DNA from: Prevotella sp.
GTDB lineage: Bacteria > Bacteroidota > Bacteroidia > Bacteroidales > Bacteroidaceae
Length of the DNA: 43,360 bases
Direction of reading: 5' to 3'
Assembly (NCBI GenBank): GCA_017443345.1
Contig: JAFSNR010000013.1
Coordinates: 1 to 43,360 of the forward strand
The notes under the pieces were generated by a model, which was not told the origin of the DNA, ran no database searches, and worked only from the letters and a program-made list of their open reading frames with translations. The position numbers and the translations under genes were made by a program. Positions 1-43,360 of this stretch are shown piece by piece; the first letter of the stretch is position 1; each line of letters opens with the position of its first letter.

Positions 1-168
1 CTCAACAACGTCTTGGGTATAGACCGAGCCATGCTCTGAGATGTGCTTCGCAAGCTTGGTAGTGCTCAGTGTTTCGATACTTTTCAGTCGGGCGTACCAC
101 TTCCCGTACATCGCGGACTCACTGTCCTTGATGTCATTCTGATACACTTCGTAAAGAATTTTACTCAT
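1..168 (-). CDS. HU-like DNA-binding protein, N-terminal part (runs off left edge)
   Basis: The first 56 codons of a minus-strand gene are visible before it leaves the window. The start ATG is at 166-168. The protein opens MSKILYEVYQN, followed by YGKWYARLKSIETL and LAKHISEHGSVYTQDVV. This matches the N-terminal half of the Bacteroidetes HU/IHF-like family, whose members are usually 120-200 residues long. These proteins bind DNA and are found beside DUF3987, smalltalk and amidase genes. A near-perfect promoter lies upstream (229-260), so the gene has its own transcript and is not simply the tail of the DUF3987 operon, which ends at the hairpin at 325-361. The C-terminal half and any extra domain cannot be seen. 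The family call comes from recognised sequence pattern, not from a search. Confidence 0.8.
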   Translation of the reverse strand, partial: MSKILYEVYQNDIKDSESAMYGKWYARLKSIETLSTTKLAKHISEHGSVYTQDVVE

Positions 169-228
169 GGTATGAGATTATTAAGTGAAACTTTATCCAG
201 GTCAGGATTTTCCTGCCTTTCTATGGTA

Positions 229-260
229 CAAAGGTACGAAAATTCCTTGAATTATGCAAA
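229..260 (-). promoter_or_regulatory. Bacteroidetes-type promoter for the HU-like gene
   Basis: On the minus strand TTTG (257-260), a 20-base spacer and TACCTTTG (229-236) match the Bacteroidetes -33/-7 consensus exactly. The expected transcript start is about 60 bases upstream of the ATG at 168. Confidence 0.7.
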
Positions 261-324
261 TATTATGGCTGTTATTTTATCTAAAAAACGTTAAAGGAAT
301 ATTAGATAAAAATGTAAAGAAAAA

Positions 325-361
325 CGAGCCGTAATCTCGTCCTTGACGACATTACGGCTCG
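325..361 (-). terminator. Rho-independent terminator after the DUF3987 operon
   Basis: A perfect 11-bp stem (325-335 with 351-361) encloses a 15-base loop. Read on the minus strand it is followed by TTTTTCTTTAC. It lies 46 bases beyond the stop of the DUF3987 gene and separates that operon from the HU-like gene. Confidence 0.85.
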
Positions 362-406
362 TTGGGCATGAGGTTACGTCTCGTTATTTTCGAGGTTCTC
401 TGCTTA

Positions 407-2395
407 TCATATCCCAGTGGATTTTATCTTGGCATAATGTCCATGACTGGTATGTTCCACCAGCTGATACCGGCTGATCAGGTTGCCAAGATATCTCTGA
501 GCTGATTTAAGCGGTATGCTCAACTCTTTTGCTGTCTGTTCAAACTGTTTGGTGACAAAATCGTCTGGCAGTGCCATATAAAGCTGACTTTCCTTGGCCT
601 TCATCGGCTGTATAGTCAGTTGCGGGTCATCAGATGGACGCAACAATGTGGAATAGACGTAGGCGGTATGGCGTACCAGGCAATCGATGATTGTCATAGC
701 TGTCTGATAGTCATCATCCGTACAGACAAAAGCCTGCTGTTGAGTGTCGGCGAGGTTACCCTGTTCGAAGTTGCGCAGCGTGGTGAGCACCATCATCATT
801 CGGAAGGCTACGAGTGCTATACGTACAACAAAGGCAGCGAATTCCACGCCATAGAGTCCAACCTGTTCAGGCAGAAGCGGTTTAAAGTGGTTATTGAAAG
901 CCTGCTGCTGCTCTTCTGTAAGAAGTATCTGAATGCGTTTCTCCTTGCGACATATTAGTAGGTCGTACATCTGCTTGATGATTATCCCTATCTCCTGATA
1001 GCGGTCGCCAAGAGGTTCTTTTCCCCTGAATGGATCACGCCATTCGAGATTCTCCTTGCTACAGTAAAAGAGATCGCGCGAGCTGGTGCCGTTCTCGTTC
1101 TGCTTAGGCGAGAGCAGGTATGTAATCTGCTTGGGCGTGCAGGTAACGAGCATTCCCAACTGAGGTTCGTCGATGACAATATGTTGTTTGTCTCTGACTC
1201 TTGTCGAAGTGATCGTCTCATGATGAAATGCCTGTCTCAAGGCATCAGTCCATGCTCCCCATTCCTGAGCCAGTGCCTGCGTGAGTGTGTCGGCCTCGGT
1301 CGTGAATATCATGCCGCGCCCGCCGAAACTATGGAGGTCGGACTTAAAAGCTGCTGACGAGCTGTCTGCCGATACGAAAAGGCTGCGATAAATGGGTTCT
1401 TCAGGTTCTGCACCAGCCTCCTCACTGCCCTTTCTGTGCTGCGACTTTCTGGCCTCCCAGGCGGCATGCTGCTCTTTGTAGTCGGCCAGCTGCTGATAGT
1501 AGCTTGCCCGCAGTGAACGCTCAATAGGTGTCAGCAAATGCTTGATGTCATCGATGGAACCTTTTTGACTGATTCCGGCAGGACCGAGGATAAAGAGATA
1601 GAAAGGCGTGTAAACACGCTTGTCGCCATAGATGCCGTAGACGTTGGGCTCTGCGATGGCCAGCAGGTCAAGGTCGGCGAGTATTGTCTTGTCCTGTTCT
1701 TCGAACGACTCCTTGCCCTCCAGGGTGTGCTGTATGGTGACCGGCAGTCGGTTCTTGTCGATATGCTGGCTGAAGGTCTGACTGAACGAAAACCTCAAAA
1801 CCTCAATATCCTCACCGCTGTCTGCACCAGTTGCACAAGCCGTGTAAGAGGAAGAATAATTATTGTTATTATTCTGATTATTAACAGATTGACTATTGCC
1901 TAAAGCACAGTTTTTCTGATTGGTGTATTTTTCTACAGAGCTGTGAGGAAATTGAGGTTTTGAGGTAAAGTCAGCTGAAGGATACTGGCGCGAAATGGCC
2001 GAGAGGTCTACTCCGTAAGACTTTGCCATCTCGTAGAATGTAGCGATATGGATGCTGCGCTTCTTGTTGTTTGTAGCCCATTTCCACTGGTACTCGAAAT
2101 CGCTTTCCTGATACTTCGCACTCTGCTGGCACAGTTGGCGACAAAGTTCCTTGCCGTCATCGCCCAGGTCGACCATCGCCTCAATCAGACGATAATAGTC
2201 ATCTTGGCTTTCAGCGATGTTGGCTCCGTGCTGCAGCAGTTCATTGCATACGGCGCGGGCCTTTTCCAACTCGTTGTCGGCTAAAGCAAGACTGTCGCTA
2301 GCAGGGTTAGACACAGAAGCTGCCGTCTTTTTGGGCAGCTCACTTTCACTTCCGGCATTGACCCACTGTGTTGGGTCGAAATTCTTCTTTTCCAT
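407..2395 (-). CDS. DUF3987 helicase/primase-associated protein
   Basis: This 662-residue protein is the last gene of the minus-strand operon. The central region has the DUF3987 layout: VYGIYGDKRVYTPFYLFILG, then a glycine-rich nucleotide-loop-like segment GPAGISQKGS near residue 270. Later come GGRGMIFTTEADTL and a stretch around VTCTPKQITYLLSP. DUF3987 proteins are regarded as helicase-like ATPases acting with a primase, and here the gene lies 12 bases after the BT4734-like primase gene. The loop has Q where the family normally has G before the lysine, so ATP binding may be altered. The N-terminal 200 residues contain an Asn-rich linker (NSQSVNNQNNNNNYSSS). The C-terminus (ELSIPLKSAQRYLGNLISRY) resembles a winged-helix replication-protein tail. 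Family assignment is fairly secure, while the role is inferred from context. Confidence 0.8.
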   Translation of the reverse strand: MEKKNFDPTQWVNAGSESELPKKTAASVSNPASDSLALADNELEKARAVCNELLQHGANIAESQDDYYRLIEAMVDLGDDGKELCRQLCQQSAKYQESDFEYQWKWATNNKKRSIHIATFYEMAKSYGVDLSAISRQYPSADFTSKPQFPHSSVEKYTNQKNCALGNSQSVNNQNNNNNYSSSYTACATGADSGEDIEVLRFSFSQTFSQHIDKNRLPVTIQHTLEGKESFEEQDKTILADLDLLAIAEPNVYGIYGDKRVYTPFYLFILGPAGISQKGSIDDIKHLLTPIERSLRASYYQQLADYKEQHAAWEARKSQHRKGSEEAGAEPEEPIYRSLFVSADSSSAAFKSDLHSFGGRGMIFTTEADTLTQALAQEWGAWTDALRQAFHHETITSTRVRDKQHIVIDEPQLGMLVTCTPKQITYLLSPKQNENGTSSRDLFYCSKENLEWRDPFRGKEPLGDRYQEIGIIIKQMYDLLICRKEKRIQILLTEEQQQAFNNHFKPLLPEQVGLYGVEFAAFVVRIALVAFRMMMVLTTLRNFEQGNLADTQQQAFVCTDDDYQTAMTIIDCLVRHTAYVYSTLLRPSDDPQLTIQPMKAKESQLYMALPDDFVTKQFEQTAKELSIPLKSAQRYLGNLISRYQLVEHTSHGHYAKIKSTGI

Positions 2396-2407
2396 AGTGA
2401 TAATATT

Positions 2408-3004
2408 TTAAAAGTATTCAAACAATTCGGGTTTGAGATAGCAGTGAGAATCATGGCCGAGGAAACATCCTCTCGACTCGTTGACCACCTGTTTGTCACA
2501 TTGTATATTTGTCAGTTTATATTGCTGCATCACATAATTCCTAATCGCAGTAAACCATGTGCGATGGTCGCACTTTGTGAGTTCAACGGGCACCCACCAT
2601 TTTAATCCGCGTCCGCGAGGCGAGCGGAATAACAGCAGTGTCTCAAAGTAGGAATCCTTCAACAGTTTCTCCTTCAGCTCCGTTACTGGGTCACCGTTCT
2701 CCTCATCAATCTCCGATGGCAGACAGAGATAATCCAGATCCATACAGACGACTTCAGATGCAGTCAGTTGTTTGTCATCACTGGCATAGCTGAACGTTCC
2801 AGCTGGGGTCACCCAGTCGAAGTTCTTGTCTTTAAAAGCCTTTTGGGCTTTCTCGTCAGTCATTGCACGAAGTGTTTTCTGCGTTTCCATTGCTCTTGGA
2901 CTGACCTCATAGCGGTAAATGTCAAACAATGAGATTTCACCACAAGGAATGTGGTTAAAAATTGGTCGACGGAAAGCTGATACTATGTTTTTTCTAATTT
3001 CCAT
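2408..3004 (-). CDS. BT4734/BF3469-like (VirE N-terminal) primase-polymerase-like protein
   Basis: This 198-residue protein fits the BT4734-like family (once called VirE N-terminal), which is related to archaeo-eukaryotic primases. Three signature regions are visible. VTPAGTFSYASDDKQL is followed by the acidic motif VVCMDLDYL near residue 90. Then comes FRSPRGRGLKWWVPVEL, the glycine-lysine loop. Near the C-terminus is CDKQVVNESRGCFLGHD. It sits between a small unknown gene (10 bases upstream) and DUF3987 (12 bases downstream), the standard order for this pair in Bacteroidetes. The likely job is primer synthesis or DNA polymerisation with the DUF3987 ATPase. Many relatives are single proteins carrying both domains, whereas here they are separate genes. 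Confidence 0.8.
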   Translation of the reverse strand: MEIRKNIVSAFRRPIFNHIPCGEISLFDIYRYEVSPRAMETQKTLRAMTDEKAQKAFKDKNFDWVTPAGTFSYASDDKQLTASEVVCMDLDYLCLPSEIDEENGDPVTELKEKLLKDSYFETLLLFRSPRGRGLKWWVPVELTKCDHRTWFTAIRNYVMQQYKLTNIQCDKQVVNESRGCFLGHDSHCYLKPELFEYF

Positions 3005-3014
3005 TTTATTCTTA

Positions 3015-3320
3015 TTATCTATTAGTTGTCGGGAACATTAAGTCTTTAATACCTTGGCTCGATGCACTTTTCAAGATCTTTCTGTAAAGCTGTCTGAGTA
3101 GTTTGTCGATGTCCTGATCTCCGATTTGCCGTTGTCCGAGACCAGCCATACAGTCAATTAGACAATCGACAACAATGACAGCAGTTAGTTGATTAAAGCC
3201 TTGTAAAGCATCAATCATCTCGCTACGTAGTTCACATGGTATCCAAAAGGGCATGCATTTGGTTAGCATTCCGACTGCAATAGGATCAGGCGCTATTTTT
3301 TTATAGAATTCACTTTTCAT
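3015..3320 (-). CDS. Small unknown protein heading the primase operon
   Basis: A 101-residue protein begins MKSEFYKKIAPDPIAVGM and ends KDLMFPTTNR. I do not recognise the family. It is predicted to be soluble and mostly helical, with four cysteines and no signal peptide. It is the promoter-proximal gene of the minus-strand operon and ends 10 bases before the BT4734-like gene. Genes in this place in Bacteroidetes primase cassettes are often small regulators such as DUF4248, but this sequence does not show the DUF4248 pattern I know. The TACATTTG box at 3339-3346 supports transcription from just upstream. Confidence 0.65.
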   Translation of the reverse strand: MKSEFYKKIAPDPIAVGMLTKCMPFWIPCELRSEMIDALQGFNQLTAVIVVDCLIDCMAGLGQRQIGDQDIDKLLRQLYRKILKSASSQGIKDLMFPTTNR

Positions 3321-3338
3321 TTTTCTCTATTTTTTTTG

Positions 3339-3346
3339 CAAATGTA
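3339..3346 (-). promoter_or_regulatory. -7 element of the primase operon
   Basis: TACATTTG on the minus strand lies 19 bases upstream of the first gene of the operon. A near match to the -33 TTTG (CTTG on the minus strand) lies at 3367-3370. The element overlaps the out-of-frame tail of the neighbouring coiled-coil gene. Confidence 0.5.
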
Positions 3347-3365
3347 CGACTCGTTTTCTGAAGTT

Positions 3366-3480
3366 TCAAGGAAATATTGGAATCTGTGTCCCCATCAAAA
3401 ATGCATCATCAATGGGCGTAGTTCCTTTATTTATCGACATCTCAAGATGGTTGAAGGTCCCGAAGTTGTTATGTCCCCAC
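3366..3480 (-). pseudogene. Out-of-frame C-terminal tail of the coiled-coil gene
   Basis: After the stop of the upstream reading frame, the +1 frame stays open to the TGA at 3366-3368. It reads KKWGHNNFGTFNHLEMS, then INKGTTPIDDAFLMG and TQIPIFP. The composition looks like real protein. It joins the upstream frame in the run of seven A at about 3481-3487, where losing one A would give a continuous protein of about 202 residues. This is either a frameshift mutation, a base-calling slip in a homopolymer, or slippage during transcription. Confidence 0.55.
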
Positions 3481-3975
3481 TTTTTTTATTGTGTTCCGAT
3501 ATATAATCTTTTTAAGGGTATCCGCTTTTCCTAGATTGCTATGCTCAGATAAATACATTAGAACTTGCCGTTGACTTATTTTAAAGAGAGAAGTGTCATC
3601 TTTCCATGTCTCATCTAAAGCCAGAAGGATTTGTTTCTTATTGGCAAGATTAAATTCGAAACGGGCCGTTGTTTTAAGGTCAAGTTTCTCATCAGAAGAA
3701 TTCTGCCATATATCAAATAACTTTTTAAGCTTGTGTAATTGGCTCATATTAATTAGTTTTATCATTGGCGTGTCTTCGTCCCATGAGAATGTTTTATTCC
3801 CAAGATTCCTTAGCTTTCGTTTACGAGATTCAAGTTCTTCAATCGCTTTCCGACTCTCTTTGATCTCTTCCTGATTCAATTTGATTCTTTCCCAAAGTTC
3901 ACCAATCAGGCGATTAATCTCTTCAATCTTAATCTTTTTGGCTCCTGCCTCCTTGTTCTTTTTCACTTTTGCCAT
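3469..3975 (-). CDS. Unknown coiled-coil protein, probably frameshifted at its 3' end
   Basis: A 168-residue basic protein starts MAKVKKNKEAG. I chose the ATG at 3975 over the longer frame to 4047, because a TAACTTTG promoter box (4012-4019) lies inside the longer version. Residues about 15-60 form a charged coiled coil (GELWERIKLNQEEIKESRKA). The second half has aromatic and basic patches and ends NTIKKVGT. No family is recognised. The frame closes just after a run of seven A, and a coding-like tail continues in the +1 frame to 3366. The gene stands alone between the primase operon and the divergent smalltalk operon. It could be a regulator or a structural partner, but nothing visible decides this. 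Confidence 0.6.
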   Translation of the reverse strand: MAKVKKNKEAGAKKIKIEEINRLIGELWERIKLNQEEIKESRKAIEELESRKRKLRNLGNKTFSWDEDTPMIKLINMSQLHKLKKLFDIWQNSSDEKLDLKTTARFEFNLANKKQILLALDETWKDDTSLFKISQRQVLMYLSEHSNLGKADTLKKIIYRNTIKKVGT

Positions 3976-4011
3976 AATTTCTTTTTTTTTTGTGATGCTA
4001 TTTGCTTCATG

Positions 4012-4019
4012 CAAAGTTA
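4012..4019 (-). promoter_or_regulatory. -7 element for the coiled-coil gene
   Basis: TAACTTTG on the minus strand lies 36 bases upstream of the chosen ATG. There is no clear TTTG at the -33 distance. The element argues that the open frame upstream of 3975 is not translated. Confidence 0.5.
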
Positions 4020-4159
4020 CGGATACCCGATTTTGATTTTGGGACATTATTTCGCCCCCGCAAAAAAGCTTTTGAGTGCAATATACGTGGGCACATTGAT
4101 GGAATCAAGGGCAGATGATTCGGCGCAAGAAATGCGATCGAAAATTTCTGACTAAAACA

Positions 4160-4191
4160 TTTGGTAGTCTCATTTTTTTTTCGTACCTTTG
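4160..4191 (+). promoter_or_regulatory. Promoter of the smalltalk / M15 peptidase operon
   Basis: TTTG (4160-4163), 20 bases, TACCTTTG (4184-4191): a full match to the Bacteroidetes -33/-7 consensus. The leader before the ATG at 4262 is about 65-70 bases and contains the small palindrome CGCAATATGCG. Confidence 0.75.
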
Positions 4192-4261
4192 TAAGGTAAA
4201 ACAAACGCAATATGCGTGAGATAAATAACCCTATTATTCACCATTTAAAACATTAAGAATT

Positions 4262-4348
4262 ATGAACAAAACAGTTAAGACGATCCTTCAGGCGATCAGT
4301 TACATCATCACCCTTATCCTTGGTGCGGCAGGCGGTGCCGCAATGTAA
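4262..4348 (+). CDS. Smalltalk-family membrane micropeptide
   Basis: A 28-residue peptide begins MNKTVKTILQAIS and ends GAAGGAAM. It has a short basic head, one hydrophobic segment (YIITLILGAA) and a small-residue tail. This is the pattern of the Bacteroidetes smalltalk proteins, which are annotated next to HU-like and amidase genes and have no established function. It is the first gene after a strong promoter, 31 bases before the two-helix membrane protein. A second member at 42715-42816 in this window has the same layout. It may insert in the inner membrane and help a lysis or envelope process, but that is inference. Confidence 0.75.
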   Translation: MNKTVKTILQAISYIITLILGAAGGAAM

Positions 4349-4379
4349 GAGAAGCCACATACGAATAATCTTGGATACC

Positions 4380-4601
4380 ATGGAACACAAAGGCTTCAAA
4401 ATCTCTCAGTACGCCTGTGCGGTGCTGCTCATTGTGAGCAGCATCGCTTTGGTGAGCTATCAGGTGGTCGAGATCAGAGACGTGGCAGGAGGGCTGCTCT
4501 ATTATGTGGCGCAGTCGTTCCTGCTCGCCGGCTCGATCTTCGGACTCGATCAGTACATCAGAATCATTAAAAAGCACTTCCATGAAAGAGAATCTAAATA
4601 G
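4380..4601 (+). CDS. Small two-helix membrane protein (holin-like layout)
   Basis: A 73-residue protein begins MEHKGFKISQYACAVLL. Two hydrophobic segments are clear: about residues 12-30 (ACAVLLIVSSIALVSY) and 37-56 (GGLLYYVAQSFLLAGSIFG). A short loop containing EIRD separates them. The C-terminal tail (IRIIKKHFHERESK) is strongly charged. No named family is recognised. The stop overlaps the start of the M15 peptidase gene by 20 bases, so the two are probably translationally coupled. Two helices, a charged tail and a cell-wall peptidase partner are the usual arrangement of class II phage holins, and this is the basis for the holin-like suggestion. Confidence 0.65.
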   Translation: MEHKGFKISQYACAVLLIVSSIALVSYQVVEIRDVAGGLLYYVAQSFLLAGSIFGLDQYIRIIKKHFHERESK

Positions 4602-4998
4602 CGTCAAGCTCTCGCCTCACTTTAAGTTGAGCGAATTCCTCAACCTGGGCAAGTACCCATACAATATCCCCACGATGCAGGTCGTGGCGAATCTGACTTA
4701 TGGCTGCCATCTGTTGTTGGAGCCAGCCCGTCAAGAGGTCGGCCCCATCATGATCAACTCAGGCTTCCGAAACGCTCGGGTGAATCGTCTGGTCGGAGGC
4801 ATCAACAATTCACAACACTTACTCGGCCAGGCCGCCGACATTCGCCCTGCAGACCCCAAGCAATTTGCCAAGCTCGTGGACTTCCTCAAGAATTGGGAGC
4901 ATACCGACCAGCTCCTCACCGGCAACGGCTGGCTCCACATCTCCTGGAATCCATTCGGCCCGCCCCGACACTATATCCACATCGACTATTATAAATAA
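4582..4998 (+). CDS. M15-family zinc D,D-peptidase (endolysin-like)
   Basis: This 138-residue protein begins MKENLNSVKLSPHFKLSEFL, with no signal peptide. It matches the peptidase M15 (VanY/DacA-like) fold. SGFRNARVNRLVGG leads into the first zinc site SQHLLGQAADIRP (His and Asp), and WLHISWN and HYIHIDYY hold the later catalytic residues. The pattern H-x6-D then H-x-H/H-x-D is typical of the family. These enzymes cleave the peptide stem of peptidoglycan. The lack of an export signal, and a membrane protein gene overlapping its start, suggest release in the manner of an endolysin. In related Bacteroidetes cassettes this place is usually held by an N-acetylmuramoyl-L-alanine amidase. The annotated start is the first ATG with good homology, and it overlaps the upstream gene by 20 bases. 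Confidence 0.85.
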   Translation: MKENLNSVKLSPHFKLSEFLNLGKYPYNIPTMQVVANLTYGCHLLLEPARQEVGPIMINSGFRNARVNRLVGGINNSQHLLGQAADIRPADPKQFAKLVDFLKNWEHTDQLLTGNGWLHISWNPFGPPRHYIHIDYYK

Positions 4999-5002
4999 CG
5001 AA

Positions 5003-5034
5003 ATACGAGGCTGGCATCGCTGCCCGCCTCGTAT
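5003..5034 (+). terminator. Terminator hairpin after the M15 operon
   Basis: A 9-bp perfect stem (5003-5011 with 5026-5034, ATACGAGGC and its complement) starts just after the peptidase stop. The downstream tract (AATCTTATC) is only weakly T-rich. Confidence 0.6.
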
Positions 5035-5047
5035 AATCTTATCAGGG

Positions 5048-5080
5048 ATGTCACAAAGTATCCTGACCCCGATGAGACAT
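5048..5080. repeat. REP-like palindrome, copy 1
   Basis: ATGTC and GACAT flank a core that includes TCACAAAG and CCTGACCCCGATG. A near-identical element occurs at 14753-14781. Similar palindromes with a CCTGACCCC core accompany REP-associated transposases in other bacteria. No transposase gene lies in this window. Confidence 0.6.
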
Positions 5081-5200
5081 TACCATGAGTTTTCCTACAA
5101 AAATACACAAAAAACATCAGATTCCAAGCATTTTTGCACTCGAAATACGATTTTTACACATCTTTTTACTAATGAAGAGCCGATTTACAAATAAAAGATG

Positions 5201-5208
5201 TACTTTTG
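5201..5208 (+). promoter_or_regulatory. -7 element very close to the start of the 5217 gene
   Basis: TACTTTTG ends only eight bases before the ATG at 5217. A transcript starting a few bases downstream would be almost leaderless. No good TTTG is seen at the -33 distance. Confidence 0.45.
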
Positions 5209-5216
5209 CAAGGATT

Positions 5217-5669
5217 ATGGAAACAGGAACCAAGTTGATTGAAGAACTTATTGCAGCCGTTCTGGATGATTTCAGGGAGAAGGGCTTTTCTTCCGTGATG
5301 CCTTTCAGTATTGGAAGCGTGGAAATCAGAATGTCCCAATTTGCTGATGCCAATGGGATAGAACTTGCCAGCGAAGAGCTCTATATGAGTGCCAAACAAC
5401 TACAGCATAGTATGCGGGCTTCAAAGAATGTGAAGGGATTGGTGGTAGAAGCCTCAGAATTGATTTCTTTTCCGGAAAGCCGTTTTTCGATGGATCTGTA
5501 TTACGATGGCAAGTGTTTCATTTATACTGATGGGAAGTCGAAATTTATTATCCATCCCAACTACAAAATGAAAATTAGCAGAGAACTTGTTGCAAAAGTG
5601 AATTTCATTACAGCTACCAGAGTGAATGATCCTGCCGAATTCACATTGCCCAAATACCGAAAAATATAA
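5217..5669 (+). CDS. Unknown protein, 150 residues
   Basis: The protein starts METGTKLIEELIAAVLDDF and ends DPAEFTLPKYRKI. I chose this ATG because a promoter-like TACTTTTG lies just upstream. The longer open frame from 5085 has a non-protein-like N-terminus and would include that box. The fold is probably mixed alpha/beta: an N-terminal helix, a middle section (VEIRMSQFADANGIEL), and beta-rich segments such as RFSMDLYYDGKCFIYTDG and VNFITATRVN. There is no signal peptide or membrane segment. The closing FxLPKYRKI resembles the tail of several small phage-type nuclease domains, but this hint is too weak to assign. It stands alone and ends at the hairpin at 5671-5692. Confidence 0.6.
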   Translation: METGTKLIEELIAAVLDDFREKGFSSVMPFSIGSVEIRMSQFADANGIELASEELYMSAKQLQHSMRASKNVKGLVVEASELISFPESRFSMDLYYDGKCFIYTDGKSKFIIHPNYKMKISRELVAKVNFITATRVNDPAEFTLPKYRKI

Positions 5670-5805
5670 AAGCTGGCCACACGTGACCAGCTGTAATGGA
5701 GTGAAAGTAACCAAGCGGCAAGGTCGAATTGCTCATCATCTCTGCGTTTCCGCAGCCATGCCACCGTTCCGCACATCGTGGCTCTACCTGGTTTCCCCTT
5801 TCACG
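5665..5805 (-). ncRNA. Compact structured RNA of about 140 nt, unassigned class
   Basis: A consensus promoter (5809-5840) and a terminator (5671-5692 followed by a U-rich tract) define an independent minus-strand transcript. Its predicted 5' end falls at a closing helix: 5798-5804 pairs with 5701-5707 (seven pairs). Next, 5787-5793 pairs with 5709-5715 (seven pairs with one wobble). Inside are a hairpin 5778-5782/5760-5764, and a 5-bp hairpin capped by a GAAA tetraloop (5751-5755/5742-5746). A weaker hairpin is at 5729-5732/5718-5721. The result is a multi-branch junction closed at the transcript ends. It does not match SRP RNA, 6S RNA, tmRNA or RNase P as I know them. The only overlapping frame, 71 codons, runs through the terminator into the neighbouring gene and is not convincing. 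Confidence 0.6.
5671..5692. terminator. Bidirectional terminator between the 5217 gene and the small RNA
   Basis: Stem AGCTGG/CCAGCT, extended by two further pairs across one mismatch, has the loop CACG. On the minus strand it is followed by TTTATATTTTT, a good rho-independent end for the small RNA. It also lies directly after the stop of the plus-strand gene. Confidence 0.75.
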
Positions 5806-5808
5806 TTG

Positions 5809-5840
5809 CAAAGATAGGCATTTTTCTCTTTCACTCCAAA
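5809..5840 (-). promoter_or_regulatory. Consensus promoter of the structured RNA
   Basis: On the minus strand TTTG (5837-5840), 20 bases and TATCTTTG (5809-5816). The predicted start lies a few bases downstream, at the closing helix of the RNA. Confidence 0.75.
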
Positions 5841-5900
5841 TATTTCCAATCTTTTTTGCAATTATTTCACTCAAAGCGCACTTTATTCCAATTATTTTTG

Positions 5901-5908
5901 TACTTTTG
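5901..5908 (+). promoter_or_regulatory. -7 element upstream of the structured leader
   Basis: TACTTTTG lies about 335 bases upstream of the helicase ATG. It points away from the small RNA promoter. No TTTG is found at the standard -33 distance. The predicted start is near 5911, at the base of the first helix of the leader. Confidence 0.5.
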
Positions 5909-5910
5909 CA

Positions 5911-6240
5911 ACAAGTATCGCCAAATCGTCGTAAACGACGCAAGCTACGGCTAGGGGCTCTGAGCGCAGGGTGGCGGTATGATTTTTGCGGAATAAACAT
6001 AGCGTTAGTGCTATATTCGGAATGTCCAAGAACCTAGGAAATTCAAAAGACATATATGAACGAATAAGTACCAACGTCTACGCGATAGCGTGGACAGGAC
6101 TTATCTTCGTATATGGGTTTTCCTAGGACCTTTGGACATTGATGAGCGCCGGTTCGCGCTTTTCCGTGTCCTTAGGTTCTATGTTATGAACCCATTTTCA
6201 TCCGAATAGATAGTCCTTTCGCTCCTAAGACTATAGCGTA
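5911..6240 (+). other. Large structured leader or RNA upstream of the truncated helicase
   Basis: No convincing gene lies in these 330 bases, but paired segments cover most of them. 5916-5922 pairs with 5973-5979 and encloses a CGTCG/CGACG hairpin (5927-5940). 6014-6021 pairs with 6201-6208. Inside is a long nested hairpin from 6021 to 6140, with helices 6021-6029/6132-6140, 6033-6041/6119-6127, 6051-6056/6110-6115 and 6064-6069/6099-6104. It is capped by 6076-6083/6088-6095 around a GATA loop. Further hairpins are 6175-6179/6188-6192 and 6210-6215/6229-6234. It could be a riboregulatory leader, a stand-alone RNA such as a retron-like element, or a DNA-level recombination structure. No reverse transcriptase or integrase is present. 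Confidence 0.55.
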
Positions 6241-6243
6241 GAT

Positions 6244-7191
6244 ATGGCAGACATACCTATTTCTTCCCATTTCTTCACTAACAGGGATGGGAACACATTG
6301 ATGAAAGAGTTTGAGGGCATTCTTCTGAATAACCCTCAAGTGAAGAACCTTGATGCTGTTGTGGGCTTTCTTCGAGCATCAGGCTATTTTTCCTTACGCC
6401 CATTTCTTGACGGCATCAACAAAGTACGCATCCTGATTGGCATCGATGTAGATAAGTATATCGCCCGCGCCCACCAAAAGGGAGAACTCTTCTTTGGAGC
6501 AGAAGAGGAAGTGAAGGAAGAATGCCTGAGACTGTTGAAAGAGGACATCGAGCAGTCGCACTATACCAAGAAGGTTGAGGACGGTATGCTCCAGATGGTG
6601 CAGGACTTGATTGACGGTAAGTTGGAACTACGTGCCCATCCCTCCAAGAAGATTCATGCCAAAATCTACATTCTTTATCCCGATAATTACAACCAGCATT
6701 GTTTTGGTGCAGCCATTACTGGTAGTAGTAATCTAAGCGGCAACGGCTTGGGTATCACAGAAGAAAGACAATATGAGTTCAACGTCAAACTGACGCAGTA
6801 CGACGATGTGCAGTTTGCCAAGAACGAGTTTGAACTGTTGTGGGAAGAGGCCAAGAATGTGCCCATCAATGCCGAGGACTATCAGGCCACACTCGATAAG
6901 ACTTACTTGAAAGGCGACGTCACCCCCTACGAGCTATACATCAAGATGCTGATGGAATACTTCAGCGACCGCGTGCTGGCCATCGATCAGGACGACCCCT
7001 TCGACATGCCTGAGGGCTACAGCAAGTTCGACTATCAGGCAGATGCGGTGATAGAGGGCTATCAGAAACTGATACGCTACGACGGTTTCTTCCTCGCTGA
7101 TGTAGTGGGTCTTGGCAAGACGGTCATCGCCACGATGATTGCCAAGAAATTCCTGATTGAGAATGGTAAAATAATAAAGTTTGCTAATTAA
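6244..7191 (+). pseudogene. Phospholipase D-like / SNF2-type helicase, truncated after Walker A
   Basis: Only 315 residues remain of a protein normally near 1,000. Residues about 1-200 form a phospholipase D-like domain with the half-motif IHAKIYILY (His near 138) followed by GSSNLSGNGL. The region around residue 250-290 leads into a helicase start: FDYQADAVIEGYQKLI, then FLADVVGLGKTVIATMIAKK, which contains the Walker A GLGKT. The frame then ends ENGKIIKFAN, with no Walker B and no second RecA domain. Relatives accompany an Eco57I-type methyltransferase in Bacteroidetes defence loci. Here that partner is found 3 kb downstream, beyond a restriction-modification cassette. The break lies within about 20 bases of the sequence preceding the cassette promoter. 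The residual protein could still bind or cut DNA but cannot act as a motor. Confidence 0.8.
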
Positions 7192-7226
7192 TGAATTAAA
7201 GATACTGATAATTTAGTTAAAAGTTG

Positions 7227-7234
7227 TATCTTTG
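7227..7234 (+). promoter_or_regulatory. -7 element of the restriction-modification cassette
   Basis: TATCTTTG lies 15 bases upstream of the methyltransferase ATG at 7250. No clear -33 TTTG is seen. The short leader fits the tight start-site spacing seen elsewhere in the window. Confidence 0.5.
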
Positions 7235-7249
7235 CAAAAATTATCAGTT

Positions 7250-8548
7250 ATGACAGAAAAGAAAATAAGCGATGACCTAAAACTTGAAGCCTTCCCCGAG
7301 GATGTTACTGAGGACGGCATCAAGATATATGGTGAAACTTCATACGAGAACCAGATTGCGACGCTGAGCCACTATCTGCATAATACTGATTTTGAAGGTA
7401 CGCAGGTTGAAGTACAGGAACGGCGCAATGAAATGATGGCCCTTATCCGTGAGTTTCTGGAGCATAAAGAACAATTGCAGAACTATACAGACGAGGACAT
7501 TGCCCGCGCTGCTGAGTGTCCGCTGGAGTTCGACTTGTTCCGTGAATTCTATCAAGTACCATTCCCCAGTCCCAAAACATACGACCATACTTTTATTGAT
7601 TTGTTCGCTGGTATCGGTGGTATTCGCATACCATTTGACGAAATGGGTTATCATTGCGTGTTTAGCAGCGAATGGGACGCAAAGGCCTGTCAGACTTATT
7701 TCGCCAATTTTGGCACCGTACCCTTCGGCGACATAACGAAGATACCCGCCACAAAGATTCCCAAGCACGACGTGCTTTTGGCAGGCTTCCCTTGTCAGGC
7801 ATTTAGCATCATGGGTAAAATGCAGGGATTCGCTGATACTCGCGGCACGATGTTCTTTGAAATTGAGCGTATTCTGAAACATCATCAGACACCCTATATC
7901 TTGTTAGAAAATGTCAAGCAGTTGGTTACTCATGATGGCGGACGAACTTTTGAAGTAATAAAAGAAAAACTCGACCAATTGGGATATTATATAAAATGGA
8001 AGGTAATGAATGCCCTCGATTTCGGACTGCCGCAGAAACGTGAACGAGTTATCATCGTCGGATTCAAACACCAGGAAGATTGCGATGCTTTCACCTTCGA
8101 TATTCCGCATACGCCATACAACCTCGCTGATATTCTGGAACCTGACGAGAATGTTGACCCGACGCTTTTTGCTTCAGACCATATTATAGCAAGGCGACGC
8201 GAAAAGACTGAGGGCAAGAAATTGTTCTATCCTTCTATCTGGCATGAGAACAAGGCGGGCAATATTTCTGTGCTTGACTATTCTTGTGCATTGCGCACAG
8301 GAGCCTCTTACAATTATTTGCTCGTAAACGGAGTGCGCCGACCAACTTCTCGCGAGTTGCTCCGATTGCAAGGATTCCCTGAGAAATACTTGATAGCCGT
8401 CTCAAATCAGGACATTCGCCGACAGACTGGCAACAGCGTGGCCGTCCCGATGATTAGAATGGTTGCACAGAAGATAAACGAAATAATCAAAAACCGAGAA
8501 TATGGAACATCCGAAACTCAGAGACTCAAAGCGACTGTTAACGCGTGA
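7250..8548 (+). CDS. DNA (cytosine-5)-methyltransferase of a type II restriction-modification system
   Basis: A 432-residue C5 methyltransferase transfers a methyl group from S-adenosylmethionine to cytosine in a specific site. The motifs appear in order: FIDLFAGIGGIRIPF (motif I, near residue 116), LLAGFPCQAFSIMGK with catalytic Cys182 (motif IV), LLENVKQL (motif VI, near 219), QKRERVIIVG (motif VIII, near 262), and RRQTGNSVAVPMI (motif X, near 395). About 110 residues precede motif I, longer than in minimal enzymes, and include a charged helical stretch (EVQERRNEMMALIREFLEH). I chose the ATG at 7250 over a TTG at 7232 that lies in the promoter box. The 3' end overlaps the first endonuclease gene by 47 bases. 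The enzyme should protect the host from the endonucleases encoded next. Confidence 0.92.
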   Translation: MTEKKISDDLKLEAFPEDVTEDGIKIYGETSYENQIATLSHYLHNTDFEGTQVEVQERRNEMMALIREFLEHKEQLQNYTDEDIARAAECPLEFDLFREFYQVPFPSPKTYDHTFIDLFAGIGGIRIPFDEMGYHCVFSSEWDAKACQTYFANFGTVPFGDITKIPATKIPKHDVLLAGFPCQAFSIMGKMQGFADTRGTMFFEIERILKHHQTPYILLENVKQLVTHDGGRTFEVIKEKLDQLGYYIKWKVMNALDFGLPQKRERVIIVGFKHQEDCDAFTFDIPHTPYNLADILEPDENVDPTLFASDHIIARRREKTEGKKLFYPSIWHENKAGNISVLDYSCALRTGASYNYLLVNGVRRPTSRELLRLQGFPEKYLIAVSNQDIRRQTGNSVAVPMIRMVAQKINEIIKNREYGTSETQRLKATVNA

Positions 8549-9236
8549 GCCTTACCCCATCAACGAAATTCCAGAGGAGGTCATTAGGAAAATTGGCCGC
8601 AAGTTCATCTATATGCTCTGTGTAGGTCATAAGGACTTGACTGGCGATGACTGGGGCAACGTATTCGCCGAGGCCATCGGCGGTGAGCATCTGCAATCGC
8701 CCGTTGGAATAGCCGATGTCGTGTTTGACAAGATGGCATGGTCGATGAAGACTGTCAAGACACCAAACCCACACCGAAACGAGGCTTCTATCCGCCTCAT
8801 TAGCGGTCGATGTTCTCCTGACTACTCCTATGGCATCACCGACCCACACGAGGACATTGAGAAGACTGGCCGTGCCGTGCTGAACATTTGGAATGAGCGC
8901 GTCAATATTGCTCAGGACTATTACAATCCTTTGCGCACATCTATTCTTGTCCGCTCGAACGACCTGCTGACTTATACTCTTTTCGAGGAAGAGAACCACC
9001 GCTATGTAGCCAACCAATACCGTTGGGAAGAAAACCGCAACGGCAATCTTATTGGCATTGACATTGAGAGCGGCGAGACCTGCTTCACCTGGCAACCTCA
9101 TGGTTCACAGTTCACCATCCATACACGAGTGCCTCAGAACGCTGTGAAGTTCAAGATTAAGCAGCCGCCAAAGCTTGACGTGGAGGAAACGCTTAAGCAG
9201 ATAAACTACTCGGACGATTGGGTGGAAATCCTGTAG
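8502..9236 (+). CDS. Type II restriction endonuclease, paralogue 1
   Basis: This 244-residue protein starts inside the end of the methyltransferase gene, so translation is probably coupled. I do not recognise the exact endonuclease family. The block GDDWGNVFAEAIGGEHL followed by VGIADVVFDKMAWSMKTVK looks like a PD-(D/E)XK-type active site, with an Asp in IADV and a Lys in SMKT. The C-terminal half is beta-rich (ETCFTWQPHGSQFTIHTRV). The protein shares the same layout and over half of its residues with the next gene, which ends NYSDDWVEIL-like as well. Position directly after a C5 methyltransferase supports the restriction role. Codon use resembles the host's ordinary genes. Confidence 0.72.
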   Translation: MEHPKLRDSKRLLTREPYPINEIPEEVIRKIGRKFIYMLCVGHKDLTGDDWGNVFAEAIGGEHLQSPVGIADVVFDKMAWSMKTVKTPNPHRNEASIRLISGRCSPDYSYGITDPHEDIEKTGRAVLNIWNERVNIAQDYYNPLRTSILVRSNDLLTYTLFEEENHRYVANQYRWEENRNGNLIGIDIESGETCFTWQPHGSQFTIHTRVPQNAVKFKIKQPPKLDVEETLKQINYSDDWVEIL

Positions 9237-9275
9237 GTGTATTAACATTAACTTGTATTCTTCAGCACTTTGGTT

Positions 9276-10016
9276 ATGAAACAACTGAGATTAAGAGATT
9301 CGGGAAAACTAAAATTGCAAGAATTATATTCCATTAATCAATTCCCGGAGGAAATAATTAAAAAAATTGGCAGGCAAATCGTCTACCTAAAATGTGTTGG
9401 ACGGAAAGACATCTCTGGTGATGACTGGGGAGATATCTTTGCGGATGCCGTCGGAGGTACTCATCTGAAATCTACTGTTGGGATTGCAGATGTTATTTAT
9501 GATAAGATGGCTTGGTCGATGAAAACGATAAAAAACAGTATTCCTCATACAACAAGATCCAAGCCGCGTTTAATTATGGGAAGAAATTCGACCGACTATT
9601 CTGTGGGTATTCCAGATCCACACAAGGATGTTCAAGCGACGGGTGATGCGGTTTTACAAATATGGAACAAGAGAGTTGACATTGCTTATCAAGATTATAC
9701 TTCGGTAAGAACGGGAGTACTTATACGAAATTTTGACAATCTCACTTTTACTTTATTCGAGGAAGATACAAGACGTTTCGTTCCTAGCGAGTACGAATGG
9801 GAAGAGAATGATGGAGGTAATTTTGAAGGATATGAAATTGAAACGCAACAGCATCGTTTTACATGGCAACCCAGCGGTTCTCAATTTTCAATATATACTC
9901 ACATTCCCAAGAATGCATTCAAATTCAAGATAAGGATACCACCTTTATTAGATATTAATAAAACGTTAGAACAAATCGACTATTCAGATGATTGGGTTGA
10001 AATAGTAAGGCAGTAG
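9276..10016 (+). CDS. Type II restriction endonuclease, paralogue 2 (AT-rich)
   Basis: A 246-residue paralogue of the preceding protein starts at the ATG at 9276 (a TTG at 9270 is possible), 39 bases after the first gene. It keeps the core blocks ISGDDWGDIFADAVGG and VGIADVIYDKMAWSMKTIK, and the tail DYSDDWVEIVRQ. The nucleotide sequence is much richer in A and T than paralogue 1, so a recent duplication in place is unlikely. Two related endonuclease genes beside one methyltransferase could form a heterodimer, recognise different flanks, or leave one copy redundant. A strong hairpin (10036-10083) follows the stop. Confidence 0.7.
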   Translation: MKQLRLRDSGKLKLQELYSINQFPEEIIKKIGRQIVYLKCVGRKDISGDDWGDIFADAVGGTHLKSTVGIADVIYDKMAWSMKTIKNSIPHTTRSKPRLIMGRNSTDYSVGIPDPHKDVQATGDAVLQIWNKRVDIAYQDYTSVRTGVLIRNFDNLTFTLFEEDTRRFVPSEYEWEENDGGNFEGYEIETQQHRFTWQPSGSQFSIYTHIPKNAFKFKIRIPPLLDINKTLEQIDYSDDWVEIVRQ

Positions 10017-10035
10017 ACTTATACATTACTACTTG

Positions 10036-10083
10036 TGAATCCACTTTAATAATCGGAATATCCGACTTATTAAAGTGGATTCA
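10036..10083 (+). terminator. Long perfect hairpin at the end of the restriction cassette
   Basis: A 17-bp perfect stem (10036-10052 with 10067-10083) is extended by an inner TCGGA/TCCGA helix. There is no T-run after it on the plus strand, so it may be a terminator of unusual form or a border element. The truncated adenine methyltransferase frame opens about ten bases beyond it. Confidence 0.6.
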
Positions 10084-10133
10084 GTCAACGGTGATTTCAG
10101 CAGTTCGAGAAACTGCGTGACAGCAGCCTCACG

Positions 10134-12938
10134 TTGAAAGACCTTACCAAAGCCTTCTCTGTGGATGCTGTCAGCGATATGTTCTTCGATGGCTACAAGA
10201 AGCAGTATGAGGACATTATCCAATATATCACGGGTAAGCGAATGGTAAAGGTGGCCAACAAGTGGGAAGAGCAAATCAAGAACGACCCCTGCGAGGAAAT
10301 CATGCAGGAGTTTGCCCACTTCCCAAATCCAGAGAAGGCTGTTCGCGACTATGTGAAGAAGCTGATGGGCCGCCTTGTGTTCCTTCAGTTCCTACAGAAG
10401 AAAGGATGGCTGGGTGTGCCTGCAGGTGCAGAATGGGGAACGGGCGATGCGGAGTTCATCCAAACCCTCTTCGCCCAATGCCAGGATAAAGACCACTTTA
10501 TAGATAATGTGTTGGAACCTCTATTCAACGACCTGAACACAGAGCGCGAAGGTGATAATTGTCAATTATCAATTGTCAATTGTCAATTCAAGGTTCCATA
10601 CTTGAATGGTGGTTTGTTTGAACGTGATGCGACTGATGAGACAGAATTCCCTCTGCCTGCTAAGTACATGCAGAGCCTGCTTGACTTCTTTGCCTCCTAC
10701 AACTTCACTATCGACGAGAACGATCCTGACGATGCAGAGGTAGGTGTTGACCCAGAGATGTTAGGTCGCATTTTCGAGAACCTGCTGGAAGATAACAAAG
10801 ATAAGGGTGTATTCTACACACCAAAGGAAATCGTCAGCTATATGTGTCGCGAAAGCCTCATTGCTTATCTGCAAACAGACATTGAGGATGAACCTACGAA
10901 GGAAGCCATTCGCCAGTTCGTGACCACTCATGACAAAACGAAACTAAGCGCAGCCACTCCCCTCCCTTCAAGGGGAGGGGCAGGGGTGGGGTTTGTAATT
11001 TCTCTGTCTTCCTGTATTGACCAACGACTGAAAGATGTTAAAATCTGCGATCCTGCTATTGGCTCTGGTGCATTCCCAATGGGCTTGCTGAAAGAACTCT
11101 TCCAATGCCGTACAGCCCTTGAAGGAATTACACAAAGCAAAGCCGCAGAAATCAAGAAGCACATCATCCAGCAAAATATCTATGGTGTAGATATCGAGCG
11201 TGGTGCCGTTGATATCGCCCGCCTCCGTTTCTGGCTCTCCTTAATTGTGGACGAAGAAACGCCACAGGCTTTGCCAAACCTCGACTACAAGATTGTAGAA
11301 GGTAACTCGTTGATAACTACTTTCGACGGCCAGTACATAGATCTGTCTACAAATATTGGAATGAGCAGATTACGTTCAAGCCTTGTCAGGATAAGACCTG
11401 AGAAGAAAGCATTACAGGCAGAACAAAAACGTTTCTTTACGTTGTCTGGTGATGAGAAATACCGTTCAGAAATTGCCATCAAGAATCATATTCTTAACAT
11501 TATCTGGTACCAGCTTGACTATGAAAAACATTCTTGGGAAGATGCAACGGTAGAGCAGGCTGGATTGTTTGGTACTACCACAACAAAAGGCCGTAAGAAA
11601 AATGCAGCACAAGTTGTTGAATTCACACAAGAGCGTCAAACGGTACTTGCCAAGTGTGAGAAATTGATGGCAGAACTGAATGATGAAAGCAAATCTCTAC
11701 AAGAAAGAGCAAACATCACTATTCCTTTCTTTGAATGGGTAACAATTTTCTCAGATATTTTTGATAGTGAGAACAAAAATGGTTTTGATATTGTGATAGC
11801 CAACCCGCCATATGTTGACTCAGAAACGATGACAAAGAATATGCCCGAATTACGCAATAGGTATAGTAATATTTATCAAACTGCGTGCGGTAATTGGGAT
11901 ATGTTCATAATATTTATAGAATTAGGAATGAATTTATTAAAAACCAAAGGAGTTCTATGTAAGATTATTCCAAATAAGTTGATTGCAGCAAAATATGGAC
12001 AAGAATTAAGAAATTATATTGCAAAAAAAGAAGTTATAGAGGTTAGGGATTATAGCAGAATAGATGTATTTACCAATGCAGCAGTTTACCCTATAACAAT
12101 AATTATGAGAAATAGTGATAGCGAAGTTGCTAGTCATTTTACTATTATGGATGATATAAATAGAGTGCGACAAACAAATGAAACAACTTCTCATTCATTG
12201 AAAGAATACGATAATTGGGATTTATTCTTTGCAGAAACTAAGATATTCAACCTAATTAATAAAATAAATAACCATCCAAGATTATTTAATATGGATGTTG
12301 ATATCTTGGGTGCAGCAACTGTAGCAGATGCTTACGAAATAAAGAAATTAGTAGAAGAGGAAGATTCCACGCATTTGGGTTTTAAACTTATTAATTCAGG
12401 AACAATAGATCCATATCAGCCTTTATGGGGTATAAAAACATGCAGATATATTAAAGGTGGTTACTTAAAACCTATTGTGTCAAAAGATAAATTGCAACAA
12501 TATAGTAGGACTCGTTATCAACAGGCAAATTCTTCAAAAATTGTTGTTGCAAGTATGACTATTCGCTATGAAGCATATTTGGATATTGATGGTAATTACA
12601 TTGCGGGTAAATCTACAACTATTATTTTGGGACCTATAGATGAATTATATTATTATATTGGTATAATTAATAGTAAATTAGCATCTTTTTGGCTAAACAT
12701 TACTTTCAATTCTCTCAAAATGTCTGGTGAAGCGATAAATGTTGGAAGGAATGAATTGGGATTGTTGCCTATTCCTAAGAAACAATTTGATTTTAAACAA
12801 ATTATAAATAGGATTATGGAAGAAAAGAAATATAATCCTTCTGCAGACACTTCTGCCTTAGAATCCGAAATCGACCGCCTTGTCTATCAGCTCTATGGGT
12901 TGACGGAAGAAGAAATCAAAATCGTTGAACAATCATAA
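10134..12938 (+). CDS. Eco57I-type adenine-specific DNA methyltransferase, N-terminally truncated
   Basis: The coding frame is open from 10095 and reads FQQFEKLRDSSLTLKDLTKA before the first usable start (TTG 10134 or ATG 10179). Relatives have roughly 200 more N-terminal residues, so the beginning is missing. The rest is intact. GVFYTPKEIVSYM leads into SAM-binding motif I, CDPAIGSGAFPMG (near residue 306). The catalytic NPPY motif is in DIVIANPPYVDSE (near 557). A target-recognition region and a C-terminal tail (SEIDRLVYQLYGLTEEE) follow. The enzyme should methylate adenine as the modification part of a BREX/type IIG-like or helicase-linked restriction system. The part from about 11800 to 12840 is markedly AT-rich, suggesting exchange of the recognition domain. 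Two repeat insertions lie in frame (10558-10588 and about 10956-10991). Confidence 0.85.
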   Translation: MKDLTKAFSVDAVSDMFFDGYKKQYEDIIQYITGKRMVKVANKWEEQIKNDPCEEIMQEFAHFPNPEKAVRDYVKKLMGRLVFLQFLQKKGWLGVPAGAEWGTGDAEFIQTLFAQCQDKDHFIDNVLEPLFNDLNTEREGDNCQLSIVNCQFKVPYLNGGLFERDATDETEFPLPAKYMQSLLDFFASYNFTIDENDPDDAEVGVDPEMLGRIFENLLEDNKDKGVFYTPKEIVSYMCRESLIAYLQTDIEDEPTKEAIRQFVTTHDKTKLSAATPLPSRGGAGVGFVISLSSCIDQRLKDVKICDPAIGSGAFPMGLLKELFQCRTALEGITQSKAAEIKKHIIQQNIYGVDIERGAVDIARLRFWLSLIVDEETPQALPNLDYKIVEGNSLITTFDGQYIDLSTNIGMSRLRSSLVRIRPEKKALQAEQKRFFTLSGDEKYRSEIAIKNHILNIIWYQLDYEKHSWEDATVEQAGLFGTTTTKGRKKNAAQVVEFTQERQTVLAKCEKLMAELNDESKSLQERANITIPFFEWVTIFSDIFDSENKNGFDIVIANPPYVDSETMTKNMPELRNRYSNIYQTACGNWDMFIIFIELGMNLLKTKGVLCKIIPNKLIAAKYGQELRNYIAKKEVIEVRDYSRIDVFTNAAVYPITIIMRNSDSEVASHFTIMDDINRVRQTNETTSHSLKEYDNWDLFFAETKIFNLINKINNHPRLFNMDVDILGAATVADAYEIKKLVEEEDSTHLGFKLINSGTIDPYQPLWGIKTCRYIKGGYLKPIVSKDKLQQYSRTRYQQANSSKIVVASMTIRYEAYLDIDGNYIAGKSTTIILGPIDELYYYIGIINSKLASFWLNITFNSLKMSGEAINVGRNELGLLPIPKKQFDFKQIINRIMEEKKYNPSADTSALESEIDRLVYQLYGLTEEEIKIVEQS
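10558..10588 (+). repeat. Heptamer repeat inside the adenine methyltransferase gene
   Basis: Four units of seven bases, three ATTGTCA and one ATTATCA, plus a partial fifth. They are read in frame as CQLSIVNCQF. Confidence 0.8.
10956..10991 (+). repeat. G/C-rich palindromic insertion inside the adenine methyltransferase gene
   Basis: A CCCCTCCC tract, a TTCAA spacer and GGGGAGGGG form a palindrome, followed by CAGGGGTGGGG. It is read in frame as PLPSRGGAGVGF, between residues that are not conserved. Similar G/C palindromes are scattered in Bacteroidetes genomes. Confidence 0.65.
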
Positions 12939-12972
12939 ATAAAGGCGATATGACGAAGCATCCTGAGGTGAC

Positions 12973-13563
12973 TCACTCCTCATCCTCCTTAGGCAGTATA
13001 AAGCCAATGGGCCTGCGATTCTTTAAGGTCGCACTTTGCGACCTTGAAGCCTGTAGCTCAGATAAAGCGAGGCTGATAGCATCGAGTTGGGCACGAGTGC
13101 TTTCATTGATGTCATTCTGGTCGGCAAGAATCTCGTTTACCTCTTCTTTGAGTTTGTATAGTTCCTGGGCCAAAGTAACCACTTTCTCAGGAAGGGTGGA
13201 GAATGTAAGCATTTGTCGCATAGCAACAAACGCTCTTGTAATCTTGATGCTTGTTTCATCGGCAACGGGACTGCGAAGTACACTTGATAGCATCAAGGCT
13301 CCAAGTTCCGTGAAAGCGTATGGAAGAGATTTCTTGGGGCGTTTCATTCTTGATGTCATCACAAATTGTGATGAGATAAGGCTCCATTCCTGTTCGGTCA
13401 ATTGGAACATAAAATCATTGGGAAATCTTCTGGCATTGCGTTTGACCGTTTGGTTAAGAGACCTAGTCTCAACCTCATACAGCATAGCAAGGTCGAAATC
13501 GAGCATCACGCGCTGTCCACGAATGATGTATATGAGGTCTTGGATATTTTGTAATTCGTCCAT
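12973..13563 (-). CDS. ORF6N (KilA-N-like) domain protein
   Basis: A 196-residue protein. Residues about 5-95 form an ORF6N DNA-binding domain: IYIIRGQRVMLDFDLAMLYE, then VKRNARRFPNDFMFQLT, and FTELGALMLSSVLRS. The C-terminal half is a coiled coil (LAQELYKLKEEVNEILADQ) with a basic, proline-ending tail. The domain is common in phage and mobile-element regulators. In Bacteroidetes it is often inserted between restriction genes. It lies opposite to its neighbours, converging with the methyltransferase gene, and has its own promoter (13585-13615). It may regulate the island or act on invading DNA. The family assignment is firm, the role is not. Confidence 0.88.
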   Translation of the reverse strand: MDELQNIQDLIYIIRGQRVMLDFDLAMLYEVETRSLNQTVKRNARRFPNDFMFQLTEQEWSLISSQFVMTSRMKRPKKSLPYAFTELGALMLSSVLRSPVADETSIKITRAFVAMRQMLTFSTLPEKVVTLAQELYKLKEEVNEILADQNDINESTRAQLDAISLALSELQASRSQSATLKNRRPIGFILPKEDEE

Positions 13564-13584
13564 TGTCTTATTTTATTTCATCTG

Positions 13585-13615
13585 CAAATTTAAGAAATTT
13601 ATCTGAACTGACAAA
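13585..13615 (-). promoter_or_regulatory. Promoter of the ORF6N gene
   Basis: On the minus strand TAAATTTG (13585-13592) with TTTG (13612-13615) 19 bases upstream of it. The leader is about 20 bases. Confidence 0.65.
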
Positions 13616-13639
13616 CAAATAATAAAAATTTCTATCAAT

Positions 13640-14204
13640 ATGACGAAACTTGAAAAGCTATATAGCATCATTGGCAAAGCCGAAGATGCTCACGCTCAGC
13701 AAATTGGGAACAAGTTCCGTTTTGCATTCGCTTAATCGCATCATTGAGAACTCTCGCGATGTGGGAGTGAAACTGCCCAAAGGTGTGCTCCAACAGGTAG
13801 AAGAACTGGAGGAGGGTATCATTAAGGAAGAGATTCTGCCTGCTCTCAGTAGTGATATTGCTCCAAGGCTGAACCCCATTCAGCGCGACTTAGTGCTGGT
13901 GGTGGAGTATCATCCTGGCGAACCAATCAGCGTGGCCCTAAGCCGAAAGACGAAGATTAGCGAGATGACTGGAGCAAAAGTGCTGACACCTCGAAGCAGC
14001 ACACCGGTTAAGAGCGAGGAAGAACCAGAGGAAGTGAAACCTCATGAGCCCACAAAGCGTATTGAGAACATGACGAAAGGCATGAAGGTAACATTCCCTG
14101 ATGGTACCGTCATCTGGCATCGCCAAGCTATCGACACCTTCATCGACGCTCTCCGCAAGATTGGCTTGAAGCGCACTTGTATTCTGCTTTTGATAGAGAT
14201 GTAG
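13640..14204 (+). pseudogene. Accessory gene of the restriction island, disrupted by a 73-bp insertion
   Basis: Two frames belong to one protein. The start reads MTKLEKLYSII, then runs into a stop at 13733. In the next frame the protein resumes IIENSRDVGVKLPKGVLQQ, continuing through LNPIQRDLVLVVEYHPGEP and MKVTFPDGTVIWHRQAIDTF. The 9-base sequence GCATCATTG occurs at 13665-13673 and again at 13738-13746. Removing the 73 bases between the copies restores a continuous MTKLEKLYSIIENSRDVG. The C-terminus also looks foreign: after IDALRKIGLKR the frame ends CILLLIEM, while relatives continue for about 60 residues. The family is one often found after Eco57I-type methyltransferases in Bacteroidetes and has no known activity. 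Confidence 0.75.
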
Positions 14205-14239
14205 AGTATGAAATGAGAAAGGATAGCCCTTTTATACTT

Positions 14240-14395
14240 TTAAGATAATTCTGGAATCTCCTCATACTCTGCAAGGATCTCATTAGAGATGCAGAGCGTG
14301 TATTTCCCATCTACGAAATCTCGCCAAACAGGATAATATGGACTGCGACGCGAAAGAGACATCAGCAGGCAGTTGGTATCAAGAACGATGTTCAT
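14240..14395 (-). pseudogene. PIN-domain toxin, truncated to 51 residues
   Basis: The protein reads MNIVLDTNCLLMSLSRRSPY, then VWRDFVDGKYTLCISNEILA and EYEEIPELS. The first acidic residue of the PIN nuclease (LDTN) and the CISNEIL..YEE block fit the COG1569 family, whose members are about 140 residues. The later acidic residues that complete the metal site are absent, so it should be inactive. Its ATG overlaps the antitoxin stop by one base, the normal coupling of this operon type. The loss coincides with the damaged end of the opposite gene at 14205-14240, so a deletion joined the two. Confidence 0.8.
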
Positions 14396-14631
14396 CACTG
14401 CTTATATGGAGTACGCATGTGCTCGTTCTTCCATTCTTCCATCACACCCTCATTGAGAACACCCTCGTCCCAAAGGCGGTCGAGAGCATCTTCGGCTCGC
14501 TTAGCGAAATATTGGCCAAGCATACGACGGATGTCTTGCATTTCCACTTCAGAGGATACTCTGGAAATCATTTCCAGCATCTCAATCTGGAAAGGAGTGA
14601 ACGGCTTTGGTTGTACAATAGTTGCTTCCAT
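14395..14631 (-). CDS. Antitoxin partner of a PIN toxin
   Basis: A 78-residue protein starts MEATIVQPKPFTPFQIEMLE, continues with SSEVEMQDIRRMLGQYFAKR, and ends NEHMRTPYKQ. This is the compact helical antitoxin that precedes COG1569 PIN toxins in Bacteroidetes. I chose the ATG at 14631 instead of the frame start at 14655, because the latter runs towards the promoter box. The gene is intact while its toxin is truncated. Such antitoxins usually also repress their own operon. Confidence 0.8.
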   Translation of the reverse strand: MEATIVQPKPFTPFQIEMLEMISRVSSEVEMQDIRRMLGQYFAKRAEDALDRLWDEGVLNEGVMEEWKNEHMRTPYKQ

Positions 14632-14652
14632 AATTATTTTTTTTTCTGGGTG

Positions 14653-14684
14653 CAAATATACGACAAATCATCGAAAGAAACAAA
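14653..14684 (-). promoter_or_regulatory. Promoter of the antitoxin-toxin operon
   Basis: On the minus strand TTTG (14681-14684), a 20-base spacer and TATATTTG (14653-14660): an exact consensus match. The leader is about 20 bases. Confidence 0.75.
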
Positions 14685-14752
14685 TAAAAACAATAAAAAC
14701 TTGGTTTTTGCCAACAATCTACACATTAATAGCGTATGGCAGCATAGGCCGT

Positions 14753-14781
14753 GTCACAAAGGTGCCTGACCCCGATGTGAC
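14753..14781. repeat. REP-like palindrome, copy 2
   Basis: GTCACA and TGTGAC flank the same core as at 5048-5080 (TCACAAAG, CCTGACCCCGATG). It lies upstream of the acid phosphatase promoter. The rest of the interval 14685-14821 shows no gene. Confidence 0.65.
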
Positions 14782-14821
14782 TTTTTTTGCTTGTGAATGC
14801 TTTTATTCCTTTTTTTATTTG

Positions 14822-14829
14822 TACCTTTG
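14822..14829 (+). promoter_or_regulatory. -7 element of the phosphatase-GH78 operon
   Basis: TACCTTTG lies 62 bases upstream of the phosphatase ATG. No TTTG is found at the exact -33 distance. Confidence 0.5.
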
Positions 14830-14891
14830 CAGCCGACAACAGTTGCTTTCGGGCAGACTATATTGTGACAACATTTTTTTAATACAAAACA

Positions 14892-15626
14892 ATGAAAAAA
14901 AATCTTTTGTGGATGATGGCCGTGATGATGGCGGGAGCCATGACGGCGATGGCACAGAAGCCTGCCATAGACGAGGTGTATCTGACTGTTGACGAAGTTC
15001 CCAACGCTGTGTACTGGTTGCCAGTACCCCCAGAGCCGGGATCGACGCAGTTTGTACACGACATTAACCAGTACTACTGGGGCAAGGCGCAGCGACAGGA
15101 CTCGGCGCGCGCCCAGAAGGCTATCCACGAGGCCGACCACGAGGTCAAGGACATGGTACGACAGTTCAGTCCTGCCTTTGGCATGGAGATATCGGCAGAA
15201 AAGACGCCTGCCATCTACAAGGTGGTGAACCGGGCTGTGCTCACTATCAGACTGAGTGCCGCAAAACCCAAGAACACGTATATGCGCCAACGCCCCTACG
15301 TGAGGTTTAGCGAGCCCACACTGGTGCCTAAAGATGAGGAGGAGCTGCGCAATACAGGCTCTTACCCATCGGGCCACACCGTTCGCGGATGGGGCATGGC
15401 GCTGCTGTTAAGCGAGATTAACCCCGAGGCGCAGGACGAGCTGTTCAAGCTGGGCTACGAGTGGGGGCAGAGCAGGGTGATTGCGGGATTCCACTGGCAG
15501 AGTGATGTTGACGCCTCGCGCATGCTGGCTGCTGCTACCTATGCCCGACTGCACGCCTGCGACGCTTTCAACGAGGACATGGAGAAAGCGAAGAAGGAAT
15601 TCAAGAAGCTGAAAGCACAGCGGTAA
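14892..15626 (+). CDS. Class A non-specific acid phosphatase (PhoN-like, PAP2 family)
   Basis: A 244-residue exported phosphatase. The signal peptide runs MKKNLLWMMAVMMAGAMT to about residue 22 (AMAQ). The three PAP2 active-site motifs are present: KPKNTYMRQRPY, then GSYPSGHT, then SRVIAGFHWQSDVDAS, which contains the nucleophilic His. Length and order match class A bacterial acid phosphatases of the PhoN/PhoC type, which remove phosphate from organic esters in the periplasm. It ends four bases before the GH78 fusion gene, so the two are probably cotranscribed. The link to carbohydrate use is by position only. Confidence 0.88.
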   Translation: MKKNLLWMMAVMMAGAMTAMAQKPAIDEVYLTVDEVPNAVYWLPVPPEPGSTQFVHDINQYYWGKAQRQDSARAQKAIHEADHEVKDMVRQFSPAFGMEISAEKTPAIYKVVNRAVLTIRLSAAKPKNTYMRQRPYVRFSEPTLVPKDEEELRNTGSYPSGHTVRGWGMALLLSEINPEAQDELFKLGYEWGQSRVIAGFHWQSDVDASRMLAAATYARLHACDAFNEDMEKAKKEFKKLKAQR

Positions 15627-15630
15627 AACG

Positions 15631-18600
15631 ATGACTAAGACAAACGGCAAGGATATCACGAAGGTGATAGGTATTTTACTTTTATGCTTTGTTGGCATTT
15701 TGCCTCTATCGGCCAAGGTGGATGTGAAAAGCCTGCGAGTTGAGAACCTGACGAACCCATTGGGTGTTGATACGGATCAGCCCCGTTTTTCATGGGTGAC
15801 GACATCTGATGAAAAGGACGTCAGGCAGACGGCTTATCAGATCATCGTCAGCGGTGACAAGGGTGAGTTGTGGAATTCCGGAAAGGTCAATTCCGATGAG
15901 CAGCTATGGATTCCATACGCTGGTGGGAAACTGAAGAGCGGCATGCAATGCAGCTGGAAGGTGAAGGTATTCACCAACAAGGGGGAGACGGCATGGAGCG
16001 AGCCCCAGCGCTTCGGTATCGGACTGCTGAAGGAGAACCACTGGAGTGGGCGTTGGATAGGCCTCGAGCGGTTGATGCCTGGCGAGCAGCGTGGTCAGTA
16101 CACCCGTCTGGCAGCGCGATATGTCCGTAGTGAGTTCAAACTCGACAAGCCCGTTCAGCGTGCCATCGCCTACGTGGCTGGTATCGGCCTCCATGAGTTG
16201 CACGTCAATGGCAAGACCTTCGATCGGGAGGTGCTCGTGCCCATGCCTACCGACTATCGAAAGACGGTGCTCTATAACACCTACGATATCACCAGCAGTC
16301 TTACTGGCGAGAATTGCATTGGTGTCGTTCTTGGCAATGGTCGTCTGTTCCCCATGCGACAGAATAAGCCCTATAAGACTCCTGTCTTCGGACTGCCCAA
16401 ATGCCGCATCAACATTCTGATTACGTTTAAAGACGGTACCACGAAACGCATCTCGACTGACGAGAAGTGGAAGGTAACGGCCAATGGTCCTATTCGGTCG
16501 AATAATGAATATGACGGTGAGGAATACGATGCCCGTCAAGAGCTGACAGGCTGGGATCAGGTGGGTTATGATGACAGTGCCTGGCTACAAGCTGAACGGT
16601 CGGAGATTCCACTGGGAACCCTGCGTGCCCAGATGGCGCCCGGGATGGCGATGGCACCCTTTACCCCCGAGCCCACACCTCTCACCTCTAACCCCTCACC
16701 TCTCACCTCTACCATCTACGATTTCCATCAGAATATGGCTGGTTGGGTAGCTTTTACGCCAACGGGCAAGCCTGGCGATACCATCCGCGTGAAATATGCC
16801 GAGAAGTTGAATCCTGATGGCTCGCTCTATCTGGATAATTTCCGTGATGCCCGTTCCGAAGACATTTATATATGCGGGTCACCTCTAACCCCTAACCTCT
16901 CACCTCTAACCCCTAAAGAGTGGCATCCCATCTTCAGCTGTCATGGTTTCCGCTATGCGCAGATCACGGGTCCTGTGAAAGACGTCCATGCCTATAACGT
17001 CAGCGATAACATCCTGGCAACGGGTCGCTTCGAGTGCTCTGATACGGTATTGAACAAGGTGATGCACAATGCCTGGTGGGGTATCTACAGCAACTATAAG
17101 GGCATGCCCATAGACTGTCCGCAGCGCAACGAGCGACAGCCTTGGTTGGGTGATCGAACGATGGGCGCATTGGGTGAGAGTTTCCTGTTCGACAACGAAC
17201 GCCTCTATACCAAGTGGATGCGTGATATCTGTGAGTCGCAGCGCGAGGATGGTGTGTTCAGCGATGTGGCGCCTGCTTTCTGGAACTACTATAACGACGA
17301 TGTGTCGTGGCCAGCTGCATTGCCCTTCTGTTGTGATATGCTCTATCGTCAGTTTGGCAATCGCGAGGCCATCGATAAGTCCTATCCTTCTATCAAGCGT
17401 TGGCTGCAGCATCTGATGGAGGAGTATGGTGAGGATGGCATCATCACTAAGGATAAGTATGGTGACTGGTGCGTGCCGCCTGAGAAACTGGAGCTGATCC
17501 ATTCCGAGGATCCTGCCCGTAAGACTGATGGAGCGCTGATCTCGACTGCCTACGTCATCCGTGTGCTGCAACTATTGGAGCGGTGGGGTTGTGAGCCCGA
17601 CTTGTGGCGTCCCATCCGAGAGCAGATGACTGAGGCCTTCAACAAGAAGTTCCTCACCATCCGTCGAGGTACCTCGCCCCGTCCCGACCATGTGCTCTAT
17701 CCTGACAGCGTCTTCTATGGCAACAATACCGTCACAGCGAACATCCTGCCACTCAGCATTGGCATCGTGCCTGATGATTGCAAGGACGGCGTTATCAGGA
17801 ACGTTGTGCGGAATATCTGCATCGACAACAAGCATCACGTGTCGTGCGGCGTCATCGGTATCTCATGGCTCATGCGTGGTCTCTCCGACCATGGATTTGC
17901 CGATGTGGCCTATCGCCTGGCCACCACCAAGACCTATCCCTCTTGGGGCTATATGACGGAGAACGGGGCTACCACCATCTGGGAATTATGGAACGGTGAC
18001 AAGGCCAATCCGTCGATGAACAGTGGCAATCACGTGATGCTGTTGGGCGATCTTTTGACTTGGTGTTATCAGTACCTTGGTGGTATCCGCAGCAACGATG
18101 CCTATCAGCACATCGTCCTGAAACCCGCCTTTGAGATTCAGGACTGCGAATGGGCCAACGTCGACTACGACTCGCCCTATGGCACCATCAAGAGCCATTG
18201 GAAAAAGACGCTGCAGCATCTGGAGTGGGATGTCACCATCCCCTGCAACACGACGGCTGAGGTCTGTCTGCCCAATGGCGAGACGAAGACCATTGGCTCG
18301 GGCAGCTACCATTTCACCTGCGATATTCCGACTTCGCATCCTGCTATCTTGAAGGATGAGTTTCTTTACGAACATACTTATTTCCCCGAGGCTCATGCCT
18401 CGACTATTGTCGAACTGAAGAACGGTGATCTGGTAGCAGGTTACTTCGGAGGTACCCATGAACGCAATCCGGATGTCTGTATCTGGGTGAATATCAAGAA
18501 GAAGGGCAGCAACGAATGGAGCAAGCCCATCTTGGCTGCAGACGGTGTGCTCAGTCTCGATGACCCGAATGCCAAATATATGGGACTGTCAGGTCTGAAC

Positions 18601-19503
18601 GATGAGACAACGCCCGCTGTCGAAGGTCCTATCAAGACGCCCGACACCTATGATTACGTCACCAGGACCTCGCGATTGACGAATGTCTCCGATCGTCTGA
18701 AGCGCAAAGCCTGTTGGAATCCCGTGCTCTTCGAGATGCCTGATGGTGAGCTTTGGCTGTTCTTCAAGATTGGTGCCTTTGTAAGGGATTGGACTGGTTG
18801 GGTGACAAAGTCGAAGGATGGCGGGCTTACCTGGAGCGAAAAAGAGCCCCTGCCTTTCGACGCTGAGGGGCGTGCTTTCCTCGGTCCTATCAAGAACAAA
18901 CCAGAACTTCTCGATGGTCGTCTGCTCTGTCCATCGTCAACGGAGCATGACGGTTGGCGATTCCACATGGAGATACTCGACCTCAAGACTGGCGAGTGGA
19001 CATGGATTCCTGTAGAAAGTACGGAGGCCATCAAGACTGATGATAACCAGATGCACCCCATCGACTGTATCCAACCATCTATCCTCAAGTTGAAGGATGG
19101 ACGACTGCAGGTGCTGATGCGCACCCATAATGCCTATATCGCCACTTCTTATTCCTCAGACAATGGCAACACGTGGACACCCGTCACCTTGCTGGACATC
19201 GAGAACAACCAAAGCGGTACGGATGCTGTCACCCTGAGAGACGGGCGACATGCACTTATCTACAACAACTTCAAGACGCTCCCGATGGCGCCCAAGGGCG
19301 TGCGCACGCCTTGCTCTATCGCCCTCAGCGACGATGGCACCAACTGGCGTCATGTGCTCACCCTCGAGGATTCGCCCGTCGATGAATACAGTTATCCTGC
19401 CATCATTCAGGGAAAAGATGGCAGGATACATTGTGTCTACACCTGGCGTCGCCAACGTGTGGTCTACAAACAAATTGACCTGGAGAAGGGCTTAAAGCCT
19501 TAA
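15631..19503 (+). CDS. GH78 alpha-L-rhamnosidase fused to a C-terminal BNR/sialidase-like domain
   Basis: A 1290-residue exported protein with a signal peptide near residues 1-29 (GILLLCFVGILPLSAK). The first 900 residues follow GH78. There is an N-terminal Ig-like part (LRVENLTNPLGVDTDQPRFSW), a beta-sandwich with the WIGLE segment, then the catalytic barrel with GMPIDCPQRNERQPWLGD. Later comes WELWNGD and a C-terminal beta domain. From about residue 900 a second domain starts. It has HASTIVELKNGDLVAGYFGG, the Asp-box-like SKDGGLTWSEKEPLP, SSDNGNTWTPV and SDDGTNWRHV, which are typical of BNR/sialidase propellers. The fusion may act on rhamnose-containing pectin. Two 35-bp heptamer repeats lie in frame in the GH78 part (16676-16710, 16880-16914). 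Confidence 0.88.
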   Translation: MTKTNGKDITKVIGILLLCFVGILPLSAKVDVKSLRVENLTNPLGVDTDQPRFSWVTTSDEKDVRQTAYQIIVSGDKGELWNSGKVNSDEQLWIPYAGGKLKSGMQCSWKVKVFTNKGETAWSEPQRFGIGLLKENHWSGRWIGLERLMPGEQRGQYTRLAARYVRSEFKLDKPVQRAIAYVAGIGLHELHVNGKTFDREVLVPMPTDYRKTVLYNTYDITSSLTGENCIGVVLGNGRLFPMRQNKPYKTPVFGLPKCRINILITFKDGTTKRISTDEKWKVTANGPIRSNNEYDGEEYDARQELTGWDQVGYDDSAWLQAERSEIPLGTLRAQMAPGMAMAPFTPEPTPLTSNPSPLTSTIYDFHQNMAGWVAFTPTGKPGDTIRVKYAEKLNPDGSLYLDNFRDARSEDIYICGSPLTPNLSPLTPKEWHPIFSCHGFRYAQITGPVKDVHAYNVSDNILATGRFECSDTVLNKVMHNAWWGIYSNYKGMPIDCPQRNERQPWLGDRTMGALGESFLFDNERLYTKWMRDICESQREDGVFSDVAPAFWNYYNDDVSWPAALPFCCDMLYRQFGNREAIDKSYPSIKRWLQHLMEEYGEDGIITKDKYGDWCVPPEKLELIHSEDPARKTDGALISTAYVIRVLQLLERWGCEPDLWRPIREQMTEAFNKKFLTIRRGTSPRPDHVLYPDSVFYGNNTVTANILPLSIGIVPDDCKDGVIRNVVRNICIDNKHHVSCGVIGISWLMRGLSDHGFADVAYRLATTKTYPSWGYMTENGATTIWELWNGDKANPSMNSGNHVMLLGDLLTWCYQYLGGIRSNDAYQHIVLKPAFEIQDCEWANVDYDSPYGTIKSHWKKTLQHLEWDVTIPCNTTAEVCLPNGETKTIGSGSYHFTCDIPTSHPAILKDEFLYEHTYFPEAHASTIVELKNGDLVAGYFGGTHERNPDVCIWVNIKKKGSNEWSKPILAADGVLSLDDPNAKYMGLSGLNDETTPAVEGPIKTPDTYDYVTRTSRLTNVSDRLKRKACWNPVLFEMPDGELWLFFKIGAFVRDWTGWVTKSKDGGLTWSEKEPLPFDAEGRAFLGPIKNKPELLDGRLLCPSSTEHDGWRFHMEILDLKTGEWTWIPVESTEAIKTDDNQMHPIDCIQPSILKLKDGRLQVLMRTHNAYIATSYSSDNGNTWTPVTLLDIENNQSGTDAVTLRDGRHALIYNNFKTLPMAPKGVRTPCSIALSDDGTNWRHVLTLEDSPVDEYSYPAIIQGKDGRIHCVYTWRRQRVVYKQIDLEKGLKP
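16676..16710 (+). repeat. Heptamer repeat, five units, in GH78
   Basis: Four CACCTCT units and one AACCCCT unit, read in frame in the segment TPLTSNPSPLTST. Confidence 0.85.
16880..16914 (+). repeat. Heptamer repeat, five units, second site in GH78
   Basis: Units CACCTCT, AACCCCT and AACCTCT, five in all, read in frame in SPLTPNLSPLTPK. Same length (35 bp) as the first site. Confidence 0.85.
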
Positions 19504-19511
19504 CGTCGGTA

Positions 19512-20336
19512 TTACTTGCCCTTCAGACGGTATTTCTTCAGGACGGGGATTTCCTCGCAGAGGGCATCTGCCAGGAGGTTAGCCACGGTTGTGCCTCCGT
19601 AGATGCTGTAGTGTGTGTTGTCCTGCTTGCCCTTGGGCTCGCTAGGCTCCTGTCCTGGCAGGAACCACATGTGGAGCTTTTTGCTACCCTCACGGCCAAG
19701 CCCCTGCTCAAGATCATGTGTAATCTGGTTGGCATCTACGAAGTGGCAGTTCATACGGGCTGCGACATCACGCGGTGCTTGGGCATATAAGCCGTGGGTG
19801 TCGATCAGCGAGTCGCCCTCAATCATCTTTACACCGTCCTTGAAGGTAGAAGTACGCAACAGTTCGTCATCAGCTATTTCGGGTGCCTTGACAAAGAAGT
19901 TACGGCGCACCACACAGTTCATCAGCACGGGGATGCCACCATGTTCACGAGCCTCGCGCACGAATTTGGACAGATTGTAATCGAAGGTGGAGCCTGGATC
20001 GGTATGACGCTCGGGCTGTGCCTTCTCGTCGTTATGGCCAAACTGGATGATGACATAGTCGCCTGGTTTCATCTTCTCGAGCACCTTGTCCCAGCGCCCC
20101 TCGTTGATGAAACTCTTCGACGAACGACCGTTCACAGCGTGATTATCCACAACGATATAGTCGGCATCGAAGCAGCCTTGCAGCATCATGGCCCAGCCAC
20201 GTTCCTGCTTGCCACCAGTGGTGTCTTTGTTGGCTGCCGTAGAGTCGCCAATCACGAAGATCGTTGTCTTTTTGTCGGGTGTCGCAGCAGTAAGCAACAG
20301 TACTGACAATAGGGAGATAAAGATGGATTTTTTCAT
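19512..20336 (-). CDS. Rhamnogalacturonan acetylesterase-like SGNH hydrolase (CE12)
   Basis: A 274-residue exported esterase. The signal peptide is MKKSIFISLLSVLLLTAAT. The SGNH blocks are present: FVIGDSTAAN with the nucleophilic Ser, HAVNGRSSKSF (Gly and Asn blocks), IQFGHNDEKAQ, and the catalytic pair in KQDNTHYSIYG. This matches CE12 rhamnogalacturonan acetylesterases, which remove acetyl groups from pectin. It is the last gene of the minus-strand locus, 18 bases after the GH140-like gene, and converges with the GH78 fusion. Removing acetyl groups would open the chain to the rhamnosidase and GH140 enzymes. Confidence 0.85.
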   Translation of the reverse strand: MKKSIFISLLSVLLLTAATPDKKTTIFVIGDSTAANKDTTGGKQERGWAMMLQGCFDADYIVVDNHAVNGRSSKSFINEGRWDKVLEKMKPGDYVIIQFGHNDEKAQPERHTDPGSTFDYNLSKFVREAREHGGIPVLMNCVVRRNFFVKAPEIADDELLRTSTFKDGVKMIEGDSLIDTHGLYAQAPRDVAARMNCHFVDANQITHDLEQGLGREGSKKLHMWFLPGQEPSEPKGKQDNTHYSIYGGTTVANLLADALCEEIPVLKKYRLKGK

Positions 20337-20354
20337 AATCGTATTGTCTTTTTG

Positions 20355-21923
20355 TTATTCGTTTCTGTCGATGACGGGTCCGTTGGTGGGAGCAGCGTCA
20401 ATTTGCTGCTGGTCCTTCGAAAGATAGTTCTGTGAGGCGTCGATGGCGATGAGCACACCGTCTTCGATACCAGTCCCGATCTTATGAGGGCGGAAGATAA
20501 ACACCTTGTTATCGTACTCGCCCAACCAGGTCAGTTTGCCTGTGCCCGCATTCATCCACCATACTTTCTTTTTCTCACCAGTTATCTTGCGCAGGTCAAT
20601 CTTCATGTCACTGCTTGTGTAGTTGTAAACCAACAGATAGTCGTTGCCACGGGTGGCAGCCAGACGATTATATTTCGTGCCATTATCAAGAACGATGCTC
20701 TGATCGGTTACACGCTCGAAATAGGGCAGCGACAGCATCAGATGCTTCAGGTATTTCATCTGATTGAACCCTGGGTCGTGCAGAGCCTCCATCCATGTCT
20801 TCTTACAATGATAGGCTGGGGAATAGCCCTCACGGTAGAACTGCATGATGGCATTGTGACCATAAGTGTGTCCACAACTGCCTCCAAACACACTCCAGTA
20901 GGCATAGCGGCGCACGTCGCAGGCTTTCCAGAAGGGCTCGTCGCCATCGTGCAGACCCTGTGGGATCTCCTCGTAGCTGGGCTCTGCATCGAGCACAGGC
21001 TTGATGGGCTTATAGGCCCAGGTAGAGTCGACATACATCCAGTTGTCTTCCTCGGTGTTATCGGGTATGGGGTAATTCTTGAGGCCCATGCGCTGGTTAT
21101 AACGACGGTGTCCGCTCTGGAAGGTGTGGAAGTCTATCCACTTGGCCTTGCTCCACCATTGGGCAGAAGTATGGCGCCCACGGGGATGATAGGTCATCAG
21201 ATGGTTCTTGTCGATGGATTTGATGGTGTTGGCGAGTGTCTCCCAAATCTCGGACTTGACGTCGCCCGTCACGTCACCGCCTATGAACCAGACGATGTTC
21301 GGACGATCCTTATAGCGGTTGGCGAGGAACGCACCGTAGGTCTTGGCCTGCTCGATGTTCATCTTGCCACACTTTACCAGCCCGCCCCAGATGCACACCA
21401 TACCGATATAGATGCCGTTCTGGGCAGCTGTGTCGATGATGTAGTCCATGTGGTCCCAATACGAATAGATGTAAGAGGGGAGAGGTGACTGTTGAGTATC
21501 AATCGGATGGCCTTTACTGTCGTGCGAGGGTGCACCGTAGATGTTGTAGGCTGGTACACCATTGATGACCTGTATCTGAGCCAGGTTATAGCCAGCCTCG
21601 CGACACGTCTTCAGATAGTAGGCCACCTCGTCGCGGTTCAGTCGCTCGGGCATCAGCCATGCAGTCTCGCCCTGCCAGAAGAAGGGCTTGCCGTTCTCAA
21701 ACTGAAGGTAACGCTGGTTATCGGAAACTTTCAGTCGTCCGTTATCCCAAGGCTTTTGGGCGGTAATCAGCAGATGAGCTACCGACTGGTTATCGTCAGG
21801 GGCGGTACCACCGATATCCTTACTGATCAGCACGCGAGGATTGACAGGGCTTTGAGCCAGGGAGCTGAATGGAATAATGAAAAGCAGTAATGATGCTGCA
21901 GTCATCTTAATTTCTAAATGCAT
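20355..21923 (-). CDS. GH140-type apiosidase-like glycoside hydrolase (DUF4038) with a DUF1593-like N-terminal segment
   Basis: A 522-residue exported protein. Signal peptide up to about residue 25 (MTAASLLLFIIPFSSLAQS; a start at 21905 is also possible). From about residue 65 it follows the DUF4038/GH140 layout: DNQRYLQFENGKPFFWQGET, AWLMPERLNRDEVAYYLK, IYIGMVCIWGG, NIVWFIGGDVTGD and the C-terminal collagen-binding-like part (YLLVYNYTSSDMKIDL). Known GH140 enzymes release apiose-containing side chains of rhamnogalacturonan II. Between the signal peptide and this domain lies PRVLISKDIGGTAPDDNQS. This resembles the start of DUF1593 (nucleoside-hydrolase-like) proteins rather than GH140, so an old fusion or a domain remnant is likely. 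Confidence 0.82.
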   Translation of the reverse strand: MHLEIKMTAASLLLFIIPFSSLAQSPVNPRVLISKDIGGTAPDDNQSVAHLLITAQKPWDNGRLKVSDNQRYLQFENGKPFFWQGETAWLMPERLNRDEVAYYLKTCREAGYNLAQIQVINGVPAYNIYGAPSHDSKGHPIDTQQSPLPSYIYSYWDHMDYIIDTAAQNGIYIGMVCIWGGLVKCGKMNIEQAKTYGAFLANRYKDRPNIVWFIGGDVTGDVKSEIWETLANTIKSIDKNHLMTYHPRGRHTSAQWWSKAKWIDFHTFQSGHRRYNQRMGLKNYPIPDNTEEDNWMYVDSTWAYKPIKPVLDAEPSYEEIPQGLHDGDEPFWKACDVRRYAYWSVFGGSCGHTYGHNAIMQFYREGYSPAYHCKKTWMEALHDPGFNQMKYLKHLMLSLPYFERVTDQSIVLDNGTKYNRLAATRGNDYLLVYNYTSSDMKIDLRKITGEKKKVWWMNAGTGKLTWLGEYDNKVFIFRPHKIGTGIEDGVLIAIDASQNYLSKDQQQIDAAPTNGPVIDRNE

Positions 21924-21942
21924 AGTCTTGTTTTATAAAAAA

Positions 21943-21972
21943 GGGAAGGTCTGTCTCACGACAGGCCTCCCC
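21943..21972 (-). terminator. Hairpin between SusD and the GH140 gene
   Basis: A 13-bp stem with one mismatch and one wobble (21943-21955 with 21960-21972) encloses TCAC. On the minus strand it is followed by TTTTTTATAAAA. It lies in the 94-base gap after susD, so part of the transcription should stop before the enzyme genes. Confidence 0.7.
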
Positions 21973-22017
21973 GGACTGCTAATTTTTTTGTATATCAAAA
22001 ACTAACATAAAACTTTC

Positions 22018-24153
22018 TTATTCTTGTGAGAAACCATAGCCATTGGTGAATCCACCTGTTGACATGACGTTCGGAGTGAACGGCCAGAGGTAGATAGGAG
22101 CTTTAGTGTAGTCGTAGTCGTAGAAGAAATACTTGTAGTACTCATCCTCGTACTTCACGATGTCGGAACCCCATGCCTGTGCACTGTATCCGTCGGCTGT
22201 GAGGGCAGTCACCTCTGCCTCTGAGAGATGTTTGAACAGACCCTGGATAGCCACGTTCGTTGCAGGTGTGTCGGTCTTATAGTCCAGGCCATAGGATGAC
22301 CAGTTGTCGTTGGTTCCGCGCCATCCGGGATAGAGCACGGGATCGTCCTCCTTGCCTTCAGGACACTGGGCTGTCAGACGGAAGCCGTACTGAGTCTTGC
22401 CGTCCACCATCTTCGTGTAGACATTATTGGAGATGACGTTGCCGTTGTCGAACTCATAGTAACCGTTAGCCTTCAGACCCTCGATCATCTTGGCGGTCAG
22501 TTCCTTGATGGCCTTGATTTTCTTGGGGAAGAAACCTGAGCGGATGAGTGTCCAGCGACGGTCTCCCTCGCCTGCGAACTCGAAGCCGCGCTCGTCGATG
22601 ACGGCCTCCAACAGACTCTCCTTGCTGGCTATGAAGGCCTCTGTGTTAGCTTTGCCTGCTGGGAAGCTGCGCTCGCGGATCAGGGTCAGGTACTGCTTGG
22701 CAGATGCATCATCACCCGTGGCGGCACAAGCCTCTGCATAGCCTAAGTAGATTTCGGCGATACGCATGTACGGACCGTTGATACCTGACTTACGCTGAGC
22801 TGCTGTCCATACTTTTGACATGCGCGACTCGTCCCACTTGTTGAGGGCGATACCGCCACCGTTGGCCTGTGAACCTGGGGTGAATGGGATGAGCTTCTCG
22901 ATACCGGAGGCACCATCGTTACCTGTTACACAGATGCTGACATCACGGCGCTTGTCATTGGGATCGAATACACCATAGTAGAAGGCAGGTACGATACGTC
23001 CCTGACCATAGGCCTTGCAAGGATAGTTGTTCTTGCTACCGCCCTTGGTAGGACGACCGAACGAATAGCTACGGGCATCGTTGCCGCCACCCTGCTGCAT
23101 CGGGTACTCATAGATACTCTCGTCGGCATAGTTGGCGTCACCATCCATCATCTGCTGGAAGAAGTACTGATAGGGGTTGTTGTACTCACGGCCCGATTTC
23201 TCAGTAGCGCGAGGATCTGAGGTATAGAACTTGGTATTACCAGGATTGTCGATGACAGCCTTGAAGTAGGTCTTGGCCTGGTTATAGTAGGTAGCCCAGT
23301 CACTGCGACGGCCATAGCTTGCACCATTGTTCTCGCTGCCCATCGTCTCGTAGGTCAAGCCATTGCCATTGCCGTCCACGCGCTTGATGTCTCCACGACG
23401 TGTCTGGTAGCCGCCTGCATCCAGAGACATACGTCCGATAAGACCCTCCACGTAAGTACGGGTGAAAAGGTTCTTACCTGATATGCCTGGGATGGAACCT
23501 GCACGATACATCAGAGGAGCCACTCTGACGAGCTCAGCCAGACAGACATCATAGATAGAGTCGCGGCCTACGAGACCGTCAAAGTCGGTATCCTTACCCG
23601 ATACATAGGGTACGTCGCCGAAGTACTTGATAAGCTCACGGTAAGCTGTAGCACGCATGGCGATGGCCTCTCCGTAGAGCTGGGTGAAACTCGTGGGTGT
23701 ACTGCCACTCATGGCTGTTTGGAAGTCCGAAGTACTCTCCATGGCGTTGATCACGCTGTTAGCCTGACTGACTACAGAGTAGAGCGAGGCATACACATCG
23801 TCCTCCTTCTGATAAGAGAGCAGGCCGTATTGCCCTGCGTATGTACCGTTCTGATACAGACACTCAGGATAGTGACGTCCCGGTTGGTTAGAGAAAGCCT
23901 CGGGATGGCGCTCCATATCCGAACCAACCACATCAGCGGCATAGTACAGTCCGTCGCCGAACACTTTGTTCTGGGCACAGTCGCGCCAAGTCTCGTAGAC
24001 ACCAGTCATAGCTGCCCGTGATGTCTCGGATGTAGAGAATACGAATTCAGCATCAACGATCGAAGGTGAGCTGGTATCCAGATAGTCGCTACATGAAGTG
24101 CCTATGGCCAAGAAGGCTGCGGCACATATTGTTGAATATAATATCTTTTTCAT
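22018..24153 (-). CDS. SusD/RagB-family surface glycan-binding lipoprotein
   Basis: A 711-residue lipoprotein. The signal MKKILYSTICAAAFLAIGTSC ends in a lipobox whose Cys21 is the anchor. SusD features are visible: an N-terminal tetratricopeptide-like helical part (YSVVSQANSVINAM, AIAMRATAYRELIKYFGDVP), and a C-terminal YLGYAEACAATGD / ERGFEFAGEGDRRWTLIR block. The length is above the usual 500-600, with an inserted middle region rich in glycine and asparagine. It works with the SusC porin, the gene 50 bases upstream, to capture oligosaccharides at the cell surface. Enzymes for pectin side chains downstream suggest the ligand, which the sequence itself does not prove. Confidence 0.93.
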   Translation of the reverse strand: MKKILYSTICAAAFLAIGTSCSDYLDTSSPSIVDAEFVFSTSETSRAAMTGVYETWRDCAQNKVFGDGLYYAADVVGSDMERHPEAFSNQPGRHYPECLYQNGTYAGQYGLLSYQKEDDVYASLYSVVSQANSVINAMESTSDFQTAMSGSTPTSFTQLYGEAIAMRATAYRELIKYFGDVPYVSGKDTDFDGLVGRDSIYDVCLAELVRVAPLMYRAGSIPGISGKNLFTRTYVEGLIGRMSLDAGGYQTRRGDIKRVDGNGNGLTYETMGSENNGASYGRRSDWATYYNQAKTYFKAVIDNPGNTKFYTSDPRATEKSGREYNNPYQYFFQQMMDGDANYADESIYEYPMQQGGGNDARSYSFGRPTKGGSKNNYPCKAYGQGRIVPAFYYGVFDPNDKRRDVSICVTGNDGASGIEKLIPFTPGSQANGGGIALNKWDESRMSKVWTAAQRKSGINGPYMRIAEIYLGYAEACAATGDDASAKQYLTLIRERSFPAGKANTEAFIASKESLLEAVIDERGFEFAGEGDRRWTLIRSGFFPKKIKAIKELTAKMIEGLKANGYYEFDNGNVISNNVYTKMVDGKTQYGFRLTAQCPEGKEDDPVLYPGWRGTNDNWSSYGLDYKTDTPATNVAIQGLFKHLSEAEVTALTADGYSAQAWGSDIVKYEDEYYKYFFYDYDYTKAPIYLWPFTPNVMSTGGFTNGYGFSQE

Positions 24154-24203
24154 ATTACTTTACTTATTTACTTTTTTTACCCTTTTACCTTTATTTACCC
24201 TTC

Positions 24204-27200
24204 TTAGAATGCAACATTAAGACCGAATGTGTATGTACGTGCCTTTGGGTACGACTGATAGTCATAGGCTGGGGTGGGGAATCCATCGGTGAAGTCACGG
24301 GTGTTGACATCGGGATCCAGTCCGCTGTAGCCTGTGATGCAGAAGAGGTTGCCGCCAGTGAAATAAACACGGAGGTTGCTGATGCCCACCTTCTTCGTCC
24401 AGTTCTTCGGCAGGGTGTAGCCGATGGTCAGCGTGTTCAGGCGCAGGTAAGAAGCGTCTTCGATGAACTGTGATGAGGCGATACCATATTCAGAGTAGAC
24501 AAGCGGGTATTTGGCGTTGCTATTGAGAGCTGCCAGTGCCGAGGGATCGGTAACGGCAAAGAGATCGCCGCTGCCGTCGACGTCGTACATCTTCCATGTA
24601 TCCTCGACGAACTTCAGACGGTTATTACCAAGACCGGTATCCTTGTCACCCATCATCGAGTGCATGGCGTTGGCATTGTAAACATCACCACCGATTTGAT
24701 AGGTGAAGCCTGCTGCAAAGTCTAGGTTCTTGTAGTTTCCGTTGATGTTGAAACCACCAGTATGCTGAGGCATGGTCTTGCCGATGACAGTAGCATCGTC
24801 AGACGTTACTACACCGTCGCCGTTGATGTCCTCGAACTTGGCCATACCTGGGAATGCGGTCTGTCCCTCTGGCGTCTTATAGTTCTTGCCACCGGCATAA
24901 CCTGTGGCTGTATAGTCGGGGACACCGGGCTTCAGTGTCCATACACCGTCAACCACGTTGAAGTCGTCGACGGTATAGATGCCGGCGCTCTGGAAGCCCT
25001 GGATGACGCCTACGGGATTGTCGACACGGATGATGTAGTCGTAGTAAGGCTGACGCATCGAAGAACCCCAGTTGGTGTGTGTATCGGCAAGCACGTTGTC
25101 ATAGAGCTCGTCGATGTTGTTCTTATTATAATTATAGGTGGCGTTGAAGCTCAGGTTGAAGTTCTTGCTACGTACGATCTCGTAGAACAAGGCCAACTCG
25201 ACACCTTTATTGGAAGTCTGACCGACGTTCTGATACTGATAGCTGTAACCCTTTGTGGCATCGATGGGCACGCGCATCAGGATGTCCTTGGTCGTGTTCC
25301 AGTAGAGATCGATGCTACCACGAAGCTTGCCGTTCCAGAAGCCGAAGTCGAGACCGAGGTTACGAGAGATGGTGCGCTCCCATTTCAAGTCAGGGTTACC
25401 TTTCATTTCACCGGGAACATAGACCGTCGTGGGCACACCGTCGACAGTGATCGACTTGGTTTTCCAGGTCTCCTGCCAAAGCGAAGCGTCGATATTATCC
25501 GAACCTGATGTACCGTAAGAGAGACGGAGTTTCAGGTTATCGAGCCAGTTACGGGCACCGGCCATGAACGGTTCGTCAGAGATACGCCATCCGAAAGCAC
25601 CTGCGGGGAAGTAGCCCCAGTGGTTGTTGGGCGAGAACTTCGAACTGCCATCGGCACGGAACGTAGCCGTGAAGAGGTAGCGTCCCAGAAGGTCGTAGTT
25701 GGCACGACCGAACCAGGAGAGCGTGTGCGAGGGTGTTCCTATCTCATTGCCGAACTCATCCTTGCCGAGTGTGTTGTCGGTCATGCTGAGCATACCGAAG
25801 GCATCCTCCTTGTTGAACTCAGCTGGATAGCCCGAACCGTAGATATGGCTGGTGTTCGACTTGGAAGCCAGCACCTCATTACCTGCGAGGAACGAGAGGT
25901 TATGGTTCTCGCCAAGCCCCTGTACGACATAGTTCAGTGTGGTGGCCCAGCGCACGCCGTAGCCGTCGCCCTGGATGAGCTGGGCGGTGTTGTAGCCGTT
26001 CTCCAGACCGGCATCCCAGTTCTCCGACTTCCGCCAGTTGCGGCTCAGTGAGAGCTCAGACTTGGCGATGAGACCCTTGATGGGCTCCCAGGTCAGGCCA
26101 CCCATGGCGCGCAGACGTTGACGGTCGGTGACGTTGTCGTAATTATTGATGACATCAACAGGATTATAGACCTTGTTCACGTTGGCTTCACCCATACCGA
26201 GCAGTGACGGATCGTCTGTGCCGAGTGGGTTGTCAATCGGACGGAACTTGTAAGCAGAGGTCGAAACATCAAATTTAGCACCCTTGATTCTCATTTCGCT
26301 GTAACGGATATCGATGTCAAAGCTCAGGGTCTTTGCCAGTTTCTGGTTCACTTTGACGTTGGCATTCCATCGTCTCATGCCCGTATTGATGCGAATACCC
26401 TCATCGTTCATGTAGTTCACTGAAGCATAATACTTGGTCTTCTCCGTACCTCCAGTCAGCGAGATGTCGTGGTTCCAAGTACCTGCTGTCTGCATCACAT
26501 CGTCGATGTAGTTGTGGGTCGACATGTTCTTGTACTCGTTCAGGTGGTTGCCATTGGCACTGCCCAGACCAAAGTATTTGGCTACTCCCTCAGCATAGGT
26601 GTCACCGTAAGCCTTGGCATAGCTCCAGGTCTGTAGTACATGGTCGTACGGATCCATCGTCTCCAGCGTCTTGGGGTTCTTCTTGATCTGGTAGTACATG
26701 TTGTACTTGATCTTAGCAACACCCTCGCCCTTCGATCCCTTGGTTGTCACGAGGATTACGCCGTTGGCACCACGGGCACCGTAGATGGCCGTCGAAGCAG
26801 CATCCTTCAGCACGTCGATGCTCTCGATGTTGTCGGCAGGAATATCACTGATGTCGCTAACTGTCACACCGTCGACGATGAAGAGCGGGTCGTTGCTCTG
26901 GGTGACTGAGCCGCCTCCACGAACGCGGATAGACATGGTTGCACCAGGTCGTCCGTCCTGAGAGGTGACGCTCACGCCTGGGAGCTGACCTTGCAGCGCC
27001 TGAGCCACGTTGGCCACAGGGTTGGCTGCCAGTTTCTCACCCGTTACAGAAGCGACGGCACCTGTCAGGTCCTTACGCTTCATCGTACCGTAACCGATCA
27101 CAACGACGTCTTCAAGTGTCGTATTGTCCTCTTCGAGCGTGATACTCATGTTGGCACTTCCCTTCAGGCTCTGAGGCTTAAAGCCTACGTACGACACCTT

Positions 27201-27404
27201 GATTGTTGTGCCCACAGGCGCATCCACACTAAAGTTACCATCGAAGTCGGTAACAGTTCCCTGTCCGCTACCATAGGTAACGCTCACGCCAATCAGAGGT
27301 TCTCCGGTCTTGTCCTTCACCGTACCCTTGATTGCATTCTGGGCAAAGCCCGTTAGCCATAGCATACATAGTGCAATGACTAAGAATAATTTCCTTTTTT
27401 GCAT
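24204..27404 (-). CDS. SusC/RagA-family TonB-linked outer membrane protein
   Basis: A 1066-residue TonB-dependent transporter. Signal peptide up to QNAIKG near residue 23. A carboxypeptidase-regulatory-like domain follows (GTVKDKTGEPLIGVSV). Then comes the plug with the SusC signature VVVIGYGTMKRKDLTGAVAS, QALQGQLPGVSVTS and GATMSIRVRG. The 22-strand barrel ends in an aromatic terminus (YTFGLNVAF). It imports oligosaccharides across the outer membrane with the SusD lid. It is the first gene of the minus-strand locus. No hybrid two-component or ECF/anti-sigma regulator lies next to it, so control must come from elsewhere or from outside the window. Confidence 0.95.
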   Translation of the reverse strand: MQKRKLFLVIALCMLWLTGFAQNAIKGTVKDKTGEPLIGVSVTYGSGQGTVTDFDGNFSVDAPVGTTIKVSYVGFKPQSLKGSANMSITLEEDNTTLEDVVVIGYGTMKRKDLTGAVASVTGEKLAANPVANVAQALQGQLPGVSVTSQDGRPGATMSIRVRGGGSVTQSNDPLFIVDGVTVSDISDIPADNIESIDVLKDAASTAIYGARGANGVILVTTKGSKGEGVAKIKYNMYYQIKKNPKTLETMDPYDHVLQTWSYAKAYGDTYAEGVAKYFGLGSANGNHLNEYKNMSTHNYIDDVMQTAGTWNHDISLTGGTEKTKYYASVNYMNDEGIRINTGMRRWNANVKVNQKLAKTLSFDIDIRYSEMRIKGAKFDVSTSAYKFRPIDNPLGTDDPSLLGMGEANVNKVYNPVDVINNYDNVTDRQRLRAMGGLTWEPIKGLIAKSELSLSRNWRKSENWDAGLENGYNTAQLIQGDGYGVRWATTLNYVVQGLGENHNLSFLAGNEVLASKSNTSHIYGSGYPAEFNKEDAFGMLSMTDNTLGKDEFGNEIGTPSHTLSWFGRANYDLLGRYLFTATFRADGSSKFSPNNHWGYFPAGAFGWRISDEPFMAGARNWLDNLKLRLSYGTSGSDNIDASLWQETWKTKSITVDGVPTTVYVPGEMKGNPDLKWERTISRNLGLDFGFWNGKLRGSIDLYWNTTKDILMRVPIDATKGYSYQYQNVGQTSNKGVELALFYEIVRSKNFNLSFNATYNYNKNNIDELYDNVLADTHTNWGSSMRQPYYDYIIRVDNPVGVIQGFQSAGIYTVDDFNVVDGVWTLKPGVPDYTATGYAGGKNYKTPEGQTAFPGMAKFEDINGDGVVTSDDATVIGKTMPQHTGGFNINGNYKNLDFAAGFTYQIGGDVYNANAMHSMMGDKDTGLGNNRLKFVEDTWKMYDVDGSGDLFAVTDPSALAALNSNAKYPLVYSEYGIASSQFIEDASYLRLNTLTIGYTLPKNWTKKVGISNLRVYFTGGNLFCITGYSGLDPDVNTRDFTDGFPTPAYDYQSYPKARTYTFGLNVAF

Positions 27405-27461
27405 GTTAATTAAATAGGTTTATTATATACTTAGAAATTAGTTCGTTATTGTTAGCCGTTG

Positions 27462-27469
27462 CAAAAATA
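27462..27469 (-). promoter_or_regulatory. -7 element of the SusC/SusD locus
   Basis: TATTTTTG on the minus strand gives a leader of about 55 bases before susC. No TTTG is at the -33 distance, which would fit an activator-dependent promoter. Confidence 0.45.
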
Positions 27470-27534
27470 TGAATTTATTTTTGTTAAATATACCTTTTTT
27501 ATAGATTAATCAACGAAAACGTTTACGCAAAAAA

Positions 27535-27557
27535 CTCCCGCTCGATCTGAGCGAGAG
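27535..27557. terminator. Terminator between the DUF4421 gene and the SusC locus
   Basis: Stem CTC-CGCTC with GAGCG-GAG, one mismatch and a GATCT loop. T-rich tracts flank it on both strands (TTTTTTG on the minus side). It should end the DUF4421 transcript before the susC promoter. Confidence 0.7.
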
Positions 27558-27633
27558 ATTCTTTTTAAGTCCTAGGCCACATATCCCATACATGGTTCTT
27601 TGGGGGGACATTTGTAAAGAGGGATGTGTGAGT

Positions 27634-28821
27634 CTAAAAACGCATTCCGAAGTTAATTTGCGCATCAGCTTCCCTGTTGTTAATCTGTGTGTCAGCGTTG
27701 TTCCTGTATAGATACTGGCGATAATTCATTAGGAAATTGAGCAGGAATCGGTCGAAACTGTAGCTGACCGCAAACCTCCCGAAGTAGTTGAATACAAAGC
27801 GGCTCCGCCCATTATCCACCGCGTCATAATAGTGAGCATCGTATTTGCTCCACTGTGACTGCGAAGATGCGACAGCGTTTGGGGGTGGGGTATTGTTGTC
27901 CTCGTACTTGTGTACCATCTGATTCCAAATGGAAATCATGGGGATCACCGACAGGTGTATACATACTTTTCCCCCGTTGATGGACCAGTTGTATCCATAT
28001 CCGGGCCCGAAAGAGAGCTTCCAGTTGCGGAACGTGTCGTACTCATGGTTAAAAAGGTTTTTGGCTCCGAACCGACTCTGGTAGTAGTTTCCCATCACGA
28101 ACAGACTGCCCGCACTGCGTTTCTGCACCATATCCCCGTAGGCACCTGCCGCAAGACTGAACCTCTTGTTGTTGAACACATAATAGCCTTCCACATAGAA
28201 AATCTTAAGGTCGATCTTACCTGCAGGGATCGTGTTTCCTGACGTTACAGCCGGATCATAGGTCTGGTTCTCCACATTGCGATTCCATTGATTCATGGCC
28301 TGATTGAATGAATCGTCCAGAACGCCCTCCATATTCTTGAGCGACTTGTATCGGATACGTGCGCCCCACACAGAGCCATTCTTCGCCAGTCCGAAAGACA
28401 TGCTGTAGCGGTTACGGATGGGAATAGGCAGTTCCAAGGATATACCACGCCAGTCGATGCCCAGCTCTACCTCTGACTGGTAAGTGTGAATATCGGCTGC
28501 CACGTATTTCTTCTCTGACATGTTGGGTGGCATATACTGCCTGTCCAAAGGTATATCGGCATTATCAACAGACACAGGGAAAGTCATGTCGTGTTGCTGA
28601 AAATAACCATAATATCCCAGATACACCATACGGCTCATCTTTGGCTTGCGAATATAGTTGGTATCAACACCCTCTTCCTGCCAACGATCAAGCATATTGT
28701 CTACGGATTTCAGCAGCTTGCCTAACCCATGATCCCAAAAAGTCTTTTTCTCCTCCTGCGCAGAAGCGTTTGAGGAGCTGAATAAGACAAATGCCAAAAA
28801 AGCGATAAACCTGATCTTCAT
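27634..28821 (-). CDS. DUF4421 outer-membrane beta-barrel-like protein
   Basis: A 395-residue exported protein. I chose the ATG at 28821 because the longer frame starts with TTG immediately beside the promoter. The signal peptide is MKIRFIAFLAFVLFSSSNAS. The body has alternating aromatic and polar residues typical of a barrel (YYVFNNKRFSLAAGAYGDM, WKLSFGPGYGYNWSING) and ends in INFGMRF, with a terminal Phe as in outer-membrane proteins. The pattern fits DUF4421, a Bacteroidetes family without known activity. It is transcribed alone from a consensus promoter. Confidence 0.8.
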   Translation of the reverse strand: MKIRFIAFLAFVLFSSSNASAQEEKKTFWDHGLGKLLKSVDNMLDRWQEEGVDTNYIRKPKMSRMVYLGYYGYFQQHDMTFPVSVDNADIPLDRQYMPPNMSEKKYVAADIHTYQSEVELGIDWRGISLELPIPIRNRYSMSFGLAKNGSVWGARIRYKSLKNMEGVLDDSFNQAMNQWNRNVENQTYDPAVTSGNTIPAGKIDLKIFYVEGYYVFNNKRFSLAAGAYGDMVQKRSAGSLFVMGNYYQSRFGAKNLFNHEYDTFRNWKLSFGPGYGYNWSINGGKVCIHLSVIPMISIWNQMVHKYEDNNTPPPNAVASSQSQWSKYDAHYYDAVDNGRSRFVFNYFGRFAVSYSFDRFLLNFLMNYRQYLYRNNADTQINNREADAQINFGMRF

Positions 28822-28840
28822 ATCTTTCTTCTTCAAGGCG

Positions 28841-28872
28841 CAAAGATAGTTGTTTTTTTCGAAACCACCAAA
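28841..28872 (-). promoter_or_regulatory. Promoter of the DUF4421 gene
   Basis: On the minus strand TTTG (28869-28872), 20 bases, TATCTTTG (28841-28848). Exact consensus. The leader is about 15 bases. Confidence 0.75.
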
Positions 28873-28894
28873 CTAAAGGGCGAAAAAACTGTCG

Positions 28895-30742
28895 TCATAG
28901 GTCATTTCTTTGTCCAGAGCAAGATAAAATGATGGTGTTGGCAATCTTGTCGACATTCATGCTGCGGGCTGAGGCGTCGAAGATGTCCTTATAGATACCT
29001 CCCTGCTGATAGACCTCTGAAGGTGAACCCTGTTGTACCACGTGTCCCTGCTGGAGCACGTAGATCTGCTCGGCATCGATAATCTGTCCGATGTTGTGCG
29101 AGATGATAATCACCGTTCGTCCTTGTTTGATGGCATCGATCGAGGCCTTGATCTGTTCTGTGGCGATGGCGTCGAGACTGGCAGTGGGCTCGTCGAGGAA
29201 GATGATGGGTGGATTCTTGATAAACATACGGGCGATGGCGATGCGCTGCTGCTGGCCTCCGCTGAGTTGCTGGGCTGCGGTGTCGAAGCCCTGAGGCAGC
29301 TGCATAATCTGGTCGTAGATAAAGGCCTGCTTGGCAGCCTTTACCACGTCCTCATGAGTAGCCTGCGGATAGCCGTATTTGATATTCTCCTCGATGGTGC
29401 CGTCGAAGATATGGTTCTTCTGCAGCACTAAACCCACGTTCTCGCGCAGCCATTGCGTATCCCAGTCAGCGAGGTCCACACCGTCGAGCTTGATCTGTCC
29501 ACGCTGAGGCTGATAGAACTTGTCGAGCAGATTCACAATCGTACTCTTGCCTGCTCCGCTGAGGCCAACGAGCGCTGTGATCTTACCGCTCTCGATACGC
29601 ATCGACACATCAAACAGCGCCTGTGTACCATTAGAATAGGTGAAGTCGACGCCTGCCATCTCGAATTCGCCCTTCACTTCTTCAGGATGATACTTGCCTG
29701 ACAGCTCTACCTCTTCATCAGCATGGATGATACCAAAGAAGCCCTCAGCATAGATCAGGGCATCGTTCATGTCGTCGTAGATACGGTGCAGCTGACGGAT
29801 GGGCGCACTCACGTTGGCAAAGAGCATCACGTGATACATGATCTTTCCGATGCTCATGCCTGGATAGTCTATCAGCACCAGATAGGCCGTCAGGATAATG
29901 ATCAGCACAGTGCCGATCTGTTCGAGAAAACTCTTCAGACCATTGTAGAAGAAACTCTGTTTACGCGTGTTCAGCTGAAGGTTTGTCATGGTGTCTTGCA
30001 GGCCTGCCTGACGATCTGCCTCTATCTGCTCCCGATTGAAAGACTTGATGACGGTGATGCTCTCGATGATGTTCAGAATGCCCTGACTCACGGCCTGATG
30101 GCCACCAAAGATTCCCCTTCGTCCACCCTTCATCCGCTTGGCTTGTAGGTTAGTGACGTAAAAATAGATAGGTACGATACACAGGGCCACCAGTCCCACA
30201 TAGACGTTCGCCCAGAACATCAGAATCAGCGCCAGGATAGCACTTGTGAAGAGTGGCAGAATCTCGATGAAGAAATTGTTGACGGTGTTCGACAGGCTCA
30301 TGATGCCTCTGTCAATACGTGACTGCAGCTTACCCGTCTCATTCCCTTCAGCCGTAAAGAAGGCCATGCGGAAGGAGAGCATTCTCTCTACTACTCTCAG
30401 TGACAGATCGCGACTCACGAGGATGCGCATCCGCTCTCCATAGTAACGTTGGAAGAAGGTCACCACCGCCCCGATAACCTCCTTGCCAAGTAGGATGACG
30501 GTAATCGTGGTCAGGATCTTGACAGCACTCGCCCACGAGAAGTCGGGTACCTGTATCAGCGCATTGATGGCATCGACAGCACGATCGAGCACAACGGCAT
30601 TTACCTGTGCCATCAGCGAACTGATGACAGTCAGTGTCAGCGTGATACCCACCAGCCACCTGTAAGGCAGCACAAAGGGCAGTATGTTCTTCAGCAGGTC
30701 CATGATGTTCATCTTGCCTGCACTGTTCGGACTATCGTTCAT
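28895..30742 (-). CDS. ABC exporter, fused permease and ATPase
   Basis: A 615-residue half-transporter. I chose the ATG at 30742, preceded by AGGAG, because the longer frame to 30790 runs through the TAACTTTG promoter box. Residues about 10-330 form a six-helix exporter domain (WLVGITLTLTVISSLM, IGTVLIIILTAYLVLI). The ATPase part has Walker A GLSGAGKST, Q-loop VGLVLQKNHIF, signature LSGGQQQR, Walker B PIIFLDEP and the switch His in ISHN. It probably works as a homodimer exporting a lipid, peptide or drug. The substrate cannot be told from the sequence. It is divergent from the PAP2-EptA operon, which concerns lipid A, so a lipid substrate is possible. Confidence 0.9.
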   Translation of the reverse strand: MNDSPNSAGKMNIMDLLKNILPFVLPYRWLVGITLTLTVISSLMAQVNAVVLDRAVDAINALIQVPDFSWASAVKILTTITVILLGKEVIGAVVTFFQRYYGERMRILVSRDLSLRVVERMLSFRMAFFTAEGNETGKLQSRIDRGIMSLSNTVNNFFIEILPLFTSAILALILMFWANVYVGLVALCIVPIYFYVTNLQAKRMKGGRRGIFGGHQAVSQGILNIIESITVIKSFNREQIEADRQAGLQDTMTNLQLNTRKQSFFYNGLKSFLEQIGTVLIIILTAYLVLIDYPGMSIGKIMYHVMLFANVSAPIRQLHRIYDDMNDALIYAEGFFGIIHADEEVELSGKYHPEEVKGEFEMAGVDFTYSNGTQALFDVSMRIESGKITALVGLSGAGKSTIVNLLDKFYQPQRGQIKLDGVDLADWDTQWLRENVGLVLQKNHIFDGTIEENIKYGYPQATHEDVVKAAKQAFIYDQIMQLPQGFDTAAQQLSGGQQQRIAIARMFIKNPPIIFLDEPTASLDAIATEQIKASIDAIKQGRTVIIISHNIGQIIDAEQIYVLQQGHVVQQGSPSEVYQQGGIYKDIFDASARSMNVDKIANTIILSCSGQRNDL

Positions 30743-30766
30743 ATCTCCTATGTCATTTGTTCTGCG

Positions 30767-30774
30767 CAAAGTTA
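30767..30774 (-). promoter_or_regulatory. -7 element of the ABC exporter gene
   Basis: TAACTTTG on the minus strand, 24 bases upstream of the ATG at 30742. It decides the start, since the longer frame would include it. Confidence 0.55.
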
Positions 30775-30848
30775 CAAATTTTTCCGACATCAGGACATAA
30801 AGACATAAAAAAATATGTTTCTTTTGTTCTTTTGTCCCAAAAAAAGAT

Positions 30849-30856
30849 TACCTTTG
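30849..30856 (+). promoter_or_regulatory. -7 element of the PAP2-EptA operon
   Basis: TACCTTTG ends four bases before the GTG at 30861. TTTG occurs at 30823-30826, 22 bases upstream. The transcript would be nearly leaderless if GTG is the start. Confidence 0.55.
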
Positions 30857-30860
30857 CAGC

Positions 30861-31550
30861 GTGAAACAGATTTTTAAGTCACTTTCGTTATATGGCATCG
30901 CCTATTTGGTGTTGCTGATGTATGTATTAGGATTGCTATTTGCCTATCCGAAAGTGGAGCTTCATCTGTGGCTGAATTCATGGCACACAGACCTTCTGGA
31001 CACCTTCTTCAAGTATTACTCCATGATGGCTGAATGGCCATTCTATGTCTTGGGACTGCTTCCCCTGCTGTGGAGGAAAAAGGGGATCACCCTCTTCTAT
31101 GCCGTATGCGAATTGTGTGGAGGTGTGGTCGTACAGATATTGAAACACCTTTTCAGTGCCCCGCGTCCTATCATGGTGTTCGAGAACTACCCCGATCTGG
31201 TTTTACCCCTGGTAGAGGGCGTCAATCTGCATCATAGCAATTCTTTCCCATCCGGACACACGTCGACATTCTTCATGTTCTTTACCTGTTGTGCCATTAT
31301 ATTGGCATATTATCATCGTCAAAGAGCCAGACAGACTGGACGACGCTCTTGGATCGCGCTGGGTCTCGCGACGTTGTTGCTGCTGGCACTTGCTGCGCTG
31401 GGGGGCTATTCGCGCATCTACCTGTCGCAGCATTTCCTGTCGGATGTCTGCGTGGGCAGCATCATCGGCTTCGTGACGCCGTTCCTCGTTTTCGGTATTT
31501 TCGGAGACAGACTGTTGAAACTCAATAATGAACGGGGGGTGACGACATGA
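30861..31550 (+). CDS. PAP2-family membrane phosphatase, lipid A phosphatase-like
   Basis: A 229-residue membrane protein with about six helices. PAP2 motifs: KHLFSAPRPI, NSFPSGHTSTFF and SRIYLSQHFLSDV, which holds the catalytic His. The start is uncertain. GTG at 30861 lies only four bases after the promoter box, and an internal ATG at 30921 would remove 20 hydrophobic residues. The stop overlaps the start of the EptA-like gene (ATGA), so they form an operon. In Bacteroides a PAP2 enzyme (LpxF) removes the 4' phosphate of lipid A. The pairing here points to the same kind of lipid A change. Undecaprenyl-diphosphate phosphatase activity is the alternative. Confidence 0.82.
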   Translation: MKQIFKSLSLYGIAYLVLLMYVLGLLFAYPKVELHLWLNSWHTDLLDTFFKYYSMMAEWPFYVLGLLPLLWRKKGITLFYAVCELCGGVVVQILKHLFSAPRPIMVFENYPDLVLPLVEGVNLHHSNSFPSGHTSTFFMFFTCCAIILAYYHRQRARQTGRRSWIALGLATLLLLALAALGGYSRIYLSQHFLSDVCVGSIIGFVTPFLVFGIFGDRLLKLNNERGVTT

Positions 31551-33091
31551 TGAGACTACTGCGCAAACCCATTTCGCTTGCTGCCTTTTCGGCCATCGTC
31601 AGTGTAGGCACCTTGTTGCTCTACAATCTGCCTTTCTTTAACTATGTGGTCAACAACACCCATGAGGATACGTTCGGGAAGATATTCCTGACGGCGTCGC
31701 TGGTTGTCGTCATGCTGGCCGTCAACTTCATGATGACCTGCTTGGTGATGTTTTTCATGAGAAAAGTAGGACGGCTCCTGCTGGCCCTCCTGGCCATCAT
31801 CAATGCAGTGGCCGTATACTTCATCCTGACCTATAGCATCATCATCGATGAGGTGACCATTGGCAATGTGTTCAATACCAGATATTCTGAGGCATCGGGA
31901 TTCTTCAGTTGGTCGCTGTGGCTATCCTTGGGGGCCTTGTGCCTGCTGCCTGCCCTGTATTGCCTGCTGCAGCCTGTCAACCTCTGCAAGGCGAAGAAGC
32001 TTGGTGCCTATTGCGGAGTTTCGCTGGCTGTCATCCTGGTGGTGGCGTTGGCGAATATCGGCCAAGTGCTGTGGATAGGTCAGAACGACACAGAACTGGG
32101 AGGACTGTTGCAGCCCTGGTCGTATCTGGTGAACACGATCAGGGTGGCGGGCAAGAGTCTTGACCGTCAGGCTGAAGAGAAGAAACTGCCTGATGGCAAG
32201 ATCACGGACGACGAGAAGGCCGTGGTGGTGCTCGTCATCGGCGAATCTGCCAGAAAGGCCAACTTCCAGCTCTACGGCTATGATCGTCCGACCAATCCGC
32301 GACTGTCGAAGCGCGAAGGACTGAAGGTGTATCCCACCAATGCATGTGCGACCTACACCACAGCAGGTGTCAAGGCCATCCTTGAACCCGAAGACAGTGG
32401 CGACCTGTATGAGCTGCTGCCCAACTATGCCTTCAGGACTGGTGCCGATGTATCGTGGCGCACCTATAACTGGGGAGAGCCGCCTATACATATCGACGAC
32501 TATCAGAACGATAAGGATCTTGCCAAGAAATATCCCGAAGCAGACCACCATTACGACGGCCTCATCTTTACAGGTCTTCGTGAGCGCATTGAGTCGAGCA
32601 AGAAGCATAAAGTGCTGATCGTTCTGCATACCAGCACCAGTCACGGTCCCAAGTATGCCGACAAATATCCCAAGGCATTCGAGGTGTTTAAGCCAGTGGC
32701 CAGGAATGTGGAAGAAGGTGAGAAGAATATCGGCATGCTGATCAATGCTTACGACAACACCATCCTCTATACCGACTACCTGTTGGATGGTCTGATCGAC
32801 ACCCTACAGGCCATGACAGACTGGAAGAGTGCCATGATCTTTATCTCAGACCATGGGGAGTCGCTGGGTGAGAACAAGATGTTCATGCACGGTCTGCCCA
32901 TGAAACTGGCGCCTAAGGTGCAGTACGAGATACCATTCCTCGTATGGACCTCAGAGGGCTTCAGAGACTACAAGTCAGCAGACGAACTGCCAGCAGTCCT
33001 TGAGCAGCATTTTATTTTCCATTCTGTGCTCAATCTGCTCTCTATCGATTCGCCAGCTTACAAAAAAGACTTTGACATCTTTAAAAAGTAA
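31547..33091 (+). CDS. EptA-like phosphoethanolamine transferase
   Basis: A 514-residue inner-membrane enzyme. Five hydrophobic segments fill residues 1-190 (GKIFLTASLVVVMLAVNFMM, AVILVVALANIG). The periplasmic sulfatase-fold domain follows: VVLVIGESARKANFQLYGYD, ACATYTTAGVKAIL with the likely Thr nucleophile, VLHTSTSHGPKY, and IFISDHGESLGENKMFMHG with metal ligands. Order and length match EptA/Cj0256-type enzymes, which move phosphoethanolamine from phosphatidylethanolamine to lipid A and lower affinity for cationic peptides. Coupling to a lipid A-type phosphatase supports this. It lacks the extended cysteine pattern of E. coli EptA, so the exact acceptor is open. Confidence 0.88.
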   Translation: MMRLLRKPISLAAFSAIVSVGTLLLYNLPFFNYVVNNTHEDTFGKIFLTASLVVVMLAVNFMMTCLVMFFMRKVGRLLLALLAIINAVAVYFILTYSIIIDEVTIGNVFNTRYSEASGFFSWSLWLSLGALCLLPALYCLLQPVNLCKAKKLGAYCGVSLAVILVVALANIGQVLWIGQNDTELGGLLQPWSYLVNTIRVAGKSLDRQAEEKKLPDGKITDDEKAVVVLVIGESARKANFQLYGYDRPTNPRLSKREGLKVYPTNACATYTTAGVKAILEPEDSGDLYELLPNYAFRTGADVSWRTYNWGEPPIHIDDYQNDKDLAKKYPEADHHYDGLIFTGLRERIESSKKHKVLIVLHTSTSHGPKYADKYPKAFEVFKPVARNVEEGEKNIGMLINAYDNTILYTDYLLDGLIDTLQAMTDWKSAMIFISDHGESLGENKMFMHGLPMKLAPKVQYEIPFLVWTSEGFRDYKSADELPAVLEQHFIFHSVLNLLSIDSPAYKKDFDIFKK

Positions 33092-33098
33092 AAATCTG

Positions 33099-33995
33099 AT
33101 GTGGAATAAACCTTGGACAATGAAAGAAGGCTTCCTGATAGGTGGGGGGCTGATCGTGGCAGGACTGGCGCTCGAACTGAGTGTGGGCCCTGTCGTGTGG
33201 GATGCGTTCTCGTGGCCTGCCAATGGCATCGTCTTGGCAGGTTTCCTGTTGCTGATAGCCGTGCTGTTCCTGTTGCGTAAGAGGGTCTACGCCTTCCGTT
33301 TCGTCTGCACTTATCAGGCTGCTATCCCTGCGATGGTCTATGCCGTCATCCTGACGATCATCATGGGTGTGACGCGCCAGCAGATAGGTGGCACGTGGTT
33401 CAACGATATGTTGTCTTTCTGGCCCTTCGTACTCATCTATGTCTACATCGCCTTGATTCTGGGTGTTATCATCCTGCGCAGGCTTTCCACTTTTCACTTG
33501 TCACTTGTCACTTTAAAAAGGGATATTCCTTTCTTACTCAATCATGTTGGCCTCTTCCTCGCCTTGACCACTGCTACCCTTGGCAATGCCGATATGCAGC
33601 GCGTGAAGATGATCACCACCGTTGGCGAGTCCGAGTGGCGCGCCCTCGATAACAATGGGGCCATCAAGGAGATGCCGCTGGCCATCGAACTGAAGAAGTT
33701 TATCATGGAGACTTACGACGACGGCTCGCCCAAACGTTTTGCTTCTGAGATTCAGATCCTGACCAAGTCGGGCAAGAATATCGAGACTGTTGTCGATGTG
33801 AACAAGCCCTACGAGGTGGATGGTTGGAAGATCTATCAGTATGGCTACGACACCCAGATGGGTGCTCAGAGCCAGATATCTATTCTGGAACTGGTGAGCG
33901 ACCCCTGGCTACCACTGGTCTATACGGGTATCTACATGATGCTGGCAGGAGCTGTTTGTATGTTTGTTTTTGGAAAGGGAAGGAAGAGTTTGTAG
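33099..33995 (+). CDS. ResB-like cytochrome c biogenesis protein
   Basis: A 298-residue membrane protein beginning MWNKPWTMKEGFLIGGG (a start at 33120 is possible). Four helices fill the first half (VAGLALELSVGPVV, AIPAMVYAVILTIIMGVT, IYVYIALILGVII). The soluble part follows (GESEWRALDNNGAIKEMPL, VNKPYEVDGWKIYQYGYDT), and a last helix closes the protein. This is the ResB family, which with CcsA delivers heme to apocytochrome c. It ends 21 bases before ccsA. In Bacteroides these two usually follow nrfH and nrfA, which are absent here. A heptamer repeat (33488-33515) sits in frame between membrane segments. Confidence 0.8.
   Translation: MWNKPWTMKEGFLIGGGLIVAGLALELSVGPVVWDAFSWPANGIVLAGFLLLIAVLFLLRKRVYAFRFVCTYQAAIPAMVYAVILTIIMGVTRQQIGGTWFNDMLSFWPFVLIYVYIALILGVIILRRLSTFHLSLVTLKRDIPFLLNHVGLFLALTTATLGNADMQRVKMITTVGESEWRALDNNGAIKEMPLAIELKKFIMETYDDGSPKRFASEIQILTKSGKNIETVVDVNKPYEVDGWKIYQYGYDTQMGAQSQISILELVSDPWLPLVYTGIYMMLAGAVCMFVFGKGRKSL
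33488..33515 (+). repeat. Heptamer repeat, four units, in the ResB-like gene
   Basis: Units CACTTTT, CACTTGT twice and CACTTTA, read in frame as STFHLSLVTL. Confidence 0.8.
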
Positions 33996-34014
33996 TTTAG
34001 AGTTTATAGTTTAT
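33994..34014 (+). repeat. Heptamer repeat between the ResB and CcsA genes
   Basis: Units AGTTTAG and AGTTTAT twice, starting within the ResB stop codon and filling the gap up to the CcsA start. Confidence 0.75.
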
Positions 34015-34016
34015 AG

Positions 34017-34808
34017 ATGATTACTTGGGATTATTTCATATATTTTGCGATAGCGGCAGTATTACTGTGGGCAACGGGTGCTTGGGCAGCTTGGCGCAAT
34101 AAGACGTCAATAGCCTATACGACAACTGTTTTGGGATTGTTGGTGTTCTTCTCCTTCATCCTCTCCATGTGGATTTCCTTGGAGCGTCCGCCATTGCGCA
34201 CGATGGGTGAGACGCGCCTGTGGTATTCCTTCTTCCTGCCCTTGGCTGGACTGAGTGTCTATTCACGTTGGAAGTACAAGTGGATCCTCACGTTCTCGAC
34301 GATCCTCTCGCTGGTCTTCATCTGTGTGAACCTCTTCAAGCCCGAGATCCACGATAAGACGCTGATGCCCGCCTTGCAGAGTCCTTGGTTCGCGCCCCAT
34401 GTCATCGTCTACATGTTTGCCTACGCCGTTCTGGGTGCAGCCACCCTGATGGCCTTCTATCTGCTCTTTATCAAGAAGACGCCGATGGCCGACGAAGAGA
34501 TGGATATTACGGATAACCTCGTCTACGTAGGTCTGGCCTTCCTCACCATTGGCATGCTCTTTGGCGCCCTTTGGGCCAAGGAGGCTTGGGGCCATTACTG
34601 GTCGTGGGATCCCAAGGAGACGTGGGCAGCCATCACCTGGCTTGCCTATCTGGTCTACATCCACTACCGTCAGCTGCCGCGTCAGCGTTTGCGCCTGGCT
34701 CATTGGATGCTGATCATCTCTTTCGTACTCCTTCAGATGTGCTGGTGGGGCATTAATTATCTGCCTTCAGCCCAGGGCTCAAGTGTACATACCTATAGTC
34801 TGGATTAA
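34017..34808 (+). CDS. ccsA: CcsA-type cytochrome c assembly protein
   Basis: A 263-residue membrane protein with about eight helices. The tryptophan-rich heme-handling motif WGHYWSWDPKETWAAITW lies near residue 190, and conserved His residues flank it (PHVIVYMF, YIHYRQLP). This is diagnostic for CcsA/CcmC proteins. With ResB it exports heme and attaches it to c-type cytochromes. It converges with the sensor kinase gene, ending three bases before that gene's stop. Confidence 0.9.
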   Translation: MITWDYFIYFAIAAVLLWATGAWAAWRNKTSIAYTTTVLGLLVFFSFILSMWISLERPPLRTMGETRLWYSFFLPLAGLSVYSRWKYKWILTFSTILSLVFICVNLFKPEIHDKTLMPALQSPWFAPHVIVYMFAYAVLGAATLMAFYLLFIKKTPMADEEMDITDNLVYVGLAFLTIGMLFGALWAKEAWGHYWSWDPKETWAAITWLAYLVYIHYRQLPRQRLRLAHWMLIISFVLLQMCWWGINYLPSAQGSSVHTYSLD

Positions 34809-34811
34809 TCG

Positions 34812-36701
34812 TTAAGCGAGTGGGAGTTCGAGGATGAACCGGCATCCCTCCTGATAGTCGGCGTCGAGCCTCAGGTCGCCGTTCAGCATCTGTGCATGAC
34901 GCTTTGCCAGGGGCAGTCCGAGTCCGAGACCCTCTGAGAGATCATCGACCTTGGTGAAGAATTTGAAGATGTTCTCGCGGTCAGCCTCCGTGATACCCTT
35001 ACCTGTATCCTCTACGATGAAGCGTACCATGTCGCCTTCGCGCTCCACCTCCATCAACACGTGTTTACCGTCAGAATACTTCGCCGCGTTATAGAGAATC
35101 TCACGCAGGCTGCGCTTCAGGTACAGACGACTTGTCTGGATACACAGGTCGTCAGGCACATTCGTCTTGAAGCGGATGTCGAGTTCTGGGAAGTAACGGA
35201 CCGTGTCATTGACGGACATCTGTGCCACCGCATTGCATGGGATATGGTCCTGCCTGAGGGCACTGATCTCCTCGGAGAGTCCTGTTTCCGAACTGTCGAA
35301 CAGCATAAACAGCATCCGCCTCAGGTGTTTGGCGTTGTGGCTCATCATGTCCGTGATGCTCTTCTTCTCTTCTTCGGCTACCCCCTCACGTAATACCTGC
35401 GCAAAGCCCATGACGATGTTCAGCGGCGTACGTATCTGGTGCGACACGTTCTGTATGAAGGCCGTCTTCTGTTTGTCGGCCTCCTCAACCAGTCGCGTGG
35501 CTTTCTCCAGTTCTTCATTGCGCTCCTTGGTCTGCTGGGTGGTATAGCGCACGCTGCCCATGTGGAAGTTCAGCGACTGCAACATGCTGGCAAAGCTGTT
35601 CTGCAGGCTCCCTGTCACGTCGATGCGCTCACTCTTGGGGATATGTACCTCCATGTTGCCTGATGCGATGGCCTGCGTCTTCTCCAGTAGCTCGCTGATT
35701 GGACGGATGGCGTGGTTGACGGCCCTGTAGCACATCACAAGGATGATGAGCAGTCCGAAGAAAAGCAGTGGTCCGAGGATATAGGTCAGACTGTCGTAGC
35801 CAGCCAGTACGTCGCGGTCAGGACAGACGATGGCGAGGCTCCACTCTGTTCTAGGTACGGGCTGGTAGCTGACGAGGCATTCTTCCCCGTCGATTCTGAC
35901 GGCCATGCGCCCCTTGTTGCCAGCCGTCATCTCGTGTCCCAGAGCGATGACGTCAGATTGCTTCCGTGGGTCGATATCCGTAAAGATGCTCCTGTAGAAC
36001 AGCTGCTTCTGGTCTGGGTGGATCAGGTATCGTCCTTCTCCGTCGAGCATGACGAAATAGGAGTTGGGGTAAGGCCTCACTTCCGAGATGATCTTCGAGA
36101 GCTTCAGCAGTGAGAGGTCTGTGGAGATGATGCCCACCACGCTACCGTTCTTTCCTCTGAGTGGCACGCCGTATGAGGCCAGCATGCCGTCGATGGTCAC
36201 CTCCAGCGAGTCTGACTCGTCGAAGTAGGCCACCCAGCAGGCCTCGTCCCTCTCGCGTGGTGTCTTATACCATATTTTATGGAAGTAGTCGTAGGGTTTC
36301 TCTATGACGCTGACGATGCTGTCGCCCTTTCTGATGGAATAGGCAGAGAATTGATGGCCATACTTGGGGAAGAGGTCAGGCTCCGCACTGATGGAACAGC
36401 CGTCGAGGTGTGAGTTGAGTATCAGGATGCTGTTGGAATAATGGAGGATGGAGTCGGGCTCGAATGAGTCCTCTACCACCTGGATGTAGGCATTGGTAGC
36501 CGTCTCGATGATCATCAGGTTGCGGTCTATGCGCTCCATGGTGGTGTTCAGCACGGCGCTGGCGCGCGCCAGTGCCTCTACGCGTATCATGTGGCGCGAC
36601 TGGCTGAAGAGGATGCCCAGCGACGTGGTGAAGATGATGACGGTCAGCACCAGGATACCCAGAAGCAGCTTGTTGGCAAACGATTGACGGATACTGATCA
36701 T
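34812..36701 (-). CDS. Sensor histidine kinase with double-Cache sensor
   Basis: A 629-residue membrane kinase. One helix near residues 12-32 is followed by a periplasmic double-Cache domain to about residue 290 (DGMLASYGVPLRGKNGSVVG, YFVMLDGEGRYLIHPDQKQ). A second helix (GPLLFFGLLIILVMCYRAV) leads to a HAMP linker (PISELLEKTQAIASGNMEVH). The HisKA domain has FIQNVSHQIRTPLNIV, with the phosphorylated His near 423. The ATPase domain has LYNAAKYSD, VEDTGKGI and GLGLGLPLAKRHAQ. No receiver domain or response regulator gene is adjacent. Its ATG overlaps the stop of the upstream kinase-dead paralogue, so the two sensors are made together. Confidence 0.9.
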   Translation of the reverse strand: MISIRQSFANKLLLGILVLTVIIFTTSLGILFSQSRHMIRVEALARASAVLNTTMERIDRNLMIIETATNAYIQVVEDSFEPDSILHYSNSILILNSHLDGCSISAEPDLFPKYGHQFSAYSIRKGDSIVSVIEKPYDYFHKIWYKTPRERDEACWVAYFDESDSLEVTIDGMLASYGVPLRGKNGSVVGIISTDLSLLKLSKIISEVRPYPNSYFVMLDGEGRYLIHPDQKQLFYRSIFTDIDPRKQSDVIALGHEMTAGNKGRMAVRIDGEECLVSYQPVPRTEWSLAIVCPDRDVLAGYDSLTYILGPLLFFGLLIILVMCYRAVNHAIRPISELLEKTQAIASGNMEVHIPKSERIDVTGSLQNSFASMLQSLNFHMGSVRYTTQQTKERNEELEKATRLVEEADKQKTAFIQNVSHQIRTPLNIVMGFAQVLREGVAEEEKKSITDMMSHNAKHLRRMLFMLFDSSETGLSEEISALRQDHIPCNAVAQMSVNDTVRYFPELDIRFKTNVPDDLCIQTSRLYLKRSLREILYNAAKYSDGKHVLMEVEREGDMVRFIVEDTGKGITEADRENIFKFFTKVDDLSEGLGLGLPLAKRHAQMLNGDLRLDADYQEGCRFILELPLA

Positions 36702-38188
36702 ACGCCACCTCCTTTCGCGATCTCCTCATCCGAGAGGTATATCAGGTTGTCAAGCACCGTGGCGATGGTATGCCCCTGAGCCTCGATGTCTGTGGTCGTG
36801 GCCATCAGGTCATGCTCCTCACCGTTGCACAGCGCTTCCACGTCCTTCACGATGGCCTCTGCTGGCGCTGTCATCTGGTTGGTCATATTGTGCAGGAAGG
36901 CCGTCTTCATGCGGTCGGCCTTCTGGGCCTTCTGGTAGGCTGCGCGCAGGTTCTCCCCGTGCGCCTTCAGCTGGTCTGTCAGCTTGTGCAGTTCACCGAT
37001 ATTCGTGGCCAGCGACTGCTGCATCAGCTGGAAGTTGTCCTGCAGTCGTCCTATCTCGTCCTCCTGATGGCTGTCGGGGATGGTCTCGTTGTAGTTACCC
37101 TTGGCGATGAGCTGTGCCTTCTCTGTCAGCATGTTCAGGGGCTTCAGCTGCTGGTGTAGATGATAGCGGCAGAACACGTAGAGCAGCAGCAGTCCGACGA
37201 AGGCGATGGCGATGGCGATGTGCGCCAGACGCTTGTAGTCGCCGAAGATGTCGTCTTCGGGGAAGATGATGCCAGCGCTCCATCCCAGGTCGCTGTCCGA
37301 TCGCCCTGCGATGTATTCGCGCTCGAAGGGTTTGTAGAAGATGTAATAGTCCTCGCCGTCCATTTCGAAAGCCCTGTGGCCCGTCTCTCCCGAGATCATC
37401 GCCTGGACAGCCTCTTTCGCCGTCTGCTCAGTTATTTCCAAGGCGTTCTTTTCCTTCAGTGAGGTCTCGTAAGGATGTACGATGAACGCCCCTTCGTGGT
37501 CGATCAGCGTAAAATAGGAGTTGAGCGACGGCTTGGCTTCTGCCACGAACTGCGACAGCAGATTGATTGAAGCGTCGACCCCGATGATGCCCACTGGCTT
37601 GCTGGTAAAATCGCGACGGATGGGCAGGCAGTAGGTGATGATGGGCTCCAGCTCCGACTCCTCGCCCGTATTGGGGTTGATCCATTCTGCCAGTCCCCTT
37701 TCCATGGTGATCTTATACCAGTCCTGCTCCGTGTAGAGCCGATGGCCGAAATACTCGTCAGTGACGAGCTTCGAGCTGGCATAGTCCATGCCGGCACTGT
37801 CGCCACGATGCACGTAGGCCATGAAGTACTTGCGGTCTTTGTAGAAGTCGGGCTCAAAGGCGATGGCGCAGCCCGCTACGTAGGGGTTGGCCTCCACCAG
37901 CATCCGGCAGTAGGTGAACATCGCCTGGGGATTGTCAAGCTGGGGCAGCATGTTGAAGTAGATGTTACCCGTGGTCTGCTCCACGCTCAGCAACATGTTG
38001 TCGATATGCTGTATGGTGCCGTCGAGCGTCTGCGTGGCCTTCTGTATCGCCTCCTCCTTGACGGCCTTTCTGGAATGATAGAACATGACTGACATCGAGG
38101 CAATGAGCAGGATACCCATAGCGAAAACGATCATCAGACTGAGTCTTACTGAGAGCGTTCTGTTGATCAATTTAGTCAGTCGTAGCAT
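36698..38188 (-). CDS. Cache-HAMP sensor protein, degenerate kinase paralogue
   Basis: A 496-residue paralogue of the next protein. The ATG at 38188 is chosen because the longer frame overlaps the TATTTTTG promoter box. It has a first helix, a Cache domain (KPVGIIGVDASINLLSQF, SYFTLIDHEGAFIVHPYE), a second helix and HAMP (EKAQLIAKGNYNETI). The dimerisation helix reads FLHNMTNQMTAPAEAIV, aligned with FIQNVSHQIRTPLNIV in the partner. The His is Asn and the Arg is Thr. The protein stops soon after, with no ATPase domain. It therefore cannot be phosphorylated in the usual way. It may sense a second ligand and control the active kinase through heterodimers. Confidence 0.85.
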   Translation of the reverse strand: MLRLTKLINRTLSVRLSLMIVFAMGILLIASMSVMFYHSRKAVKEEAIQKATQTLDGTIQHIDNMLLSVEQTTGNIYFNMLPQLDNPQAMFTYCRMLVEANPYVAGCAIAFEPDFYKDRKYFMAYVHRGDSAGMDYASSKLVTDEYFGHRLYTEQDWYKITMERGLAEWINPNTGEESELEPIITYCLPIRRDFTSKPVGIIGVDASINLLSQFVAEAKPSLNSYFTLIDHEGAFIVHPYETSLKEKNALEITEQTAKEAVQAMISGETGHRAFEMDGEDYYIFYKPFEREYIAGRSDSDLGWSAGIIFPEDDIFGDYKRLAHIAIAIAFVGLLLLYVFCRYHLHQQLKPLNMLTEKAQLIAKGNYNETIPDSHQEDEIGRLQDNFQLMQQSLATNIGELHKLTDQLKAHGENLRAAYQKAQKADRMKTAFLHNMTNQMTAPAEAIVKDVEALCNGEEHDLMATTTDIEAQGHTIATVLDNLIYLSDEEIAKGGGV

Positions 38189-38197
38189 ATTCGGTAG

Positions 38198-38205
38198 CAA
38201 AAATA
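38198..38205 (-). promoter_or_regulatory. -7 element of the sensor pair operon
   Basis: TATTTTTG on the minus strand, nine bases upstream of the ATG at 38188. A near match to TTTG (ATTG) lies 20 bases further up at about 38226-38229. Confidence 0.55.
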
Positions 38206-38311
38206 GGAGAAAAAAACGGAAATTGCAATCATTACTCCTATAAATATTGTTAATTCAGCCTCAGAAAGACGGAAGTGAGGCTGTTTTTCATCGTTTTTCG
38301 ATTATTTTGCT

Positions 38312-38319
38312 TATCTTTG
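38312..38319 (+). promoter_or_regulatory. -7 element of greA
   Basis: TATCTTTG, with a leader of about 20 bases before the ATG at 38344. It supports this start instead of the GTG at 38275. Confidence 0.55.
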
Positions 38320-38343
38320 CGCCCCAAACAGAGGAAAAAGCGT

Positions 38344-38811
38344 ATGAGTATTGAGTATATGTCACAGGAAGGCTACGACAAGCTCGTGGCCGAGTTGCAG
38401 CAGCTGGTCAACGTCGAGCTGCCTCAAGTGAAGGATGCCATTGCCGAGGCCCGCGACAAGGGCGACCTCAGCGAGAATTTCGAGTACCACGCTGCCAAGC
38501 GCGAGCAGGCCCGTCTGCTGGGGCAGATCCGTTTCAAGCAGCGCGTGCTCGAGAATGCGCGCGTGCTCGACACGTCCAGGCTCCACAGCGAGGGCGTGCA
38601 GCTGCTCAGTAAGGTGGCGATGACCAATCTGAACAACAACGCTTCGATGACCTATACCATCGCCAGTCCCCACGAGGCCGACCTGCGTTCAGGCAAGATC
38701 TCCATCAAGTCGCCCATCGCCCAGGCACTGTTGGGCAAGAAGGAGGGCGATGTCGTCGAGGTGCGGGTGCCAGCAGGCCTGCTCAAGCTCCGTATCGACA
38801 GCATTGGATGA
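38344..38811 (+). CDS. greA: Transcription elongation factor GreA
   Basis: A 155-residue protein beginning MSIEYMSQEGYDKLVAELQQ. The N-terminal coiled coil carries the tip signature DAIAEARDKGDLSENFEYHA, which inserts in the secondary channel of RNA polymerase and promotes cleavage of backtracked transcripts. The FKBP-like C-terminal domain has KISIKSPIAQALLGKKEGD and VEVRVPAGLLKLRI. Length and motif order are those of GreA. It is transcribed alone and ends at a clear terminator. Confidence 0.95.
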   Translation: MSIEYMSQEGYDKLVAELQQLVNVELPQVKDAIAEARDKGDLSENFEYHAAKREQARLLGQIRFKQRVLENARVLDTSRLHSEGVQLLSKVAMTNLNNNASMTYTIASPHEADLRSGKISIKSPIAQALLGKKEGDVVEVRVPAGLLKLRIDSIG

Positions 38812-38820
38812 CAAAAATGC

Positions 38821-38841
38821 GCCACAACCGAAAATTGTGGC
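38821..38841 (+). terminator. greA terminator
   Basis: Perfect 7-bp stem GCCACAA/TTGTGGC with loop CCGAAAA, followed by CGTTTTTTTTG. The T-run overlaps the -33 element of the next promoter. Confidence 0.9.
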
Positions 38842-38848
38842 CGTTTTT

Positions 38849-38880
38849 TTTGTTTTCTTCCTCCAAAATACTTACCTTTG
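38849..38880 (+). promoter_or_regulatory. Promoter of the small secreted protein gene
   Basis: TTTG (38849-38852), 20 bases, TACCTTTG (38873-38880). Exact consensus, beginning within the U-tract of the greA terminator. Confidence 0.75.
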
Positions 38881-38907
38881 CCGCAGAATTTATCAATAAG
38901 TAAAAAA

Positions 38908-39282
38908 ATGAAGAAGATTTTATTCGTGTTTCTGATGCTGTGTGGCTCCCTGCAGCTGCATGCCGTAGAGTTGGATGGTAAGTACGTGTCGCTGAGTGGT
39001 GAGCTCATGTTCCGCTTCAGCAGCGACAGCCTATATATCGAGATAGCCCAGAACAAGCGCAGCGTCTCTGCCTTCAAGCTCGTCAAGAAGAAGGAGACCG
39101 AGGAGGCCACCACCTACAACGCCTTCGAGCGCTTTATGAAGGACGGTCGCGAGACTTACCGCGAAGTGTTCATCCGCGTGTCGAGAGTGAAGGGCGAGAG
39201 CTATCTGCTCGAGTACTTCGGCAAGGACAAGGACCGCGAGTACAACTCCAACGAGCGTTACGTCATCAAGCCGGCAGATTAG
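38908..39282 (+). CDS. Small secreted protein of unknown function
   Basis: A 124-residue protein with a clear signal peptide (MKKILFVFLMLCGSLQLHA, cleavage before VELDG). The mature part is charged and beta-rich (GKYVSLSGELMFRFSSDSLY, TYREVFIRVSRVKGESYLLE) and ends ERYVIKPAD. No family is recognised. The size and pattern resemble small periplasmic lipocalin-like proteins, but this is only an impression. Its own promoter and the greA terminator in front make it a single-gene unit. Confidence 0.8.
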   Translation: MKKILFVFLMLCGSLQLHAVELDGKYVSLSGELMFRFSSDSLYIEIAQNKRSVSAFKLVKKKETEEATTYNAFERFMKDGRETYREVFIRVSRVKGESYLLEYFGKDKDREYNSNERYVIKPAD

Positions 39283-39300
39283 TCCAGTCCCCTCCGGCTC

Positions 39301-40026
39301 TTATTCATAGTCGTCGATCACGGCGTTCATGAAGTCCATCATTGGCTTGGCAGCTTGGAAGATCTTCTCCATCTCGTCAAGCCAATCGTCGTTTTCGAAG
39401 AACGAGTTCGGTACGGCGTGCCAGGCACAGTAGTCCTTCAGTCGCAGGTAGTTCACGTGAGGCCAGTCCTTGGGGAATCCTGACGGGCACGTCTTCAGCT
39501 TCGCCAGTCCGAATCCCTGCGGCTGGTCCCAGCTGTCCACATCAGTGGGCCTCTCCGTGCTGCTCGGCTCTTCGCTGCCGAAGTACAGCTGGAAGGCCTC
39601 GCTCTCCACGCACTTGAGCCACTGGTCCGTGTTGGCCATGATCTCGTTGCGACACGAGGTCAGGATGTTCGTGGGCAGCCAGTAGTTGCCAACGGCCAGC
39701 AGACAGTGGTCAGGCTCCAGGTGGATGTAGTATCCACCCCTCAGCGCCTTCTTGCTCTTGGCGTTGATATAAGCCCCCAGGTGGTTCTTGTAGGGCGACT
39801 TGTCAGGCGAGAACCTCGTGTCGCGGTAGAACCTGTAGGTGCAGTCCTTCACCTTCACGTGGGCTATCTCGGGGTCGAAGGTCACGATGCGCTCCAGTGC
39901 CTGTCCGATGCCCCGTTCAAACTCACTTCTCACGGCCTCGTACTCCCCCTTGTGCGCCTGAAACCACTCGCGGTTGTTGTTCGCCGCCACCTCCCTCAGG
40001 AATTTCAGTATTCTCTTTGCGTTCAT
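39301..40026 (-). CDS. DUF2461 family protein
   Basis: A 241-residue soluble protein. NNNREWFQAHKGEYEAVRSE, then YRFYRDTRFSPDKSPYKNH and LGAYINAKSKKALRGGYYIH are the diagnostic stretches of DUF2461 (TIGR02453), a widespread family without proven function. Length is as expected. It lies 17 bases after the carboxylesterase stop on the same strand and may be cotranscribed with it. It converges with the small secreted protein gene. Confidence 0.92.
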   Translation of the reverse strand: MNAKRILKFLREVAANNNREWFQAHKGEYEAVRSEFERGIGQALERIVTFDPEIAHVKVKDCTYRFYRDTRFSPDKSPYKNHLGAYINAKSKKALRGGYYIHLEPDHCLLAVGNYWLPTNILTSCRNEIMANTDQWLKCVESEAFQLYFGSEEPSSTERPTDVDSWDQPQGFGLAKLKTCPSGFPKDWPHVNYLRLKDYCAWHAVPNSFFENDDWLDEMEKIFQAAKPMMDFMNAVIDDYE

Positions 40027-40043
40027 ATCTTCTTCGTTATTGA

Positions 40044-41588
40044 TTATTTGTTCTGTTGTCCAGTGAGCGAGCGGACGTATTTCATGAAACCGTCGATGAG
40101 GTCGATGCCCTTCCGATTGGGCGTTTCTATCAGCGATGCCCCGTTGTTGAACTGCATCACGGTCGCCTTGCCCTCCTCGAACACGGGCCAGTAGGGCAGA
40201 CCCTCCCCATTGGGATTACCACCCGTCTTGGCGAAGTTCACCCAGTACTGCTGCATCAGGTCGCTCACCTTCTTCTCCTGAGGATACTTGTCAGCCTCCT
40301 CGTCGAAGGCACCTTTCAGATACATCATATCGTCGGCATGGGCAGCCCCCCGTCGATTGCCTTTCGCATAGACGGTGCGATCCGACTTCTGTGCCAGATA
40401 AGCCGAATAGACGGGACTCTTGCCAGTCCTCTTCTGCGTGGTGGTCCAGGCATAGGCGGGCCATCCGAAGCCCACGTCGCGCACGAAGTCACGCATGCTG
40501 TAAAGCCGTTCCTCCTCCGTCGAGCCAGGGTAAACAGCCTTGGCACTGTCAGCCCACTGACCAGGCAGTTGACTGAACTGCTGCTCATACTGCTCCACGC
40601 TCACCGAGTCGAAATCCACGGCCCCCTCGTCGCTGTTGTGCATGATCAACACGGGCACGTCGTTGTAGCTGCCCTTCTCGTAGAGGGCGTAGATGGGCTC
40701 TGGAATCACGTAGCCGTCCACGATGGGGTTGCTGGCTGGGAAGTTCACGTCGTTGCCCGTCAGCTCCTTCGCATCCATCTGTCGCATCTCGTCGATCGAG
40801 CTCTTCTTCAGCTGGTTCATAAACATCCAGCCCAGCATCTGAGCCTGCTGCTCGTTCACCACATTGATGGCCGACATCATGGCACCGCTCTGACTGATAC
40901 AGGCACGGAACAAGCCCTTGGCCAGCGGTGATGCACATAGGACATGACAGCTCATGGCACCAGCCGACTCTCCGAAGATGGTCACCTTCGAGGGGTCGCC
41001 ACCAAAGTTCCTGATGTTACGCTGCACCCATTGCAGGGCGAATATCTGGTCGAGGATGCCGTAGTTGCCTGAATGGCCCACGGGCGACTCCTTGGCCAGC
41101 TCGGCATGCGCCATGAATCCCAGCGCCCCTGCACGATATTCGAGCGAGACGGCGACGACACCCCTGCGAGCCAGACTCTGCCACAGGTCGCCACCATAAT
41201 GCTCCGTGCGGAAGGCGCCACCATGGATGAACACCATCACGGGCAGAGCCTCGTCGACGCTCTTGGCAGGCGTGGCGACACTCAGGTAGAGACAATCCTC
41301 ACTCATCATGTCATACTTCACGTAGCTCTTCTCAGGCTGTGGAGGCCATTTGGCCACGTCCTCCGCCTTCAGCACACCCTCCCAGGGCTTGGCAGGCTGA
41401 GGCGCCTTCCATCTCAGTTCGCCCACAGGTGCAGCTGCGTATGGGATTGCTTTATACACGGCGAGGTCCGTGCCGTCGGGGGTAGCCTCCACCTCGCCAG
41501 TCTCTACGTGCGTTCTCATCAGCGGCTGCGCCTCCGCAGCCACCATCGCCATCAGTCCGCAGACCATCATGAATAGTTGTCTCTTCAT
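40044..41588 (-). CDS. Type B carboxylesterase, exported
   Basis: A 514-residue alpha/beta hydrolase. I chose the ATG at 41588 (MKRQLFMMVCGLMAMVAAEA, a signal peptide); the open frame extends nine bases to a TTG. Motifs: EDCLYLSVATP, the oxyanion loop VFIHGGAFR, the nucleophile FGESAGAMSCH, an acidic residue in the NSDEG region, and a catalytic His in RRGAAHADDM. This is the carboxylesterase type B (cholinesterase-like) family. Such enzymes hydrolyse esters and may serve acetylated or feruloylated glycans. The gap to the DUF2461 gene is 17 bases. Confidence 0.9.
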   Translation of the reverse strand: MKRQLFMMVCGLMAMVAAEAQPLMRTHVETGEVEATPDGTDLAVYKAIPYAAAPVGELRWKAPQPAKPWEGVLKAEDVAKWPPQPEKSYVKYDMMSEDCLYLSVATPAKSVDEALPVMVFIHGGAFRTEHYGGDLWQSLARRGVVAVSLEYRAGALGFMAHAELAKESPVGHSGNYGILDQIFALQWVQRNIRNFGGDPSKVTIFGESAGAMSCHVLCASPLAKGLFRACISQSGAMMSAINVVNEQQAQMLGWMFMNQLKKSSIDEMRQMDAKELTGNDVNFPASNPIVDGYVIPEPIYALYEKGSYNDVPVLIMHNSDEGAVDFDSVSVEQYEQQFSQLPGQWADSAKAVYPGSTEEERLYSMRDFVRDVGFGWPAYAWTTTQKRTGKSPVYSAYLAQKSDRTVYAKGNRRGAAHADDMMYLKGAFDEEADKYPQEKKVSDLMQQYWVNFAKTGGNPNGEGLPYWPVFEEGKATVMQFNNGASLIETPNRKGIDLIDGFMKYVRSLTGQQNK

Positions 41589-41608
41589 TTCTATCAATCA
41601 AAAAAAAG

Positions 41609-41815
41609 TTATAGGTTGTCTGAATCCAACAGCTTCTCAGCAAGAGCCTTGACTTTTTGATCAGTTATGGGCTCTTCAGACGAATACAACTGCTGCGTCA
41701 GCGGACTATTCATCACCAGTCCGGCAGCATCGCGTGGTTCAATGTCGTATTTAGAAACCAAATAGGCTGCAAGGTCAGCCATCAGGTCTTCAAATTTCAA
41801 ATACCTCTCTTCCAT
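41609..41815 (-). CDS. Small helical protein of the DUF3791-DUF3990 module
   Basis: A 68-residue acidic protein: MEERYLKFEDLMADLAAYLV, then SKYDIEPRDAAGLVMNSPLT, ending LAEKLLDSDNL. I recognise no named family. It starts five bases after the end of the DUF3990 remnant, on the same strand, so it is the third gene of that operon. Small proteins of this kind often follow DUF3990 genes in Bacteroidetes. It may be a second antitoxin or adaptor. Confidence 0.65.
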   Translation of the reverse strand: MEERYLKFEDLMADLAAYLVSKYDIEPRDAAGLVMNSPLTQQLYSSEEPITDQKVKALAEKLLDSDNL

Positions 41816-41819
41816 ATAG

Positions 41820-42096
41820 TTATTCTTTAATTAGTACTTTCAATGCTTTTTTACTGCAGAAACAGTATTGTGTGTATTCCTTGTCTACAAAGGCATCAGC
41901 GACAGGTCCGATTACCACATCATAGTCATGGGTAAAGGTTTCATCAGAGCGGTTCAGAATGCCTGCGTTTAGCCATCAAGTAGGCTCGCTGCCATTGGGG
42001 TGTCAGGTAGAATCCACGTCCAAAGTCGTTCATCGACTGACACATTTTCAGGTCAGGGTAAACAATCTCAACGTTGCTGCCATGCAATAGTCTCAT
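41820..42096 (-). pseudogene. DUF3990 toxin remnant
   Basis: The ATG at 42096 overlaps the stop of the regulator gene. The first frame reads MRLLHGSNVEIVYPDLKMCQ, then SMNDFGRGFYLTPQWQRAYL, and stops at 41944 after 50 residues. The LHGSN and DFGRGFYLT blocks are typical of DUF3990, an ADP-ribosyltransferase-like family paired with DUF3791. A shifted frame then gives THDYDVVIGPVADAFVDKEY and QYCFCSKKALKVLIKE, ending at 41820. These match the middle and end of the family, but about 70 residues are missing in all. The toxin is therefore broken by deletions and a frameshift, while its partner genes remain open. Confidence 0.75.
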
Positions 42097-42560
42097 ACGG
42101 CTTTCTTGAGTTTCTCACGATTCCTATTGCACACCTTGTCGAGGTCGTCGAGCAACGTCTGGCGCGGCAATGTCTGCTCATAGGCGTAGTTATCCTCCAT
42201 GAACTGGATACCCTTGTATATCAGCAGATAGCGGTAGGCATCGGCAAAGGTCATTTTCTTGTTATGGGCATACCATGTCACGCCTATCGTTACGAAGCGT
42301 ACACGCTCTACTCGTTTTTCGTCAGGCTCTTTCATGCCCATCACCTGAATACTGATCTTCTCTCCCATAGCATCCATCAGCAGCGCAGCATCTTCAAACG
42401 AGATATGGGTCAAGCCTTTCTCTATCTTACTGATACTGCTTTTGGGCAGGCCAACACGCTTACCCAGGTCTTCCTGAGTAATACCCTTGGCTTTCCTTAC
42501 TTGCTGAATTGTCGTACCCAGCATGCTGCCGTTTTCCTGTTTTTCGAACTTATTCTTCAT
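42093..42560 (-). CDS. XRE-type regulator fused to a DUF3791 domain
   Basis: A 155-residue protein. Residues about 15-70 form a helix-turn-helix of the XRE class (TTIQQVRKAKGITQEDLGKR, GLPKSSISKIEKG). Residues about 85-150 fit DUF3791 (RFVTIGVTWYAHNKKMTFAD, YRYLLIYKGIQFMEDNYAYE). DUF3791 is the antitoxin-like partner of DUF3990. A fused DNA-binding domain would let it repress its own operon. The stop overlaps the start of the DUF3990 remnant. A TATCTTTG promoter box lies 26 bases upstream. Confidence 0.82.
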   Translation of the reverse strand: MKNKFEKQENGSMLGTTIQQVRKAKGITQEDLGKRVGLPKSSISKIEKGLTHISFEDAALLMDAMGEKISIQVMGMKEPDEKRVERVRFVTIGVTWYAHNKKMTFADAYRYLLIYKGIQFMEDNYAYEQTLPRQTLLDDLDKVCNRNREKLKKAV

Positions 42561-42585
42561 AAACGAATCCTCCTATATGACGCTG

Positions 42586-42593
42586 CAAAGATA
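42586..42593 (-). promoter_or_regulatory. -7 element of the XRE-DUF3791 operon
   Basis: TATCTTTG on the minus strand, 26 bases before the ATG. A partial -33 match (TTTC) is 20-24 bases further up. Confidence 0.55.
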
Positions 42594-42680
42594 CGAAAAA
42601 TTTCCGAAATGAGAAACTTTTTGGAGTTTTTTTTCGTTTTTGCAAGCAAAACCGAATAAGAACATTTATAAATCGAAAAA

Positions 42681-42705
42681 GAGAGGCATCAAATCGATGC
42701 CTCTC
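42681..42705 (-). terminator. Terminator after the right-hand smalltalk gene
   Basis: Perfect 10-bp stem (42681-42690 with 42696-42705) and a five-base loop. On the minus strand it is followed by TTTTTCGATT. Confidence 0.85.
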
Positions 42706-42714
42706 TCTCTTTAA

Positions 42715-42816
42715 TTACACTCCCATGCACGACGTCGTGCCGAGGGCGGTGAGTACTGCTGAGATAATCGAGGCGAGAATCTGCAGCGACCACTTAAGCG
42801 TTTCCTTTTTCGTCAT
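42715..42816 (-). CDS. Smalltalk-family membrane micropeptide, second copy
   Basis: A 33-residue peptide beginning MTKKETLKWSLQILA and ending LGTTSCMGV. It has a basic head, one hydrophobic segment (LQILASIISAVLTALG) and a terminal Thr-Ser-Cys element common in smalltalk proteins. It starts 18 bases after the HU-like gene, and an AGGAGG-like element precedes it. Unlike the copy at 4262, no peptidase or amidase gene follows. A terminator comes directly after. Confidence 0.78.
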   Translation of the reverse strand: MTKKETLKWSLQILASIISAVLTALGTTSCMGV

Positions 42817-42834
42817 ACGCTACCTCCTTCCTGA

Positions 42835-43360
42835 TTAGTCGCCAAGGTCGAAGCCACCGCTTTCGCCGCTCTTAGTGAACGTCTTAGACGCTACCTCAGA
42901 GGTCTCACCGTCGAGGATGGCAATGGCCTTGATGGTCGTGGTGGCGCTCAGAGTGATCGCCTCGCTGTAGAGCGTGCTCTCTGCTGAGGGATCGCTGCCG
43001 TCAGTGGTGTAACGAACCTCTGCGCCCTGAGGACCCTGGATGGTCACCTGAGTGGAGTCAGTGAACGGAGACGTTCCCGAGATCTCAGGAGCCATCACGT
43101 TCTCGGTCTCTGAGCCCGTCGAAGAGCCTCCGTTCTGCGCCTTCCACTCTGCCACAGCAGTGGCGATGGGCTTCAGAGTAGTCACGCTCTTCTCCTTGCC
43201 GTTGATGGTCACCTTCTGGGTAGCGATGATGTTACGCAGCTCCAGCGTGCAGTGATCCTTGAAGGCAGGGCCACAAAGGTTGTCCAGCTTGGTCGAATCG
43301 GGCAGGAATCGGATGTGGATTGCCTTGACGACGTCGTTCGGATTCAGACCGTCCATAGCC
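42835..43360 (-). CDS. HU-like DNA-binding protein with chitobiase C-terminal domain (partial, runs off right edge)
   Basis: The last 174 or so residues of a minus-strand gene. The first visible part, LNPNDVVKAIHIRFLPDSTK, matches the end of the HU/IHF-like core of Bacteroidetes proteins. After a linker (NGGSSTGSETENVMAPE) comes a domain of the chitobiase/beta-hexosaminidase C-terminal type: VTIQGPQGAEVRYTTDGSDP, then STLYSEAITLSATTTIKAIA. The gene ends GESGGFDLGD. Such Ig-like domains are usually seen in exported carbohydrate-active proteins, so their presence on a nucleoid-type protein is unusual, though known in this order. The smalltalk gene follows after 18 bases. Confidence 0.82.
   Translation of the reverse strand, partial: AMDGLNPNDVVKAIHIRFLPDSTKLDNLCGPAFKDHCTLELRNIIATQKVTINGKEKSVTTLKPIATAVAEWKAQNGGSSTGSETENVMAPEISGTSPFTDSTQVTIQGPQGAEVRYTTDGSDPSAESTLYSEAITLSATTTIKAIAILDGETSEVASKTFTKSGESGGFDLGD

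Follow-up and report, generated by a model that had tools for sequence, protein, structure and literature searches.

How did a restriction-modification (RM) cassette come to lie between a phospholipase D (PLD)-SNF2 helicase gene without its motor and an Eco57I-type adenine methyltransferase (MTase) gene without its start? The locus occupies positions 6244 to 12938 of the window, which is the whole 43,360-nucleotide stretch of Prevotella sp. contig JAFSNR010000013.1 analyzed here. Comparison with relatives indicates that a former two-gene defense system, formed by the helicase and the MTase, likely had its middle exchanged for a compact type II RM unit. We read the locus as a defense-cassette slot within this pair, spread in part via homologous recombination, and the replacement appears to mark a site of repeated exchange and not a single chance event.

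The interrupted helicase-methyltransferase pair

The open reading frame at 6244–7191 (forward strand, 315 aa) comprises the PLD region and the start of the SNF2 motor, with the Walker A motif GLGKT opening its last 27 residues, as a sequence-only reading of the locus had described. Its first 308 codons (6244–7166) are the retained N-terminal part of the helicase, including the PLD region and Walker A but no motor, and the frame is closed by foreign codons and a stop (7167–7191); alignments with L107, L023, and L042 place the left junction at 7166/7167. The PLDc_2 match of this stub (8.9e-6) lies just under its cut-off, and PF13091/PF09565 are listed just below theirs. Nucleotide identity on the helicase side is 90.3% over 5894–7166. 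The stub shows a printed protein identity of 100% to the intact G613, and L042 matches the window identically, yet has one nonsynonymous difference. On the other side of the cassette, the MTase frame (10096–12938, forward strand; PF07669, 5.6e-35) opens just past a TGA at 10092–10094, and its homology begins at 10096 with codon 150 of the 1082-aa L023 MTase. The N-terminus reported as missing thus amounts to the first 149 codons; the right junction is at 10095/10096, and the first in-frame start codon is a TTG at 10134. Without a motor, the old pair cannot function as it did. The MTase has lost its start and N-terminus and probably is silent or has become an orphan.

The extent of the exchange is defined by relatives in which the two genes lie intact and side by side, in part from a comparison listing matches above 60 bits. 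Among 113 loci (a set holding a few contigs twice), 62 match the window on both sides. The match stops at 7166/7167 and resumes at 10096–10098 in 53 of these, close to the predicted positions of about 7175 and 10095; the remaining nine are more diverged or, in the case of L040, replaced. Where L023 has 2854 bp encoding helicase residues 309–1107 and MTase residues 1–149, the window has 2929 bp of other DNA. The intact L023 pair consists of a PLD and DrmD-like helicase (C3a139, 2.6e-43; DrmD, 1.6e-33) and an MTase whose best matches are type IIG models (7.2e-86), with similarity to DrmMI as well (1.3e-26). L227, a weak relative (E 1.7e-11), shows helicase homology on either side of a gap.

Relocation of the motor within the genome was considered and rejected, as no copy of it was found in the window's own assembly (92% complete), which showed only distant helicases elsewhere (best E 1.8e-13). 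In the genus sample of 398 genomes, the PLD part was present at E ≤ 1e-20 in 57, and frames ending at about 317 aa occurred only in the window's genome and in G040, both with the cassette. The other short helicase frames end at contig ends by coordinates, and were left out of the counts, or carry small frameshifts; the exception is a 121-aa remnant elsewhere in G040. Nine loci with short frames were read, among them L230 and L231. Short helicases and MTases existing as conserved families without the cassette, the finding that would speak against a replacement, were not found in these 398 genomes.

The restriction-modification cassette

The 2929 bp in the window contain a C5 methyltransferase gene and two tandem restriction endonuclease (REase)-like paralogues, with a hairpin at the end. 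The C5 cytosine DNA methyltransferase (7250–8548, forward strand; PF00145, 1.5e-87; M.HhaI chain, 5e-65) has an M.HhaI-like core with its catalytic domain present (294.5 bits against a cut-off of 22), and is extended at its N-terminus by some 110 aa. The first REase-like gene (8502–9236, forward strand) overlaps the end of the methyltransferase gene by 47 bp, and the second (9276–10016, forward strand) is its tandem paralogue with 58% identity. Profile searches gave no family match for either at 0.001–0.01, the best match to solved structures has an E of 0.75, and a two-sequence model (pLDDT 36) was too poor to use. Their REase function is assigned by association: in 13 of 13 genomes that have a full-length homologue of the first gene, this homologue adjoins a C5 methyltransferase gene, and the tandem pair also occurs in G040 and G689. 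The cassette is likely complete, as had been proposed, with a putative REase component. The C5 methyltransferase would mark its own sites, and the REase-like proteins would cut unmarked DNA.

The cassette had also been called promoter-bearing. A sigma-70 scan of 5900–10300 gave six sites (7.7 expected), none of them in 7167–7250, so that this description holds only for a putative element, TATCTTTG at 7227–7234 (forward strand), which we take to be a Bacteroidota-type −7 motif; it precedes the C5 gene and is also present in G040. The long hairpin closing the cassette (10036–10083, forward strand) is borne out: it is terminator-like without a T run, and its 17-bp perfect arms give −32 kcal/mol (z −7.0), equaled by none of 200 shuffles. 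The G040 counterpart has a z of −6.0.

There is no second copy of the cassette in the window's assembly, where the next C5 match has 39% identity and REase homologues occur only at this locus. Two sources considered for the REase family were not retained: no plasmid record was found, and the phage matches consist of one 8.9-kb phage record with 36% identity and a viral contig with one stretch that fits a pattern and encodes no relative.

Recurrent replacement at the same place

The sequence-only reading had envisaged one swap at this locus. The swap itself stands, and the exchange is recurrent: five further loci (L040, L204, L205, L209, and L217) keep the helicase N-terminus and have the motor and MTase start replaced, with the downstream MTase lacking its start or, in L209, reduced to a fragment. 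Their cargo comprises an HpaII-type RM unit (PF09561 HpaII, 8.5e-125; C5 MTase, 3.2e-98), an NgoBV-type RM unit (C5 MTase, 3.7e-84; PF09564 NgoBV, 1e-67), an AbiLi/PDC-M38-like ATPase set (AbiLi, 4.4e-59; DUF3226, 4.2e-9; DUF6602, 3.5e-25/NucC, 3e-14), a DUF2971/PLD set (PDC-S31, 1.5e-28; PLDc_2, 2.6e-21), and one unknown gene. No repeats flanking the ORF6N gene were seen by eye. Cargo is recognizably defense-related in five of six events, the sixth being L209, whose cargo has no known function and whose MTase is itself broken. Across related genomes, the six events thus put differing defense cargo into a single position, the pattern of a defense-gene exchange locus. L204 and L217 share a neighboring gene (267 aa, 76% at the DNA level) and differ in cargo.

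Relative to an intact reference, loss and gain were 2914 and 2507 bp in L040 (in a comparison showing the 14 best loci), 3130 and 2696 bp in L205, and 3148 and 1662 bp in L209; relative to L091, they were about 3.5 and 3.7 kb in L204 and about 3.9 and 4.0 kb in L217. In five of six events, the two differ by no more than about 15%. The left breaks are confined to helicase residues ~117–308 of 1107 in all six (8e-5 for a uniform distribution over 100–1107), and every right break lies within MTase residues ~67–296 (5e-4), under a crude null assuming independence and uniformity and with a search seeded by the helicase N-terminus. Because junctions and orientation differ, the five further loci are taken as independent events and not as site-specific integration. 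Each first capture may have been an illegitimate recombination, to judge from end repeats that never exceed 9 bases, the lack of a recombinase among annotated cargo genes, and the different breakpoints and orientations.

Counting against this reading, the slot is rare outside one genus: it occurs in 2 of 57 PLD-bearing genomes of the window's genus sample, counted as one event, and the order sample showed no complete case among 51 PLD-bearing genomes besides the window's own (by frame length, with five short ones opened). L230 (G344) has a stub of 333 aa and then a Schlafen-AlbA_2 gene; it was rejected as a case, with only the left half present and no MTase within the 12 kb examined.

Alternative histories

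A replacement in one event, as the sequence-only reading proposed, and an insertion followed by a later deletion are indistinguishable; what stands is the replacement. We consider it possible, though the less probable course, that the RM unit first entered the helicase or the border between the genes, and that the remaining motor and the MTase start, by then useless, were lost through later deletion. Small lesions have broken the helicase in L182, L207, L208, and L103, indicating that the motor is dispensable, and the G040 MTase lost more sequence after the event. On the other hand, none of seven replaced loci has leftover motor sequence, in a survey confined to replacements that cut the helicase, and the near equality of gain and loss also argues against separate steps. 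The lesions in L182, L207, and L208, near residues 700–747, are different indels without homopolymers, and phase variation of the helicase was accordingly dismissed; the L218 lesion is at an NN gap.

It is somewhat more doubtful that the PLD stub, and perhaps the MTase in its shortened form, still works as a protein and is maintained for a function of its own. The stub frames are open in the window and G040, and the window branch has 14 synonymous to 1 nonsynonymous changes in the stub and 23 to 1 in the MTase start, against a neutrality assumption of about 3 nonsynonymous per synonymous and with 12 to 81 positions per comparison set aside as ambiguous. Such purifying selection was demoted as proof of stub function, because the L209 and L217 stubs end within the PLD domain (homology to about residue 141 and residues 113–117, respectively) and the arm trees described below permit a recent origin of the stub from intact alleles. 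Moreover, the corresponding counts are 6 to 9 for the MTase start of G040, where the core is deleted, and likewise 10 to 11 for the intact control allele L033.

That the slot is the attachment site of a mobile element carrying defense genes is highly improbable. One segment was struck at least six times, but the breakpoints lie as much as hundreds of bases apart at either end and both orientations are present, and these different junctions largely refute site-specific integration. With six different junction pairs, scanned cargo genes without a recombinase, and longest end repeats of 5–9 bases, the slot does not resemble an integrase- or transposon-borne hotspot. An assembly chimera is hardly credible even though the window's genome is a metagenome-assembled genome in 204 contigs and the named relatives are mostly such contigs, since two genomes with 83–85% flank identity have two identical junctions and in the other five loci both flanks are correctly ordered and oriented, with different cargo between them.

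Proposed homologous recombination at the slot

The second genome with the window's junctions is G040, whose flanks have 83–85% identity to those of the window and whose MTase core has since been lost. Identity between the two is 71–78% at 6200–6600 and then 84–100% (mostly >90%) to about 10400. Their dS values are 0.45 for the PLD 3′ part, 0.36 for the second REase-like gene, and 0.41 for the MTase start, and 0.09 and 0.10 for the C5 gene and the first REase-like gene, respectively. The left-arm tree (arm trees comprised 70 and 59 distinct sequences) does not join the window and G040 as exclusive sisters and places the window together with three other alleles (support 0.70); in the right-arm tree, the window/G040 pair has a support of 0.0. 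A single origin of their replacement is consequently not proven. The mosaic fits homologous recombination of cassette alleles. Cassettes may move in this way after their first capture, as the retained helicase and MTase ends are conserved and can act as arms. More tentatively, these ends could form a standing socket in which landed defense cassettes are traded by recombination, with the ends kept under selection as arms, proteins, or both, and in which the motor would have to go before a newcomer could settle.

Comparison with known systems

Rapid turnover of defense genes is known from islands that have boundary genes or integrases as anchors. In the present slot, a second defense system provides the anchor and is cut open at the motor; the six cases differ in their junctions. 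The cell would have traded a helicase-dependent defense for an ordinary, self-protecting RM pair. The locus makes it testable how transposase-less RM units enter chromosomes and whether an incoming RM unit prefers to settle by destroying a resident defense system. The type of cargo is ordinary; the new part is the recurrent, destructive slot, of which no earlier description was found in the titles and starts of abstracts searched.

The intact pair resembles DISARM, PADLOC C3a139 (HKD and Snf2), and REase_MTase_IIG models. Unlike in DISARM, the PLD is fused, and the L023 helicase scores 142.1 bits against a DrmD cut-off of 610; the L023 MTase likewise falls short of BREX, with 73.5 bits against a PglX cut-off of 500.

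Sibley and Raleigh reportedly wrote on the enteric immigration control region in 2004. In that region of E. coli (yjiA-yjiN) and at leuX hotspot #37, differing restriction and defense genes interchange at one chromosomal place, as they do here; the anchors there are boundary genes outside the defense systems or a tRNA/integrase, whereas here they are the two ends of a defense gene pair that is destroyed with each swap (PMC12707154). PrrC, which lies inside a type IC RM locus and responds to inhibition of the host RM enzyme, is likewise a defense gene within another defense locus, but in that account its host enzyme is present, whereas here the host system loses its motor (PMC12707154). Mobile RM units shift between genomic places, also via crossing over at 1–3 bp of identity, and are not tied, in the portion of the source at hand, to one recurrent slot inside another defense system (PMC3031569). 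The variable defense locus of Streptococcus suis, where RM, CRISPR, Abi, prophage, and other elements interchange, is like the slot in being one site with changing content, although the part of its description available to us does not place the anchors within a defense gene pair (PMC5398294).

Junctions of the Replaced Locus

A PLD-SNF2 helicase gene cut short at 315 aa opens the locus at 6244–12938 of the window, and after it, all on the forward strand, come a C5 methyltransferase (MTase; 7250–8548), two paralogues resembling restriction endonucleases (REases; RE1, 8502–9236, and RE2, 9276–10016), a hairpin, and finally an Eco57I-type MTase that lacks its start. The sequence-only reading described this gene content, the hairpin, and the shortened MTase accurately, apart from calling the cassette promoter-bearing: a putative promoter motif of the Bacteroidota type lies ahead of the cassette, but a sigma-70 scan found no site in 7167–7250, ahead of the C5 gene.

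The same reading held that the cassette had replaced the junction of a helicase-MTase defense pair, and that intact relatives would match the window to about 7175 and again from about 10095. Among 113 compared loci (a few contigs are present twice), 62 match on both sides of the cassette, and in 53 of these the matches stop at 7166 or 7167 and restart at 10096–10098, as predicted; the remaining nine comprise eight more diverged loci and L040, from genome G789. In the intact reference locus L023, the helicase (1107 aa) and MTase (1082 aa) frames lie 5 bases apart, and relative to it the window has lost helicase residues 309–1107 and MTase residues 1–149. The window’s own assembly (92% complete) contains no other copy of the SNF2 motor beyond distant similarity.

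Inside the window’s MTase gene, a GC-rich, repeat-like stretch is in frame at 10934–11028 (CCCCTCCCTTCAAGGGGAGGGG), where L023 has other sequence, and TCAATTG-type units form a run near 10545–10590. An ORF6N-domain gene (12973–13563, reverse strand; PF10543, PADLOC PDC-S05), with no flanking repeats seen by eye, is missing from the locus of genome G040 (12957 to 13618 unmatched), and L023 matches up to 13518.

Recurrence With Different Cargo

Replacement of this slot, between the retained helicase N-terminus and the shortened MTase, recurs. Of 80 Eco57I loci from named genomes, only L040 (CACXUM010000051.1) lacks the motor while both of its flanks lie on the contig; each of the others has the motor, is interrupted by a contig end, or has diverged too far to match in full. 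In L040, 208 helicase codons are retained, the cargo is an HpaII-type REase with a C5 MTase, encoded on the opposite strand, and the host MTase picks up again near codon 68. Four further cases were found by opening short frames whose coordinates were not at contig ends, and in each an MTase missing its N-terminus follows the cargo in the correct orientation. L205 (G809) keeps ∼184 helicase codons and holds a C5 MTase and NgoBV REase in the same orientation. L209 (G848) keeps ∼141, followed by an opposite-strand 506-aa gene of unknown function, and its MTase is present only as a fragment. L204 (G812) keeps ∼244 and holds DUF2971/PDC-S31, PLDc_2, and zinc-ribbon genes on the opposite strand. L217 (G818) keeps ∼113–117 and holds an AbiLi/PDC-M38A-like ATPase, a DUF3226 protein, and a DUF6602/NucC-like nuclease on the opposite strand, together with a same-strand 385-aa gene of unknown function. 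L204 and L217 have a neighboring gene in common, so one position in two related genomes seems to be occupied by different cargo. All seven replaced loci lack any motor remnant.

The PLD part occurs in 38 of 99 genomes of G789’s genus (E ≤ 1e-20) and 43 of 173 of its family (E ≤ 1e-15), and five of these 43 (G789, G809, G812, G848, and G818) are replaced, as are 2 of the 57 PLD-bearing genomes in the window’s genus sample. In the order sample (PLD part in 52 of 324 genomes), frame lengths and five opened short frames gave no complete case besides the window’s own. Possibly half of another such event, the left only, is L230 (G344; 1439–3916, reversed orientation), where a helicase stub of 333 aa, terminating beyond Walker A, precedes a Schlafen-AlbA_2 gene, with no MTase after it within the 12 kb examined.

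The left breaks fall at helicase residues ∼117, 141, 184, 208, 244, and 308, and the right breaks at MTase residues ∼67, 85, 121, 150, 286, and 296. All six left breaks precede residue 309 (chance 8e-5 if spread evenly over residues 100–1107), and the corresponding chance for the right-break clustering is 5e-4; both nulls are crude because a newcomer may be retained only where the motor has been removed, an interesting possibility in its own right. Cargo is wholly opposed to the host genes in three cases, mostly opposed in L217, and aligned with them in two. No recombinase was found among the cargo genes scanned, and repeats shared by both ends of a cargo reach at most 6–8 bases (direct) or 5–9 bases (inverted).

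A Possibly Shared Replaced Allele in G040

Both junctions of L107 (contig G040:C36) are identical to those of the window. The two share 85% identity across the PLD part, 98% across C5 and RE1, 92% across RE2, and 83% across the MTase start; along the locus, identity runs at 71–78% to ∼6600 and then at 84–100% (mostly >90%) to ∼10400. Synonymous divergence (dS) is saturated in the PLD 5′ part, 0.45 in its 3′ part, 0.09 in C5, 0.10 in RE1, 0.36 in RE2, 0.41 in the first part of the MTase, and 2.3 further on. Because of this mosaic, we read the two loci as a single replaced allele that homologous recombination has broken up and exchanged, the C5-RE1 core recently. The arm trees count against a single allele: on the left, the window clusters with three further alleles at support 0.70, whereas the next larger group takes in G040, and on the right the two are paired without support. 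The core of the MTase has since disappeared from G040.

On its own branch, the window’s PLD stub has accumulated 14 synonymous changes and 1 nonsynonymous change, and its MTase start 23 and 1, compared with 6 and 9 for the G040 MTase start. These counts indicate that constraint acted on the window fragments along most of the branch. Present constraint does not follow, because the intact control L033 shows 10 and 11, two other stubs stop partway through the PLD domain, and the arm trees would allow a recent origin of the fragments from intact alleles. The motor itself often seems dispensable, since the helicase genes of L182, L207, L208, and L103, which retain it, are broken by differing small lesions (three near residues 700–747, one near 920).

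The Restriction-Modification Cassette

RE1 has homologues in 11 of 398 genus genomes (that of G618 is a remnant) and 4 of 393 order-sample genomes, both counts including the window’s own, and the full-length homologue adjoins a C5 MTase in 13 of 13 genomes. Their surroundings mostly differ by eye, apart from those common to L140 and L141. The cassette is an ordinary compact, mobile restriction-modification (RM) unit; its REase function is assigned by association, and no Pfam, NCBIfam, or PADLOC name was obtained for the REase family. Two tandem putative REases serve one C5 MTase, and a similar pair occurs in G689 (L134, 5405–6889). Since identity between window and G689 is 85% for RE1 and 63% for RE2, the second copy seems to be old and faster evolving. 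In L142 (G618; 6291–7697), a relative of the window’s C5 MTase breaks off at ∼191 aa, a NO VEIN-domain gene comes next, and of the REase only a remnant is left; this RM unit may itself have been replaced. An ORF adjoining the C5/REase pair in L144 (G312; 6152–6568) resembles, by eye, a very-short-patch-repair (Vsr) endonuclease.

Comparison With Known Systems

Replacement of defense genes at a common place is described for the Escherichia coli immigration control region and hotspot 37 (PMC12707154) and for Streptococcus suis (PMC5398294), and RM units are described as moving, also via crossing over at 1–3 bp (PMC3031569). The titles, starts of abstracts, and passages covered by our literature search contained no slot walled by two ends of another defense system. 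Such ends form the walls here, although the kind of exchange at a common place is already known.
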